This document shows, piece after piece, positions 1 to 37,857 of a stretch of 37,857 nucleotides of DNA. Every line of letters starts with the position of its first letter. Within the stretch, counting starts at the first letter, position 1. The position numbers and the translations under genes are program-made. The stretch is from a virus. The notes under the pieces are model-generated. The model saw nothing but the letters and a program-made list of their open reading frames with translations, made no database searches and had not been told where the DNA came from. The stretch lies in the IMG/VR virus record IMGVR_UViG_3300046008_001555, positions 1-37,857 of that record; one strand, given 5' to 3'.

Positions 1-59
1 GAGGCTTTCCGGCTGTAACCCGCTGATTTTTAACGAGGTTGTCAGGCTAAAATTTTAGG

Positions 60-87
60 TTGACAACCTCACAAACCCTGCTATCAT
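60..87 (+). promoter_or_regulatory. early sigma70-type promoter
   Basis: The -35 is TTGACA at 60-65 and the -10 is TATCAT at 82-87 with TGC directly upstream; the spacer is 16. It drives the gene at 113. The 59 bases before it hold nothing I can identify. Confidence 0.75.
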
Positions 88-112
88 GACGATACAAAGC
101 ACGGAGCGTGTG

Positions 113-418
113 ATGAATCGGCTAGTGATATCAAGCAAGCTGTTCCATTGGCACAGGGGTATCAGGGAGTTTTCCACGGAAGCCTCGTGCTTGGAACATG
201 AGATGATAAGGCAAGGTCGGCGGGCAAATCAGCTGGAGCGTCGCAGGGGTTCTGCCCTTGTTGAGGCCCAAGAGTGGGGCTTTTGGATGAAATCCCATAA
301 GACCGGACGGGAAGTTTGGTTTAGGTTCATCCAGGAGCACCGCCGTAACGGCGAGCTGCTGTCTGTGGAGTTCAGGGCGGCTGACCTGGATGTTCGCTGC
401 GTGGTGGACAACGACTGA
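113..418 (+). CDS. hypothetical protein, 101 aa
   Basis: I do not recognise this protein. It is basic and Arg-rich (a QLERRRGSALVEAQEW stretch near residue 40), with no membrane segment or known motif. The start at 113 is chosen because the in-frame ATG at 86 lies inside the -10 box and cannot be on the transcript; a GGAG at 102-105 sits 7 bases before ATG 113. It is the first gene behind the promoter at 60-87 and is followed at once by the promoter at 428, so it looks like a single-gene early unit. The gene is real by RBS, promoter and spacing; its function is unknown. Confidence 0.7.
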   Translation: MNRLVISSKLFHWHRGIREFSTEASCLEHEMIRQGRRANQLERRRGSALVEAQEWGFWMKSHKTGREVWFRFIQEHRRNGELLSVEFRAADLDVRCVVDND

Positions 419-427
419 CTTTTTTGG

Positions 428-455
428 TTGACAGTGTAGCCCCATGTGCTATAAT
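428..455 (+). promoter_or_regulatory. early promoter with consensus -10
   Basis: The -35 is TTGACA at 428-433 and the -10 is TATAAT at 450-455, preceded by TGTGC; the spacer is 16. A perfect 7-bp inverted repeat (ATGTGCT 444-450, AGCACAT 457-463) straddles the -10. Confidence 0.85.
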
Positions 456-476
456 CAGCACATAGAAGGAGATGTC

Positions 477-1523
477 ATGCAAGACGTTATCGGCAAGCTG
501 AACTACCAGGATCCCACGTTTGCTGCGGTGTATCCCCAGTGCCTGAATTGGGTCAACACCGAATGCGATGTGCGCCAGCTCAAGGCCGAGGTGGTGCAAT
601 ATGCTGCAAGCTTGGGTCTCGAGGCACAGGCTCAGGCACTTGCCCCCAACAGCATGATTTTGATTGGCAAGATTGCCTACTGCCTCAATCGCGGCGCCAA
701 GCTTGCGCCCAGCAGCAGCCAGCGCATTCGGCAGCAACTGGAAGCGGTGGTGCTGCAAGCCCCTGTTGCTGAGCAGGTTCAGCCTCAGTGGGAGGAAATT
801 CCCTCCACTGCCAACGGGCGCAAGCTCAGCAAGATTGTCAACTGCATGGCCCTGCTGGATAACGTTCGTGCCCGCTTCAACGCCGGACGGTGCGATATCA
901 AGGCAGTTGCCGACGAAACCCGGGCTGTTGTGCGCCAGCATGGCGATAGCAAGCCTGTTGTGATTCGTGAACTGGTGCGTTGGTATCAGGAACGGTTGCA
1001 GGATGCCAGCTCTAGCCCGGCTTGCCGCAAGTGGGTCAAGCCCCTGCATACCATTCTCAATACCTTGAACCTGCTTGCCAGCAATGGCAGTGCAGTCAAG
1101 GACAGTGCTCGCAAGGCGCGCAAGCGACTGGTGGCAAGCACCAGCAACGAGCGCGATCGCCAGGGCGAAAAGGCAGCCCGCAAGGTCCGTGTGCAGCAGG
1201 ACAACACCCTGGGTATCAAGAGTGTGGACCCCAAGAATGTGATTGGGGCTACCGCAGCAGTGCTTTACAATACCCGGACCCATCACATCGAGCTGTATGT
1301 TGCCACCGAGCAGGTGCTTAGCATGCAGGGCCGGCAGCTGGTTGGTTGGGACAGCAAGGTCAGCATGTGCAAGACACTGCGCAAGCCCGATGAGATTCTG
1401 CCGCATTGGAGCAAGGCTGGTTCACTCACTCGCTTGTTTGTGCTGGGCAATAGCATCCGCGGCAAGCAACACGAGCTCACGGGCAAGATTACTGCGCATC
1501 ATGTGATCCTCAAGGTCATGTGA
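477..1523 (+). CDS. conserved phage protein of unknown function, 348 aa
   Basis: I cannot assign a family. The protein is mostly helical by composition, with a long Arg/Lys-rich linker around residues 205-240 and a compact C-terminal half with beta-rich character (residues about 245-348, containing GWDSKVSMCKTLRKP). The upstream ATG at 444 overlaps the -10 box, so the start is 477, which has AAGGAG at 466-471. It is transcribed from a consensus early promoter with a palindrome over the -10, so it may be made soon after infection. The basic linker would allow nucleic-acid binding, but that is inference only. A 344-aa open frame on the opposite strand here is a shadow. Confidence 0.85.
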   Translation: MQDVIGKLNYQDPTFAAVYPQCLNWVNTECDVRQLKAEVVQYAASLGLEAQAQALAPNSMILIGKIAYCLNRGAKLAPSSSQRIRQQLEAVVLQAPVAEQVQPQWEEIPSTANGRKLSKIVNCMALLDNVRARFNAGRCDIKAVADETRAVVRQHGDSKPVVIRELVRWYQERLQDASSSPACRKWVKPLHTILNTLNLLASNGSAVKDSARKARKRLVASTSNERDRQGEKAARKVRVQQDNTLGIKSVDPKNVIGATAAVLYNTRTHHIELYVATEQVLSMQGRQLVGWDSKVSMCKTLRKPDEILPHWSKAGSLTRLFVLGNSIRGKQHELTGKITAHHVILKVM

Positions 1524-1586
1524 ACACGCAGCAACCTGCTAGCTGGCGGCTCCCAGTTTAACTGGATCCTACAAGTGCTTGATCTA

Positions 1587-1594
1587 GTTAAATA
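1587..1594 (+). promoter_or_regulatory. possible late promoter (GTTAAATA)
   Basis: GTTAAATA matches the TAAATA core of the T4-type late octamer and ends four bases before the ATG at 1599. A transcript starting there would have almost no leader. Confidence 0.4.
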
Positions 1595-1598
1595 CAGG

Positions 1599-2171
1599 AT
1601 GAAACTTACGGAAATAACTCAACGCATTTTATGGCACAGTAGCGATGTGCCCAACATCAAACAGTTTCACTTTTTGTCACATGTGGGAACCTGGGCTGCG
1701 GCTGTGGAGCGCAGTTTGCAAAAAGACTTTTTTACTGACATGTTGGCAGGTGATCAAGCCTCAAATACCTATATGTATCAGGTCAACATAGATGGATGTG
1801 ACAAAGGCATTCAGGTCCTAGATGGCCCAAATTTCAGTGAAAAGTGGGATCACATTTACCACAACACAAGTCGCATGCCACAAGAACTACAACCATTTTT
1901 GAGAAAGTCAAGCTTTGATGATTGGGAAAAAAAGTTACCGGGCATGTTCCGCAAACTGGGAATAGACTTTCTTTGGTATCACAACCGCATTGAAAGTCCA
2001 AACAGCCGCAGTTATATTGTGCTCAATCCCAAGTGTTTTAAAATAGTTGGCATGCAGGCCTACACACCACGTGAGATATTGTTGGCCAATCCCAAAGTGA
2101 TTGACCTTTTCGTGCGCCGAGGAGTTTGGACTAAATGGCAGGCACAGAAGGTAAGCGACCTGCTGCTATAA
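1599..2171 (+). CDS. ADP-ribosyltransferase-like protein, 190 aa
   Basis: This resembles the small ART-like proteins of phages and polyvalent proteins, which transfer ADP-ribose from NAD to protein or RNA targets. The N-terminal LWHSS (residues 11-15) sits where the family has YHGS; FLSHVGT (25-31) follows; and the C-terminal YHNRIE...SYIVLNP (127-144) matches the common Y-x-N-x-x-E...SYIVF-P ending. Tyr of YHG is replaced by Trp, so activity is uncertain. An in-frame GTG at 1575 is possible, but ATG 1599 begins with MKLTEI, a leader similar to MKLQDI of the late genes at 7652 and 7700. It follows the 477 gene after 75 bases. The ART relation is from motif memory and is moderate; a related fold without activity is the main alternative. 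Confidence 0.55.
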   Translation: MKLTEITQRILWHSSDVPNIKQFHFLSHVGTWAAAVERSLQKDFFTDMLAGDQASNTYMYQVNIDGCDKGIQVLDGPNFSEKWDHIYHNTSRMPQELQPFLRKSSFDDWEKKLPGMFRKLGIDFLWYHNRIESPNSRSYIVLNPKCFKIVGMQAYTPREILLANPKVIDLFVRRGVWTKWQAQKVSDLLL

Positions 2172-2180
2172 ACCTAGTGG

Positions 2181-2208
2181 TTGACATCATGGTATGATGT
2201 GTTACGCT
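2181..2208 (+). promoter_or_regulatory. early promoter, weak -10
   Basis: The -35 is a perfect TTGACA at 2181-2186; the -10 is TACGCT at 2203-2208 in the context TGTGT; the spacer is 16. It precedes the gene at 2233. Confidence 0.55.
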
Positions 2209-2232
2209 GTGATAGCTGCTATAGGGATACAC

Positions 2233-2418
2233 ATGTCTGACCACAAGCAACAGGTTTTGATGGCACTCGAGGCAGCACGAGCTCGAATTGATTCAATAGA
2301 TTGGCATGGAGAATGTGTGTGCCTTCACAGGACACTAGGACGATGCCCTTGCCTTGAGGAACATCAAGAGCTGTTGACTCAGCTGGACGCTGCCATCAAA
2401 ACCATGCAAACTGTTTGA
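2233..2418 (+). CDS. hypothetical protein, 61 aa, Cys-rich
   Basis: A small protein of unknown function. It has a CVCLHRTLGRCPC segment near residues 28-40 whose four Cys and one His could bind a metal ion, flanked by helical, charged arms. The ATG at 2194 falls within the promoter, so the start is 2233, with an AGGGA-like site a few bases upstream. It ends 12 bases before the nucleotidyltransferase fragment and is probably co-transcribed with it. Confidence 0.6.
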   Translation: MSDHKQQVLMALEAARARIDSIDWHGECVCLHRTLGRCPCLEEHQELLTQLDAAIKTMQTV

Positions 2419-2430
2419 CAGGAGACCGTC

Positions 2431-3078
2431 GTGCTACTTCACACATTAGTTGAACGAAAACTGATCCATCCACCAAAATGGCTGCCTGACAACACTCAGT
2501 TTCTGGGCTATGCTGGTAGTGCTGCCTATGGCGTATCAAGTGATACAAGTGACATGGATTGCTTTGGCTTCTGCATCCCACCCCGTGAGATTGTGTTCCC
2601 GTTCACCGACGGTGGCAGGGTGTATGGCTTTGGCACACAGGAACAGCGGTTTCGAGTGTGGAGCGAGCACCATGTAGATTTGCCTGACCAGCGCAAACAG
2701 TATGACTTCAGCATCTACAACATTGTGGACTTCTTCCATCTGGCCATGGAGAACAACCCCAACATTCTAGATGTGTTGTTTCTGCCACGACGCTGCATCT
2801 TGCACACCACCAAGATCGCCGAGCATGTGCGGGAAAATCGCCGACTGTTTCTGCACAAAGGGGCTATGGCCAAACTTCGTGGTTATGCTTACTCTGGACT
2901 AAATAAGTTGAAGGGTAAGCATACTATCCGCGAGTTTTTGAAGCTTTGCGAGAAATATCAACTTCCCCTTGATATCGAACTAGAGGACGTTGAAAATGAG
3001 ATCAAAAAAAGAGAAGCCAACAAAAGAGATGCTACAATCTCAAATAGACCAGAATCTAAATGCAGTGCAGATAGCTGA
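2431..3078 (+). CDS. nucleotidyltransferase, N-terminal fragment (split gene)
   Basis: This is the catalytic half of a phage nucleotidyltransferase of the Pol-beta superfamily (RlaP-like family common in T4-like phages). The signature is G29-S30 ... D41-x-D43 in GSAAYGVSSDTSDMDCFG. It starts at GTG 2431 behind AGGAG at 2420-2424. Recognisable family sequence runs to about residue 195 (LEDVENEIKKR); the last 20 residues are out of keeping and end at 3078 inside the homing endonuclease gene that begins at 2996. The remaining conserved C-terminal part of the family is encoded separately at 4140-4604. The target of this family is not established. Whether the two pieces assemble into an active enzyme cannot be told from sequence. 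Confidence 0.8.
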   Translation: MLLHTLVERKLIHPPKWLPDNTQFLGYAGSAAYGVSSDTSDMDCFGFCIPPREIVFPFTDGGRVYGFGTQEQRFRVWSEHHVDLPDQRKQYDFSIYNIVDFFHLAMENNPNILDVLFLPRRCILHTTKIAEHVRENRRLFLHKGAMAKLRGYAYSGLNKLKGKHTIREFLKLCEKYQLPLDIELEDVENEIKKREANKRDATISNRPESKCSADS

Positions 3079-4222
3079 ACTGCACAATGTTTCTCGCAAA
3101 ACTGTAGATAGTTGGATCGAAGCTTACGGTCTTGAGATCAAAAACTTTCGCAAAAGATATATGCGACCAACAAAAGATCAGTTGATAGAGTCTCTGGAGC
3201 AACTACCGGATCTACGTAGCTTATCTCAAAAATATAACGTGCCCGAAACCATTGCTGAAAAATGGATCAAATCCTACAATCTTGGTCCTGTATCAAAGCC
3301 AAAGGCGTCTCAGCCTTCTCGAGAAGAGCTTGAGGCGGATGTGTTTGAAAAACTCAGCTTATCAAAAATGGCTTCAAAATATGGTGCGAACATTACTACC
3401 ATTGCCCGATGGATGAGACATTACGATATCAAAACCTTACGGAAAGTGGGTCGTAATCCTGGAGACAAAATAAGTCCAGAAGCATTGGCAACCAAGCCAA
3501 GGTTATTTGGTGAGAAAAATCCATTTTTTGGAAAAACACATACAGCTGAAACTCGGAAAAAAATGAGCGAGAATCATGCAGATTTCGCTGGCGACAAAAA
3601 CCCTTTCAAAAAATCATTGACAACTACTGAGAAACGTCAAGAGCACAGTGAGAGATGCAAGCAGATCTGGGCAAAAAGAGACAGGGAATGGAGAGAAAAG
3701 TTTGCAGAGAAGCTATCCGCAAGGCCTTTGAATAGTGAACAAAAGCAAGGTCGAAATCACAAGTCCGGATACTATTACTCCGCCAAGATAGATGGAGGAA
3801 AGTTCTGGTATAGATCATCTTGGGAAAAACTATTGGCAGAAAAGCTTGACTCTGACAATAGAGTAATATCCTACACTTTTGAGCAGGTTCGAATTCGGTA
3901 TAACACCGACAATAATCAAAAAAGATGGACATACTGCGATTTTTGTGTGACTACAACCACAGGTTCAAAAGTTATGATAGAGGTTAAGCCAACGCCTATC
4001 GCATTGCTGAAGCAGGCTCAGTTGGAAATGCAAGTGAAATGGTGTGTTGACAATGCACATCAATATGCTATTGTAGATAATGATATCATCACAAACAGCT
4101 ACGATCTACTGATACAAGCCATCTGCCAAGGAGAGTGCAATGCTGGAAAATATGTCAGACGAGGACCTATTGAGCCTACGAGATGTGCTGAAATCATCCG
4201 GAATGGCCAACAGGACGGGTAA
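2996..4222 (+). CDS. homing endonuclease, HTH repeats + NUMOD3 + PD-(D/E)XK nuclease
   Basis: A 408-aa site-specific DNA endonuclease that would spread its own gene. Three similar helix-turn-helix units lie at about residues 8-50, 58-98 and 107-150, each ending in a W-I/M-x-x-Y-x-L/I motif. They are followed by NUMOD3-type DNA-binding motifs (GEKNPFFGKTH at about 172 and GDKNPFKKS at about 199). The nuclease domain has YRSSWE (E277), CDF (D315) and IEVK (E329, K331), a PD-(D/E)XK/Vsr-like layout. The start is ATG 2996, 9 bases after GAGG; an in-frame TTG at 2990 is less likely. Both ends overlap the host gene fragments, leaving no room for an intron core, so this is an intronless insertion. 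Its A-rich codon use differs from its neighbours, fitting recent arrival. Confidence 0.85.
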   Translation: MRSKKEKPTKEMLQSQIDQNLNAVQIAELHNVSRKTVDSWIEAYGLEIKNFRKRYMRPTKDQLIESLEQLPDLRSLSQKYNVPETIAEKWIKSYNLGPVSKPKASQPSREELEADVFEKLSLSKMASKYGANITTIARWMRHYDIKTLRKVGRNPGDKISPEALATKPRLFGEKNPFFGKTHTAETRKKMSENHADFAGDKNPFKKSLTTTEKRQEHSERCKQIWAKRDREWREKFAEKLSARPLNSEQKQGRNHKSGYYYSAKIDGGKFWYRSSWEKLLAEKLDSDNRVISYTFEQVRIRYNTDNNQKRWTYCDFCVTTTTGSKVMIEVKPTPIALLKQAQLEMQVKWCVDNAHQYAIVDNDIITNSYDLLIQAICQGECNAGKYVRRGPIEPTRCAEIIRNGQQDG

Positions 4223-4604
4223 GCGTAGTCAAGACATTCAACAATATGGATACGATACAAAATGGGCTTATCACATCGTAAGACTTCTTTTGCAATGCGA
4301 ACAGATCCTTGTGGAGCATGATCTTGACATTGAACGTAATAGTGAAATCTTGAAAAGTATCCGTCGCGGAGAATGGACTCTTGAGCAGATTGACGAGTGG
4401 TTCAACAACAAGGAAAAGAGCCTGGAAACACTCTATGCCAACAGCACATTGCAAGATAAGCCAGATGAGGAAAGCCTCAAGAGGCTGCTCCTTCAGTCGC
4501 TTGAGATGCACTATGGCACACTGACCAGCACGGTGGTGCTAACCAACAACAGGGATACTCTGCTTGCTGAGCTAGAGTCCTTGGTCAAGAAGTATACAGG
4601 CTGA
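4140..4604 (+). CDS. nucleotidyltransferase, C-terminal fragment (split gene)
   Basis: A 154-aa protein matching the C-terminal helical part of the same nucleotidyltransferase family: IQQYGYDTKWAYHIVRLL at about residues 33-50, then a charged ERNSEILKSIRRGEW segment and a GTL-containing end. It starts at ATG 4140 with a strong AAGGAG at 4129-4134, so it is translated independently of the N-terminal fragment; the first 82 bases overlap the endonuclease gene. Together, fragments 2431-3078 and 4140-4604 give the length expected for one intact family member. The retained reading frame and good RBS suggest the split gene is still functional as two chains. TGATG couples it to the next gene. Confidence 0.8.
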   Translation: MLENMSDEDLLSLRDVLKSSGMANRTGKRSQDIQQYGYDTKWAYHIVRLLLQCEQILVEHDLDIERNSEILKSIRRGEWTLEQIDEWFNNKEKSLETLYANSTLQDKPDEESLKRLLLQSLEMHYGTLTSTVVLTNNRDTLLAELESLVKKYTG

Positions 4605-4822
4605 TGCCACTTTGGCTTGTCGAGATTGGAGTTAGTTTCCTAATAGGATCAATCTGGACTTTGGGGGCTGCACTTTGGCTCCCAAGTTCACTGTCTGTTA
4701 AAGTAGCCCGGCCTTTGGCCATGGTGTGCTGGTTGATTTGTGCTGTAATGGCTGGATGGGCCACTGGGGTTTGGTGGACTGGCCCAATCTTGGTGCTGTG
4801 CCTTGCGCTTTTGGTTGTGTAG
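4604..4822 (+). CDS. small membrane protein, 72 aa
   Basis: Two to three hydrophobic segments fill the protein (about residues 5-25, 34-54 and 58-71), so it should lie in the inner membrane. The start codon overlaps the stop of the nucleotidyltransferase fragment (TGATG), which suggests translational coupling. No family is recognised. A similar arrangement, a soluble unknown followed by an overlapping small membrane protein, recurs at 4899-5491. Confidence 0.65.
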   Translation: MPLWLVEIGVSFLIGSIWTLGAALWLPSSLSVKVARPLAMVCWLICAVMAGWATGVWWTGPILVLCLALLVV

Positions 4823-4842
4823 CCAGACGGAGGGTTTAGCGG

Positions 4843-4870
4843 TTGACAACACAGAGCTCTGTGCTACTAT
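4843..4870 (+). promoter_or_regulatory. early promoter
   Basis: The -35 is TTGACA at 4843-4848, the -10 is TACTAT at 4865-4870 preceded by TGTGC, and the spacer is 16. It drives the gene at 4899. Confidence 0.75.
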
Positions 4871-4898
4871 ACGGTTATACATATGCAGGAACACGAGC

Positions 4899-5267
4899 AT
4901 GAGTTTCCATAGACCGCGAGCACAGATCCGACAGAATATCCTAGATGCTGCCCAAGAGCTTGAAAAAACCGATCTATCTCGTGGCCCCAACTATCAGGTC
5001 ATGCGACAGGTGTATGCCTACCTTGTGGGTCAGCCCGGCGATGCTGGTGTTCCTGGCGATGTTGCGGCTGATGTTGTGGCCAGCATGAGCATCAATGTAA
5101 GTGAGGGTGGGTTTAAGGATCTGGAACTGCTGGCTGCTGTGGTCAACAGCGTTGCGCTTGCGCTCAAGCGCATGTATCGCACGTTGGAGATTGATTTCGG
5201 CAGCACCAAAGCCGCTAGCATGATCGTCAAGATGGCACCACAGTTTCGTATTGATCTAGACTGGTAA
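4899..5267 (+). CDS. hypothetical protein, 122 aa
   Basis: A soluble protein of unknown function with mixed helical character and a conserved-looking C-terminal half (KRMYRTLEIDFGSTKAA). The start ATG 4899 has AGGA at 4887-4890; the longer open frame from 4803 runs through the promoter and is rejected. TAATG overlap couples it to the small membrane protein at 5267. Confidence 0.7.
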   Translation: MSFHRPRAQIRQNILDAAQELEKTDLSRGPNYQVMRQVYAYLVGQPGDAGVPGDVAADVVASMSINVSEGGFKDLELLAAVVNSVALALKRMYRTLEIDFGSTKAASMIVKMAPQFRIDLDW

Positions 5268-5491
5268 TGGTTTACGACGTTGCACTGCTGACCATGTGTT
5301 GGGGCTTTTGGGGTCTTGCCTATTGGCTTTGGCACGCTGCCCCCAACAGTCCCGTGATTCAGGTCAGCGTGTGGCATGTGTTGGCTGTGGCAAGTTGGGC
5401 AGCTAGCTTGATTTTGTTTTGTTTGCTAGTTGAATGGATTCCGTTGGCAGTGGGCTTGTTTAGTCTCTTCACCATTATCATGTTGGGATAG
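5267..5491 (+). CDS. small membrane protein, 74 aa
   Basis: Almost the whole protein is hydrophobic, with three likely membrane segments (about residues 4-24, 31-53 and 56-73). It begins in TAATG overlap with the upstream gene and ends just before the gene at 5496. No family is recognised. Confidence 0.65.
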   Translation: MVYDVALLTMCWGFWGLAYWLWHAAPNSPVIQVSVWHVLAVASWAASLILFCLLVEWIPLAVGLFSLFTIIMLG

Positions 5492-5495
5492 ACAC

Positions 5496-6017
5496 ATGGA
5501 CGCTAAGTTTCGCAAGATCCTAGAGACAGCTTTTCATCCCGCTACTGGTGATGGGGAAGCCCAAGCTGCCTTCCATGCTGCACGTCGCATGAGTGCATCG
5601 GGAGGCCTGACCAAGCTGCTAGGCGCCTCTGCTGCGCCACAAGTTCGAGAGGTGGTTCGAGTGGTCTATAGAGAGCCGCACCACACTGACTCTCTGACCA
5701 TGAGTTTCAAAATCGCAGCACGTTGGCAGCACAGCTTTATTGAATACATCTGGCGTGATGCACAGAGCTTGGGGCTGAAGATTGAAATCCGGCACTGCCG
5801 ATGCAGAGATAAAACAATTGACAGTGGACTGGATCTCAAGCTTGAGGTGTTTGGTGGACCCAATGCCCTGCGTGCATGGGACCGCAAAGTTGACAGCTAC
5901 ATCGCTCACATGAACAACAATGCTCGACCAAAACCAACCACTGGTGTGGCGAGCGATGAGCTCCAGCACAAGGCAGGATTTTGGAGCAAGCTCAAAGGGC
6001 TTTTTACCAAGGAGTAA
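5496..6017 (+). CDS. DUF2786-like protein, 173 aa
   Basis: The first 40 residues (KFRKILETA ... GEAQAAFHAARRMSA) resemble the N-terminus of DUF2786 proteins, a helical motif found in phage and bacterial proteins of unknown function. The middle part (about 60-140) looks beta-rich, and the C-terminus ends in a basic amphipathic stretch (FWSKLKGLFTKE). Start ATG 5496 has GGGA 7 bases upstream; the frame open from 5430 overlaps the previous gene and is not used. The end carries the AAGGAG that serves the next gene. Confidence 0.65.
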   Translation: MDAKFRKILETAFHPATGDGEAQAAFHAARRMSASGGLTKLLGASAAPQVREVVRVVYREPHHTDSLTMSFKIAARWQHSFIEYIWRDAQSLGLKIEIRHCRCRDKTIDSGLDLKLEVFGGPNALRAWDRKVDSYIAHMNNNARPKPTTGVASDELQHKAGFWSKLKGLFTKE

Positions 6018-6022
6018 CCCCC

Positions 6023-6217
6023 ATGCAACCGGATATCATCCACAGCCTTGACCAAATCACAGTAATGATTGATCATCTAGCAACGGAATTTCAAGTTCCT
6101 TTTCGTAATGCCGCACATCGTTGTGTGGATCTAGGCATTATTACTCAAGATCAATGGCAAGGCATACAGGATATTGCCCGGCAAAGGGCCATGGAAAAAC
6201 TGCTTAAAGACAGTTGA
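6023..6217 (+). CDS. hypothetical protein, 64 aa
   Basis: A small helical protein without a recognised family. The start ATG 6023 lies 8 bases after AAGGAG at 6009-6014, which is inside the previous gene. Its stop codon TGA (6215-6217) is part of the next -35 box TTGACT. Confidence 0.65.
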   Translation: MQPDIIHSLDQITVMIDHLATEFQVPFRNAAHRCVDLGIITQDQWQGIQDIARQRAMEKLLKDS

Positions 6218-6240
6218 CTCTCCTACATATATGCTGTAAG
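6214..6240 (+). promoter_or_regulatory. early promoter (moderate)
   Basis: The -35 is TTGACT at 6214-6219 and overlaps the upstream stop codon; the -10 is TGTAAG at 6235-6240 after TGC; the spacer is 15. It precedes the 6266-7065 pair. Confidence 0.5.
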
Positions 6241-6265
6241 TTTAAGGACAGGCAAGGATAACACC

Positions 6266-6526
6266 ATGGAACCCAAAAACACACGTCCCAAAATCAATTG
6301 GACAGTTCGTTATGTCAACACTCCTGTTGATCTAAGTCACGAGGATCTGCAAAAACTTCTACACGACATGGCTGAGCTTTTTGCCGACAGCATCAACTGG
6401 GAGGAAACACAGGAAACTCCAGGTCCTTTGGAAGAGCAAGATATCACTCTTGGGGTGCATGGTGATGATCATCCTCAAGCACTGGAATTGATCATGAATG
6501 CTTATAGGAAATATCAAAATCCATGA
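6266..6526 (+). CDS. hypothetical protein, 86 aa, acidic
   Basis: An acidic small protein of unknown function (NWEETQETPGPLEEQD near residues 47-62). It starts at ATG 6266 after AAGGAT, and overlaps the exonuclease start by ATGA at 6523-6526, so the two are translationally coupled. It might be a partner of the exonuclease, which is inference from position only. Confidence 0.65.
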   Translation: MEPKNTRPKINWTVRYVNTPVDLSHEDLQKLLHDMAELFADSINWEETQETPGPLEEQDITLGVHGDDHPQALELIMNAYRKYQNP

Positions 6527-7065
6527 GCAAACACAATCAACATTTAATGATTGACCTAGAAACTCTCAGCACTTTACCCGAGGCTGCAATACTAACAGTA
6601 GGTGCTTTGTGGTTTGATCCCTACAGTTTTAACGAACCTGGTCCGGGATTTTATCGGCGAGTGGAAATTGACGGTCAAGATCGCCATGTGTGTAATGACA
6701 CCATGGCATGGTGGGCAGATCAAAAAGCCGAAGTTCGCGAGGAAGCATTTACTGCGTTTGATCGTGTGAGCTTGACTGATACACTCAGAGACTTAGCCAA
6801 GTTTGCCCAAAATGCCGATTCAGTTTGGGCACATGGAACTACATTTGATATTGTGATTCTCGAACATGCCTATCAACAAATGGACATAGCCCATCATCGA
6901 CCCTGGAAATATTTTCAAGTTCGTGATTGTCGAACTGTGATTAAAATCTCTCATGTTCCAGTTTTACGAGATGAACAGGCTCACAATGCCTTGGTGGATT
7001 GTTGGCATCAAGTGCAAGCTTTACAACAAGCATTTTACAAACTGGGGCTTCACACCGCAGGCTGA
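6523..7065 (+). CDS. DEDDh 3'-5' exonuclease (Rv2179c-like)
   Basis: A 180-aa DnaQ-fold nuclease. The four acidic ligands and catalytic His are visible: D11 and E13 in MIDLET, D109 in WAHGTTFDIVIL, and H154/D159 in HNALVDC, which makes it a DEDDh enzyme. The DTMAWWADQ segment (59-67) and overall size fit the Rv2179c-like family (PF16473) found in many phages. Expected reaction: metal-dependent removal of 3' nucleotides from DNA or RNA; the substrate is not shown by sequence. It is coupled to the acidic 86-aa protein upstream and its 3' end overlaps the oppositely oriented kinase gene by 16 bases. Confidence 0.85.
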   Translation: MSKHNQHLMIDLETLSTLPEAAILTVGALWFDPYSFNEPGPGFYRRVEIDGQDRHVCNDTMAWWADQKAEVREEAFTAFDRVSLTDTLRDLAKFAQNADSVWAHGTTFDIVILEHAYQQMDIAHHRPWKYFQVRDCRTVIKISHVPVLRDEQAHNALVDCWHQVQALQQAFYKLGLHTAG

Positions 7066-7652
7066 TTGAGCCAACGCCGAGCTTGCCGGGCCACTTGGTT
7101 GATGTTTGCGGCAGCCATACTGCCGGCGTTTTCTACTTCCCAATATGTGGGACCAAAAAGACTTTTATAAAGATCACGATTGTCTTCAACTTGCTGCCAA
7201 GCATGCTGAAGATAATCCATGTCTACCTGTCGGCCTGTTTGTGCCTGTCGTTTTTGCACATTGGCAATTGCTTGATCAAGTGGCACGTGAACTAAAATCA
7301 TAGCTGGCTGATAGTTATATTCCAGAAACTGTTGACGTTTTAGCTTGTAATCCTCAAAGTTTCTGCCTGTGCCATCAATAATCATGCCCAGTCCCTGACG
7401 CAACCAACTTTGGCGGAATTTTTCCGCCTGTGGTGCTTGTGGATGGGCAGCAAAATCGTTCTGCTGCTCTTGTGTTTCACGGCGTTGCAGCAAACTGGCA
7501 ACTTTGTCGGGATCAACAACTTTCATGTCGGATCCAAAAATCTTTTGCCTTACTGTGGTTTTTCCTGATCCCGGACTACCAGCCATGAATACAACTTTAT
7601 AGTTGTAGGGATCATGTCGACCTTCTAGTAAAAACAAGTCTTGTAGTTTCAT
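7050..7652 (-). CDS. P-loop kinase (zeta-toxin/AAA_33-like), possible packaged protein
   Basis: A 200-aa ATP-binding kinase-like protein. Walker A is GSPGSGKTT (25-33); VVDPDK follows (45-50) and an IDGTGRN motif marks the lid or acceptor region, as in zeta-toxin-like small-molecule kinases. There is no 3' phosphatase domain, so it is not a T4-type Pnkp. The first ten residues MKLQDLFLLE, then Gly, resemble the 10-residue capsid-targeting leader of T4 internal proteins, with an L-x-E cut site. The start at 7652 fits that leader; an upstream in-frame codon at 7667 would lie across the late octamer. GCTAAATA ends five bases before ATG. The substrate is unknown. Confidence 0.75.
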   Translation of the reverse strand: MKLQDLFLLEGRHDPYNYKVVFMAGSPGSGKTTVRQKIFGSDMKVVDPDKVASLLQRRETQEQQNDFAAHPQAPQAEKFRQSWLRQGLGMIIDGTGRNFEDYKLKRQQFLEYNYQPAMILVHVPLDQAIANVQKRQAQTGRQVDMDYLQHAWQQVEDNRDLYKSLFGPTYWEVENAGSMAAANINQVARQARRWLNQPAV

Positions 7653-7657
7653 AACGG

Positions 7658-7665
7658 TATTTAGC
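7658..7665 (-). promoter_or_regulatory. possible late promoter (GCTAAATA)
   Basis: On the minus strand GCTAAATA ends five bases before the kinase ATG; no Shine-Dalgarno lies between. It is back to back with the plus-strand octamer at 7670. Confidence 0.45.
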
Positions 7666-7669
7666 ACAA

Positions 7670-7677
7670 AATAAATA
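7670..7677 (+). promoter_or_regulatory. late promoter (AATAAATA)
   Basis: AATAAATA is one base from T4 TATAAATA. It lies 22 bases before the ATG at 7700, with GGGG at 7690-7693 as a possible RBS. Confidence 0.6.
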
Positions 7678-7699
7678 TAAGAAATCTCCGGGGACTTAT

Positions 7700-9655
7700 A
7701 TGAAACTTCAAGACATCAAGTCAAAAAAATCTATTGTGGAACAACAGCAGCAAGAGAGTGGTTTGAATATCTACAGTCCCAGCATGATTAAAAATGCCTT
7801 GTGGCAACTTGAGTGGGACGCTACCAAGCTCAAGCAACGGTTATACAAATTGCAACACGCACGGAAAACCAATCCCCAAGAGTGGGAGAAAAATGATTAC
7901 GATACAGTTTATGCAAATTACCACGCCCAACTCAAGGCCTTACAAGACAAAATCCAACACTTGAAAGCACAAGACCGCATCACTTATGATGAACGTGCAG
8001 TAGAAGACTTTTGGTTGGTGCTAAAACGTGAGTGCAGTGATTATCTTGCTGCATGTAGCCAAGCACAAAAATGGTTGTATCGTGGAATCAAAAATGAACA
8101 TCGCCCGGCTTTTTTGGCAAAAACGCGAGAAAATCGCCCCCCTATGGACAGCAATCCTTTGTTAATGAAATGTTTTGATCAAGCATTAAAAACCCTGGGA
8201 TTTAGCGCTCGCAGAGAAAACAGCATTTTTGCCATTAGTGATAGAGACAAATCCCTGGATTTTGGTGATGTTTATGTCATATTTCCTCGCAACGGCTTTG
8301 ACTTTACCTATACAAATGAACGTGAAATTATCCTAGATGAACTTGATCAAGTTTTAAGTACAAAACACATAGAATCATGGATGCAAGCAGTAAAAAAAGC
8401 CATGACTTCCCAGCCAGATAAATGGCCCATTTTAACCCCCAACGCAACGCCCGAGATCCTGTGGTTCACTGTGCAGAGACATCGTGAAAGCCTACTGTCA
8501 CAAGGATTTCCCCAAAACCTAGTTGATGACATAAGCGATCCACAATATATTTCCCAAAAGTATCAGCCACAACAAACCAACCTTCATGTAGCTTTGACTG
8601 GAGGTCAAGAAGTGTACGTACGCGGTGAATATTATGCACTGCGATGGAAATGGTATTGGGAATCTATTAACAGTTGGATGTATGAAATACAAAAGGCGCC
8701 ATTAAGCGAGCAAACTGCACATGATGGCAATGCTGCCAGCCCCACACAAGTCATTCCCACAGAGTTAGATAAATGGCACGCTGCGGCTGGGCGCATGCAG
8801 GAGCGCATACATACTCTCATGCGTCAAGGCGACCATGCCCAAGAACTCAAAACACGCAAGGCATTGCAAAACTTCCGGGAAAAAATTGGCACACCTAACA
8901 TTGAGCAAATGCCCTTGGCCAGCAAGCTGCTGACCGAGATACAGCAAAAATGCAGCGATATTTTGGAGATTTGCCACGACACTGGTAGGTTTTTATATCA
9001 CGGAAGTAAACATCTAGGAGAGTTTACTTACTTGGCACACAGCCAACCTCGCCAGCGGCCAAAAGACAGCGATCCAGCAACCAGTCGAGTATTTAATTAC
9101 GGTTTGGAAAAGTTGGGATTTACCGCCACCCGTGACAACAGCTTGTTTGTTACAAGCGATAGAACGTTGGCAAGTGACTATGGTGAGCTTTATGTAGTGT
9201 TGCCTTGCACAGGCCAATATGACTTTACCTACACTTCACGAAAAGATGACGTGTTAACAAAATACAATTTGCCCGATATGATGGATAATAAAATCCAGAT
9301 GTTGTTTACTGCATGGCAGAAAATCCCTTACGATGTTCAAAAAGAAATTATTGTTTATCCAGAAATATTGAAAACAGCGCAGGATTTAATCCATTGGTTG
9401 GTGGAACATGAAAACTCCCTGGGCACTATATCTAAAATACAAAAACTCACAGGGCTTAGTGCCAAATGGCAAGACTATGTGGATTTACCTGCGTTAAGAT
9501 ACATATATAACCCCCGCCAAGATAATCTAGCAGATGCCATGAGTAGTGGAAGGGAAATATATTTGAAGGGAAAGTTTTACCTTTTGAAAGTTGATCCTTG
9601 GAAAAACGGAATTGATTGGTGGCCTATTTTACAATCCTGGATTAAAAAAACTTGA
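7700..9655 (+). CDS. late protein with two tandem ART-like modules, 651 aa
   Basis: The protein contains the same module twice. Copy 1 spans about residues 112-206 (CSDYL, YRGIK, DFGDVYVIFP, FDFTYT); copy 2 spans 418-512 (CSDIL, YHGSK, DYGELYVVLP, YDFTYT). Each is followed about 110 residues later by a matching hairpin-like motif (EVYVRGEYYAL at 304 and EIYLKGKFYLL near 625). The Y-R/H-G, SDR (180, 486) and phi-YG motifs are those of ADP-ribosyltransferase-like phage proteins; copy 1 has YRG and copy 2 has YHG. The first 14 residues (MKLQDIKSKKSIVE) could be a capsid-targeting leader with an I-x-E cut site. A late octamer precedes it. T4 Alt, a packaged ART of similar size, is the natural comparison. 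Catalytic activity is unproven. Confidence 0.65.
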   Translation: MKLQDIKSKKSIVEQQQQESGLNIYSPSMIKNALWQLEWDATKLKQRLYKLQHARKTNPQEWEKNDYDTVYANYHAQLKALQDKIQHLKAQDRITYDERAVEDFWLVLKRECSDYLAACSQAQKWLYRGIKNEHRPAFLAKTRENRPPMDSNPLLMKCFDQALKTLGFSARRENSIFAISDRDKSLDFGDVYVIFPRNGFDFTYTNEREIILDELDQVLSTKHIESWMQAVKKAMTSQPDKWPILTPNATPEILWFTVQRHRESLLSQGFPQNLVDDISDPQYISQKYQPQQTNLHVALTGGQEVYVRGEYYALRWKWYWESINSWMYEIQKAPLSEQTAHDGNAASPTQVIPTELDKWHAAAGRMQERIHTLMRQGDHAQELKTRKALQNFREKIGTPNIEQMPLASKLLTEIQQKCSDILEICHDTGRFLYHGSKHLGEFTYLAHSQPRQRPKDSDPATSRVFNYGLEKLGFTATRDNSLFVTSDRTLASDYGELYVVLPCTGQYDFTYTSRKDDVLTKYNLPDMMDNKIQMLFTAWQKIPYDVQKEIIVYPEILKTAQDLIHWLVEHENSLGTISKIQKLTGLSAKWQDYVDLPALRYIYNPRQDNLADAMSSGREIYLKGKFYLLKVDPWKNGIDWWPILQSWIKKT

Positions 9656-9679
9656 CATAATCGAGGCAAATGCTATTAT
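9652..9679 (+). promoter_or_regulatory. early promoter
   Basis: The -35 is TTGACA at 9652-9657, whose TGA is the stop codon of the upstream gene; the -10 is TATTAT at 9674-9679 after TGC; the spacer is 16. Confidence 0.75.
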
Positions 9680-9732
9680 GCTGAAACGTGCTGGAGATAA
9701 TATATTGGCAACCCCAAGAGGGAGGTTTGCAC

Positions 9733-10479
9733 ATGCGCAGTGACATGAGCAAAGTGATTGTTGAACGCCCTCGACTGGGTGGCAAGCACGTCAGGAAAGG
9801 CCGAGAGACTTCTGATGATTTGCAGCCCAAAAACCAGGGCATGCGCGCGCCCTACATGAAGTATTATCAAAACAAAGAACTCAACGAATATCTCAGCCCC
9901 TTGAAGCGTTTCCTGCACAGCCGAGTTGGCCAACCTTGGAATACGGTGTGGAGCGAGATCAGCGCCAACATTCGCAGTGACAATGCTGTTCAGCAGCATG
10001 TGCGTGATCATGTGCTCATGTGGGTGTGCCGCAACACCCGGGTAGATGATCGTGGCGAAATTTGGTGCTTTGAGAGCCGTCCCAGCCTGCTGAAAGGCAG
10101 CGGGCAGGTGTTTTATGTTGATCCTCGCGATGGCAAGCTTTGCCTTAACAACAGCGCTCGAAGCTATAGCCAACAATGGCGCGAGACCAAAGCCAATCAA
10201 GAGGCCGAATGGCATGCCCACAATCGTACAGTAGCTGATGGCACAAAAATCAGCAAGCACGAGGGCATTTGGTATGCGATCGAAGAAAAGGCTGTTCCTG
10301 CACCTAGCAAAGTCACTGTGAAAGGCTTTACTGGTCGCGACAGGATTGAATGGCAGGCAACGGCAGTGTATGATGTGCTGCTAAAGAAAACTGTTTACAA
10401 ACACAATGGACACTATGTGGTGAGCAAACGTCAGCTCAGCCGCACAGAACTCAAGCGGCATGGAGTAGCAAATGGCTAA
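9733..10479 (+). CDS. conserved protein of unknown function, 248 aa
   Basis: The N-terminus VIVERPRLGG and the segment YLSPLKRFLHSRVGQPW (about residues 52-68), followed by QQHVRDHVL, match a protein family I have seen in bacteria and phages without a known function. It is basic, with a YVDPRDGKL motif in the middle. The GTG at 9688 is close to the -10 box; ATG 9733 has GGGAGG at 9719-9724 and is preferred. It overlaps the 2H-phosphoesterase-like gene by 8 bases, which suggests a shared operon with it and the CCA-adding enzyme downstream. Confidence 0.75.
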   Translation: MRSDMSKVIVERPRLGGKHVRKGRETSDDLQPKNQGMRAPYMKYYQNKELNEYLSPLKRFLHSRVGQPWNTVWSEISANIRSDNAVQQHVRDHVLMWVCRNTRVDDRGEIWCFESRPSLLKGSGQVFYVDPRDGKLCLNNSARSYSQQWRETKANQEAEWHAHNRTVADGTKISKHEGIWYAIEEKAVPAPSKVTVKGFTGRDRIEWQATAVYDVLLKKTVYKHNGHYVVSKRQLSRTELKRHGVANG

Positions 10480-10864
10480 AGGGTATATGGGTTGGCTGCT
10501 GCCTCAGGCAGAGCGTGATCGACTGCTGGAACTTTTTGAACCCCAATATCCCACAGTGGTGGCACATCATTGCACGCTGAAGTTTGGGGTCGATGAAACC
10601 ACACCATTGCCGCGTGAAACCTCCGCTGCTGTTGTGGGCATGGCTAATGATGGTCAAGGGGTTCAAGCTTTGATCCTCAGCATTGGCGGCACCACCAGTC
10701 GCCCGGATGGCGCAACATATCACATCACGTGGAGTTTGAAGCCCGGAAGGAAACCTGTGGAAAGCAACAAAGTTATTGAAAACTTTGGCTGGACCCCGGT
10801 TGTGCCCGCGCAGCAGATTACCATCAAACCGGAATTTTTTCTATTCACATCGGCAAAAAACTAA
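10472..10864 (+). CDS. 2H phosphoesterase-like protein, 130 aa
   Basis: Two H-x-T motifs, H33-C-T35 (HHCTLKFG) and H84-I-T86 (YHITWSL), spaced about 50 residues apart, are the signature of the 2H phosphoesterase (LigT/CPDase) fold, which cuts or joins 2',3'- or 2',5'-phosphoester bonds in RNA or cyclic nucleotides. The RPDG/YHITWSL/PGRKPV layout is shared by a bacterial and phage subfamily. Possible jobs are RNA-end processing beside the RNA ligase and CCA enzyme, or destruction of cyclic-nucleotide signals as in T4 Acb1; sequence alone does not decide. It overlaps the upstream gene by 8 bases. Confidence 0.7.
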   Translation: MAKGYMGWLLPQAERDRLLELFEPQYPTVVAHHCTLKFGVDETTPLPRETSAAVVGMANDGQGVQALILSIGGTTSRPDGATYHITWSLKPGRKPVESNKVIENFGWTPVVPAQQITIKPEFFLFTSAKN

Positions 10865-10892
10865 TTGACAAAATTATCAAACATGCTAGATT
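10865..10892 (+). promoter_or_regulatory. early promoter
   Basis: The -35 is TTGACA at 10865-10870 and the -10 is TAGATT at 10887-10892 after TGC; the spacer is 16. It drives the small gene at 10918 and the CCA enzyme. Confidence 0.65.
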
Positions 10893-10917
10893 GATGGGGT
10901 AGCAAGGAGACCATGCT

Positions 10918-11091
10918 GTGAGCACGCTGGCTGGGTTGATGGTTCTTTACCTGGTATGTAGGCTTGCACAAGTGGATATTGAGCTTGTGCTCATGGCACT
11001 TTGGAGCAGCACGCAGAGCTTGCCTCGAGTGCAACTGAACATGCCAGGCGGGCTCCCTCGCTTCTGGTTTCTCAAGTGGGTGCGCAAGTGA
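10918..11091 (+). CDS. small hypothetical protein, 57 aa, hydrophobic N-terminus
   Basis: It starts at GTG 10918, 8 bases after AAGGAG (10904-10909). The ATG at 10913 reads only two codons before a stop and is not used. The N-terminal 15 residues are hydrophobic (LAGLMVLYLVC), so it may be membrane-anchored; the C-terminus is basic. The stop overlaps the start of the CCA enzyme (TGATG), so its translation probably feeds that gene. It could be a leader ORF rather than a functional protein. Confidence 0.55.
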   Translation: MSTLAGLMVLYLVCRLAQVDIELVLMALWSSTQSLPRVQLNMPGGLPRFWFLKWVRK

Positions 11092-12242
11092 TGGATGTCA
11101 CAAACACGGTTACTCCTGAGCTGCATGAACTGGCTGAGGCTTTTGGCCAGCGTGGTTTTGGTCTGCGACTGGTAGGCGGCTGCGTGAGGGATCTGCTGGC
11201 GGACAAGACCCCCGGGGACGTGGATCTCTGCACAGACGCCAACCCCGATGAGGCCATGGCAATCTACCGCGATCTGGGTGTGAGGCACATTCCCACTGGC
11301 TTGGATCATGGCACTGTGACAGTGGTTCTGAATGATGAGACCTACGAGATCACCAGCCTGCGTGAGGATGTCAGCACAGACGGCCGGCGTGCTGTGGTGC
11401 GCTACACCCGAGATTGGGCAGTCGACAGCAACCGTCGTGATTTCACCATCAACAGCATGAGCATGACGCTGGATGGCAAGCTGTTCGACCCTTTTGGCGG
11501 TGCTGAGGACTTGCGTGCGGGCCGGGTGCGGTTTGTTGGCAATGCTGACACTCGCATCCAGGAGGACTACCTGCGCATCCTGCGTTGGTATAGGTTCACT
11601 GCACGGTTTGGCCAGGAGTATGATGTTGATGCTCTGGCTGCTGTGGAACGGCAATGCAAGGGCTTGAAGAGCATCAGTGTAGAGAGGATCTGGAGTGAGG
11701 TCAAACAGATCATCGCAGGCCCCCGGGGTATAAGCACATTGTATGACATGTGGTATGTGGTAGGTGTGGGCCACAGTGCTGGCTTTCCTCGTGGTGCGCC
11801 TTGGTATGGGCACCCCCAGGACCCTCCTTTCTCAGTTACCACCAACCCAGTCACGCTGATGGTGTATATGTGGCGGCACGAGATTTATGGTGTGCTGAAA
11901 AACTGGAAGGCCAGCAGGGAGGAGATTGATCTGGCACAGTATCTCCTCCAGCCTGATCGAGACTGCAAGGCAAAAAATCCCTTCCGTGAGATGGCCGTGC
12001 ATGGTGTCTCCCGAGAGTGGGCAAGAGAGATGGCTGCTCTGCAGAACCTTAGTGCCATGGAAATAGCAATGCTTGATGCTTGGACTGTGCCGGAGTTTCC
12101 CGTCACAGGCTATGATCTCATCAAGATGGGCATGAAGCCTGGTCCGCAGTATGGTGTTGTGATCAACAAGCTCAAGGAAATTTGGGCAGACAGTGGCTAC
12201 ACCGCTACCAAGGAGCAACTGCTGGCCAACGTCCAGGTCTAG
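11091..12242 (+). CDS. cca: CCA tRNA nucleotidyltransferase
   Basis: A 383-aa class II CCA-adding enzyme or poly(A) polymerase-like protein, which adds CCA to tRNA 3' ends. The nucleotidyltransferase motifs are complete: GGCVRD (29-34), the DVD metal ligands (43-45), RRDFTIN (115-121), and the nucleotide-selecting EDYLRILR (158-165) followed by FTARFG. The C-terminal DLIKMGMKPGPQYG segment is the usual tail motif. Start ATG 11091 is preferred over the open frame from 11001 because it overlaps the upstream stop and is followed directly by family sequence. In a phage it may repair tRNAs damaged by host nucleases; it lies near the 2H-like gene. It ends four bases into the convergent ART-like gene. 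Confidence 0.92.
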   Translation: MDVTNTVTPELHELAEAFGQRGFGLRLVGGCVRDLLADKTPGDVDLCTDANPDEAMAIYRDLGVRHIPTGLDHGTVTVVLNDETYEITSLREDVSTDGRRAVVRYTRDWAVDSNRRDFTINSMSMTLDGKLFDPFGGAEDLRAGRVRFVGNADTRIQEDYLRILRWYRFTARFGQEYDVDALAAVERQCKGLKSISVERIWSEVKQIIAGPRGISTLYDMWYVVGVGHSAGFPRGAPWYGHPQDPPFSVTTNPVTLMVYMWRHEIYGVLKNWKASREEIDLAQYLLQPDRDCKAKNPFREMAVHGVSREWAREMAALQNLSAMEIAMLDAWTVPEFPVTGYDLIKMGMKPGPQYGVVINKLKEIWADSGYTATKEQLLANVQV

Positions 12243-12808
12243 CGAGTGGGACGGGGAGTTAATCCCCGTCTCACCAGCTCGGCGCGGTCTTGATTGACGT
12301 CTTGAATGCCGTAATTACTCAGTTGAATGTTGTTTCTTCTGAAAAAGTTTTGCAATCTCTTATCAGTAAGCACGAAATCAGGAAGATCAGCACCGCGGAT
12401 GAAATAGTCAGCGGGCTCTACCTGGGCAGGATAATCCCCGGCAATGTCATCTCGAGGCCGCTGCTGCCATCTCGGCTCGGCATATTTCAATACCAGCAAA
12501 GCTGCATGCTTGTAAAAGTCCTGGGCGGTGATGTCCTGATCTCCGGAATGCATGTCCCATTGGGGATATTGATGCCGCATTTGCCCGATTATAGCACTAA
12601 CGCATTTATAAAGGTCTTGTCTACTTGCTGCAAAAACCACATTGGCCAAGGGAATACCTGCTTGGCGATATTCATCGTATGCATGAGCTGTGAATTTACC
12701 AACTTGTGGCAACAGGCCAAAATCCATGATATCCGGCACAAACTCTTTTAATGTGCCATGATAGAGAGTACGGGGTTGACTTTCTGTCAGCAGGTGAGTG
12801 ATTAACAT
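12239..12808 (-). CDS. ADP-ribosyltransferase-like protein, 189 aa
   Basis: An ART-like protein with YHGT at 16-19, a GLLP turn (31-34), VFAAS at 58-62 and VEPADYF at 130-136, the order seen in YHGT-type phage ART and RNA 2'-phosphotransferase-like proteins that use NAD. It starts with MLITHLLTE then Ser, a possible capsid-targeting leader with an L-x-E cut. ACTAAATA ends seven bases before the ATG and there is no Shine-Dalgarno. It is transcribed against the CCA enzyme, overlapping it by four bases, and away from the Nudix gene. The acceptor is unknown. Moderate confidence on family, low on activity. Confidence 0.6.
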   Translation of the reverse strand: MLITHLLTESQPRTLYHGTLKEFVPDIMDFGLLPQVGKFTAHAYDEYRQAGIPLANVVFAASRQDLYKCVSAIIGQMRHQYPQWDMHSGDQDITAQDFYKHAALLVLKYAEPRWQQRPRDDIAGDYPAQVEPADYFIRGADLPDFVLTDKRLQNFFRRNNIQLSNYGIQDVNQDRAELVRRGLTPRPTR

Positions 12809-12815
12809 TGTGAAA

Positions 12816-12823
12816 TATTTAGT
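12816..12823 (-). promoter_or_regulatory. possible late promoter (ACTAAATA)
   Basis: Minus-strand ACTAAATA ends seven bases before the ART-like ATG at 12808. Confidence 0.45.
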
Positions 12824-12844
12824 GAAAAGAATGGCTAACAGCCA

Positions 12845-12871
12845 TTTGACATTTTATACAACTAGCATAAT
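12845..12871 (+). promoter_or_regulatory. early promoter
   Basis: The -35 is TTGACA at 12845-12850, the -10 is CATAAT at 12866-12871, and the spacer is 15. A 14-base palindrome (ATATGC-AA-GCATAT, 12870-12883) begins at the -10 and may be an operator. Confidence 0.6.
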
Positions 12872-12894
12872 ATGCAAGCATATAAAGGTGAAAC

Positions 12895-13344
12895 ATGTCC
12901 GCAACTGAAATCCTCGAAGATCCCGTGACCCCCGTTGTGCGAGTGGGCGTGGGAGTGCTGTTGCTCAGTCCCGGAGGCTATGTGCTCATGCAAAGGCAAG
13001 GCAGTCATGGTGCCGGTGAGTGGAGTTTTCCCGGAGGGCACCTTGAGTTTTCGGAGACAGTGCTGGACTGTGCCCGGCGAGAGGTTGCCGAAGAGCTGGG
13101 GGTAACGCTGAAAGATCCTTGCACTGTGCCCCTCTTCACCGAGGATTTTTTCCCAAAGCATCAGCGCCACTACATCACAGTCTACGTCACAGGCTGGTGT
13201 GAGGAAACTCCGCGCATTCTTGAACCGGAAAAGTGCAGTCAACTCAAGATGGTCCCGCTTGGAGACAGTCTCCCCGCTCCTACTTTCCCTGGTGTTGGAA
13301 CTGTTTGGGAATACAAGAGCCGCAGCATCATTAAAAGGGCATAG
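12895..13344 (+). CDS. Nudix hydrolase (MutT/NUDT15-like)
   Basis: A 149-aa pyrophosphohydrolase with a complete Nudix box at G48-V70 (G-x5-E-x7-REVAEELGV). The preceding QRQGSHGAGEWSFPGG is typical of the NUDT15/MutT-like group that clears nucleoside triphosphates such as oxidised or modified dNTPs. Start ATG 12895 follows AAGGTG. It is the first gene of a plus-strand region that also holds the NMN adenylyltransferase-Nudix protein; the two Nudix domains are not close copies. Its substrate could also be a dinucleotide. Confidence 0.88.
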   Translation: MSATEILEDPVTPVVRVGVGVLLLSPGGYVLMQRQGSHGAGEWSFPGGHLEFSETVLDCARREVAEELGVTLKDPCTVPLFTEDFFPKHQRHYITVYVTGWCEETPRILEPEKCSQLKMVPLGDSLPAPTFPGVGTVWEYKSRSIIKRA

Positions 13345-13373
13345 TTATGTCCCGGGAATAAGCAACAAAGGGT

Positions 13374-13402
13374 TTGACATCTCCACCAACGCATGCTATA
13401 TA
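13374..13402 (+). promoter_or_regulatory. early promoter of NMN adenylyltransferase gene
   Basis: The -35 is TTGACA at 13374-13379, the -10 is TATATA at 13397-13402 after TGC, and the spacer is 17. Confidence 0.75.
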
Positions 13403-13415
13403 AGATATACGCTGA

Positions 13416-13454
13416 CAGGATAGACCTAGAGGCTTTTACGCAAAGGATTTTTGC
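13416..13454 (+). promoter_or_regulatory. leader element shared with NAMPT gene
   Basis: CAGGATAGACCT at 13416-13427 is repeated exactly at 16951-16962 before the NAMPT gene. In both leaders it lies 12 bases after TATATAA. It is followed by a hairpin, stem GCAAA/TTTGC (13440-13444 with 13450-13454), whose loop GGATT holds the Shine-Dalgarno; ATG follows three bases later. This could be an RNA-level control element for NAD genes. Confidence 0.6.
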
Positions 13455-13457
13455 AAC

Positions 13458-14534
13458 ATGACCCAACTTTTTGACCTAGCCCTCTTTATCGGTCGTTTTT
13501 GCCCTTACCATTCAGGACACCACCGTGTGGTTGAGACTGCACTGGAAAAGGCCCAGCACCTAGTGATCCTTGTGGGCTCTGCCCGCAGCCCTCGTAGCCA
13601 CCGAGTGCCCTTCACGTTCATTGAACGACGCGATATGATCGAGCAGAGTCTCTCCGCCGAGCAGCGAGCTCGAGTGCTAGTGATGCCGCTGGAAGACAGC
13701 ACCTACAATGATGCACGCTGGATTCAAAACGTGCAGAATCTTGTAGCACAGGCACAGGCACGCTTTGGTCAGGATCCAGGCACCAGCACAGTTACACTGA
13801 TCGGGCACAGCCGAGACCACAGCAGCTACTACCTCAGGATTTTTCCGCAGTGGCACAGCACCAACGTGGAGAGCTTTGGCAACATAAGTGGCACCAACAT
13901 CCGCAACAGCTACTTCAGCAACATGGGCCACATGTGGGTGCAGGATGCTGATGGGCACAAAGCAGGCGATTTGCCGCGTGATGCACTGGTGAGCACTCCT
14001 GTGCAGCAGTTTCTCCAGAAGTTCATGAGCACAGACAGCTACAAGAACATTCTGGAAGAATACAAGTTTGTTTTGGACTACAAGGCCTCGTGGCAGAGTG
14101 CGCCTTACCCGCCGACTTTTGTGACTGTAGACGCTTGTGTGGTGCAGAGTGGTCATGTGCTGCTGGTGCGACGTGGTGCCAGGCCCGGCAAAGGGCAGTG
14201 GGCTATGCCAGGTGGATTCATTAATCAGAACGAGCGTATTAATCATGCCGTGCTGCGTGAACTACGTGAGGAAACTCAGCTTCGTGTGCCTGAACCAGTG
14301 TTGCGTGGCAGCATTGTGGATCAGGAAGTGTTTGATGATCCCAACCGCAGCAGCCGTGGGCGAACTATCACTCACTGTTTTCTGATCAAGCTGCGCGATG
14401 ACACGGCTCTGCCCAAGGTCAAAGGCAGCGATGATGCTGACAAGGCCCTTTGGATCCCCATCAGTGAGCTGCGTCCGGAAGATCACTTTGAGGATCACTA
14501 CCATATGATTCAGGCCATGCTAGCTCGCATTTAA
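13458..14534 (+). CDS. bifunctional NMN adenylyltransferase / Nudix hydrolase
   Basis: A 358-aa two-domain enzyme like NatV of Vibrio phage KVP40 and bacterial NadM-Nudix. Domain 1 joins NMN to AMP to give NAD: GRFCPYHSGH (12-21, the HxGH motif) and ISGTNIR (143-149). Domain 2 is a Nudix hydrolase, box at 253-275 (GFINQNE...LRELREETQL), with Gln instead of the usual Gly near the end; such domains often act on ADP-ribose. It uses the product of NAMPT (16998), completing nicotinamide salvage. It has its own early promoter and a leader element shared with NAMPT. Start ATG 13458 is fixed by the family N-terminus. Confidence 0.93.
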   Translation: MTQLFDLALFIGRFCPYHSGHHRVVETALEKAQHLVILVGSARSPRSHRVPFTFIERRDMIEQSLSAEQRARVLVMPLEDSTYNDARWIQNVQNLVAQAQARFGQDPGTSTVTLIGHSRDHSSYYLRIFPQWHSTNVESFGNISGTNIRNSYFSNMGHMWVQDADGHKAGDLPRDALVSTPVQQFLQKFMSTDSYKNILEEYKFVLDYKASWQSAPYPPTFVTVDACVVQSGHVLLVRRGARPGKGQWAMPGGFINQNERINHAVLRELREETQLRVPEPVLRGSIVDQEVFDDPNRSSRGRTITHCFLIKLRDDTALPKVKGSDDADKALWIPISELRPEDHFEDHYHMIQAMLARI

Positions 14535-14548
14535 GGAGTTTTTTGGTT

Positions 14549-14728
14549 ATGATGACGCGCATCAAGATTGAGCCCTGCACTACTGTCAGCACGCCAGACC
14601 GTTGTGGCATGGAGCAGTTGAAGCGAGTTTTACGGATCTCGCAAAAGCAGGGATTGATCCAGCTCACAGGTGATCCCAGTCTTGATGCGCCGTCAACAGA
14701 CGAGCCTATCAACAAGGAACAACTGTAA
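14549..14728 (+). CDS. hypothetical protein, 59 aa
   Basis: A small protein of unknown function located directly after the NMN adenylyltransferase gene. AAGGAG at 14533-14538 lies over the upstream stop; ATG 14549 (10 bases away) is chosen, with TTG 14543 and ATG 14552 as alternatives. No motif is recognised. Confidence 0.55.
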   Translation: MMTRIKIEPCTTVSTPDRCGMEQLKRVLRISQKQGLIQLTGDPSLDAPSTDEPINKEQL

Positions 14729-14762
14729 AATAGTAGTTGACAGATGTTTTTTTAAGTAGCAT

Positions 14763-14796
14763 GCTAATAAAATTAGGGTATTTTATTAGCAAGGAG
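14763..14796 (+). promoter_or_regulatory. leader hairpin next to RBS of methyltransferase gene
   Basis: A perfect 11-bp stem, GCTAATAAAAT (14763-14773) with ATTTTATTAGC (14780-14790) and a TAGGGT loop, abuts AAGGAG at 14791-14796. It could modulate ribosome access or protect the mRNA end. A TTGACA at 14737 upstream has no -10 at a normal distance. Confidence 0.55.
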
Positions 14797-14801
14797 CTTA
14801 T

Positions 14802-15356
14802 ATGACAGAACAAATGGATTACGATGCTATGTGGAAGGAAGAAAAACCCTTTGCAGATAGATTAGCGTGGTATATCACCAAAGTTTTAAAACCTCAAAAA
14901 GTTCTTGATGTTGGATGCGGCCCCGGCATGCATGTGGACAGTTTGCGTCACTTGGGTGTTAACGCATGGGGATACGATATTGATGATCGTGTGCAAGGAA
15001 AAAATGGCCTAATACAAACCAGTATATTTGATATTAACGAAACTGGTGATTTGGTCATGTGTATTGAAGTAGCAGAACACATACCCAGCGAGCTTAATGA
15101 TAAAATTGTATCCAGTATTGTTAACATGCTGGACCATAGAGGTATTTTGATTTGGACTGCTGCTATCCCGGGACAGGGCGGCGTGGGCCATATTAATTGC
15201 CAACCAAAAAGTTTTTGGTATGAAAAATTCACCAATGCTGGTCTATTACCCATGAATGACTTAACCAATCACATGTTGACATATGTGAGACAAGGGTATC
15301 ACATGGGCTGGTTTACGCAAAATGCACAATGTTTTATGAAACTAGGTAATGCTTAG
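14802..15356 (+). CDS. SAM-dependent methyltransferase, class I
   Basis: A 184-aa Rossmann-fold methyltransferase. Motif I is VLDVGCGPG (34-42), the acidic end of strand 2 is YDID (58-61), and an MCIEVAEH segment (87-93) occupies motif IV. This small type is widespread in phages; targets range from small molecules and sugars to proteins, and none is indicated here. Start ATG 14802 follows AAGGAG directly after an 11-bp hairpin. The next gene starts eight bases after its stop. Confidence 0.8.
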   Translation: MTEQMDYDAMWKEEKPFADRLAWYITKVLKPQKVLDVGCGPGMHVDSLRHLGVNAWGYDIDDRVQGKNGLIQTSIFDINETGDLVMCIEVAEHIPSELNDKIVSSIVNMLDHRGILIWTAAIPGQGGVGHINCQPKSFWYEKFTNAGLLPMNDLTNHMLTYVRQGYHMGWFTQNAQCFMKLGNA

Positions 15357-15364
15357 GAACTAAA

Positions 15365-15649
15365 ATGAGCGCCCATCCTGCTTTAACAGAAGTTGACCTT
15401 GCCAAAACAACCAAACATGGCAGTGATGAGGTCTATCCTGGACCATTTTATCTTGCGCTGATTGGCGACTACTATTACCTTGGTAAGTTCAGCAAGGTAT
15501 GGTTTGGGCTGAACTTCAGCAGCGGTCAAAACAGCTTTCAATACGATCCACCGGGAACCAACAGCAGCCGTTTTCATCGCTTGTGGAAGTTTGACAATGC
15601 TGAAGCTATAGTCAATCAACAACACATGTGGCAAAAACTCACTACATAA
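15365..15649 (+). CDS. hypothetical protein, 94 aa
   Basis: No family is recognised. The protein is rich in aromatic residues (FYLALIGDYYYLGKF near residues 28-42) and ends in FDNAEAIVNQQHMWQKL. That ending is loosely like the small proteins with an LTWG-type C-terminus at 24.6 and 29.7-32.0 kb, but the match is weak. AGGA overlaps the upstream stop and gives ATG 15365. Confidence 0.6.
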   Translation: MSAHPALTEVDLAKTTKHGSDEVYPGPFYLALIGDYYYLGKFSKVWFGLNFSSGQNSFQYDPPGTNSSRFHRLWKFDNAEAIVNQQHMWQKLTT

Positions 15650-15652
15650 ATA
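15645..15652 (+). promoter_or_regulatory. late promoter (CATAAATA)
   Basis: CATAAATA differs from TATAAATA at one base and lies 20 bases before ATG 15673. An 18-base palindrome (15651-15668) that contains the GAGGAT Shine-Dalgarno begins in its last two bases. Confidence 0.6.
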
Positions 15653-15672
15653 TCCTCAGGTGAGGATAGTTC

Positions 15673-16914
15673 ATGATGGATGATATAAAAAGCTGGAAGC
15701 AAATAGTTGAAAAAGCATCAGCTGTTTGCCTTGACGAAGCTCTGGAAGATATAGTTAATACTTTACAGCCCTACGCGGGCCAAGATGATGTTTTTGTAAG
15801 CTTCAGCGATATACCCAAACTGGGCATTAATCCACAAACAGGTTACAATACACCCGCAGGCATATATTCATATCCACTCCGAGAAATGTGGCCGGCAATC
15901 AAGGCCAACACTATTCCCTATGCCGGTGAAAGACAATATGCTTTGGTGTTACAGCCGCGTAGCAGGGAAGGTATTGTAAATGTTGCAACTTATACTGGTG
16001 GCGAATTCTGGCGCCATATGCGAGTTTTGGAACAAAAAGTTATTCCCAAAATAGCAGGCCCCGACGTTGATTTAGATCGGTTTGTAGATTTTTTTTTCGA
16101 TGACGCCAAAAGAGAAAGCAAGCAGCAGACCCCGGCAGGATGGCTTTGGAATATCACCAGGGTGCTGGCCAGCATGTGGTATAAGTCTTACAACGGACCA
16201 AAGCCCACAGTGGCATGGAATGCCATCATGCGTGCATTGGCTATTACAGGTGTGGTAGATCAGCAAGGCTCGGGATTAATACATGCCAATGAGCCCACAC
16301 AAGCAGTGTGGTTTTCAGCAAATAATTTGAAACTTTTATCTATTGCTAGGAATATTCGCAAGGGCAGTGTGAGCAGACAAACACAACTGGCTCTCATACA
16401 AAAGAATCCCGATAATATCTGGAGAATACACCATCCCGATCGCGGCATGTGGGATCAAGCCCTGAAACAAGATGCCGGGGCCGTGATCATCAGGGCTGCT
16501 AGAGAAGGTCGGCGCATGCCATTTGGTGCTATCTTGCAAGCCAGCAAAACCAATGCCTATGTTGCACACTATCTTGTGCGTTGGGAATACAAACTGAATT
16601 CTCAACAAAAGCTTGCAGTGATCTCTAGCAATAAAGACGCGCCCAGGCAGTTTTTGATGTCGTCCCAATGGAATGACCAAATGGCGCGTGCAGCTATTCA
16701 AGCCCACCCCAACATGCTGGAGTTGATTGACCGCAGCCGGGGTGTTCCCGGTGATGAACTGGTTGAGCTGGCTACACAACTGCATCCACAAGATGCAGTG
16801 TGGGCTGCACAACATTTGAAAGACCTATCCCCACAAACGGAAAAGAACATTATCGCTCATATGGGTCCAGAAACTTGGGAAATTTTTCGGCGTTGGACCA
16901 AAAAAACTAATTGA
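15673..16914 (+). CDS. late protein of unknown function, possible packaged protein, 413 aa
   Basis: The N-terminal domain (residues about 40-115) contains SFSDIPKLGINPQTGYNTP and GIYSYPL, a motif I recall from conserved phage and mobile-element proteins of unknown activity. The C-terminal half is helical with short repeats (DNIWRIHHPDRGMWDQAL; HPNMLELIDR; HPQDAVWAAQHL) suggesting a repeat scaffold. Counting from ATG 15676, the leader MDDIKSWKQIVE resembles a capsid-targeting sequence with an I-x-E cut. A late promoter and a Shine-Dalgarno within a palindrome precede it. Its TGA stop is part of the NAMPT promoter -35. It could be a virion-carried effector; no enzymatic residue set is visible. 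Confidence 0.7.
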   Translation: MMDDIKSWKQIVEKASAVCLDEALEDIVNTLQPYAGQDDVFVSFSDIPKLGINPQTGYNTPAGIYSYPLREMWPAIKANTIPYAGERQYALVLQPRSREGIVNVATYTGGEFWRHMRVLEQKVIPKIAGPDVDLDRFVDFFFDDAKRESKQQTPAGWLWNITRVLASMWYKSYNGPKPTVAWNAIMRALAITGVVDQQGSGLIHANEPTQAVWFSANNLKLLSIARNIRKGSVSRQTQLALIQKNPDNIWRIHHPDRGMWDQALKQDAGAVIIRAAREGRRMPFGAILQASKTNAYVAHYLVRWEYKLNSQQKLAVISSNKDAPRQFLMSSQWNDQMARAAIQAHPNMLELIDRSRGVPGDELVELATQLHPQDAVWAAQHLKDLSPQTEKNIIAHMGPETWEIFRRWTKKTN

Positions 16915-16941
16915 CATAATCACGAATTCGCTATATAAATA
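16911..16941 (+). promoter_or_regulatory. overlapping early and late promoters of NAMPT gene
   Basis: The early promoter has TTGACA 16911-16916 and TATATA 16932-16937 (spacer 15). An exact T4 late octamer TATAAATA occupies 16934-16941, sharing bases with the -10. The TGA in the -35 is the upstream stop codon. Confidence 0.65.
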
Positions 16942-16950
16942 GGTCAACAC

Positions 16951-16997
16951 CAGGATAGACCTGCTGTTAGAGTTATATAAAACAAGGGAGTCTTGTT
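16951..16997 (+). promoter_or_regulatory. leader element shared with NMN adenylyltransferase gene
   Basis: CAGGATAGACCT at 16951-16962 repeats 13416-13427 exactly and sits at the same 12-base distance from TATATAA. A hairpin AACAAG/CTTGTT (16981-16986 with 16992-16997) holds the Shine-Dalgarno GGAG in its 5-base loop and ends directly at ATG. AGGTC (16941-16945) can also pair with GACCT (16958-16962). Confidence 0.6.
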
Positions 16998-18407
16998 ATG
17001 TTCAATTTTGATAACATCCTGTTGGATGTTGATAGTTACAAATTCAGCCATGCGTGGCAGTATCCCCCAAATACAACAAATATTTTCAGCTACGTGGAGA
17101 GCCGCGGTGGGCTGTTCTCTCGCACACTTTTTTACGGCCTGCAGATTTGGCTCAAGCGCCGACTTAGCACCCCCATTACCATGCAAGACGTAGATGAGGC
17201 AGCAGGATTTGCAGCCGCGCACGGTGTGCCATTCCATCGCGAGGGCTGGGAATACATTGTGCGTGAACATCAGGGACGACTGCCTGTGGAAATTCGTGCA
17301 GTGCCCGAAGGCATGGTAATCCCCACCCACAATGTGCTGGCCACAGTAGTCAACACCGACCCCAATGTGCCTTGGCTCACTAGCTTCCTAGAGACTGCTC
17401 TACTACGTGCTGTTTGGTACCCCACCACAGTTGCCACACTGAGCTGGCATGCCAAGCAGACGATTCGAGCTGCACTGGAGAAGAGCAGTGACAACCCCGA
17501 AGCTGAACTGCTGTTTCGACTGCACGACTTTGGCGCTCGTGGTGTCAGCAGCGATGAAAGCGCCCAGCTTGGGGGCAGTGCTCACCTGGTGAACTTCCGG
17601 GGCACTGACACTATTGCAGGCATCCTTGCAGCCCGACGCTACTACGGTGAGGCCATGGCAGGGTTCAGCATCCCTGCTGCCGAGCACAGCACTATCACCA
17701 GTTGGGGTCGCGATGGCGAAGCTGAGGCCTATGGCAACATGCTCACACAGTTTGCACGCCCAGGCAGCATCCTTGCAGTGGTGAGCGACAGCTACGACAT
17801 CATGAACGCGGTGAACCATATCTGGGGCAAAACACTGCGAGATCGTGTGCTATCTAGCGGTGCCACACTTGTGGTGCGTCCCGACAGTGGTGATCCGGTT
17901 GTGGTGCCGGTAGATGTTGTCGAGGCGCTGGGCGAGCGGTTTGGTCACACTGTCAACAGCCGGGGTTACAAGGTCCTGAACAAGAGTGTGCGTGTGATCC
18001 AGGGCGATGGCATGAACATCCACAGCATCAAAACTTTGTATGACAACCTGCTAGCACGCGGCTGGAGTGCAGAAAACGTAGCTGTGGGCATGGGTGGCGG
18101 CTTGCTACAGAGTGTCACTCGCGACACGCAGAAGTTTGCCATGAAAGCCTCGGCTGCATGCGTCAACGGCCGGTGGCAGGATGTTTACAAGGATCCTGTT
18201 ACTGACCAGGGCAAGCGCAGCAAGCGTGGGCAGCTGGCACTGATCCGCAGCAACGGTATTGGCAACAGCCAGTGGGTTACGGTGCGTGCAGACAGCCAGG
18301 AAGGCCGGAGCAACATCAATCATCTAGTAACAGTCTACAAGGACGGCCAGCTGATCAAAGACTGGACTTTCCAGGAAGTGCGAGATCGCAGCGAACTATC
18401 TCTGTAA
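16998..18407 (+). CDS. nadV: nicotinamide phosphoribosyltransferase (NAMPT)
   Basis: A full-length (469 aa) NAMPT, which joins nicotinamide to PRPP to give NMN, the first step of salvage. All family landmarks are present: DSYKFSH (12-18), YVESRGG (32-38), HDFGARGVSS (176-185), GSAHLVNFRGTDT (193-205), the active-site His230 in PAAEHSTITSWG, SDSYDI (263-268), RPDSGDP (294-300), QGDGMN (335-340) and GMGGGLL (364-370). NMN would pass to the enzyme at 13458. It has both early and late promoter signals and the shared leader. A strong terminator follows. Phage NAMPT plus NMN adenylyltransferase pairs are known to rebuild NAD during defence-driven depletion. Confidence 0.97.
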   Translation: MFNFDNILLDVDSYKFSHAWQYPPNTTNIFSYVESRGGLFSRTLFYGLQIWLKRRLSTPITMQDVDEAAGFAAAHGVPFHREGWEYIVREHQGRLPVEIRAVPEGMVIPTHNVLATVVNTDPNVPWLTSFLETALLRAVWYPTTVATLSWHAKQTIRAALEKSSDNPEAELLFRLHDFGARGVSSDESAQLGGSAHLVNFRGTDTIAGILAARRYYGEAMAGFSIPAAEHSTITSWGRDGEAEAYGNMLTQFARPGSILAVVSDSYDIMNAVNHIWGKTLRDRVLSSGATLVVRPDSGDPVVVPVDVVEALGERFGHTVNSRGYKVLNKSVRVIQGDGMNIHSIKTLYDNLLARGWSAENVAVGMGGGLLQSVTRDTQKFAMKASAACVNGRWQDVYKDPVTDQGKRSKRGQLALIRSNGIGNSQWVTVRADSQEGRSNINHLVTVYKDGQLIKDWTFQEVRDRSELSL

Positions 18408-18422
18408 TACGCAATAAACTTG

Positions 18423-18453
18423 GGCTGGTTGATTATTTCAACCAGCCTATTTT
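18423..18453. terminator. bidirectional terminator
   Basis: A 10-bp stem, GGCTGGTTGA (18423-18432) with TCAACCAGCC (18438-18447), and a TTATT loop are followed by TATTTTT. It ends the NAMPT transcript and overlaps the 3' end of the convergent DUF454 gene. Confidence 0.85.
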
Positions 18454-18852
18454 TCTGCCTTGTTGCTGACGAATTTCGTATTCTTGCTGACTATGGGGAT
18501 AACGCCAAGCCCACACAGCACCTACTACCATGAGCGCAGCCACACTCAAAGTCAACACGACATTATAGGTAGTAAACCAAAGTATCAACAAGCTGACATC
18601 CATGGTGATAACCATGGCCCATTTGCCAGCCTGTGGAAAAATACGCTTTTGGGTCCAGTTGACGAGAAACGGACCAAATATTTTATGGTTCATTAACCAT
18701 TTGTGCCAACGCTCGTTGCTTTTGGCAAAACACCAAGCGGCTGCCACACTGGGAGTGCTCCAGGGTATCCCTGGTGTTATTAGGCCTATGTAGGCAATGC
18801 CCAGGAACACCAAACCCAGGGAAAACCACATCATTCTTTTAATCTTGTTCAT
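18433..18852 (-). CDS. DUF454 (YbaN-like) inner membrane protein
   Basis: A 139-aa protein matching DUF454/YbaN: an N-terminal membrane segment with LGIAYIGLITPGIPWSTP (about 17-34), followed by CFAKSNERWHKWL (41-53), KIFGPF, and a C-terminal membrane pair (about 78-120). The family is bacterial, of unknown function, usually placed in the inner membrane; its presence in a phage suggests capture from a host. TGTAAATA ends four bases before the ATG with no Shine-Dalgarno. Its stop codon lies inside the shared terminator. Confidence 0.8.
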   Translation of the reverse strand: MNKIKRMMWFSLGLVFLGIAYIGLITPGIPWSTPSVAAAWCFAKSNERWHKWLMNHKIFGPFLVNWTQKRIFPQAGKWAMVITMDVSLLILWFTTYNVVLTLSVAALMVVGAVWAWRYPHSQQEYEIRQQQGRKIGWLK

Positions 18853-18856
18853 GACA

Positions 18857-18864
18857 TATTTACA
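18857..18864 (-). promoter_or_regulatory. possible late promoter (TGTAAATA)
   Basis: Minus-strand TGTAAATA ends four bases before the ATG at 18852; it is paired back to back with the octamer at 18873. Confidence 0.4.
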
Positions 18865-18872
18865 GCACCATT

Positions 18873-18880
18873 GATAAATA
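18873..18880 (+). promoter_or_regulatory. late promoter (GATAAATA)
   Basis: GATAAATA is one base off the T4 late octamer and lies 23 bases before ATG 18904. Confidence 0.6.
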
Positions 18881-18903
18881 TTCTATCAACAAGAGAAAAA
18901 AAC

Positions 18904-20220
18904 ATGACAGACGTTGCTGCAAACACACCTAGAAATATTCACTTGGCTTTGCAATATCATAATGAAAATGAAGCTGAAATGCGGGTTGCAGCCAGAATAG
19001 TAAGCCCTGATCCCCTACCAGTAACTGGCTCTGTAATAGCACTGGATGACCCCACAGCAACTGATGCATTTGGAAGAAAGAGAGTAAGTACACCTTTAAC
19101 ATTGTTTGACGGTGCGCTTAGGTATAGAGACGATCCCTTTAAATGGGATCAACTTGATACCGGTTCTGCAACATCTGTATTTGTACCAAATGAATCCACT
19201 ATATTAATGTCAGTTTCAGGAAATGGCGACCAAAGTATTCGGCAGACTAAATCAGTGTTTGCGTATCAACCTGGTAAAAGTTTGTTAGTTATGGCGACTT
19301 TTGTTATGTCAACACCTACCAGCGGTCTGCGCCAACGTGTGGGATATTTTGGAGCACAGAATGGCATTTATTTTGAAGTAGATGGGACAACAGTAAGCTT
19401 GGTTATAAGAAAATACACTAGCGGATCAGTAGACGACGTTAGTGAAAAAATATCACAGGCAAACTGGAACGGCGACACACTTCTTGGCACTGGGCCTAGC
19501 GGGATTACCTTGAATTTAAGCAAATCGCAAATTTTTTGGTGTGACATAGAATGGTTGGGTGTAGGTAATGCACGTTGCGGATTTATAATAAACGGACAAT
19601 ATATTATTTGTCATACATTTCAACATGCTAATATTTTTGATAAAGTTTACATGACCACTGCCACACTTCCTCTTAGATATGAACTTACTAGCACAGGCAG
19701 CGCAGGCAACATGAGAGCAATTTGTTCCACTGTGATGTCAGAAGGCGGGTATGCTAACAAGGGATTCTCTCGCAGCGTGGGAACAGGGCTTACAGGTAAG
19801 AATCTAAGTCATACTGTATACCGACCACTTGTGTGTATACGACTGAAAGCTGCTAACATTGATTCCGTTGTAGTTCCCACTAAGTTTGATGTGTATGGCT
19901 TGCAACAAGCTGCGTTTAGTTATAAGATTATTATAAATCCTGAGTTAGCAGATGCTAATTGGCAAACAACAGGAAATGACAGCTCTGTGGAATACGACTT
20001 GTCCGCCACAGCAGTAAGTAACGGCACAGTGATTGATCAAGGAATATTTGTAGGTTCCAACAAAGGAGGAACCGCATCGGTCTCTGCTAACGAAGTGGAT
20101 TTCAGTCAGCAACTTGGTCGAACCATAGCAGGTGTGAGTGATGTTTGGTGTTTGGCGGCCATAGCTACTACCAACAATGACGATGCTGTGGGTGTAGTCA
20201 GTTGGCAAGAGCATGTGTGA
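18904..20220 (+). CDS. virion structural (tail/fibre-type) protein, 438 aa
   Basis: The sequence matches a class of structural proteins seen in T4-like cyanophages and related viruses: DAFGRKRVSTPLTLFDG (about residues 54-70), SGNGDQSIRQTKSVFAYQPGK (about 116-136), then a beta-rich body with GYFGAQNGIYFEVDG. These are virion-surface or fibre-like proteins; the exact position in the particle is not known to me. The start ATG 18904 follows AAGAG and a late octamer. The C-terminal 60 residues (ATAVSNGTVIDQGIFVG ... VVSWQEHV) are echoed in a decayed copy just downstream, so this end seems to be a swappable tip module. Confidence 0.75.
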   Translation: MTDVAANTPRNIHLALQYHNENEAEMRVAARIVSPDPLPVTGSVIALDDPTATDAFGRKRVSTPLTLFDGALRYRDDPFKWDQLDTGSATSVFVPNESTILMSVSGNGDQSIRQTKSVFAYQPGKSLLVMATFVMSTPTSGLRQRVGYFGAQNGIYFEVDGTTVSLVIRKYTSGSVDDVSEKISQANWNGDTLLGTGPSGITLNLSKSQIFWCDIEWLGVGNARCGFIINGQYIICHTFQHANIFDKVYMTTATLPLRYELTSTGSAGNMRAICSTVMSEGGYANKGFSRSVGTGLTGKNLSHTVYRPLVCIRLKAANIDSVVVPTKFDVYGLQQAAFSYKIIINPELADANWQTTGNDSSVEYDLSATAVSNGTVIDQGIFVGSNKGGTASVSANEVDFSQQLGRTIAGVSDVWCLAAIATTNNDDAVGVVSWQEHV

Positions 20221-20221
20221 C

Positions 20222-20491
20222 ACTCCTGATGATCTTTGCTTGAGTTTCACGCAGTATCAAACATTTACTTCGCCAAGTGCTATATCCAATATAAATCAAG
20301 GCACTATTGTGGACCAAGGCTTTGTTAGCACAGGTGGCGGTGGCACCAGCATTTCATTGGACTAAGAAACCGCCTATCAAATAGGTAGATCCAGCATGGG
20401 CACAGTTTCAGATACTCTTACTCTCTTGGTAGCCAGTCACATCACCAACAAAGATGCTGTAGCAGCTATGACTTGGATTGAACAGCGATAA
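20222..20491 (+). pseudogene. decayed duplicate of the structural protein C-terminus
   Basis: Translation in frame from 20222 gives a sequence that lines up with the last about 75 residues of the upstream protein: SAISNINQGTIVDQGFVS against TAVSNGTVIDQGIFVG, then QIGRSSMGTVSDTL against QLGRTIAGVSDVWC, and DAVAAMTWIEQR against DAVGVVSWQEHV. A TAA stop interrupts the middle after SISLD, no start or RBS is seen, and the frame differs from the intact gene. It reads as a leftover tip module from a duplication or exchange. Confidence 0.75.
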
Positions 20492-20516
20492 ACCCAGGCA
20501 GGAATACAGTTTGTCT

Positions 20517-20545
20517 TTGACAAATTAGCTAGAACATGCTAGAAA
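20517..20545 (+). promoter_or_regulatory. early-type promoter
   Basis: The -35 is TTGACA at 20517-20522; the -10 is TAGAAA at 20540-20545 after TGC; the spacer is 17. Confidence 0.5.
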
Positions 20546-20546
20546 T

Positions 20547-20567
20547 CTATAAACACAAGGTTTATAG
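20547..20567 (+). promoter_or_regulatory. hairpin presenting the Shine-Dalgarno in its loop
   Basis: A 7-bp stem CTATAAA/TTTATAG encloses CACAAGG and ends one base before ATG 20569. The layout is the same as in the leaders at 13440 and 16981. Confidence 0.5.
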
Positions 20568-20568
20568 C

Positions 20569-21126
20569 ATGCCTGACTATAAGTTTTTTAAACCCAAACG
20601 TGAAAAGTTTTTCCCTGCTGTTATAGCAGCCAGCGCAGTGCTGTTCATCACACTAGCAGCTACCTTGGGTTGGGAAATTGCTTTGATATCATCGTGGGCG
20701 TTTGTAATGCTGTCAGCCCTGCTGCCGTTATTTTGGATTGGTGTTGGCGACAAACTGTGGTATTTTAAAATTATTGCCTGTTTATTTCCCCACACTCGTG
20801 TTGTGCAGTTAATGGATTTCCAAGGAACCGTCACACATAACCTAGCCTTGATACAAGATGACGGCCGGACCATGACAACATTTGTGTTTCATCAAAACAG
20901 GATTGGCCCCTTGGTGCTACATGAGAATGGCCTAGTTACCGGACCCTGTCATGGAGAAACCTATGTTATGTTTTGGCAACCTACTCGTAAACAAGATCTC
21001 ATGATGTGGCTGTTGCAGGATCCTGCTGTGATTTTTCAAGATGTTGCTCAGGGACAGCGCAAGACTTATAAAAGTTTAAAGCAGAAATATCACGATGCTC
21101 GCAAGCCCTGGCAACCTCCGGAATAA
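20569..21126 (+). CDS. membrane protein, 185 aa
   Basis: Two adjacent membrane segments (about residues 17-36 and 39-59) follow a basic N-terminus (KFFKPKREKFF); the rest is cytoplasmic or periplasmic and beta-rich, with VVQLMDFQGTVTHNL. No family is recognised. The start ATG 20569 is preferred over ATG 20536 because of AAGG in the hairpin loop 7 bases upstream, and because 20536 lies at the -10 box. The glycosyltransferase gene follows after eight bases. Confidence 0.7.
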   Translation: MPDYKFFKPKREKFFPAVIAASAVLFITLAATLGWEIALISSWAFVMLSALLPLFWIGVGDKLWYFKIIACLFPHTRVVQLMDFQGTVTHNLALIQDDGRTMTTFVFHQNRIGPLVLHENGLVTGPCHGETYVMFWQPTRKQDLMMWLLQDPAVIFQDVAQGQRKTYKSLKQKYHDARKPWQPPE

Positions 21127-21134
21127 CAATCAAC

Positions 21135-22073
21135 ATGAAAAAGATTATATTTTATGTTGAGCCCAACTGGGCTTTTGGCAGCATTCATTTTGAACTCGCC
21201 AAGTATCTTTGGAGTTCGGGATTTGATTGCAAGATTTTACCCTGGAATCAAAGTTATACCTGGGCTGAAATGCAAGAGCTAAACGACGTTTGTGACTTGT
21301 TTGTCACAACACCGCATGGTTGGCGATTTTTAGGGCACAACTACAAAGTTATTCCGGCAGAAAAATGTGCTGTTATAGCCCATGCACGCTTGGATATAGC
21401 CGAGTTGATCCATTACCATGGAGTCGAGGAGTTTGCCAGATTTCATCGTTATGGTGTTGTGAGCAGCTGGCTGCACGATCTCAGCGTCTCAATGGGGGTA
21501 GCTAGACGCCCTGATATTTTACCCCTGGGCATTAACTACAATAGTTTTTATTTAACCCCCAGCAGCCAACTGAAAAGAGTTGGCTATGCCGGGGCATATG
21601 TTGGTGAAAAAGAGTTTAGCCAAGATGATATTGGCAATTATTTGTCCATGCCCAAACATCATAAACGAGCTTGGTTGGTAGAACGAGCCTGCCATCAAGC
21701 AGGCCTGGAGTTTGTTGTGGCACAAAACTATCATAACAGTTACGTGACAATGCCGGGATTTTACAAATCTGTGGATGCGGTAGTTGTTGCAAGCACGGAA
21801 GAAGGTGCTGGTTTGCCTGTCATGGAAGCAGGCGCAGCTGGTAGATTGGTTATAAGTACGCCAGTTGGCCATTGGCCCCAACGCATTGGAGCACAAGGCG
21901 GGCATGAAGTAAGCATGCTAACAGAGGAGTTTTTGTCACAAACATGCAGCATTTTGCAACATTACAAAGCCCATCCTGGGGAATATCATAACAAATGTTT
22001 GTCTATCCAACAACACGCTGCAAGTTATGATTGGAAAAATGTGATAGAAATATGGCAAAATTTCCTGACATAA
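21135..22073 (+). CDS. glycosyltransferase, GT-B fold (GT4-like)
   Basis: A 312-aa protein with the layout of GT4-type glycosyltransferases, which move sugars from nucleotide-sugar donors. The C-terminal donor-binding signature is EEGAGLPVMEAGAAGRLVI (about residues 216-234), equivalent to the family's E-x7-E motif, followed by STPVGHWP. The N-terminal domain has FYVEPNWAFGSIHFELAKYL and a mid-domain GYAGAYVGE. Targets in phage include DNA bases, virion proteins and host surface sugars; none can be picked here. It lies in the structural region after a membrane protein. Confidence 0.8.
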   Translation: MKKIIFYVEPNWAFGSIHFELAKYLWSSGFDCKILPWNQSYTWAEMQELNDVCDLFVTTPHGWRFLGHNYKVIPAEKCAVIAHARLDIAELIHYHGVEEFARFHRYGVVSSWLHDLSVSMGVARRPDILPLGINYNSFYLTPSSQLKRVGYAGAYVGEKEFSQDDIGNYLSMPKHHKRAWLVERACHQAGLEFVVAQNYHNSYVTMPGFYKSVDAVVVASTEEGAGLPVMEAGAAGRLVISTPVGHWPQRIGAQGGHEVSMLTEEFLSQTCSILQHYKAHPGEYHNKCLSIQQHAASYDWKNVIEIWQNFLT

Positions 22074-22077
22074 TTGG

Positions 22078-22106
22078 TTGACACATCGAGCCGGGCATGC
22101 TAAGTT
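22078..22106 (+). promoter_or_regulatory. early promoter
   Basis: The -35 is TTGACA at 22078-22083; the -10 is TAAGTT at 22101-22106 after TGC; the spacer is 17. Confidence 0.6.
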
Positions 22107-22130
22107 GACGATGTAAGCAAGGGTGTATGC

Positions 22131-22856
22131 ATGAAGCTGATTGTGCCCAGCATCGTAAATGATCCCCAGATGCGTACCTTGCCCTATTGGCTGGAGGTAT
22201 ATCCCAATCAGGATCAAGCTCGCCGGGCTCGAGCACTGGCTCGCAAGGCTTATGATCGCACACGGTTGGCAGAAGTGCAGCGTTGGCGCTGCTGCTGGTG
22301 TCAGTGCGAGATGCGTGGCGAGCAGGGCTTCAAGAACTCGGCTACAATCGAGCACATCACTCCTCGCAGTTGTGGTGGCACTGACCACATCACCAACTTG
22401 GCTGTGGCATGTGGCCGATGCAACAACCGTCGAGGCAACACGCCCTGGGAAGATTTCCTGCAGGCTATGGAAATGAGTCGGCCCGCGCCTGAGACTGGCA
22501 GCTTTCGCTCACTGGCTTTTGAACGTAAGATGCGCCGAGAGGCTGCTGAGCAGAACAAGCGCATCAAGCAGTTGGCTCATTTGGTGCGCAACCACGAGGT
22601 GCAAGCCACTGCTACTCAAACGCGACGCGAACAGTGCAAGTCACTGGAAGCCCAATACTCAGACATGCTGCCGGGATTGCAGCTGGCTGGATTCCAGCGT
22701 GCCAAGAGGATGCGTCGCGAAGTTGACCGTCAACTGGCACTACAAGCCCTCTCACAAAAGGTCAGCAACCCTTTTGAAGTGGACAGCCGGCCCTGGCGCA
22801 TATACGAGCGTATGAAGACCAAGGTCAATGTTGACACACTGCAAGCAGCCGCTTAA
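22131..22856 (+). CDS. HNH endonuclease
   Basis: A 241-aa nuclease with a Zn-ribbon HNH core: CCWC at 54-57, IEHITPRSCGGTDHITNL at 73-90 (the catalytic His is in EHI), and CGRCNNRRG at 94-102. The region after residue 110 is a long basic helix-rich arm that could hold DNA. Family members include restriction-like nucleases, homing nucleases and packaging nucleases. It has its own early promoter and starts at ATG 22131. There is no flanking split gene, so it is not clearly a homing insertion. Confidence 0.85.
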   Translation: MKLIVPSIVNDPQMRTLPYWLEVYPNQDQARRARALARKAYDRTRLAEVQRWRCCWCQCEMRGEQGFKNSATIEHITPRSCGGTDHITNLAVACGRCNNRRGNTPWEDFLQAMEMSRPAPETGSFRSLAFERKMRREAAEQNKRIKQLAHLVRNHEVQATATQTRREQCKSLEAQYSDMLPGLQLAGFQRAKRMRREVDRQLALQALSQKVSNPFEVDSRPWRIYERMKTKVNVDTLQAAA

Positions 22857-22864
22857 ATAAGGTT

Positions 22865-23155
22865 ATGAAAAGATTCCTTGTTGCACTCATGTTGCTGTCC
22901 TCCAGTCCCTGTTGGGCACAAGGATACCACTACCGCCCCTATGGATACACTCCTGCACCCCACTACCGCCACCATCACCCAAGACCCCACCACAGCACCC
23001 CTTGGGTGATGCCATTTGTGGGTGGGTTGATTGGCGGGGCCATAGTTGGAGGAGTGCTGTCACCCTACCCCTACACTACTGCACCAGTTTGCAGCGAGCG
23101 ACTGGTGGCCTACGATGTAGGGGGTCGTGCCATTATCGAACGTATTTGTGACTGA
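22865..23155 (+). CDS. secreted His/Pro/Tyr-rich protein, 96 aa
   Basis: A signal peptide (residues 1-19, MKRFLVALMLLSSSPCWAQ) is followed by a Tyr/Pro/His-rich part (YRHHHPRPHH near 34-43), then a glycine-zipper segment GGLIGGAIVGGVL (53-65) and a Cys-containing C-terminus (two Cys, able to form a disulfide). It would be exported to the periplasm or outer membrane. The His-rich part could bind metal; function is unknown. It starts at ATG 22865, with AAGG and a TTAAATA overlapping the stop of the HNH gene. Confidence 0.7.
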   Translation: MKRFLVALMLLSSSPCWAQGYHYRPYGYTPAPHYRHHHPRPHHSTPWVMPFVGGLIGGAIVGGVLSPYPYTTAPVCSERLVAYDVGGRAIIERICD

Positions 23156-23178
23156 TCAAAAGGCTGTGATCTTCTAGG

Positions 23179-23206
23179 TTGACATCCGCCTAACCTGTGC
23201 TATAAT
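23179..23206 (+). promoter_or_regulatory. early promoter, consensus
   Basis: TTGACA (23179-23184), 16-bp spacer, TATAAT (23201-23206) preceded by TGTGC: the best match to the recurring promoter type. Confidence 0.88.
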
Positions 23207-23236
23207 GCCCACATAGAGAGAGAAGAGGGCTTGACC

Positions 23237-24454
23237 ATGCACTACACGTTTCCCGAGATCACGCACCTGGATCAAGTGCTGGAAGCTGTCCAGGGTGTGG
23301 AAGGCTTCATTGTAGCCCAGCGGCCCTGGGGCACTGTGGTCAACTACATTCAGATGGGCCCGGACATGTTCCCCGAGGTCCATACTGCTGGAGGCAGCGC
23401 CAGCATGCGCGAGCGGCAGACTCGACTCAAGGCTATCCGTCGGGAATGCAGGGGCTTGCTGTTTGACCTTGAGGGCAACTTGGTGAGCCGCGCATTTCAC
23501 AAGTTTTTCAATGTGGGGGAAAAGCGAGAAACTCTCCTGGAGAACATTGACCTCACTCGCCCGCACATCATACTCTCCAAGTTGGATGGAAGTATGATCC
23601 GTGCTCTACCCACTACGGAGGGCTACCGGCTTTCGACCAAGATGGGACCCACGGATGTGGCAGCACAGGTCGAGCCCTTTGTGGCAGCTCGGTCCAACAT
23701 TGACCTGTTCATCCGCGAAACACTGAGCCAGGGCTACACTGCCTGTTTTGAGTGGTGTTCTCGGAAACAAACGATCGTATGTGATCATCCCCAGGATCGT
23801 CTGGTGCTGACTGCTGTGCGGCATGTTCGCACCGGCGTGTATATGTCCTATACCCAGATGCAGGAACTGGCAGCAGAATATCAACTGGATCTGGTGCAGG
23901 CCTACCCTGGCAATGTGGAGAGCATGGAGGCACTGGTCAGCGAGACTCAAGAGCTGGAAGGTGAAGAGGGATGGATCATCCGTTGGGCTGACGGACACAT
24001 GACCAAGCTCAAGAGCGCTTGGTATGTGCGGATCCACCGTGCCAAGGATGCGTTGATGCACGAGAAGAACCTCCTAGAGCTGATCCTTGAAGAAAAGCTG
24101 GACGACGTCAAGAGCTTTTTGCAGGAGGATGACCTCAAGCGTGTGGAAAACTACGAGCGGGCGTTTTGGCAGGGTGTAGCGGTTGCAGCAGACACCTGGA
24201 AGAGTCGTTGGGGGGTAATCAAGGTCGAGCATGGCAGCGACCGCAAGAGCTTTGCTCTGGATACCAAGTATCAAAACCTAGATGGCAACCTCAAGAGTTC
24301 TGTATTTCGATATTGGGACAATGCTGATGCTGATTGGCAGGCGGCAGTGTTGGATGTGATCCGCAAAAATCTGGGCACGCAGACCAAGGTTGATGAGGTG
24401 CGCAAGCTGCATGGTGCGCCGCGGTGGAACCAGCAAAGTGTGGGAGACGAATGA
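23237..24454 (+). CDS. RNA ligase, T4 Rnl1-like
   Basis: A 405-aa ATP-dependent RNA ligase. The adenylated Lys115 lies in KLDGS (motif I); upstream are CRGLLFD (71-77) and KFFNVGE (89-95), typical of Rnl1; FEWCS (171-175) is motif IIIa, EGWIIRW (244-250) motif IV and KLKSAWY (257-263) motif V. Rnl1 seals tRNA broken in the anticodon loop by host nucleases such as PrrC, so this enzyme probably repairs RNA together with the CCA enzyme and perhaps the 2H-like protein. No polynucleotide kinase/phosphatase is seen in the window. The start is ATG 23237 (GAGGG upstream); the TTG at 23231 is less likely. Confidence 0.93.
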   Translation: MHYTFPEITHLDQVLEAVQGVEGFIVAQRPWGTVVNYIQMGPDMFPEVHTAGGSASMRERQTRLKAIRRECRGLLFDLEGNLVSRAFHKFFNVGEKRETLLENIDLTRPHIILSKLDGSMIRALPTTEGYRLSTKMGPTDVAAQVEPFVAARSNIDLFIRETLSQGYTACFEWCSRKQTIVCDHPQDRLVLTAVRHVRTGVYMSYTQMQELAAEYQLDLVQAYPGNVESMEALVSETQELEGEEGWIIRWADGHMTKLKSAWYVRIHRAKDALMHEKNLLELILEEKLDDVKSFLQEDDLKRVENYERAFWQGVAVAADTWKSRWGVIKVEHGSDRKSFALDTKYQNLDGNLKSSVFRYWDNADADWQAAVLDVIRKNLGTQTKVDEVRKLHGAPRWNQQSVGDE

Positions 24455-24645
24455 TGGCCTACAAAGGTGACACAGTGAAGTTTCGAGTCAGCAGCCCCAA
24501 CGGCACCTGGCGCACCCGGGACACGCTGGAAGAAGCTGAGGCGGAGATTGACACCTTGGTGGTCTCCTATGGAGTGGCATGGGCTGCTATTGACAGGATC
24601 GAGACCACAAGGATCGTTGTGCGGCAAGCCAAGGCTGAAAAGTGA
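24451..24645 (+). CDS. hypothetical protein, 64 aa
   Basis: A small basic protein overlapping the RNA ligase stop by ATGA; GGGAG lies just upstream. VKFRVSSPNGTWRTRDTLEEAEAE suggests a short beta-hairpin followed by a helix. No function is assigned. It is the first of a run of small genes co-transcribed with the ligase. Confidence 0.65.
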   Translation: MMAYKGDTVKFRVSSPNGTWRTRDTLEEAEAEIDTLVVSYGVAWAAIDRIETTRIVVRQAKAEK

Positions 24646-24899
24646 TGGCTAGACTGCCTTACACAGCCACATTGGCAGGCCTTACAACTAAAGATATAGT
24701 TGATGTGCAGTATTGGTGTCTTCAGCTGTGGCCATACACTCATGGAGCCACATGGAATCGAGGCTTCGGGGTGCATGCCTTAATGGGATCTGGATACTCA
24801 TGCACCTGGAGTTTTCAGTTTCGGGAAGATCTTACCATGTTCCTGCTCACATGGGGTCATTTGGTTGAATCTAGCCCATCATTGCAAAAGGAGTCCTGA
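24645..24899 (+). CDS. small protein of the LTWG-type family, 84 aa
   Basis: The region FREDLTMFLLTWG (about residues 62-74) is like the C-terminal ends of the small proteins at 29698 and 30181 (ALLFTLTWG, VMQFMLTWG). The rest is Trp/Tyr-rich. The start overlaps the previous stop (TGATG). Function is unknown; I take it as one of a scattered paralogous set. Confidence 0.65.
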   Translation: MARLPYTATLAGLTTKDIVDVQYWCLQLWPYTHGATWNRGFGVHALMGSGYSCTWSFQFREDLTMFLLTWGHLVESSPSLQKES

Positions 24900-24921
24900 A
24901 AGTGAATAAGGACAGCAAACA

Positions 24922-25305
24922 ATGACACCTGAACAGAAAATCAAACAGCGAATCCTTCTCGATCTTGTTGACCAGGGTTCACTCAGCATTGACCCTGCTG
25001 CTATCACATCAGACAATGTGGACGAGCTCTACGAGGATCAAGATGTCTATGACCTTGAGTATGAGTTTCGCCAGGGCGAAGTTGAGACTGACCTCCCCTG
25101 CGAATATTCCCGGCACTATGAAAGCCGGAGCGTGGCTGCCCAGATGGCAGATGGTTCCTGGGTGGGCTGGACCTATTGGTCGGGTGGCGGCAAGCATGGT
25201 GAACCCGAATCCATTCCCTGGATGAGCGAGGCCTACGAGCTGGACGTCAAGGAAGAAGAGAAGCTGGTGATTGTTCAAACGTTCTCAAAGAAGGGAAAAG
25301 AATGA
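24922..25305 (+). CDS. hypothetical protein, 127 aa
   Basis: A soluble acidic protein with a central glycine-rich WVGWTYWSGGGKHGEPE segment (about 74-90). No family is recognised. It starts at ATG 24922 after AAGGA and overlaps the next gene by ATGA. Confidence 0.7.
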   Translation: MTPEQKIKQRILLDLVDQGSLSIDPAAITSDNVDELYEDQDVYDLEYEFRQGEVETDLPCEYSRHYESRSVAAQMADGSWVGWTYWSGGGKHGEPESIPWMSEAYELDVKEEEKLVIVQTFSKKGKE

Positions 25306-25514
25306 ACCAGGATCTCAAAACTCGGCATATAGCACTGGCCTTGGCTCGAGCTGATGATGAATACCGTGGCGTTGAGCCTTTTCCGGAACCTCCCCTGGAT
25401 GCTGATGCGGCCTGGTATCATGATCACGTGGATGGATGGCCATGGTATAAGCACATGGCAGAAAGGCTGTTGACGCAACCCAACCTCTGTGCTATCCTAC
25501 AAAACAATACATGA
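25302..25514 (+). CDS. hypothetical protein, 70 aa
   Basis: A small protein of unknown function with a WYHDHVDGWPWYKHM segment rich in Trp, His and Asp. It overlaps the upstream stop (ATGA). The promoter of the next gene lies inside its 3' end. Confidence 0.6.
   Translation: MNQDLKTRHIALALARADDEYRGVEPFPEPPLDADAAWYHDHVDGWPWYKHMAERLLTQPNLCAILQNNT
25470..25498 (+). promoter_or_regulatory. early promoter within the 25302 gene
   Basis: The -35 is TTGACG at 25470-25475; the -10 is TATCCT at 25493-25498 after TGTGC; the spacer is 17. Confidence 0.6.
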
Positions 25515-25523
25515 GGTAAATCC

Positions 25524-25787
25524 ATGCAATACCTGCTCACCCAAGAAGAGTATGATGCCTTGCGTGCCAAACAAGAGCTTGATCTTGGTATGAAAAAGGA
25601 CAAGCTGCAAAAGCTCTGCACCAAGATCGCGGATACCATGCCTGTCAAGTGGGGATGGAGCAAAGATGAAGAAGCCAAGCCTTGGGGGTGCATTCTTTCT
25701 CTAGGGGAGGATGACAATGAATGGTATTGCGACAGTTGCCCGGTACAAAGCATCTGCCCCAATGAATACAAAGAGTGGAGCAAGTAG
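25524..25787 (+). CDS. hypothetical protein with Cys cluster, 87 aa
   Basis: A helical N-terminal half is followed by WYCDSCPVQSICP (about 68-80), a Cys cluster that could bind zinc or an Fe-S centre. No family is recognised. It starts at ATG 25524 with GAGG upstream, just downstream of its own promoter. Confidence 0.65.
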   Translation: MQYLLTQEEYDALRAKQELDLGMKKDKLQKLCTKIADTMPVKWGWSKDEEAKPWGCILSLGEDDNEWYCDSCPVQSICPNEYKEWSK

Positions 25788-25829
25788 AGTATTGTTATAT
25801 GTATTTAACATTTGGGAAGGGTACGAAGT

Positions 25830-26111
25830 ATGGGATTATACACAGTAGTAGCACAGTATGCAGCTACTGGAGAGGGACAAACTTGGTGCATATGGATGGG
25901 CATTGCAGACAATCCTGTTCAAGCTTTGGAAACATTCTCCAGTTCATTGCAGCATGGTGACTTTTGGGCTCAAGGTGCTGAGGTCCTAGAGGGCTTTGCG
26001 TTTGATCATGAGGTTGCGCAACTACTCATGACTCCACGGGTGCGCGAATGGATGGAAGACCCCAACTGTTATCGCGAGTGGAGCTCGTTGTTGCACTTGA
26101 ACTACAGTTGA
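25830..26111 (+). CDS. hypothetical protein, 93 aa
   Basis: The protein begins LYTVVAQYAATGEGQTWCIWM and continues with a helical acidic region; no family is known. ATG 25830 lies 8 bases after GGAAGGG and is preferred to TTG 25812. It is the last gene before the insulated transport cassette. Confidence 0.65.
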   Translation: MGLYTVVAQYAATGEGQTWCIWMGIADNPVQALETFSSSLQHGDFWAQGAEVLEGFAFDHEVAQLLMTPRVREWMEDPNCYREWSSLLHLNYS

Positions 26112-26176
26112 CCGGGAAAGGCCTTACATAAACAGCTATCCCTGCATGTAAACCATACAAAGACCCAATACTACCC

Positions 26177-26221
26177 TTGCACGCAAGCATGAAGCCATGC
26201 TTGCGTGCAATATCTGTTTTT
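26177..26221 (+). terminator. strong rho-independent terminator
   Basis: A perfect 15-bp stem (TTGCACGCAAGCATG 26177-26191 with 26196-26210) and an AAGC loop are followed by TATCTGTTTTT. It closes the early block upstream. Confidence 0.85.
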
Positions 26222-26228
26222 ATAAATA
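26221..26228 (+). promoter_or_regulatory. late promoter, exact TATAAATA
   Basis: An exact match to the T4 late octamer, starting at the terminator T-run and 99 bases before the first gene of the transport cassette. I see no reading frame in the 26229-26327 leader. Confidence 0.7.
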
Positions 26229-26327
26229 CCCAGAGAACACCACAATAGCATAATGCCAAGGTATCCCAGGATCATACACTGCCCGGGATTATTGAGACCA
26301 ACAACAGCCGCGCGAAAGGCCTGATGT

Positions 26328-27152
26328 ATGAGAAAGTTGATAACCATATTTTTCCTAGCGTTTTCCATGCTGGGAATAACGCAAGCAGCAGGCAAAGAAC
26401 CTCCTCCTGACATAAATCAAATACGTTCACGAGGCTATCTCATCGTGGGCATGACCAAGTTTGATAGCCCACCGTTTTATTCAGGAGGGGCAGATAACAT
26501 CCGGGGAATTGATGTAGACATTGCCAAACGGGTGGCAGAGTATCTGGGAGTGCAAATACGGTTCCGTCGCGATGCAAACAGCTTTCAGGAAGTTGTGGAT
26601 CAAGTGGTCCTTGGCGAGATAGACCTTGCTGTTAGCAAGCTCAGCATAACAGGGCCCCGTATGCAGATGGTGAGATTTTCCACACCCTATGTGAAGTTGC
26701 GACAAGCCATGATAGTCAATCGTTTGTGGTTTAGCCAAAATGGCACAGGCAGAGATTCAGTTGAGTCCATACGCGGGTTCAATGGCACGATAGCCTTCAT
26801 GCGCAACAGCAGCTATGACACGTTTGCACGCATCAACTTTCCGCATGCACAGTATGCGCCCATGGACAACTGGACTGATGTGGTCACTGGCGTAATGAAC
26901 GGCACATTTGCAGCGGGATTTAGGGACGAATTTGAGATCAAACGAATAGCTTGGGAAAGACCCGAGGCCAGCATCAGCACCAAAACCATCACAATAACGG
27001 ACTTGGTTGACAGCATTGCCGCCGCAGTGGATTACAAATCTGTCACGCTGTTGGCGATTGTAAACCACGTTATAGAAAACGAATTCAACCGCATAGACAC
27101 CCGGCGGTTGATCACTATGTATAGAACACAGCATCTCAATGGAGTCAAGTGA
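26328..27152 (+). CDS. periplasmic solute-binding protein, family 3 (amino-acid type)
   Basis: A 274-aa exported binding protein. The signal peptide is residues 1-20 with a likely cut at TQA/AGK. The mature part follows the SBP_bac_3 pattern: RSRGYLIVGMT (34-44), PPFYS, RGIDVDIAKRVAEYLGV (about 61-77), LGEIDLAVSKLSITGPR (about 96-112), then FSTPYVKLRQAMIV. This family binds polar amino acids for ABC importers. Here no ABC permease or ATPase is present; instead the next gene, overlapping by TGATG, is an SLC1-type symporter. It starts at ATG 26328 after AAAGG. A phage-encoded binding protein of this type is unusual. Confidence 0.88.
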   Translation: MRKLITIFFLAFSMLGITQAAGKEPPPDINQIRSRGYLIVGMTKFDSPPFYSGGADNIRGIDVDIAKRVAEYLGVQIRFRRDANSFQEVVDQVVLGEIDLAVSKLSITGPRMQMVRFSTPYVKLRQAMIVNRLWFSQNGTGRDSVESIRGFNGTIAFMRNSSYDTFARINFPHAQYAPMDNWTDVVTGVMNGTFAAGFRDEFEIKRIAWERPEASISTKTITITDLVDSIAAAVDYKSVTLLAIVNHVIENEFNRIDTRRLITMYRTQHLNGVK

Positions 27153-28405
27153 TGATAAAAAAGGTACTCACAAATCCCATTACTGTGCTGTTGAGCATTG
27201 CAGCAGGTGTTCTTGCTGGAATGTTTTTCCCAGAAGCCAGTATCAGCATGGAGGGCGTGGGCGGCATCTATCTCAGCCTGCTCAAGGTCACTGTGCTTCC
27301 CTTTCTTTTTGCCACAATATTAGTGGGGGTAGTTAGCTTATTACAACGAGATGGTGCAGCCAACCTTATCAAAAGGATTATTTTTGGATTTCTTATTAGT
27401 ATGGTGCTGGCATCAGCTGTGGGTATAGCCAGCGTGGTGTTCACTGCCCCGGAGATGACACCAGAAAAAACAGTCAGTCTTGGCTCACTTGTCAACAACA
27501 AGGACACAGGTGCAACCGATCTTGATGTCACTATGAGAGAGCCCATGCCCCTGCCACCAGAAATAAACCCCTTTAGCGTGTTTGGCAAGTTCATACCGGA
27601 AAACATATTCGCCAGCCTCAACAGTGGAGAAAGTCTCAAGGTTGTAATATTCTGCTTGATATTTGGCATAGCATTGGGACAAGTGAAAGCAGCAGGATTG
27701 GTAATAATAACAGATGCCCTCAACGCTGTGCAGACTGCCAGCATCAGCATATTCAAGTTCCTAAACTACTTTTTACCGTTTGCACTGTTGGCAATGATAT
27801 CCAGCCAAGTGGCCAAGGTAGGTGTGGCGATTTTCAGCACCATGTTTGATTTCATAGGACAGCAGGCACTGGGCGGTCTAGCAGTAATGATCCTAGCCAC
27901 ATTAGTGCTATGGATGCGCTCTCAAGTCAGCCTCGTTGCGTTGCTGTCAACCATGAAAGAAACTGTAATCGTTGCCATCAGTTCTCGCAGCAGTTTGGCT
28001 TGCATACCATATGCACAAGAAGCACTGACCAAACTGAAGTTTGAACGCAGTGGAGTTGAGCTCATGGTGCCCCTGAGCTTTACAGTGAATCGCATAGGCA
28101 GCATAACCTATTACGCCATTGCCACGTTGTTTATTGCCAACATCTATGGGATAAACCCCGGATTGGCAGGCTATGTGGTAATCTTGCTTGGCAGTGTGCT
28201 GGCAGGGCTAGCAAGTGCTGGCACTACCGGTGTTCTCACTGTGGCCACTGTGGCCATAGTATGCGACCTTCTCAAACTACCACATGAAGCTGTGATAGTG
28301 TTGTTAATAGCAGTGGATCCAGTAATGGATATGATTAGGACGGTTGCGCATGTTTATGGCAATGTTGCTGTCACGGCATTTGTGTGCGATAGAGAAACGA
28401 CATAA
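27152..28405 (+). CDS. SLC1/DAACS-family amino acid or dicarboxylate symporter
   Basis: A 417-aa membrane transporter with the glutamate/aspartate symporter (GltPh-like) layout: about eight membrane segments plus hairpin HP1 (SSRSSLA, 277-283) and HP2 (GLASAGTTG, about 352-360). The TM8 substrate motif D393-M-I-R396-T is kept, so an acidic substrate is plausible. The TM7 NMDGT motif is NRIGS (313-317), and the TM8 Asp that binds sodium is Asn404, so usual sodium ligands are missing. The start ATG 27152 overlaps the binding-protein stop; a GGAG is 7 bases upstream. Location: inner membrane. It may import or export amino acids late in infection. Confidence 0.88.
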   Translation: MIKKVLTNPITVLLSIAAGVLAGMFFPEASISMEGVGGIYLSLLKVTVLPFLFATILVGVVSLLQRDGAANLIKRIIFGFLISMVLASAVGIASVVFTAPEMTPEKTVSLGSLVNNKDTGATDLDVTMREPMPLPPEINPFSVFGKFIPENIFASLNSGESLKVVIFCLIFGIALGQVKAAGLVIITDALNAVQTASISIFKFLNYFLPFALLAMISSQVAKVGVAIFSTMFDFIGQQALGGLAVMILATLVLWMRSQVSLVALLSTMKETVIVAISSRSSLACIPYAQEALTKLKFERSGVELMVPLSFTVNRIGSITYYAIATLFIANIYGINPGLAGYVVILLGSVLAGLASAGTTGVLTVATVAIVCDLLKLPHEAVIVLLIAVDPVMDMIRTVAHVYGNVAVTAFVCDRETT

Positions 28406-28432
28406 CCAGGCAAACTATAGGGGTATCTGCTC

Positions 28433-29041
28433 ATGACAGCTGATATAAAAGACACGTTATTCAAAGTCCTTGAGTGGGTGGGACACAGTCCGGTTAGGCT
28501 GTTCATCCTCAGCGTAATCGCCATGTTTGGTATGGCTATGTGGTTCGTTTACACAGAAAAAGATGCCTTTATGGCCAGCTATCGAGCGCAACAGGCCCTT
28601 CCCAGGATGAATGGCAAATACGACGAAGCCACTGCCTTCATAATGAAACAAAGCGATGCTGAACTGGTGGCCATATTTGAAGTAAATCCCTTGCTAAACA
28701 CACGTCGCATGGTTTACATGACCATCAAACCCGACGTGCGAATCAAAACATACGACGGCGTTGATGTTGGGTTGTTCACCAATAATCAGGACAACAATAA
28801 GGACGTAGTGGATCTCATGAGCGGCAACATACCCTGCTCGGAATATACTCGACCACAGAGCTTGATAGGATTTTACTATCTAGAAAAAGGTGTCACCTAC
28901 ATGTGTAGGATCAGCGTGCCTCCTGAACCATCTAAGTTTATCGGACAGATCTCAGTGGGATGGAAAGAAAAACCCAGTGATGAGGCAAGAATGCATACCA
29001 TCATCAGGATTGCGTCGGAGATATTGTGGAACCGGCAATAA
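28433..29041 (+). CDS. membrane-anchored protein of unknown function, 202 aa
   Basis: One membrane segment (about residues 22-41, RLFILSVIAMFGMAMWFVY) is followed by a 160-residue domain that by charge rule should face the periplasm. The domain has two Cys that could pair, and a beta-rich middle. No family is recognised. It is the third gene of the cassette with the binding protein and the symporter and could be an accessory subunit, by position only. Confidence 0.7.
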   Translation: MTADIKDTLFKVLEWVGHSPVRLFILSVIAMFGMAMWFVYTEKDAFMASYRAQQALPRMNGKYDEATAFIMKQSDAELVAIFEVNPLLNTRRMVYMTIKPDVRIKTYDGVDVGLFTNNQDNNKDVVDLMSGNIPCSEYTRPQSLIGFYYLEKGVTYMCRISVPPEPSKFIGQISVGWKEKPSDEARMHTIIRIASEILWNRQ

Positions 29042-29079
29042 AACAATTTGCCGCAGTGTTATAGGTCTCACCTCTACCA

Positions 29080-29108
29080 TTGACACACAGCTGGTAGTGT
29101 GCTATTTT
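29080..29108 (+). promoter_or_regulatory. early promoter
   Basis: The -35 is TTGACA at 29080-29085; the -10 is TATTTT at 29103-29108 after TGTGC; the spacer is 17. Confidence 0.65.
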
Positions 29109-29131
29109 CACTGCACAATAAGGTGTGTTCA

Positions 29132-29338
29132 ATGTTCAGGATTGAAAAACGGCTCAGCAGTTATTTCCGCAAAAACAGCTTGCGCAGTGCTGACTTCAAG
29201 AAATGGACCCTGCACAAAACTTATGACAGTTTGGCTGATGCAGTTCAAGCCTATGAAACCGTGACTGCCAAACCTAGATATGGTATGAATTGGCGCATTG
29301 TATCTGGGGATACTGTAGTCAAACAAAAGAACAAATAG
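29132..29338 (+). CDS. hypothetical protein, 68 aa, basic
   Basis: A basic small protein (FRIEKRLSSYFRKNSLR) with a predicted helix at DSLADAVQAYETV. ATG 29132 has AAGGTG upstream; ATG 29099 lies on the -10 box and is rejected. Function is unknown. Confidence 0.65.
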   Translation: MFRIEKRLSSYFRKNSLRSADFKKWTLHKTYDSLADAVQAYETVTAKPRYGMNWRIVSGDTVVKQKNK

Positions 29339-29354
29339 ACACAGTTGCCCTATT

Positions 29355-29435
29355 ATGGATTGGCCAGTGTTGTTTTTCTTTTTGCTGAGCATGTTGTTTG
29401 CTAGTTTGGTTATTTTGAGTATATTAGTATCATAA
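29355..29435 (+). CDS. possible 26-aa membrane microprotein
   Basis: A short frame, MDWPVLFFFLLSM then more hydrophobic residues to a TAA at 29433-29435, would form one membrane helix. There is no clear Shine-Dalgarno, so it is uncertain; it fills an otherwise empty 112-base gap. Confidence 0.3.
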   Translation: MDWPVLFFFLLSMLFASLVILSILVS

Positions 29436-29450
29436 TATAAGGATAAAGAG

Positions 29451-29723
29451 ATGAGCGACAACTTGAGCAACGACTGGGATTGGGAAGAATTCTTCCATCA
29501 ATTTCCCTGTGGTGCGGCTGTGATTTTTGGTACCCATGTGGTGCATGCTGTAGGGTATCCTGCACCAGTCTCGGACATTGACGAAACTGAATTGCGTAAA
29601 GAGTTGGCAGAAGATCACGAGCTGGAACTGACCCTTCTCCGGGATTACTCAGTCATGCGATTGGAAGGAGATAACTGGAGGCTGTTGATGCAGCAGTATG
29701 CAGGTGCAGATAGCACGATCTAA
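29451..29723 (+). CDS. hypothetical protein, 90 aa, acidic
   Basis: An acidic soluble protein (SNDWDWEEFF at the start, DIDETELRKELAEDHELEL in the middle). ATG 29451 follows AAGGAT. No family is recognised. Its last 26 bases overlap the next gene. Confidence 0.65.
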   Translation: MSDNLSNDWDWEEFFHQFPCGAAVIFGTHVVHAVGYPAPVSDIDETELRKELAEDHELELTLLRDYSVMRLEGDNWRLLMQQYAGADSTI

Positions 29724-29949
29724 AATTTCAAATGAGCTCAAGAAGCCACGCCGAGGTTGGACTAGGGTCACATTGCCCAATCTGATCAATCCTTGGCGTG
29801 AGTTGCTGAGCGGTGTGCCATCAACTGTGTCAAAGATTGACGACTGGCTGGCAGGAAACACCTCTGGCAAATGCAAATACATTCGATACAACACATGGGA
29901 CTTCAAACGCCAAGAGGATGCCCTGTTGTTTACCTTGACGTGGGGATAG
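29698..29949 (+). CDS. LTWG-type small protein, 83 aa
   Basis: The C-terminus RQEDALLFTLTWG matches the endings of the genes at 24645 and 30181. The N-terminal half is basic. The start ATG 29698 overlaps the upstream gene and its RBS is weak, so the start could be later. Function is unknown. Confidence 0.6.
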   Translation: MQVQIARSKISNELKKPRRGWTRVTLPNLINPWRELLSGVPSTVSKIDDWLAGNTSGKCKYIRYNTWDFKRQEDALLFTLTWG

Positions 29950-29950
29950 C

Positions 29951-30190
29951 ATGTGTGAAGTGGTAGTTGATGCTCACAAATGTTTGAATACATATAAGTG
30001 GGCCACTGAGTTCAAAGACGCTAGGACCTTGCAAGGTGTCTGTCAGCAAATCTCTACTCTGTCACACACATATATACAGCCTCTTGAGTGGGTAGATCCC
30101 AATGACCTAGAGATGGAAACATGGTGTCTCTTCCGTGGCCGGTTCCCCACACAGGAAGCAGCAATGGAATTTATTCTCAAATGGCAATAA
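29951..30190 (+). CDS. LTWG-type small protein, 79 aa
   Basis: The ending RFPTQEAAMEFILKWQ is a variant of the F-x-L-x-W-G motif of its neighbours. WCLFRGRF before it is a strand-like segment as in the others. ATG 29951 follows the upstream stop by one base. Confidence 0.65.
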   Translation: MCEVVVDAHKCLNTYKWATEFKDARTLQGVCQQISTLSHTYIQPLEWVDPNDLEMETWCLFRGRFPTQEAAMEFILKWQ

Positions 30191-30408
30191 AAATTACAAA
30201 ACTTCCTGCAGACACATCTTGGTATGCCAGGATTGATCTTGATGAAAAAGAATGGCCACCCCTTGACGAGGATGACGATTGGTTTAATCGTCCAATCCGC
30301 CAATGGGTTTATGATAACTGCTATCCCGGTATATTCTTTGCTGCCAAGGGCTGGATCCTCTTTGAACGGGAGGAAGATGTCATGCAGTTTATGTTAACTT
30401 GGGGCTAA
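30181..30408 (+). CDS. LTWG-type small protein, 75 aa
   Basis: The ending FEREEDVMQFMLTWG is the clearest copy of the motif; the middle is acidic (LDEKEWPPLDEDDDW). The ATG at 30181 overlaps the previous gene by ten bases. The frame open from 30121 is not used. Function is unknown. Confidence 0.65.
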   Translation: MAIKITKLPADTSWYARIDLDEKEWPPLDEDDDWFNRPIRQWVYDNCYPGIFFAAKGWILFEREEDVMQFMLTWG

Positions 30409-30413
30409 ACCCA

Positions 30414-30441
30414 TTGACAAACTTACACAATCATGCAAAAC
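30414..30441 (+). promoter_or_regulatory. possible early promoter
   Basis: TTGACA at 30414-30419 is good, but the -10 at normal distance is poor (AAAACT, 30436-30441). Confidence 0.4.
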
Positions 30442-30465
30442 TTATGTAATACAAGGTAACTACAC

Positions 30466-30696
30466 ATGTCTCAAGATAAAAAACCTGCTCGAGTTGTTTT
30501 TGAACCCGGCTGCTTTGACAACTTCACTGGCACTCAAGAAGAACTTGATGAACTTGTCAAGGACATTGAACAGGCATTTAGCGATCCTGATTTCCGGGAA
30601 ACAATGGAAAACGTTGTTGATGTCTCAGAGCTTACTGAAGATGAACAAGCATGGTTCAACAAAGTTTTTGATCCCCGCAAGCGTAAACTGAACTAA
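30466..30696 (+). CDS. conserved phage protein of unknown function, 76 aa
   Basis: An acidic protein with FEPGCFDNFTGTQEELDELV (about 12-31), a sequence I recall from other T4-like phages without a function, followed by a DVSELTEDEQAWFNKVF helix. It starts at ATG 30466 with AAGGT upstream. The next gene starts four bases after its stop. Confidence 0.7.
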   Translation: MSQDKKPARVVFEPGCFDNFTGTQEELDELVKDIEQAFSDPDFRETMENVVDVSELTEDEQAWFNKVFDPRKRKLN

Positions 30697-30699
30697 ATC

Positions 30700-30987
30700 A
30701 TGAACTCCAGCGACGCAGCACTCAAAGAGTTGTTTAAAACAATCTGGACATTGGTTGATGAGGACAACTTTACAGCTATAAACAAGATGTTTCAGGACAA
30801 CCAGCCAGCTAGGCAAACACCTTTGGAAATGATTGCTTTACTTAGATATGCCTATTCCATCCGACACAATCTTCCCGAATATCACATCTATCTTGATGCT
30901 GTAGCCCTGGAGCTAAGATTGCGAGGCTTGGATGTCGAGCGTATGTTGACTGGGGTTCCTTACTATTCAATAGATCGTTATCCCTAA
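30700..30987 (+). CDS. hypothetical protein, 95 aa
   Basis: An all-helical small protein by composition (LLRYAYSIRHNLPEYHIYLDAV in the middle). No family is recognised. It starts at ATG 30700 and is co-transcribed with the gene at 30466. Confidence 0.65.
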   Translation: MNSSDAALKELFKTIWTLVDEDNFTAINKMFQDNQPARQTPLEMIALLRYAYSIRHNLPEYHIYLDAVALELRLRGLDVERMLTGVPYYSIDRYP

Positions 30988-31028
30988 GAAGTTTACCGGA
31001 TTTATTGCCGCTGGCGACCATGTTCTGG

Positions 31029-31056
31029 TTGACTCGCAGCGGAGTTGTGCTACACT
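31029..31056 (+). promoter_or_regulatory. early promoter
   Basis: The -35 is TTGACT at 31029-31034; the -10 is TACACT at 31051-31056 after TGTGC; the spacer is 16. Confidence 0.65.
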
Positions 31057-31084
31057 ATCACTAGATAACTTGGAGCATTGTGTT

Positions 31085-31447
31085 TTGAAAATCAACCTTC
31101 CTTACTCCCCGGGCCACACTTTCTGGAGTCCTCGGGTGCTCAGTCGTAATACGCCTATCACCATTGTTCATGACGGTCATGAATACAGCCGCTATGATGA
31201 CACTTTGGAGATTTCAGCTCGTAACAAGCGTATCGTACGAGTTGAGATTGCAGTTAAGTTACAAGGCGAACCCGCTTTCAAATATTGGGGAGCCACTATT
31301 GGCAACGACAAAGAATGGCCCAGTCTAGTTGATCCTGAAAGTGGATTTCCCACAGAACAAGCTGCACTGGATTTTGCCCGCCATTGGCGCGATACTAATC
31401 AAACTGAGTATTGTGGTCCCTGGGGAATGGATGATCCTGATGAATAG
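31085..31447 (+). CDS. LTWG-type related protein, 120 aa
   Basis: A beta-rich protein whose segment WPSLVDPESGFPTEQAALDFARHW (about 79-102) is like the endings of the proteins at 29951 and 30181, with a short tail added. No in-frame ATG fits; GGAG at 31072-31075 points to TTG 31085 as the start, with TTG 31070 as the other choice. Function is unknown. Confidence 0.6.
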   Translation: MKINLPYSPGHTFWSPRVLSRNTPITIVHDGHEYSRYDDTLEISARNKRIVRVEIAVKLQGEPAFKYWGATIGNDKEWPSLVDPESGFPTEQAALDFARHWRDTNQTEYCGPWGMDDPDE

Positions 31448-31727
31448 TCAGGATCTGGCGAAGAAATGCACACAGGTTTGCCTCTCTTCGCCTCATATTT
31501 GCAACTGCGATCTCATGCCGGGACGTAGAATCTATCTCACAGAACAAGAGCGCGAGGATTATAGACAACGGTATGCCCTGGGCGACTCAAATTGGAGTGA
31601 GCCCTTTGAACCATGGGTGGTTGAGACGTGGCAGAAACACATCCAAGCACAAGGTTTGGATAAAAAAGCTCGGGCTTTTTGGCAGCGCCGAGAACGATTG
31701 ATCCAAGAGCTAAGTAAAAAACGCTAA
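31431..31727 (+). CDS. hypothetical protein, 98 aa
   Basis: The N-terminal part is Cys-rich (CTQVCLSSPHICNC, four Cys and one His, possibly a metal site); the C-terminal part is charged and helical. It overlaps the upstream gene by 17 bases; ATG 31431 has GGGGA nearby and ATG 31440 is possible. Function is unknown. Confidence 0.6.
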   Translation: MILMNSQDLAKKCTQVCLSSPHICNCDLMPGRRIYLTEQEREDYRQRYALGDSNWSEPFEPWVVETWQKHIQAQGLDKKARAFWQRRERLIQELSKKR

Positions 31728-32014
31728 TGGACCACAGAGATCAACCGGGCATTTACAAGTTTACATTTGTTTCCAGCAATAACTATGTGGTAAAACTAGC
31801 CAATATCAGTTATACACACAGTCCAGAAGTTGTCAGCTGGTTGCATGACAAGTTTGGTCCAGAGGATCTCGAGTATTGGCCTAAAGTTGCAATGAAATCT
31901 GGTGATGTACCTTGGCATATTTGGAAACGAGGCACTGTGGTTCATTACACTATACAAGAATTCTATTTTACCAACGCCGGGGACGCAATGGAGACCTGGC
32001 TGACATTCTCCTGA
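31727..32014 (+). CDS. LTWG-type related protein, 95 aa
   Basis: The ending FYFTNAGDAMETWLTFS is a diverged form of the F-D-A-x-x-F-x-L-x-W motif of neighbouring small proteins. The start ATG overlaps the previous stop (TAATG). Function is unknown. Confidence 0.6.
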   Translation: MDHRDQPGIYKFTFVSSNNYVVKLANISYTHSPEVVSWLHDKFGPEDLEYWPKVAMKSGDVPWHIWKRGTVVHYTIQEFYFTNAGDAMETWLTFS

Positions 32015-32026
32015 AAGGAAACATTT

Positions 32027-32677
32027 ATGCTAGACACTATGGCTGAAGTAATGCGCACTGCCTACGACCGCGGCTGGATCACCACCAAGGATGGTAACGT
32101 GAGCCTGCGTCGCAAGGTGCAAGATTGCCTTTACATCACTCCCACAGGAGTAAGGAAACAGCATCTCACCAGCGAGAGCATGATCAAGCTCTATTTTGCT
32201 GAAGATCACATGGCAGCTGATGCATGGGCCAACATGACTCGAGCTGACGATGAGTATCAGCAACGCATTATTGGACTGCGGCCCAGCGGTGAGCTGCCTT
32301 TTCACTATTGGCTGCAAGTGAACACACCTACTTCCAATCGAGTAGTGCTGCATCTGCATCCCACACATATCGTGGCTGCTATGTATGCAGGACTAGACTT
32401 GCAAGACATTGTGCGCGATTTCCCCGAGCTGGAGAATCACACTCGAGTAGGGCCCACAGTGGGCAAGGTGCAGGCACAAAGCGAGGACTTGGGCAAGGCT
32501 GTGGCCGAGGCTTTTGACATTCAACCCAATGGCAGCATCAACAGTCACATCATTGGACTACACATGCATGGGGTGGTTGCTGTGGATGTTGATCCCTGGC
32601 AGGCATTTGCTCATGTCGAACGCCTCAACCATGTCTGTGAGATTGTGCTAGCAGCAGGCGGAATTCGGCGCCCGTAA
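32027..32677 (+). CDS. class II aldolase/adducin-family protein
   Basis: A 216-aa member of the class II aldolase fold (FucA/AraD type), zinc-dependent enzymes that cleave or epimerise sugar phosphates. Visible landmarks: GNVSLR (23-28), TPTG (38-41), PSGELPFH (86-93, with the catalytic-type Glu89), the zinc ligands HLHPTH (109-114) and LHMHG (178-182). The length is right for the family. The start ATG 32027 follows AAGGA. What it does for a phage is unclear; it may feed sugar or nucleotide metabolism. It is the last plus-strand gene before a convergent block. Confidence 0.9.
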   Translation: MLDTMAEVMRTAYDRGWITTKDGNVSLRRKVQDCLYITPTGVRKQHLTSESMIKLYFAEDHMAADAWANMTRADDEYQQRIIGLRPSGELPFHYWLQVNTPTSNRVVLHLHPTHIVAAMYAGLDLQDIVRDFPELENHTRVGPTVGKVQAQSEDLGKAVAEAFDIQPNGSINSHIIGLHMHGVVAVDVDPWQAFAHVERLNHVCEIVLAAGGIRRP

Positions 32678-32679
32678 AT

Positions 32680-33015
32680 CTAACCGCCCACTTCTGCTAG
32701 CAATGCCAGTGCTTGTTCCTCTGTTTCCAAGCGGAACACACTGGCATACATGTCTTGTATATCTGGCTGTCTAAGTTGTTGATATGCTTGCAGAAAATCT
32801 GGCGAAACCCACAGATTCAGTGTTAGGTCTGTGTTGCGTTCAACAGCAATTTCCGCTACTCGTTTGCTGAAAGTTTCAAACACAACATTTACATCATGAC
32901 GTGATGTTTTAAACATCAGAAATCTATAGCCGGGCCCATAGGGACACCGGCTATATTGATCGCCTTGAAAAACTTTCCACCCTAAAAGGTCAGCTACTGT
33001 TGGTAATATTATCAT
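32680..33015 (-). CDS. hypothetical protein, 111 aa
   Basis: A mixed alpha-beta protein without a known family (WKVFQGDQYSRCPYGPGYRF near the start). It overlaps the dCMP deaminase 3' end by 26 bases. CATAAGTA ends six bases before its ATG (33022-33029), similar to other late-type octamers here but with one mismatch. There is no Shine-Dalgarno. Confidence 0.65.
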   Translation of the reverse strand: MIILPTVADLLGWKVFQGDQYSRCPYGPGYRFLMFKTSRHDVNVVFETFSKRVAEIAVERNTDLTLNLWVSPDFLQAYQQLRQPDIQDMYASVFRLETEEQALALLAEVGG

Positions 33016-33454
33016 TGTGAATACTTATGTAGTCTACTAGCACGTTTGCTTCGTGAAACATTGCGCGAGCATGTTGCCAGCTTTGCAACCAGCGCGACTG
33101 TTCAGGTGGAGGTGCAGTAACTACTCGTGAGATACCTTTTTGGATAATACATGCAGCGCAGTGACTACACGGCATGCGATTAACATATAGCGTGTAACCT
33201 TCTAGTGGTTCACGTGCGGTTAAAATCGCAGCTAGCTCGGCATGAATCATGCGATGCAACTTGGCATCACGATCCTCATACAGACCAGGATCGTCACATA
33301 CCCGTCGTGGAAAACCGTTATAACCTGCGGCAGCTACAGTCTTGTCGGGCCGTAAAATCACACAACCCACTTGCCGTTCTGGATCTCGGCTTCTTTGAGC
33401 TGTGGTATCACATAGGCCCAAGGCCCAGATATCAAGTTCAGGTCTTGGGGGCAT
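32990..33454 (-). CDS. deoxycytidylate (dCMP) deaminase
   Basis: A 154-aa zinc-dependent deaminase that turns dCMP into dUMP for dTTP synthesis. Zinc ligands are HAE (71-73, with the proton-shuttling Glu) and PCSHC (95-99); the N-terminal RSRDPERQVGCVILRPD segment and AGYNGFPRRV (43-52) are family hallmarks. ATG 33454 fits the family start; GTG 33475 is a longer alternative. It overlaps a small membrane protein gene upstream and shares its minus-strand promoter at 33632-33660. Confidence 0.92.
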   Translation of the reverse strand: MPPRPELDIWALGLCDTTAQRSRDPERQVGCVILRPDKTVAAAGYNGFPRRVCDDPGLYEDRDAKLHRMIHAELAAILTAREPLEGYTLYVNRMPCSHCAACIIQKGISRVVTAPPPEQSRWLQSWQHARAMFHEANVLVDYISIHNDNITNSS

Positions 33455-33605
33455 TTGTACCCAACCAAATGTCACGTCGGCTGGTGAACCATGCTCCTAC
33501 AACACATGTTGCTGCCAAGGCCCACCAGTTGTGCGCAATGGCATGGTTGACTAGGTGATTACCCAAAAAACCCAATGCCAAGAAGTATGCGATAACACGG
33601 AACAT
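33438..33605 (-). CDS. small membrane protein, 55 aa
   Basis: Two hydrophobic stretches (about residues 3-17 and 27-40) are followed by a short basic tail. It starts at ATG 33605 with AGGTG upstream, behind a minus-strand promoter; the frame from 33641 crosses that promoter. It overlaps the start of the dCMP deaminase gene. Confidence 0.6.
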   Translation of the reverse strand: MFRVIAYFLALGFLGNHLVNHAIAHNWWALAATCVVGAWFTSRRDIWLGTNAPKT

Positions 33606-33631
33606 CTTGCACCTATTGTTAAAGTTTATCA

Positions 33632-33660
33632 AATGTAGCATGCCCGCACAAGTCAGTCAA
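33632..33660 (-). promoter_or_regulatory. early promoter, minus strand
   Basis: Reading the minus strand, TTGACT (33660-33655), a 17-bp spacer, and TACATT (33637-33632) after TGC. It serves the 33605, 33454 and 33015 genes. Confidence 0.65.
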
Positions 33661-33685
33661 GGGACTATCAACCATTTCCAAACGG

Positions 33686-33720
33686 AAAAAGCTCAAGGTC
33701 GAGATTTCCCAACCTTGAGC
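33686..33720 (-). terminator. terminator for the 35173-33741 transcript
   Basis: A 9-bp stem (GCTCAAGGT 33691-33699 with ACCTTGAGC 33712-33720) is followed on the minus strand by TTTTT. It closes the binding-protein/DUF6524 operon. Confidence 0.75.
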
Positions 33721-33740
33721 CTGTAGTTCACAGCAGTAGT

Positions 33741-34160
33741 TTAGTGTGAATGTGTGTGAGGATCATCCACGGTTACTGCACCTGTGGCATTGCGCCAAAT
33801 CCTGGGCCATTGCCAACCCATTGTAAGTACCACAGCCACAAGTGGCGGTGTGATCCAAGCCCAAAACGCCAAGCTTGATCCTAGATTGGGAACTACCACC
33901 AGCACAGCCCACATGCAGACAGTCAAAAACGTCAGCACGGCTGCAAGCCCCCATGTGCTCATGGTACGCTGCACGCCCCAAAGCACGCAAGCCAAGGGAA
34001 ACATCACTGTCATGGTAAGCAGGATGTTCCAAGGCATAAGTGCTAGAGGATCACGTGTGGTCCACAAGTGCCAAATGCTGTATCCCAGGGGATTGTACAC
34101 AGCATACAATCCCCCGGTGATAAGCAGGTACCATCCCCCAAGGGGCACACGTGCCAGCAT
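33741..34160 (-). CDS. DUF6524-like four-helix membrane protein
   Basis: A 139-aa inner membrane protein with four hydrophobic segments and YNPLGYSIWHLW (about residues 21-32), the motif I associate with the DUF6524 family of proteobacteria. The tail is His-rich (DDPHTHSH). Its start overlaps the stop of the binding-protein gene (TAATG), so the two are translated together. It might be a membrane partner of that protein, comparable in size to a small TRAP subunit, but no DctQ motif is clear. Confidence 0.7.
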   Translation of the reverse strand: MLARVPLGGWYLLITGGLYAVYNPLGYSIWHLWTTRDPLALMPWNILLTMTVMFPLACVLWGVQRTMSTWGLAAVLTFLTVCMWAVLVVVPNLGSSLAFWAWITPPLVAVVLTMGWQWPRIWRNATGAVTVDDPHTHSH

Positions 34161-35173
34161 TAACGGTTCTCCACTGCACGGCGAGCTGCGTCAACACCGG
34201 CAACTGCCTGCTCAACAGCACTTTGGCTGAGGCGAGTAGCACCCTTGAGCACGGCTGCAATGGCGTTGTCCTGCGGCAGCAGATTGTCCCGGGGAATCTC
34301 TCGAACCTTTTGGATCATTTCGCGCGCATCATCCTGACCGTTGCGATCAGCATATGCATCGGGACTGCCGGTAATCACAGCAACCTGTGTGCAAGTGGTG
34401 GTAGCTGTCTGTGCAGCACCGCCAATACCAAACAGTCCGCCTTCGGCAAGGCGGAAAGTCTGTGCCTGATACACTGGTGTTTCACCCACTCGTGCCCGGA
34501 GAATCTCGCGTGAGATCACAGGCAGCACTCGCAGCTTCTTTTCCACCATGAGCTTGATGTTGCTGTTGCGGGGATCTGCAAACTGCACAAAAAAGCCCAC
34601 TTCACCTTCCTGACCGTTGGCTACCTGGTTGATAACCGATGTTGCGTCGCTGAGATAAGTGATGTTGCTGTCGGGCACGCGGCCCAGCCCTTCGCTGTCA
34701 ATGCTGCGCAGGTAGTTGAAGCTGGCAGCGGAACCCGACGCAGGGGGTGGCAGCACGAACTTGATGCGGCGGCTGAGTGCTAGCACACGACCAAAATCAA
34801 GGTCGGGATTCTTGGTGACCATCCACAGCCCTTCACAGGCAATGTCAGTGCGCACCACGCTGAGCTTTTGGAACTCCTCGGGACGGGCAGCGGCTTCACG
34901 AGCAAAAACGTCAAACTGCACAAAGCCAAGATTGCTGGGCTGGCGCAGCACGCGAGCGATGTTTTCCACTGTGCCGGCGCTGGGAGTGCAGCTATAGCCC
35001 TGGAAGTAGGCATTGGCCAGCACGGGCGGCAGCGGCGGACAGAAAGTGTTGTGATAAGCACCAGCACTGCCACCAGTGTTGATGGCCTTGGGCCCAGGGT
35101 TTACATTCTGTGCCGATGCTGAGGTCACAGTGGCAGCAGCAAACACCGTGGCCAGGAGAAGATTACGAACCAT
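34160..35173 (-). CDS. exported TAXI-type (TRAP-associated) solute-binding protein homologue
   Basis: A 337-aa exported protein. The signal peptide is residues 1-21 (cut at ASA/Q). The mature N-terminus has INTGGSAGAYHNTFCP (31-46), SAGTVENIARVL (65-76) and GFVQFDVF (83-90), which match the T-G-G-x-x-G-x-Y, TGGS-x-x-N-I and Q-x-D patterns of the TAXI binding proteins used by TRAP transporters. The C-terminal third diverges. No TRAP permease is near; the only membrane partner is the overlapping DUF6524-like gene. The start is ATG 35173 with AAGGT; the longer frame from 35200 is rejected. It could be a host-derived scavenger or a surface modifier. Confidence 0.75.
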   Translation of the reverse strand: MVRNLLLATVFAAATVTSASAQNVNPGPKAINTGGSAGAYHNTFCPPLPPVLANAYFQGYSCTPSAGTVENIARVLRQPSNLGFVQFDVFAREAAARPEEFQKLSVVRTDIACEGLWMVTKNPDLDFGRVLALSRRIKFVLPPPASGSAASFNYLRSIDSEGLGRVPDSNITYLSDATSVINQVANGQEGEVGFFVQFADPRNSNIKLMVEKKLRVLPVISREILRARVGETPVYQAQTFRLAEGGLFGIGGAAQTATTTCTQVAVITGSPDAYADRNGQDDAREMIQKVREIPRDNLLPQDNAIAAVLKGATRLSQSAVEQAVAGVDAARRAVENR

Positions 35174-35208
35174 TTGAGTTACCTTTATGTTGTATTGCAA
35201 GCTCGGGA

Positions 35209-35236
35209 AGTATATAGCGTTCTAGACAAAAGTCAA
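35209..35236 (-). promoter_or_regulatory. early promoter, minus strand
   Basis: On the minus strand: TTGACT (35236-35231), a 16-bp spacer, and TATACT (35214-35209). It drives the binding-protein operon. Confidence 0.75.
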
Positions 35237-35241
35237 CGGTG

Positions 35242-35439
35242 TTATTCTCCGGTCATGCACAGCCTCCATCCTGAAATAGCACTGAAGGTTTTCACGCCCT
35301 GCCAGCCGTGCTCACACTGCCGTTCCAGCATGGCTTCAAAAGCCGCTTGCTGGATCGCAGTCTCAGCTTGATCAAGATTGGGACCTTGATAGACAATGTT
35401 GCCAAAGTTGATCAGCCGGGCACGATACACTGTCTGCAT
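35242..35439 (-). CDS. hypothetical protein, 65 aa
   Basis: A small protein with a helical middle (DQAETAIQQAAFEAMLERQ) followed by a beta-like end. AAGGTGG lies within the 3' end of the SprT-like gene, so both are on one transcript. No family is recognised. Confidence 0.65.
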   Translation of the reverse strand: MQTVYRARLINFGNIVYQGPNLDQAETAIQQAAFEAMLERQCEHGWQGVKTFSAISGWRLCMTGE

Positions 35440-35440
35440 G

Positions 35441-36250
35441 TCAAACCACCTTGTCCCAATGTGCCTTGACGCAGCTACGAGCCCGCTCGCGTGTCATGCC
35501 CAAGTTCATAACAGCCAAACTGATCACAGTCTCTTGGCTGATGCCCCGAGACTTCTGCTCACGAATCAAACGCCGCACCTTTTCAGCCCAGGTGAGCTCG
35601 CCGCTAGCAGCTTTGACTGCACGGGCCCGGGGCTGGGGCTGCTGAACAGGCGGTGTTGCAGCCGCTCGAGGCTGCGGCCACACAACTTCAGCAATCTTGC
35701 GCACCTGCGGGATTTCGGGAACAGGCTCACCATGGGGCGCCCATGCTGAGAATCGATCAACTCGCCCACCGGTCTTTTTGAGGCGCCGGCTTTGGCCCAT
35801 TTGAATCTTGTTGTGGATGACCTTGCTGACTGTTATCAGTGTGCCACAGCTTGCTCGATAGGTAAAGCCGTTGGTAACAGGAACATCATACGCATGACAG
35901 CGAAGGCCATTTCCGCCCAGCGCCAAGCAAATGCGACGCCAGCCTGCGTCGTGCTTGCGCCCCAGATCCGGGCGCATGTAGGTCACAAGGTGTGCAATCT
36001 CATGCGGCACAGTGTTGTCCAGCATGTCCTGAAAATGCTCGCCTTGAATGAAATGCGGATTATAACGCACTTTGAAATCGCTGGCGCGGCGCGTGATCCG
36101 GCACATGCGGCAGCTGGCAATACCTGCTGCCCGTCCACGGAGATTGAATGACACATGTGGCTGAATATCCACACCATAAAGCTGGCGGGCTAGATCCAAA
36201 ACAGCGTGGGTTTTTTCACGAATCGCACCAAACCGCTTTACGAGATCCAA
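35441..36250 (-). CDS. SprT-like zinc metalloprotease
   Basis: A 269-aa SprT-family protein. The zinc-binding HEIAH is at residues 83-87 and the third ligand is probably His100 (GRKHDAGWRRI). SprT-like domains cut proteins cross-linked to DNA (Spartan) or are of unknown role in bacteria and phages. After residue 170 there is a Pro/Gln/Ala-rich linker and a C-terminal helical domain (about 205-269). The start is TTG 36250, behind GGAGG (8 bases) and a minus-strand promoter; the frame open from 36307 begins within that promoter's -35. Confidence 0.82.
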   Translation of the reverse strand: MDLVKRFGAIREKTHAVLDLARQLYGVDIQPHVSFNLRGRAAGIASCRMCRITRRASDFKVRYNPHFIQGEHFQDMLDNTVPHEIAHLVTYMRPDLGRKHDAGWRRICLALGGNGLRCHAYDVPVTNGFTYRASCGTLITVSKVIHNKIQMGQSRRLKKTGGRVDRFSAWAPHGEPVPEIPQVRKIAEVVWPQPRAAATPPVQQPQPRARAVKAASGELTWAEKVRRLIREQKSRGISQETVISLAVMNLGMTRERARSCVKAHWDKVV

Positions 36251-36278
36251 CTTTGCTACCTCCTGCGTCACTGAAGCC

Positions 36279-36307
36279 AACCTAGCACGAACCTGACGGT
36301 CTGTCAA
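36279..36307 (-). promoter_or_regulatory. early promoter of the SprT-like gene, minus strand
   Basis: On the minus strand: TTGACA (36307-36302), a 17-bp spacer, and TAGGTT (36284-36279) after TGC. Confidence 0.7.
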
Positions 36308-36411
36308 CCATTTTTCAGGATTTTTAGATTAAATCCTGAAACTTGCTGCCATCCAACCACGTGGCCCATAATCTTGATCCACGCCGTGTTCGCTTGCTTC
36401 TTCATATTCGC

Positions 36412-36439
36412 ATTGTAGCATGGGCTGAAAGGGTGTCAA
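36412..36439 (-). promoter_or_regulatory. early promoter, minus strand, no clear gene
   Basis: On the minus strand: TTGACA (36439-36434), a 16-bp spacer, and TACAAT (36417-36412) after TGC. The bases before the next promoter hold only micro-frames of about 30 codons without Shine-Dalgarno sites. It may add to SprT-like gene expression or make a small RNA. Confidence 0.7.
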
Positions 36440-36682
36440 CCATTTTTTTCAGATATTTTAGCCCCGGCAGCTGGCGTAGGCTGCTAACCTATTGATTTTT
36501 TTAGATACACCCCAAGCTAGCAAAGCTGCAAAAACAATGGGTTATGATCACAATCCTGTTTCTGACGCAGTTGACAGCTTGCTAGCGTATGTCAGCACTG
36601 CTAGCCGCGTGAAAACTGCTCAGAACCCCGGGCTTAATGATATCAACGGTTTATTTTTTTTCAAAAAGTTTGCTTTTTTTGG
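36440..36682. other. intergenic region without a clear gene
   Basis: This 243-base stretch separates minus- and plus-strand transcription. A plus-strand frame ends at 36686; its only ATG (36537) lacks an RBS and its C-terminus FFFKKFAFFG comes from T-runs, so I do not call it a gene. The T-runs at 36653-36680 may end upstream transcripts. Confidence 0.5.
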
Positions 36683-36710
36683 TTGACGTGATCAACCGAT
36701 GTGTTATGCT
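36683..36710 (+). promoter_or_regulatory. early promoter (first of a tandem pair)
   Basis: The -35 is TTGACG at 36683-36688; the -10 is TATGCT at 36705-36710 after TGTGT; the spacer is 16. Confidence 0.65.
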
Positions 36711-36749
36711 GACGACATGATGAAGCGCAGGGCAGCTTGAAACAGCAAC

Positions 36750-36784
36750 ACCAAAAAAAGCGATTTTAGGTTGCTTTTTTTGGT
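36750..36784. terminator. hairpin with T-run between tandem promoters
   Basis: A 12-bp stem, ACCAAAAAAAGC (36750-36761) with GCTTTTTTTGGT (36773-36784), has T-runs on both strands. It may attenuate the upstream promoter. Confidence 0.55.
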
Positions 36785-36811
36785 AGACAGTTCGAGCAGA
36801 TGTGCTAATAT
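36784..36811 (+). promoter_or_regulatory. early promoter (second of a tandem pair)
   Basis: The -35 is TAGACA at 36784-36789; the -10 is TAATAT at 36806-36811 after TGTGC; the spacer is 16. Confidence 0.7.
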
Positions 36812-36849
36812 CGGTTTTGTAGACACAGACACACAGAGGACACAACGAC

Positions 36850-37356
36850 ATGACCAACACCGCTACTTTTGCTACCGTGGGCGTCAGCACCAAGAACAAC
36901 AGCCTCACCAAGTTCCGCTTCACCAACCGTGGTGCCGAGGGCTACGGCGACATCCTGATCAAGGAAGGGCACACTAACGTGCTGTTCATGGATCTGGCCG
37001 AGCCCATGACCAAGGCCGACGCCATGGCGGCGTTTGTGGCCCAGTATCCCCAGCATGCTGATGTGCGCATGCCCGGCGCTGGTGCTGCTGAGCGCGCGGA
37101 AAAGGGCGAGCGCAAGCCCCGTGCCAAGGCTGCCAAGCTGACGCCCGAGCAGGTTGCTGCTGCCAAGCTGGCTGCCAAGCGTGCCCGTGACGCTGCTGCC
37201 AAGCGCGAGAAGCGTGCTGCGGGCAAGGCTGCTGACACTGCGGAAGCTGACAGCACCAACAAGCTCGATGCGGCGCTGGCGGCGCTGGACGAGGCGATGA
37301 ACGACGGTGCAGATGCTCCGGTGGCTGACACTGTGGACGCCGCTGAGACGGTCTGA
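36850..37356 (+). CDS. Lys/Ala-rich protein, 168 aa
   Basis: A beta-like N-terminal domain (residues 1-70, including FRFTNRGAEGYGDILIKEGH) is followed by a long Ala/Lys/Arg-rich stretch (about 80-135) resembling histone-like tails, then an acidic end. The basic arm would bind DNA or RNA; function is not known. GC content and codon choice are more biased than in neighbours, which fits high expression. Tandem promoters precede it. A 201-aa open frame on the other strand is its shadow. Confidence 0.8.
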   Translation: MTNTATFATVGVSTKNNSLTKFRFTNRGAEGYGDILIKEGHTNVLFMDLAEPMTKADAMAAFVAQYPQHADVRMPGAGAAERAEKGERKPRAKAAKLTPEQVAAAKLAAKRARDAAAKREKRAAGKAADTAEADSTNKLDAALAALDEAMNDGADAPVADTVDAAETV

Positions 37357-37451
37357 ACTAGGGCGGGGGCACAGTTTTGTGCGCCCGAAACTATTCTGCT
37401 GAATAACCATTACATGGTTCCAGCTTGATAGACGCAGAAAGGAAGAGTGGC

Positions 37452-37625
37452 ATGAAGCGAGTGCTTGTGACCATGGAGTTTGTGCTTCGAGATGAACATG
37501 GACTGCATGACATGGATGAGAGCGATCTCATCACCGAGATTCGAGACATGGTGGAAGATGAGCACTGCGGCCTGGCGGAGTATGGTAGTGCGGGTGTAGC
37601 TGCTATCATGGTCAAGGAAATCTAG
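37452..37625 (+). CDS. hypothetical protein, 57 aa, acidic
   Basis: A small protein with a predicted strand-helix-strand layout (VLVTMEFVL, ESDLITEIRDMV, AAIMVKEI). ATG 37452 follows a GGAAGAG site. No family is recognised. Confidence 0.65.
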   Translation: MKRVLVTMEFVLRDEHGLHDMDESDLITEIRDMVEDEHCGLAEYGSAGVAAIMVKEI

Positions 37626-37626
37626 C

Positions 37627-37857
37627 ATGACCTTGGAACAAGTTATTTCCAGGCTTGAGAACACCATCGAGGGCAAGCGCAGCATGCTCATCGACCTTGT
37701 TAAAGGCAGGAACTTTACCGAGCGCGTCACGGCTGAGTTTCTAGAGATCAACATCAGCGAGCTGGAGCGCATCCTAACTGACCTCAAACAGGTGCAGGAG
37801 GCAACCACAGCAGCCAGCTGGGTTGGTAACCCAGATCGTTCCGGCGGACAATTCTTT
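37627..37857 (+). CDS. hypothetical protein, partial at window end
   Basis: An open frame from ATG 37627, one base after the previous stop, runs through the end of the window without a stop (77 codons so far). It is charged and helical (ISRLENTIEGKR, NISELERILTDL), possibly coiled-coil, then a Gly/Ser-containing tail. Function is unknown. Confidence 0.65.
   Translation, partial: MTLEQVISRLENTIEGKRSMLIDLVKGRNFTERVTAEFLEINISELERILTDLKQVQEATTAASWVGNPDRSGGQFF

Follow-up and report, generated by a model that had tools for sequence, protein, structure and literature searches.

Organization of the locus

The window analyzed here is the whole 37,857-base IMG/VR virus record IMGVR_UViG_3300046008_001555, in which a block of three genes occupies positions 26328-29041. 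The open reading frames of the block were confirmed where the initial annotation had placed them, and the terminator and exact late octamer that it had described ahead of the block were both found. The features are as follows:

26177..26210, + strand: intrinsic terminator-like hairpin with 15 pairs (8 G-C), a loop of 4, and a T-rich tail
26221..26228, + strand: T4-type late promoter octamer TATAAATA, exact match, ~100 nt before the SBP gene
26328..27152, + strand: gene 1, binding protein (SBP), 274 aa, PF00497 match
27149..28405, + strand: gene 2, SDF/SLC1-like carrier, 418 aa, GTG start, 4-nt overlap with the SBP gene
28091..28093, + strand: codon of Arg315 in gene 2 (GltPh M311, NMD motif), invariant in 66 phage sequences
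28337..28363, + strand: Arg397, Thr398, His401, and Asn405 of gene 2, invariant in the 65 sequences reaching here
28433..29041, + strand: gene 3, T-type (class III) holin candidate, 202 aa, assigned from the AF2 model, Foldseek, hhalign, and the context of locus L251

The hairpin sets the block apart from the upstream genes. Two copies of the exact octamer are present in the window versus 0.53 expected by chance, and gene 3 starts 27 nt past the SDF stop. Further genes of the window encode RNA ligase 1, tRNA nucleotidyltransferase, a virion structural protein, and phage NAD salvage, the latter being a pair of NMN adenylyltransferase/Nudix (phrog_395) and nicotinamide phosphoribosyltransferase (phrog_448) at 13458-14534 and 16998-18407, respectively.

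Conservation of the block in phages

Scanning IMG/VR with gene 2 yields 79 loci with carrier identity of 61-72%, and the SBP-SDF-gene 3 order and strand are kept in nearly all of them where the contig extends far enough. Since the genes remain together in relatives, the idea that they are not conserved together is rejected, and their initial treatment as a unit is borne out. Median pairwise dN/dS equals 0.106 for SBP, 0.062 for SDF, 0.082 for gene 3, and 0.141 for the racemase described below. SBP, SDF, and gene 3 are thus all under strong purifying selection, and these values rule out decaying DNA.

The loci with the block include contigs of up to 525 kb. According to the longer records, gp23-type capsid genes are present in 10 of 38, including all six above 300 kb, so at least some carriers of the block are T4-type phages. 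Contamination or host DNA is excluded, as the pair recurs across many viral contigs, several of which have gp23-type capsid genes. One contig of 524,565 bases (G002) holds two complete copies of the block, L029 and L085, ~190 kb apart. As a separate observation, three matches to Gp23 or phage lysozyme contain one in-frame TAA each (G004:C1:193317-194306, G635:C1:3095-3346, and G657:C1:109720-109974), which could be due to introns, errors, or other causes.

A pattern scan of 84,980 bacterial and archaeal species genomes reports a single close-match locus, and in INPHARED neither a close SBP nor a close SDF is found, with the SBP+SDF pair present in no cultured phage of that collection. Cronobacter phage S13 has a relative of gene 3 without an adjoining SBP-SDF pair. 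The SDF sequences from phages group in a single clade (SH-aLRT 96), the sister of which is one protein from a Burkholderiales MAG. Among the best 80 relatives found with the holin candidate itself, SDF is located directly upstream in 65 of the 70 with enough upstream sequence, and SBP is present in 61 of these 65. Five relatives among the best 80 have no SBP-SDF directly upstream, which implies that the holin can function in the absence of the pair.

Late expression and the fourth gene

Of 72 relatives, 34 (47%) have the exact octamer no more than 100 nt ahead of the SBP start, and with at most one mismatch in the same 100 nt the value rises to 88%. For the other genes in the same loci, which serve as a control, the corresponding values are 3.2% and 23%. 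No exact octamer precedes the SDF or gene 3 starts in relatives. This enrichment, which within the block concerns the SBP gene alone, supports the earlier proposal of a single late block. The junctions are also tight: from SBP to SDF they are mostly -4 to +15 nt, 51 of 56 relatives have SDF and holin genes that overlap by 4-38 nt, and the junction between holin and racemase is often -4 nt.

Of 69 relatives whose sequence extends far enough, 59 have an Asp/Glu racemase gene downstream of the holin; except in three, it is the very next gene. Among the best 80 relatives found with the holin, the racemase gene directly follows it in 54 of the 74 with enough downstream sequence. The protein has a PF01177-type fold and keeps both catalytic cysteine motifs, PCNTAH and GCTE. 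Its closest PDB entries are the aspartate racemases 3s7z (E 4.5e-48) and 1jfl (E 5.9e-41), and it is far less like MurI. The gene is absent from the window and its nearest branch, which explains why the initial annotation could not see it.

The binding protein and the carrier

Gene 1 belongs to SBP_bac_3 (Pfam PF00497, E 4.9e-17), and its best PDB matches are amino-acid SBPs (E 2e-15). The N-terminus appears signal-peptide-like by eye, and the ligand-site residues Arg111 and Asp200 are invariant in 62 of 62 sequences, so the family-3 identity assigned at first is retained. Family-3 SBPs normally serve ABC importers. Here, the partner gene is SDF, in phages as well as in bacteria, and no ABC gene is present among the scanned open reading frames of the window; a part in a pure ABC importer is ruled out by the missing ABC partner.

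Gene 2 is a full-length SDF protein (PF00375, E 3.4e-60, 204 bits, residues 12-412) whose relatives include GltPh/EAAT. Positions were mapped to GltPh by eye from alignments. In common with the SLC1/DAACS symporters (GltPh, DctA, GltP), the phage carrier has the full-length PF00375 domain and the substrate residues D394, R397, and T398, and it also retains R276 and the hydroxyl at T314. In contrast to them, GltPh M311 is replaced by Arg in 66 of 66 phage sequences and D312 by Ile, Val, or Leu, and the motif reads N-R-(I/V/L)-G-S instead of the NMDGT type. N401 is His and D405 is Asn in all 65 sequences reaching TM8. The Na3 positions are changed as well, with Y89 replaced by Phe (65 of 66), T92 by Ser, and S93 by Met, the window protein having F81 and M85.

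With its Na1 and Na3 ligands lost, the carrier does not qualify as a classical SLC1 symporter. Of the DAACS/SLC1 symporter originally proposed, the family thus stands and the classical type does not; judging by the aligned residues, the carrier most likely functions independently of the classical Na1 and Na3 sites. H+-coupled SLC1 proteins have a published signature of M311L and D405N together with an aliphatic residue at 92 (PMC12668577). Having M311R and Ser at 92, the phage carrier matches neither known SLC1 type: an ordinary H+-coupled SLC1 protein is ruled out by the unmatched M311L and aliphatic 92, and an ordinary dicarboxylate carrier (DctA) by its residues. Since the AF2 model of the carrier is poor (pLDDT 62.7) and too weak for placing Arg315, the role of this residue is read from the alignment alone.

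SBP-SDF pairs in bacteria

The initial annotation regarded a binding protein next to an SLC1 protein as a phage oddity and suggested searching for the pair in phage and bacterial genomes. It was found both in the IMG/VR loci and in bacteria, which carry SBP+SDF pairs of the same kind, so the oddity is not confined to phages. In the bacterial genomes sampled (398 from the phylum, 250 from the order), Arg occupies the M311 position in at least one SDF of every SDF operon that has an SBP of this family next to it, versus 0 of ~33 classical SDF loci sampled; as the SBP profile was built from this family and the flanks span ~1.5 kb, this represents a strong pattern and not a census.

Burkholderiales SBP-SDF-SDF operons sit inside T6SS clusters. 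The genes upstream of L158 encode ClpV-like, VgrG, and DUF4280 PAAR-like proteins, and TssK or DotU is located by the operon in L149 and L155. Comparing the operons L155, L156, and L158 with the phage block, the SBP and SDF families and the Arg at M311 are the same. An Asp/Glu racemase lies beside the SDF in L152 and L106/L156, of which L156 is one of these three operons. Features of the bacterial operons alone are the VgrG, PAAR-like, and Tss neighbours, a further SDF that is degenerate, and, in one case, an MscS/cNMP channel, and they contain no holin. In L158 (G001 contig C29, 5883-11015), the SBP is accompanied by two SDF-like proteins stripped of most SLC1 motifs, and the cluster also has an MscS-type channel with a cNMP-binding domain.

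The bacterial pairs point to an old two-gene unit that was later joined to a holin by a phage lineage. Taken together, bacterial and phage pairing suggests an undescribed system of a binding protein and an SLC1-like carrier, bundled with a holin by that lineage.

Gene 3 as a probable T-type holin

Gene 3 has no Pfam family and matches only a PHROG lacking assigned function; no function is attached to phrog_10776, phrog_16930, or phrog_31287. Its AF2 model (pLDDT 88.8; helices 2-17 and 20-54, globular part 63-202) shows an amphipathic N-terminal helix, one TM helix with a bridge helix, and a C-terminal GAF-like alpha/beta domain. T4 holin T has a short amphipathic N-terminal cytoplasmic helix, one TM, a bridge helix, and a C-terminal globular periplasmic domain (PMC12162936, PMC11413866), and the topology of the model agrees with this layout (PMC12162936). 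In PDB, Foldseek ranks the T4 holin T periplasmic domain first (E 1.4e-5), and among its matches in the viral library are Proteus and Serratia phage proteins that bear the name holin.

The fold by itself does not settle the identity, as GAF domains reach Z of 11-13 against gene 3 in VIA-align, nearly equal to T4 T with 13.2. Profile comparison was carried out with hhalign between the gene 3 family and the T4/T5-type holin family, using 20 column-shuffled controls. The two families align over the full length and colinearly with a probability of 84-95% (controls at most 1.2) and scores of 43-48 (controls at most 20). The similarity is visible between families only: hhalign of gene 3 (A5) against the single T4 T sequence is not significant, and a plain HMM search with the T family does not find gene 3.

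As for genomic context, L251 contains a gene 3 relative that lacks SBP-SDF and has a spanin-like lipoprotein gene as its immediate neighbour on one side and an endolysin gene (phrog_181, E 9e-77) on the other. The block of L055 is preceded, at a distance of 3-4 kb, by a spanin-like gene and an endolysin. An endolysin is found near the block in some relatives only, and the window has none of the GH19 or phage-lysozyme families. Among 18 records searched, 15 have one copy of the gene 3 family, inside the block, and no second convincing T homologue is present in the long records tested. The racemase is followed by another T-like holin gene in L027 (8596-9623) and L021 (4088-5124), and this gene in turn by one for a small exported Cys protein, which could be an antiholin candidate; a GH19 endolysin lies beyond it on the other strand.

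The model, the profile match, the topology, and the L251 context make it very likely that gene 3 is a T-type holin. For the single-pass membrane protein first described, T-type holin is now most likely the better identity. A GAF-like membrane sensor in a plain transport or sensing operon would fit the near tie in VIA-align scores and the cysteines, as of the two that are invariant in the family, C135 and C158, just one aligns near C175 of the T pair (C175, C207), so that this pair is unmatched at the same positions; it is nonetheless very improbable given the Foldseek and named-holin matches, the full-length colinear profile match, the L251 neighbours, and the lack of another convincing T homologue in long records.

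Given this most likely identity of gene 3, the block is best read as a late lysis operon of a T4-type phage, and not as the pure transport cassette of the initial annotation.

Possible functions of the operon

In the proposed arrangement, one late promoter would drive an exported amino-acid SBP, an SLC1-like carrier, and a T-type holin, with a racemase next in most relatives. In the periplasm, the SBP would most likely bind Asp or Glu, in the L or D form, and pass this acidic amino acid on to the carrier devoid of Na1 and Na3 sites. That the SBP and carrier work together is probable, and an acidic substrate is fairly likely according to D394, R397, T398, the T314 hydroxyl, and the aspartate-type racemase. 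In the favored reading, the pair might then sense or alter acidic amino acids at the membrane and delay or trigger the co-transcribed holin, as T4 antiholins act on T. T4 lysis timing is set by antiholins binding holin T. Control of lysis instead of feeding is a weak inference and should be taken as a possibility, since a late co-operon can arise without functional coupling. The five holin relatives that lack the pair count against such coupling, and the racemase missing from the branch of the window and the endolysin found near the block in some relatives only likewise count against this reading. More generally, the arrangement suggests a connection between amino acids and the end of infection in these phages.

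Feeding late in infection is only slightly less likely than lysis timing, and likewise somewhat doubtful. According to this explanation, SBP, carrier, and racemase supply nucleotide and protein synthesis with scavenged acidic amino acids, D forms among them, while virions are being produced, and have a promoter in common with the holin just because both are late. It agrees with the amino-acid SBP and SLC1 signatures, with a racemase that would render both enantiomers usable, with other metabolic genes in the window such as NAD salvage, and with the existence of like bacterial operons without any holin. Against it stand the translational overlap that ties the pair closely to the holin gene in 51 of 56 relatives and the SBP-SDF pair directly upstream in 65 of 70 holin relatives, and expression of uptake genes at the end of infection only leaves little time for payoff.

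An action on the envelope is improbable. Here, racemase and carrier would shift D-Glu/D-Asp pools, weakening or editing the wall before lysis, which is in line with an Asp/Glu racemase within a lysis operon and with D-Glu being a peptidoglycan component (PMC12502697). The closest solved relatives of the racemase, however, are aspartate racemases and not MurI, the gene is absent from the branch of the window, and such a role needs no SBP.

Returning to lysis timing, there is a slim chance that D-Asp or D-Glu made by the racemase leaves lysing cells and is sensed in other infected cells by the SBP and Na+-independent carrier, delaying or triggering the co-translated holin. If true, this would represent enantiomer-borne chemical communication between phage-infected cells.

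Comparison with known systems

No described phage system resembling this block of SBP, carrier, and holin, and no relevant phage AMG report, was found in the literature searched, in agreement with the initial statement that none was known. Compared with T4 holin T and its lysis inhibition (RI, RIII), the block has a late-promoter holin of the same layout. In contrast to T4, SBP and carrier genes precede the holin, often overlapping, a racemase often follows, and the sequence similarity of gene 3 is detectable by profile only. With TRAP/TAXI systems it would have in common a periplasmic binding protein and a secondary carrier, if the inference holds; the carrier here is of the SLC1 family, however, without TRAP Q/M subunits, and the SBP is of family 3.

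In numerous uncultured T4-type phages, the genomes of some exceeding 300 kb, the holin gene is bundled with those for SBP, carrier, and racemase. An action of the pair on the holin would allow phages to make the time of lysis depend on small molecules. Should the pair serve feeding only, it would nevertheless represent an undescribed SBP-linked SLC1-like carrier that bacterial T6SS loci have as well. As the carrier Arg occupies the place of sodium-linked residues, the origin of ion coupling in the family is directly testable.

Two further observations concern the surroundings of the block. A class II aldolase/adducin family gene is located at 32027-32677 of the window (PF00596, E 5.4e-24), and an open reading frame resembling it by eye lies shortly 3' of the holin in L250 (2785-3414). 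Small open reading frames of the window with similar ends (F-x-LTWG or close) are present at 24642-24899, 29698-29949, 29951-30190, 30121-30408, and 31727-32014, and perhaps form a family of small paralogues around the block.
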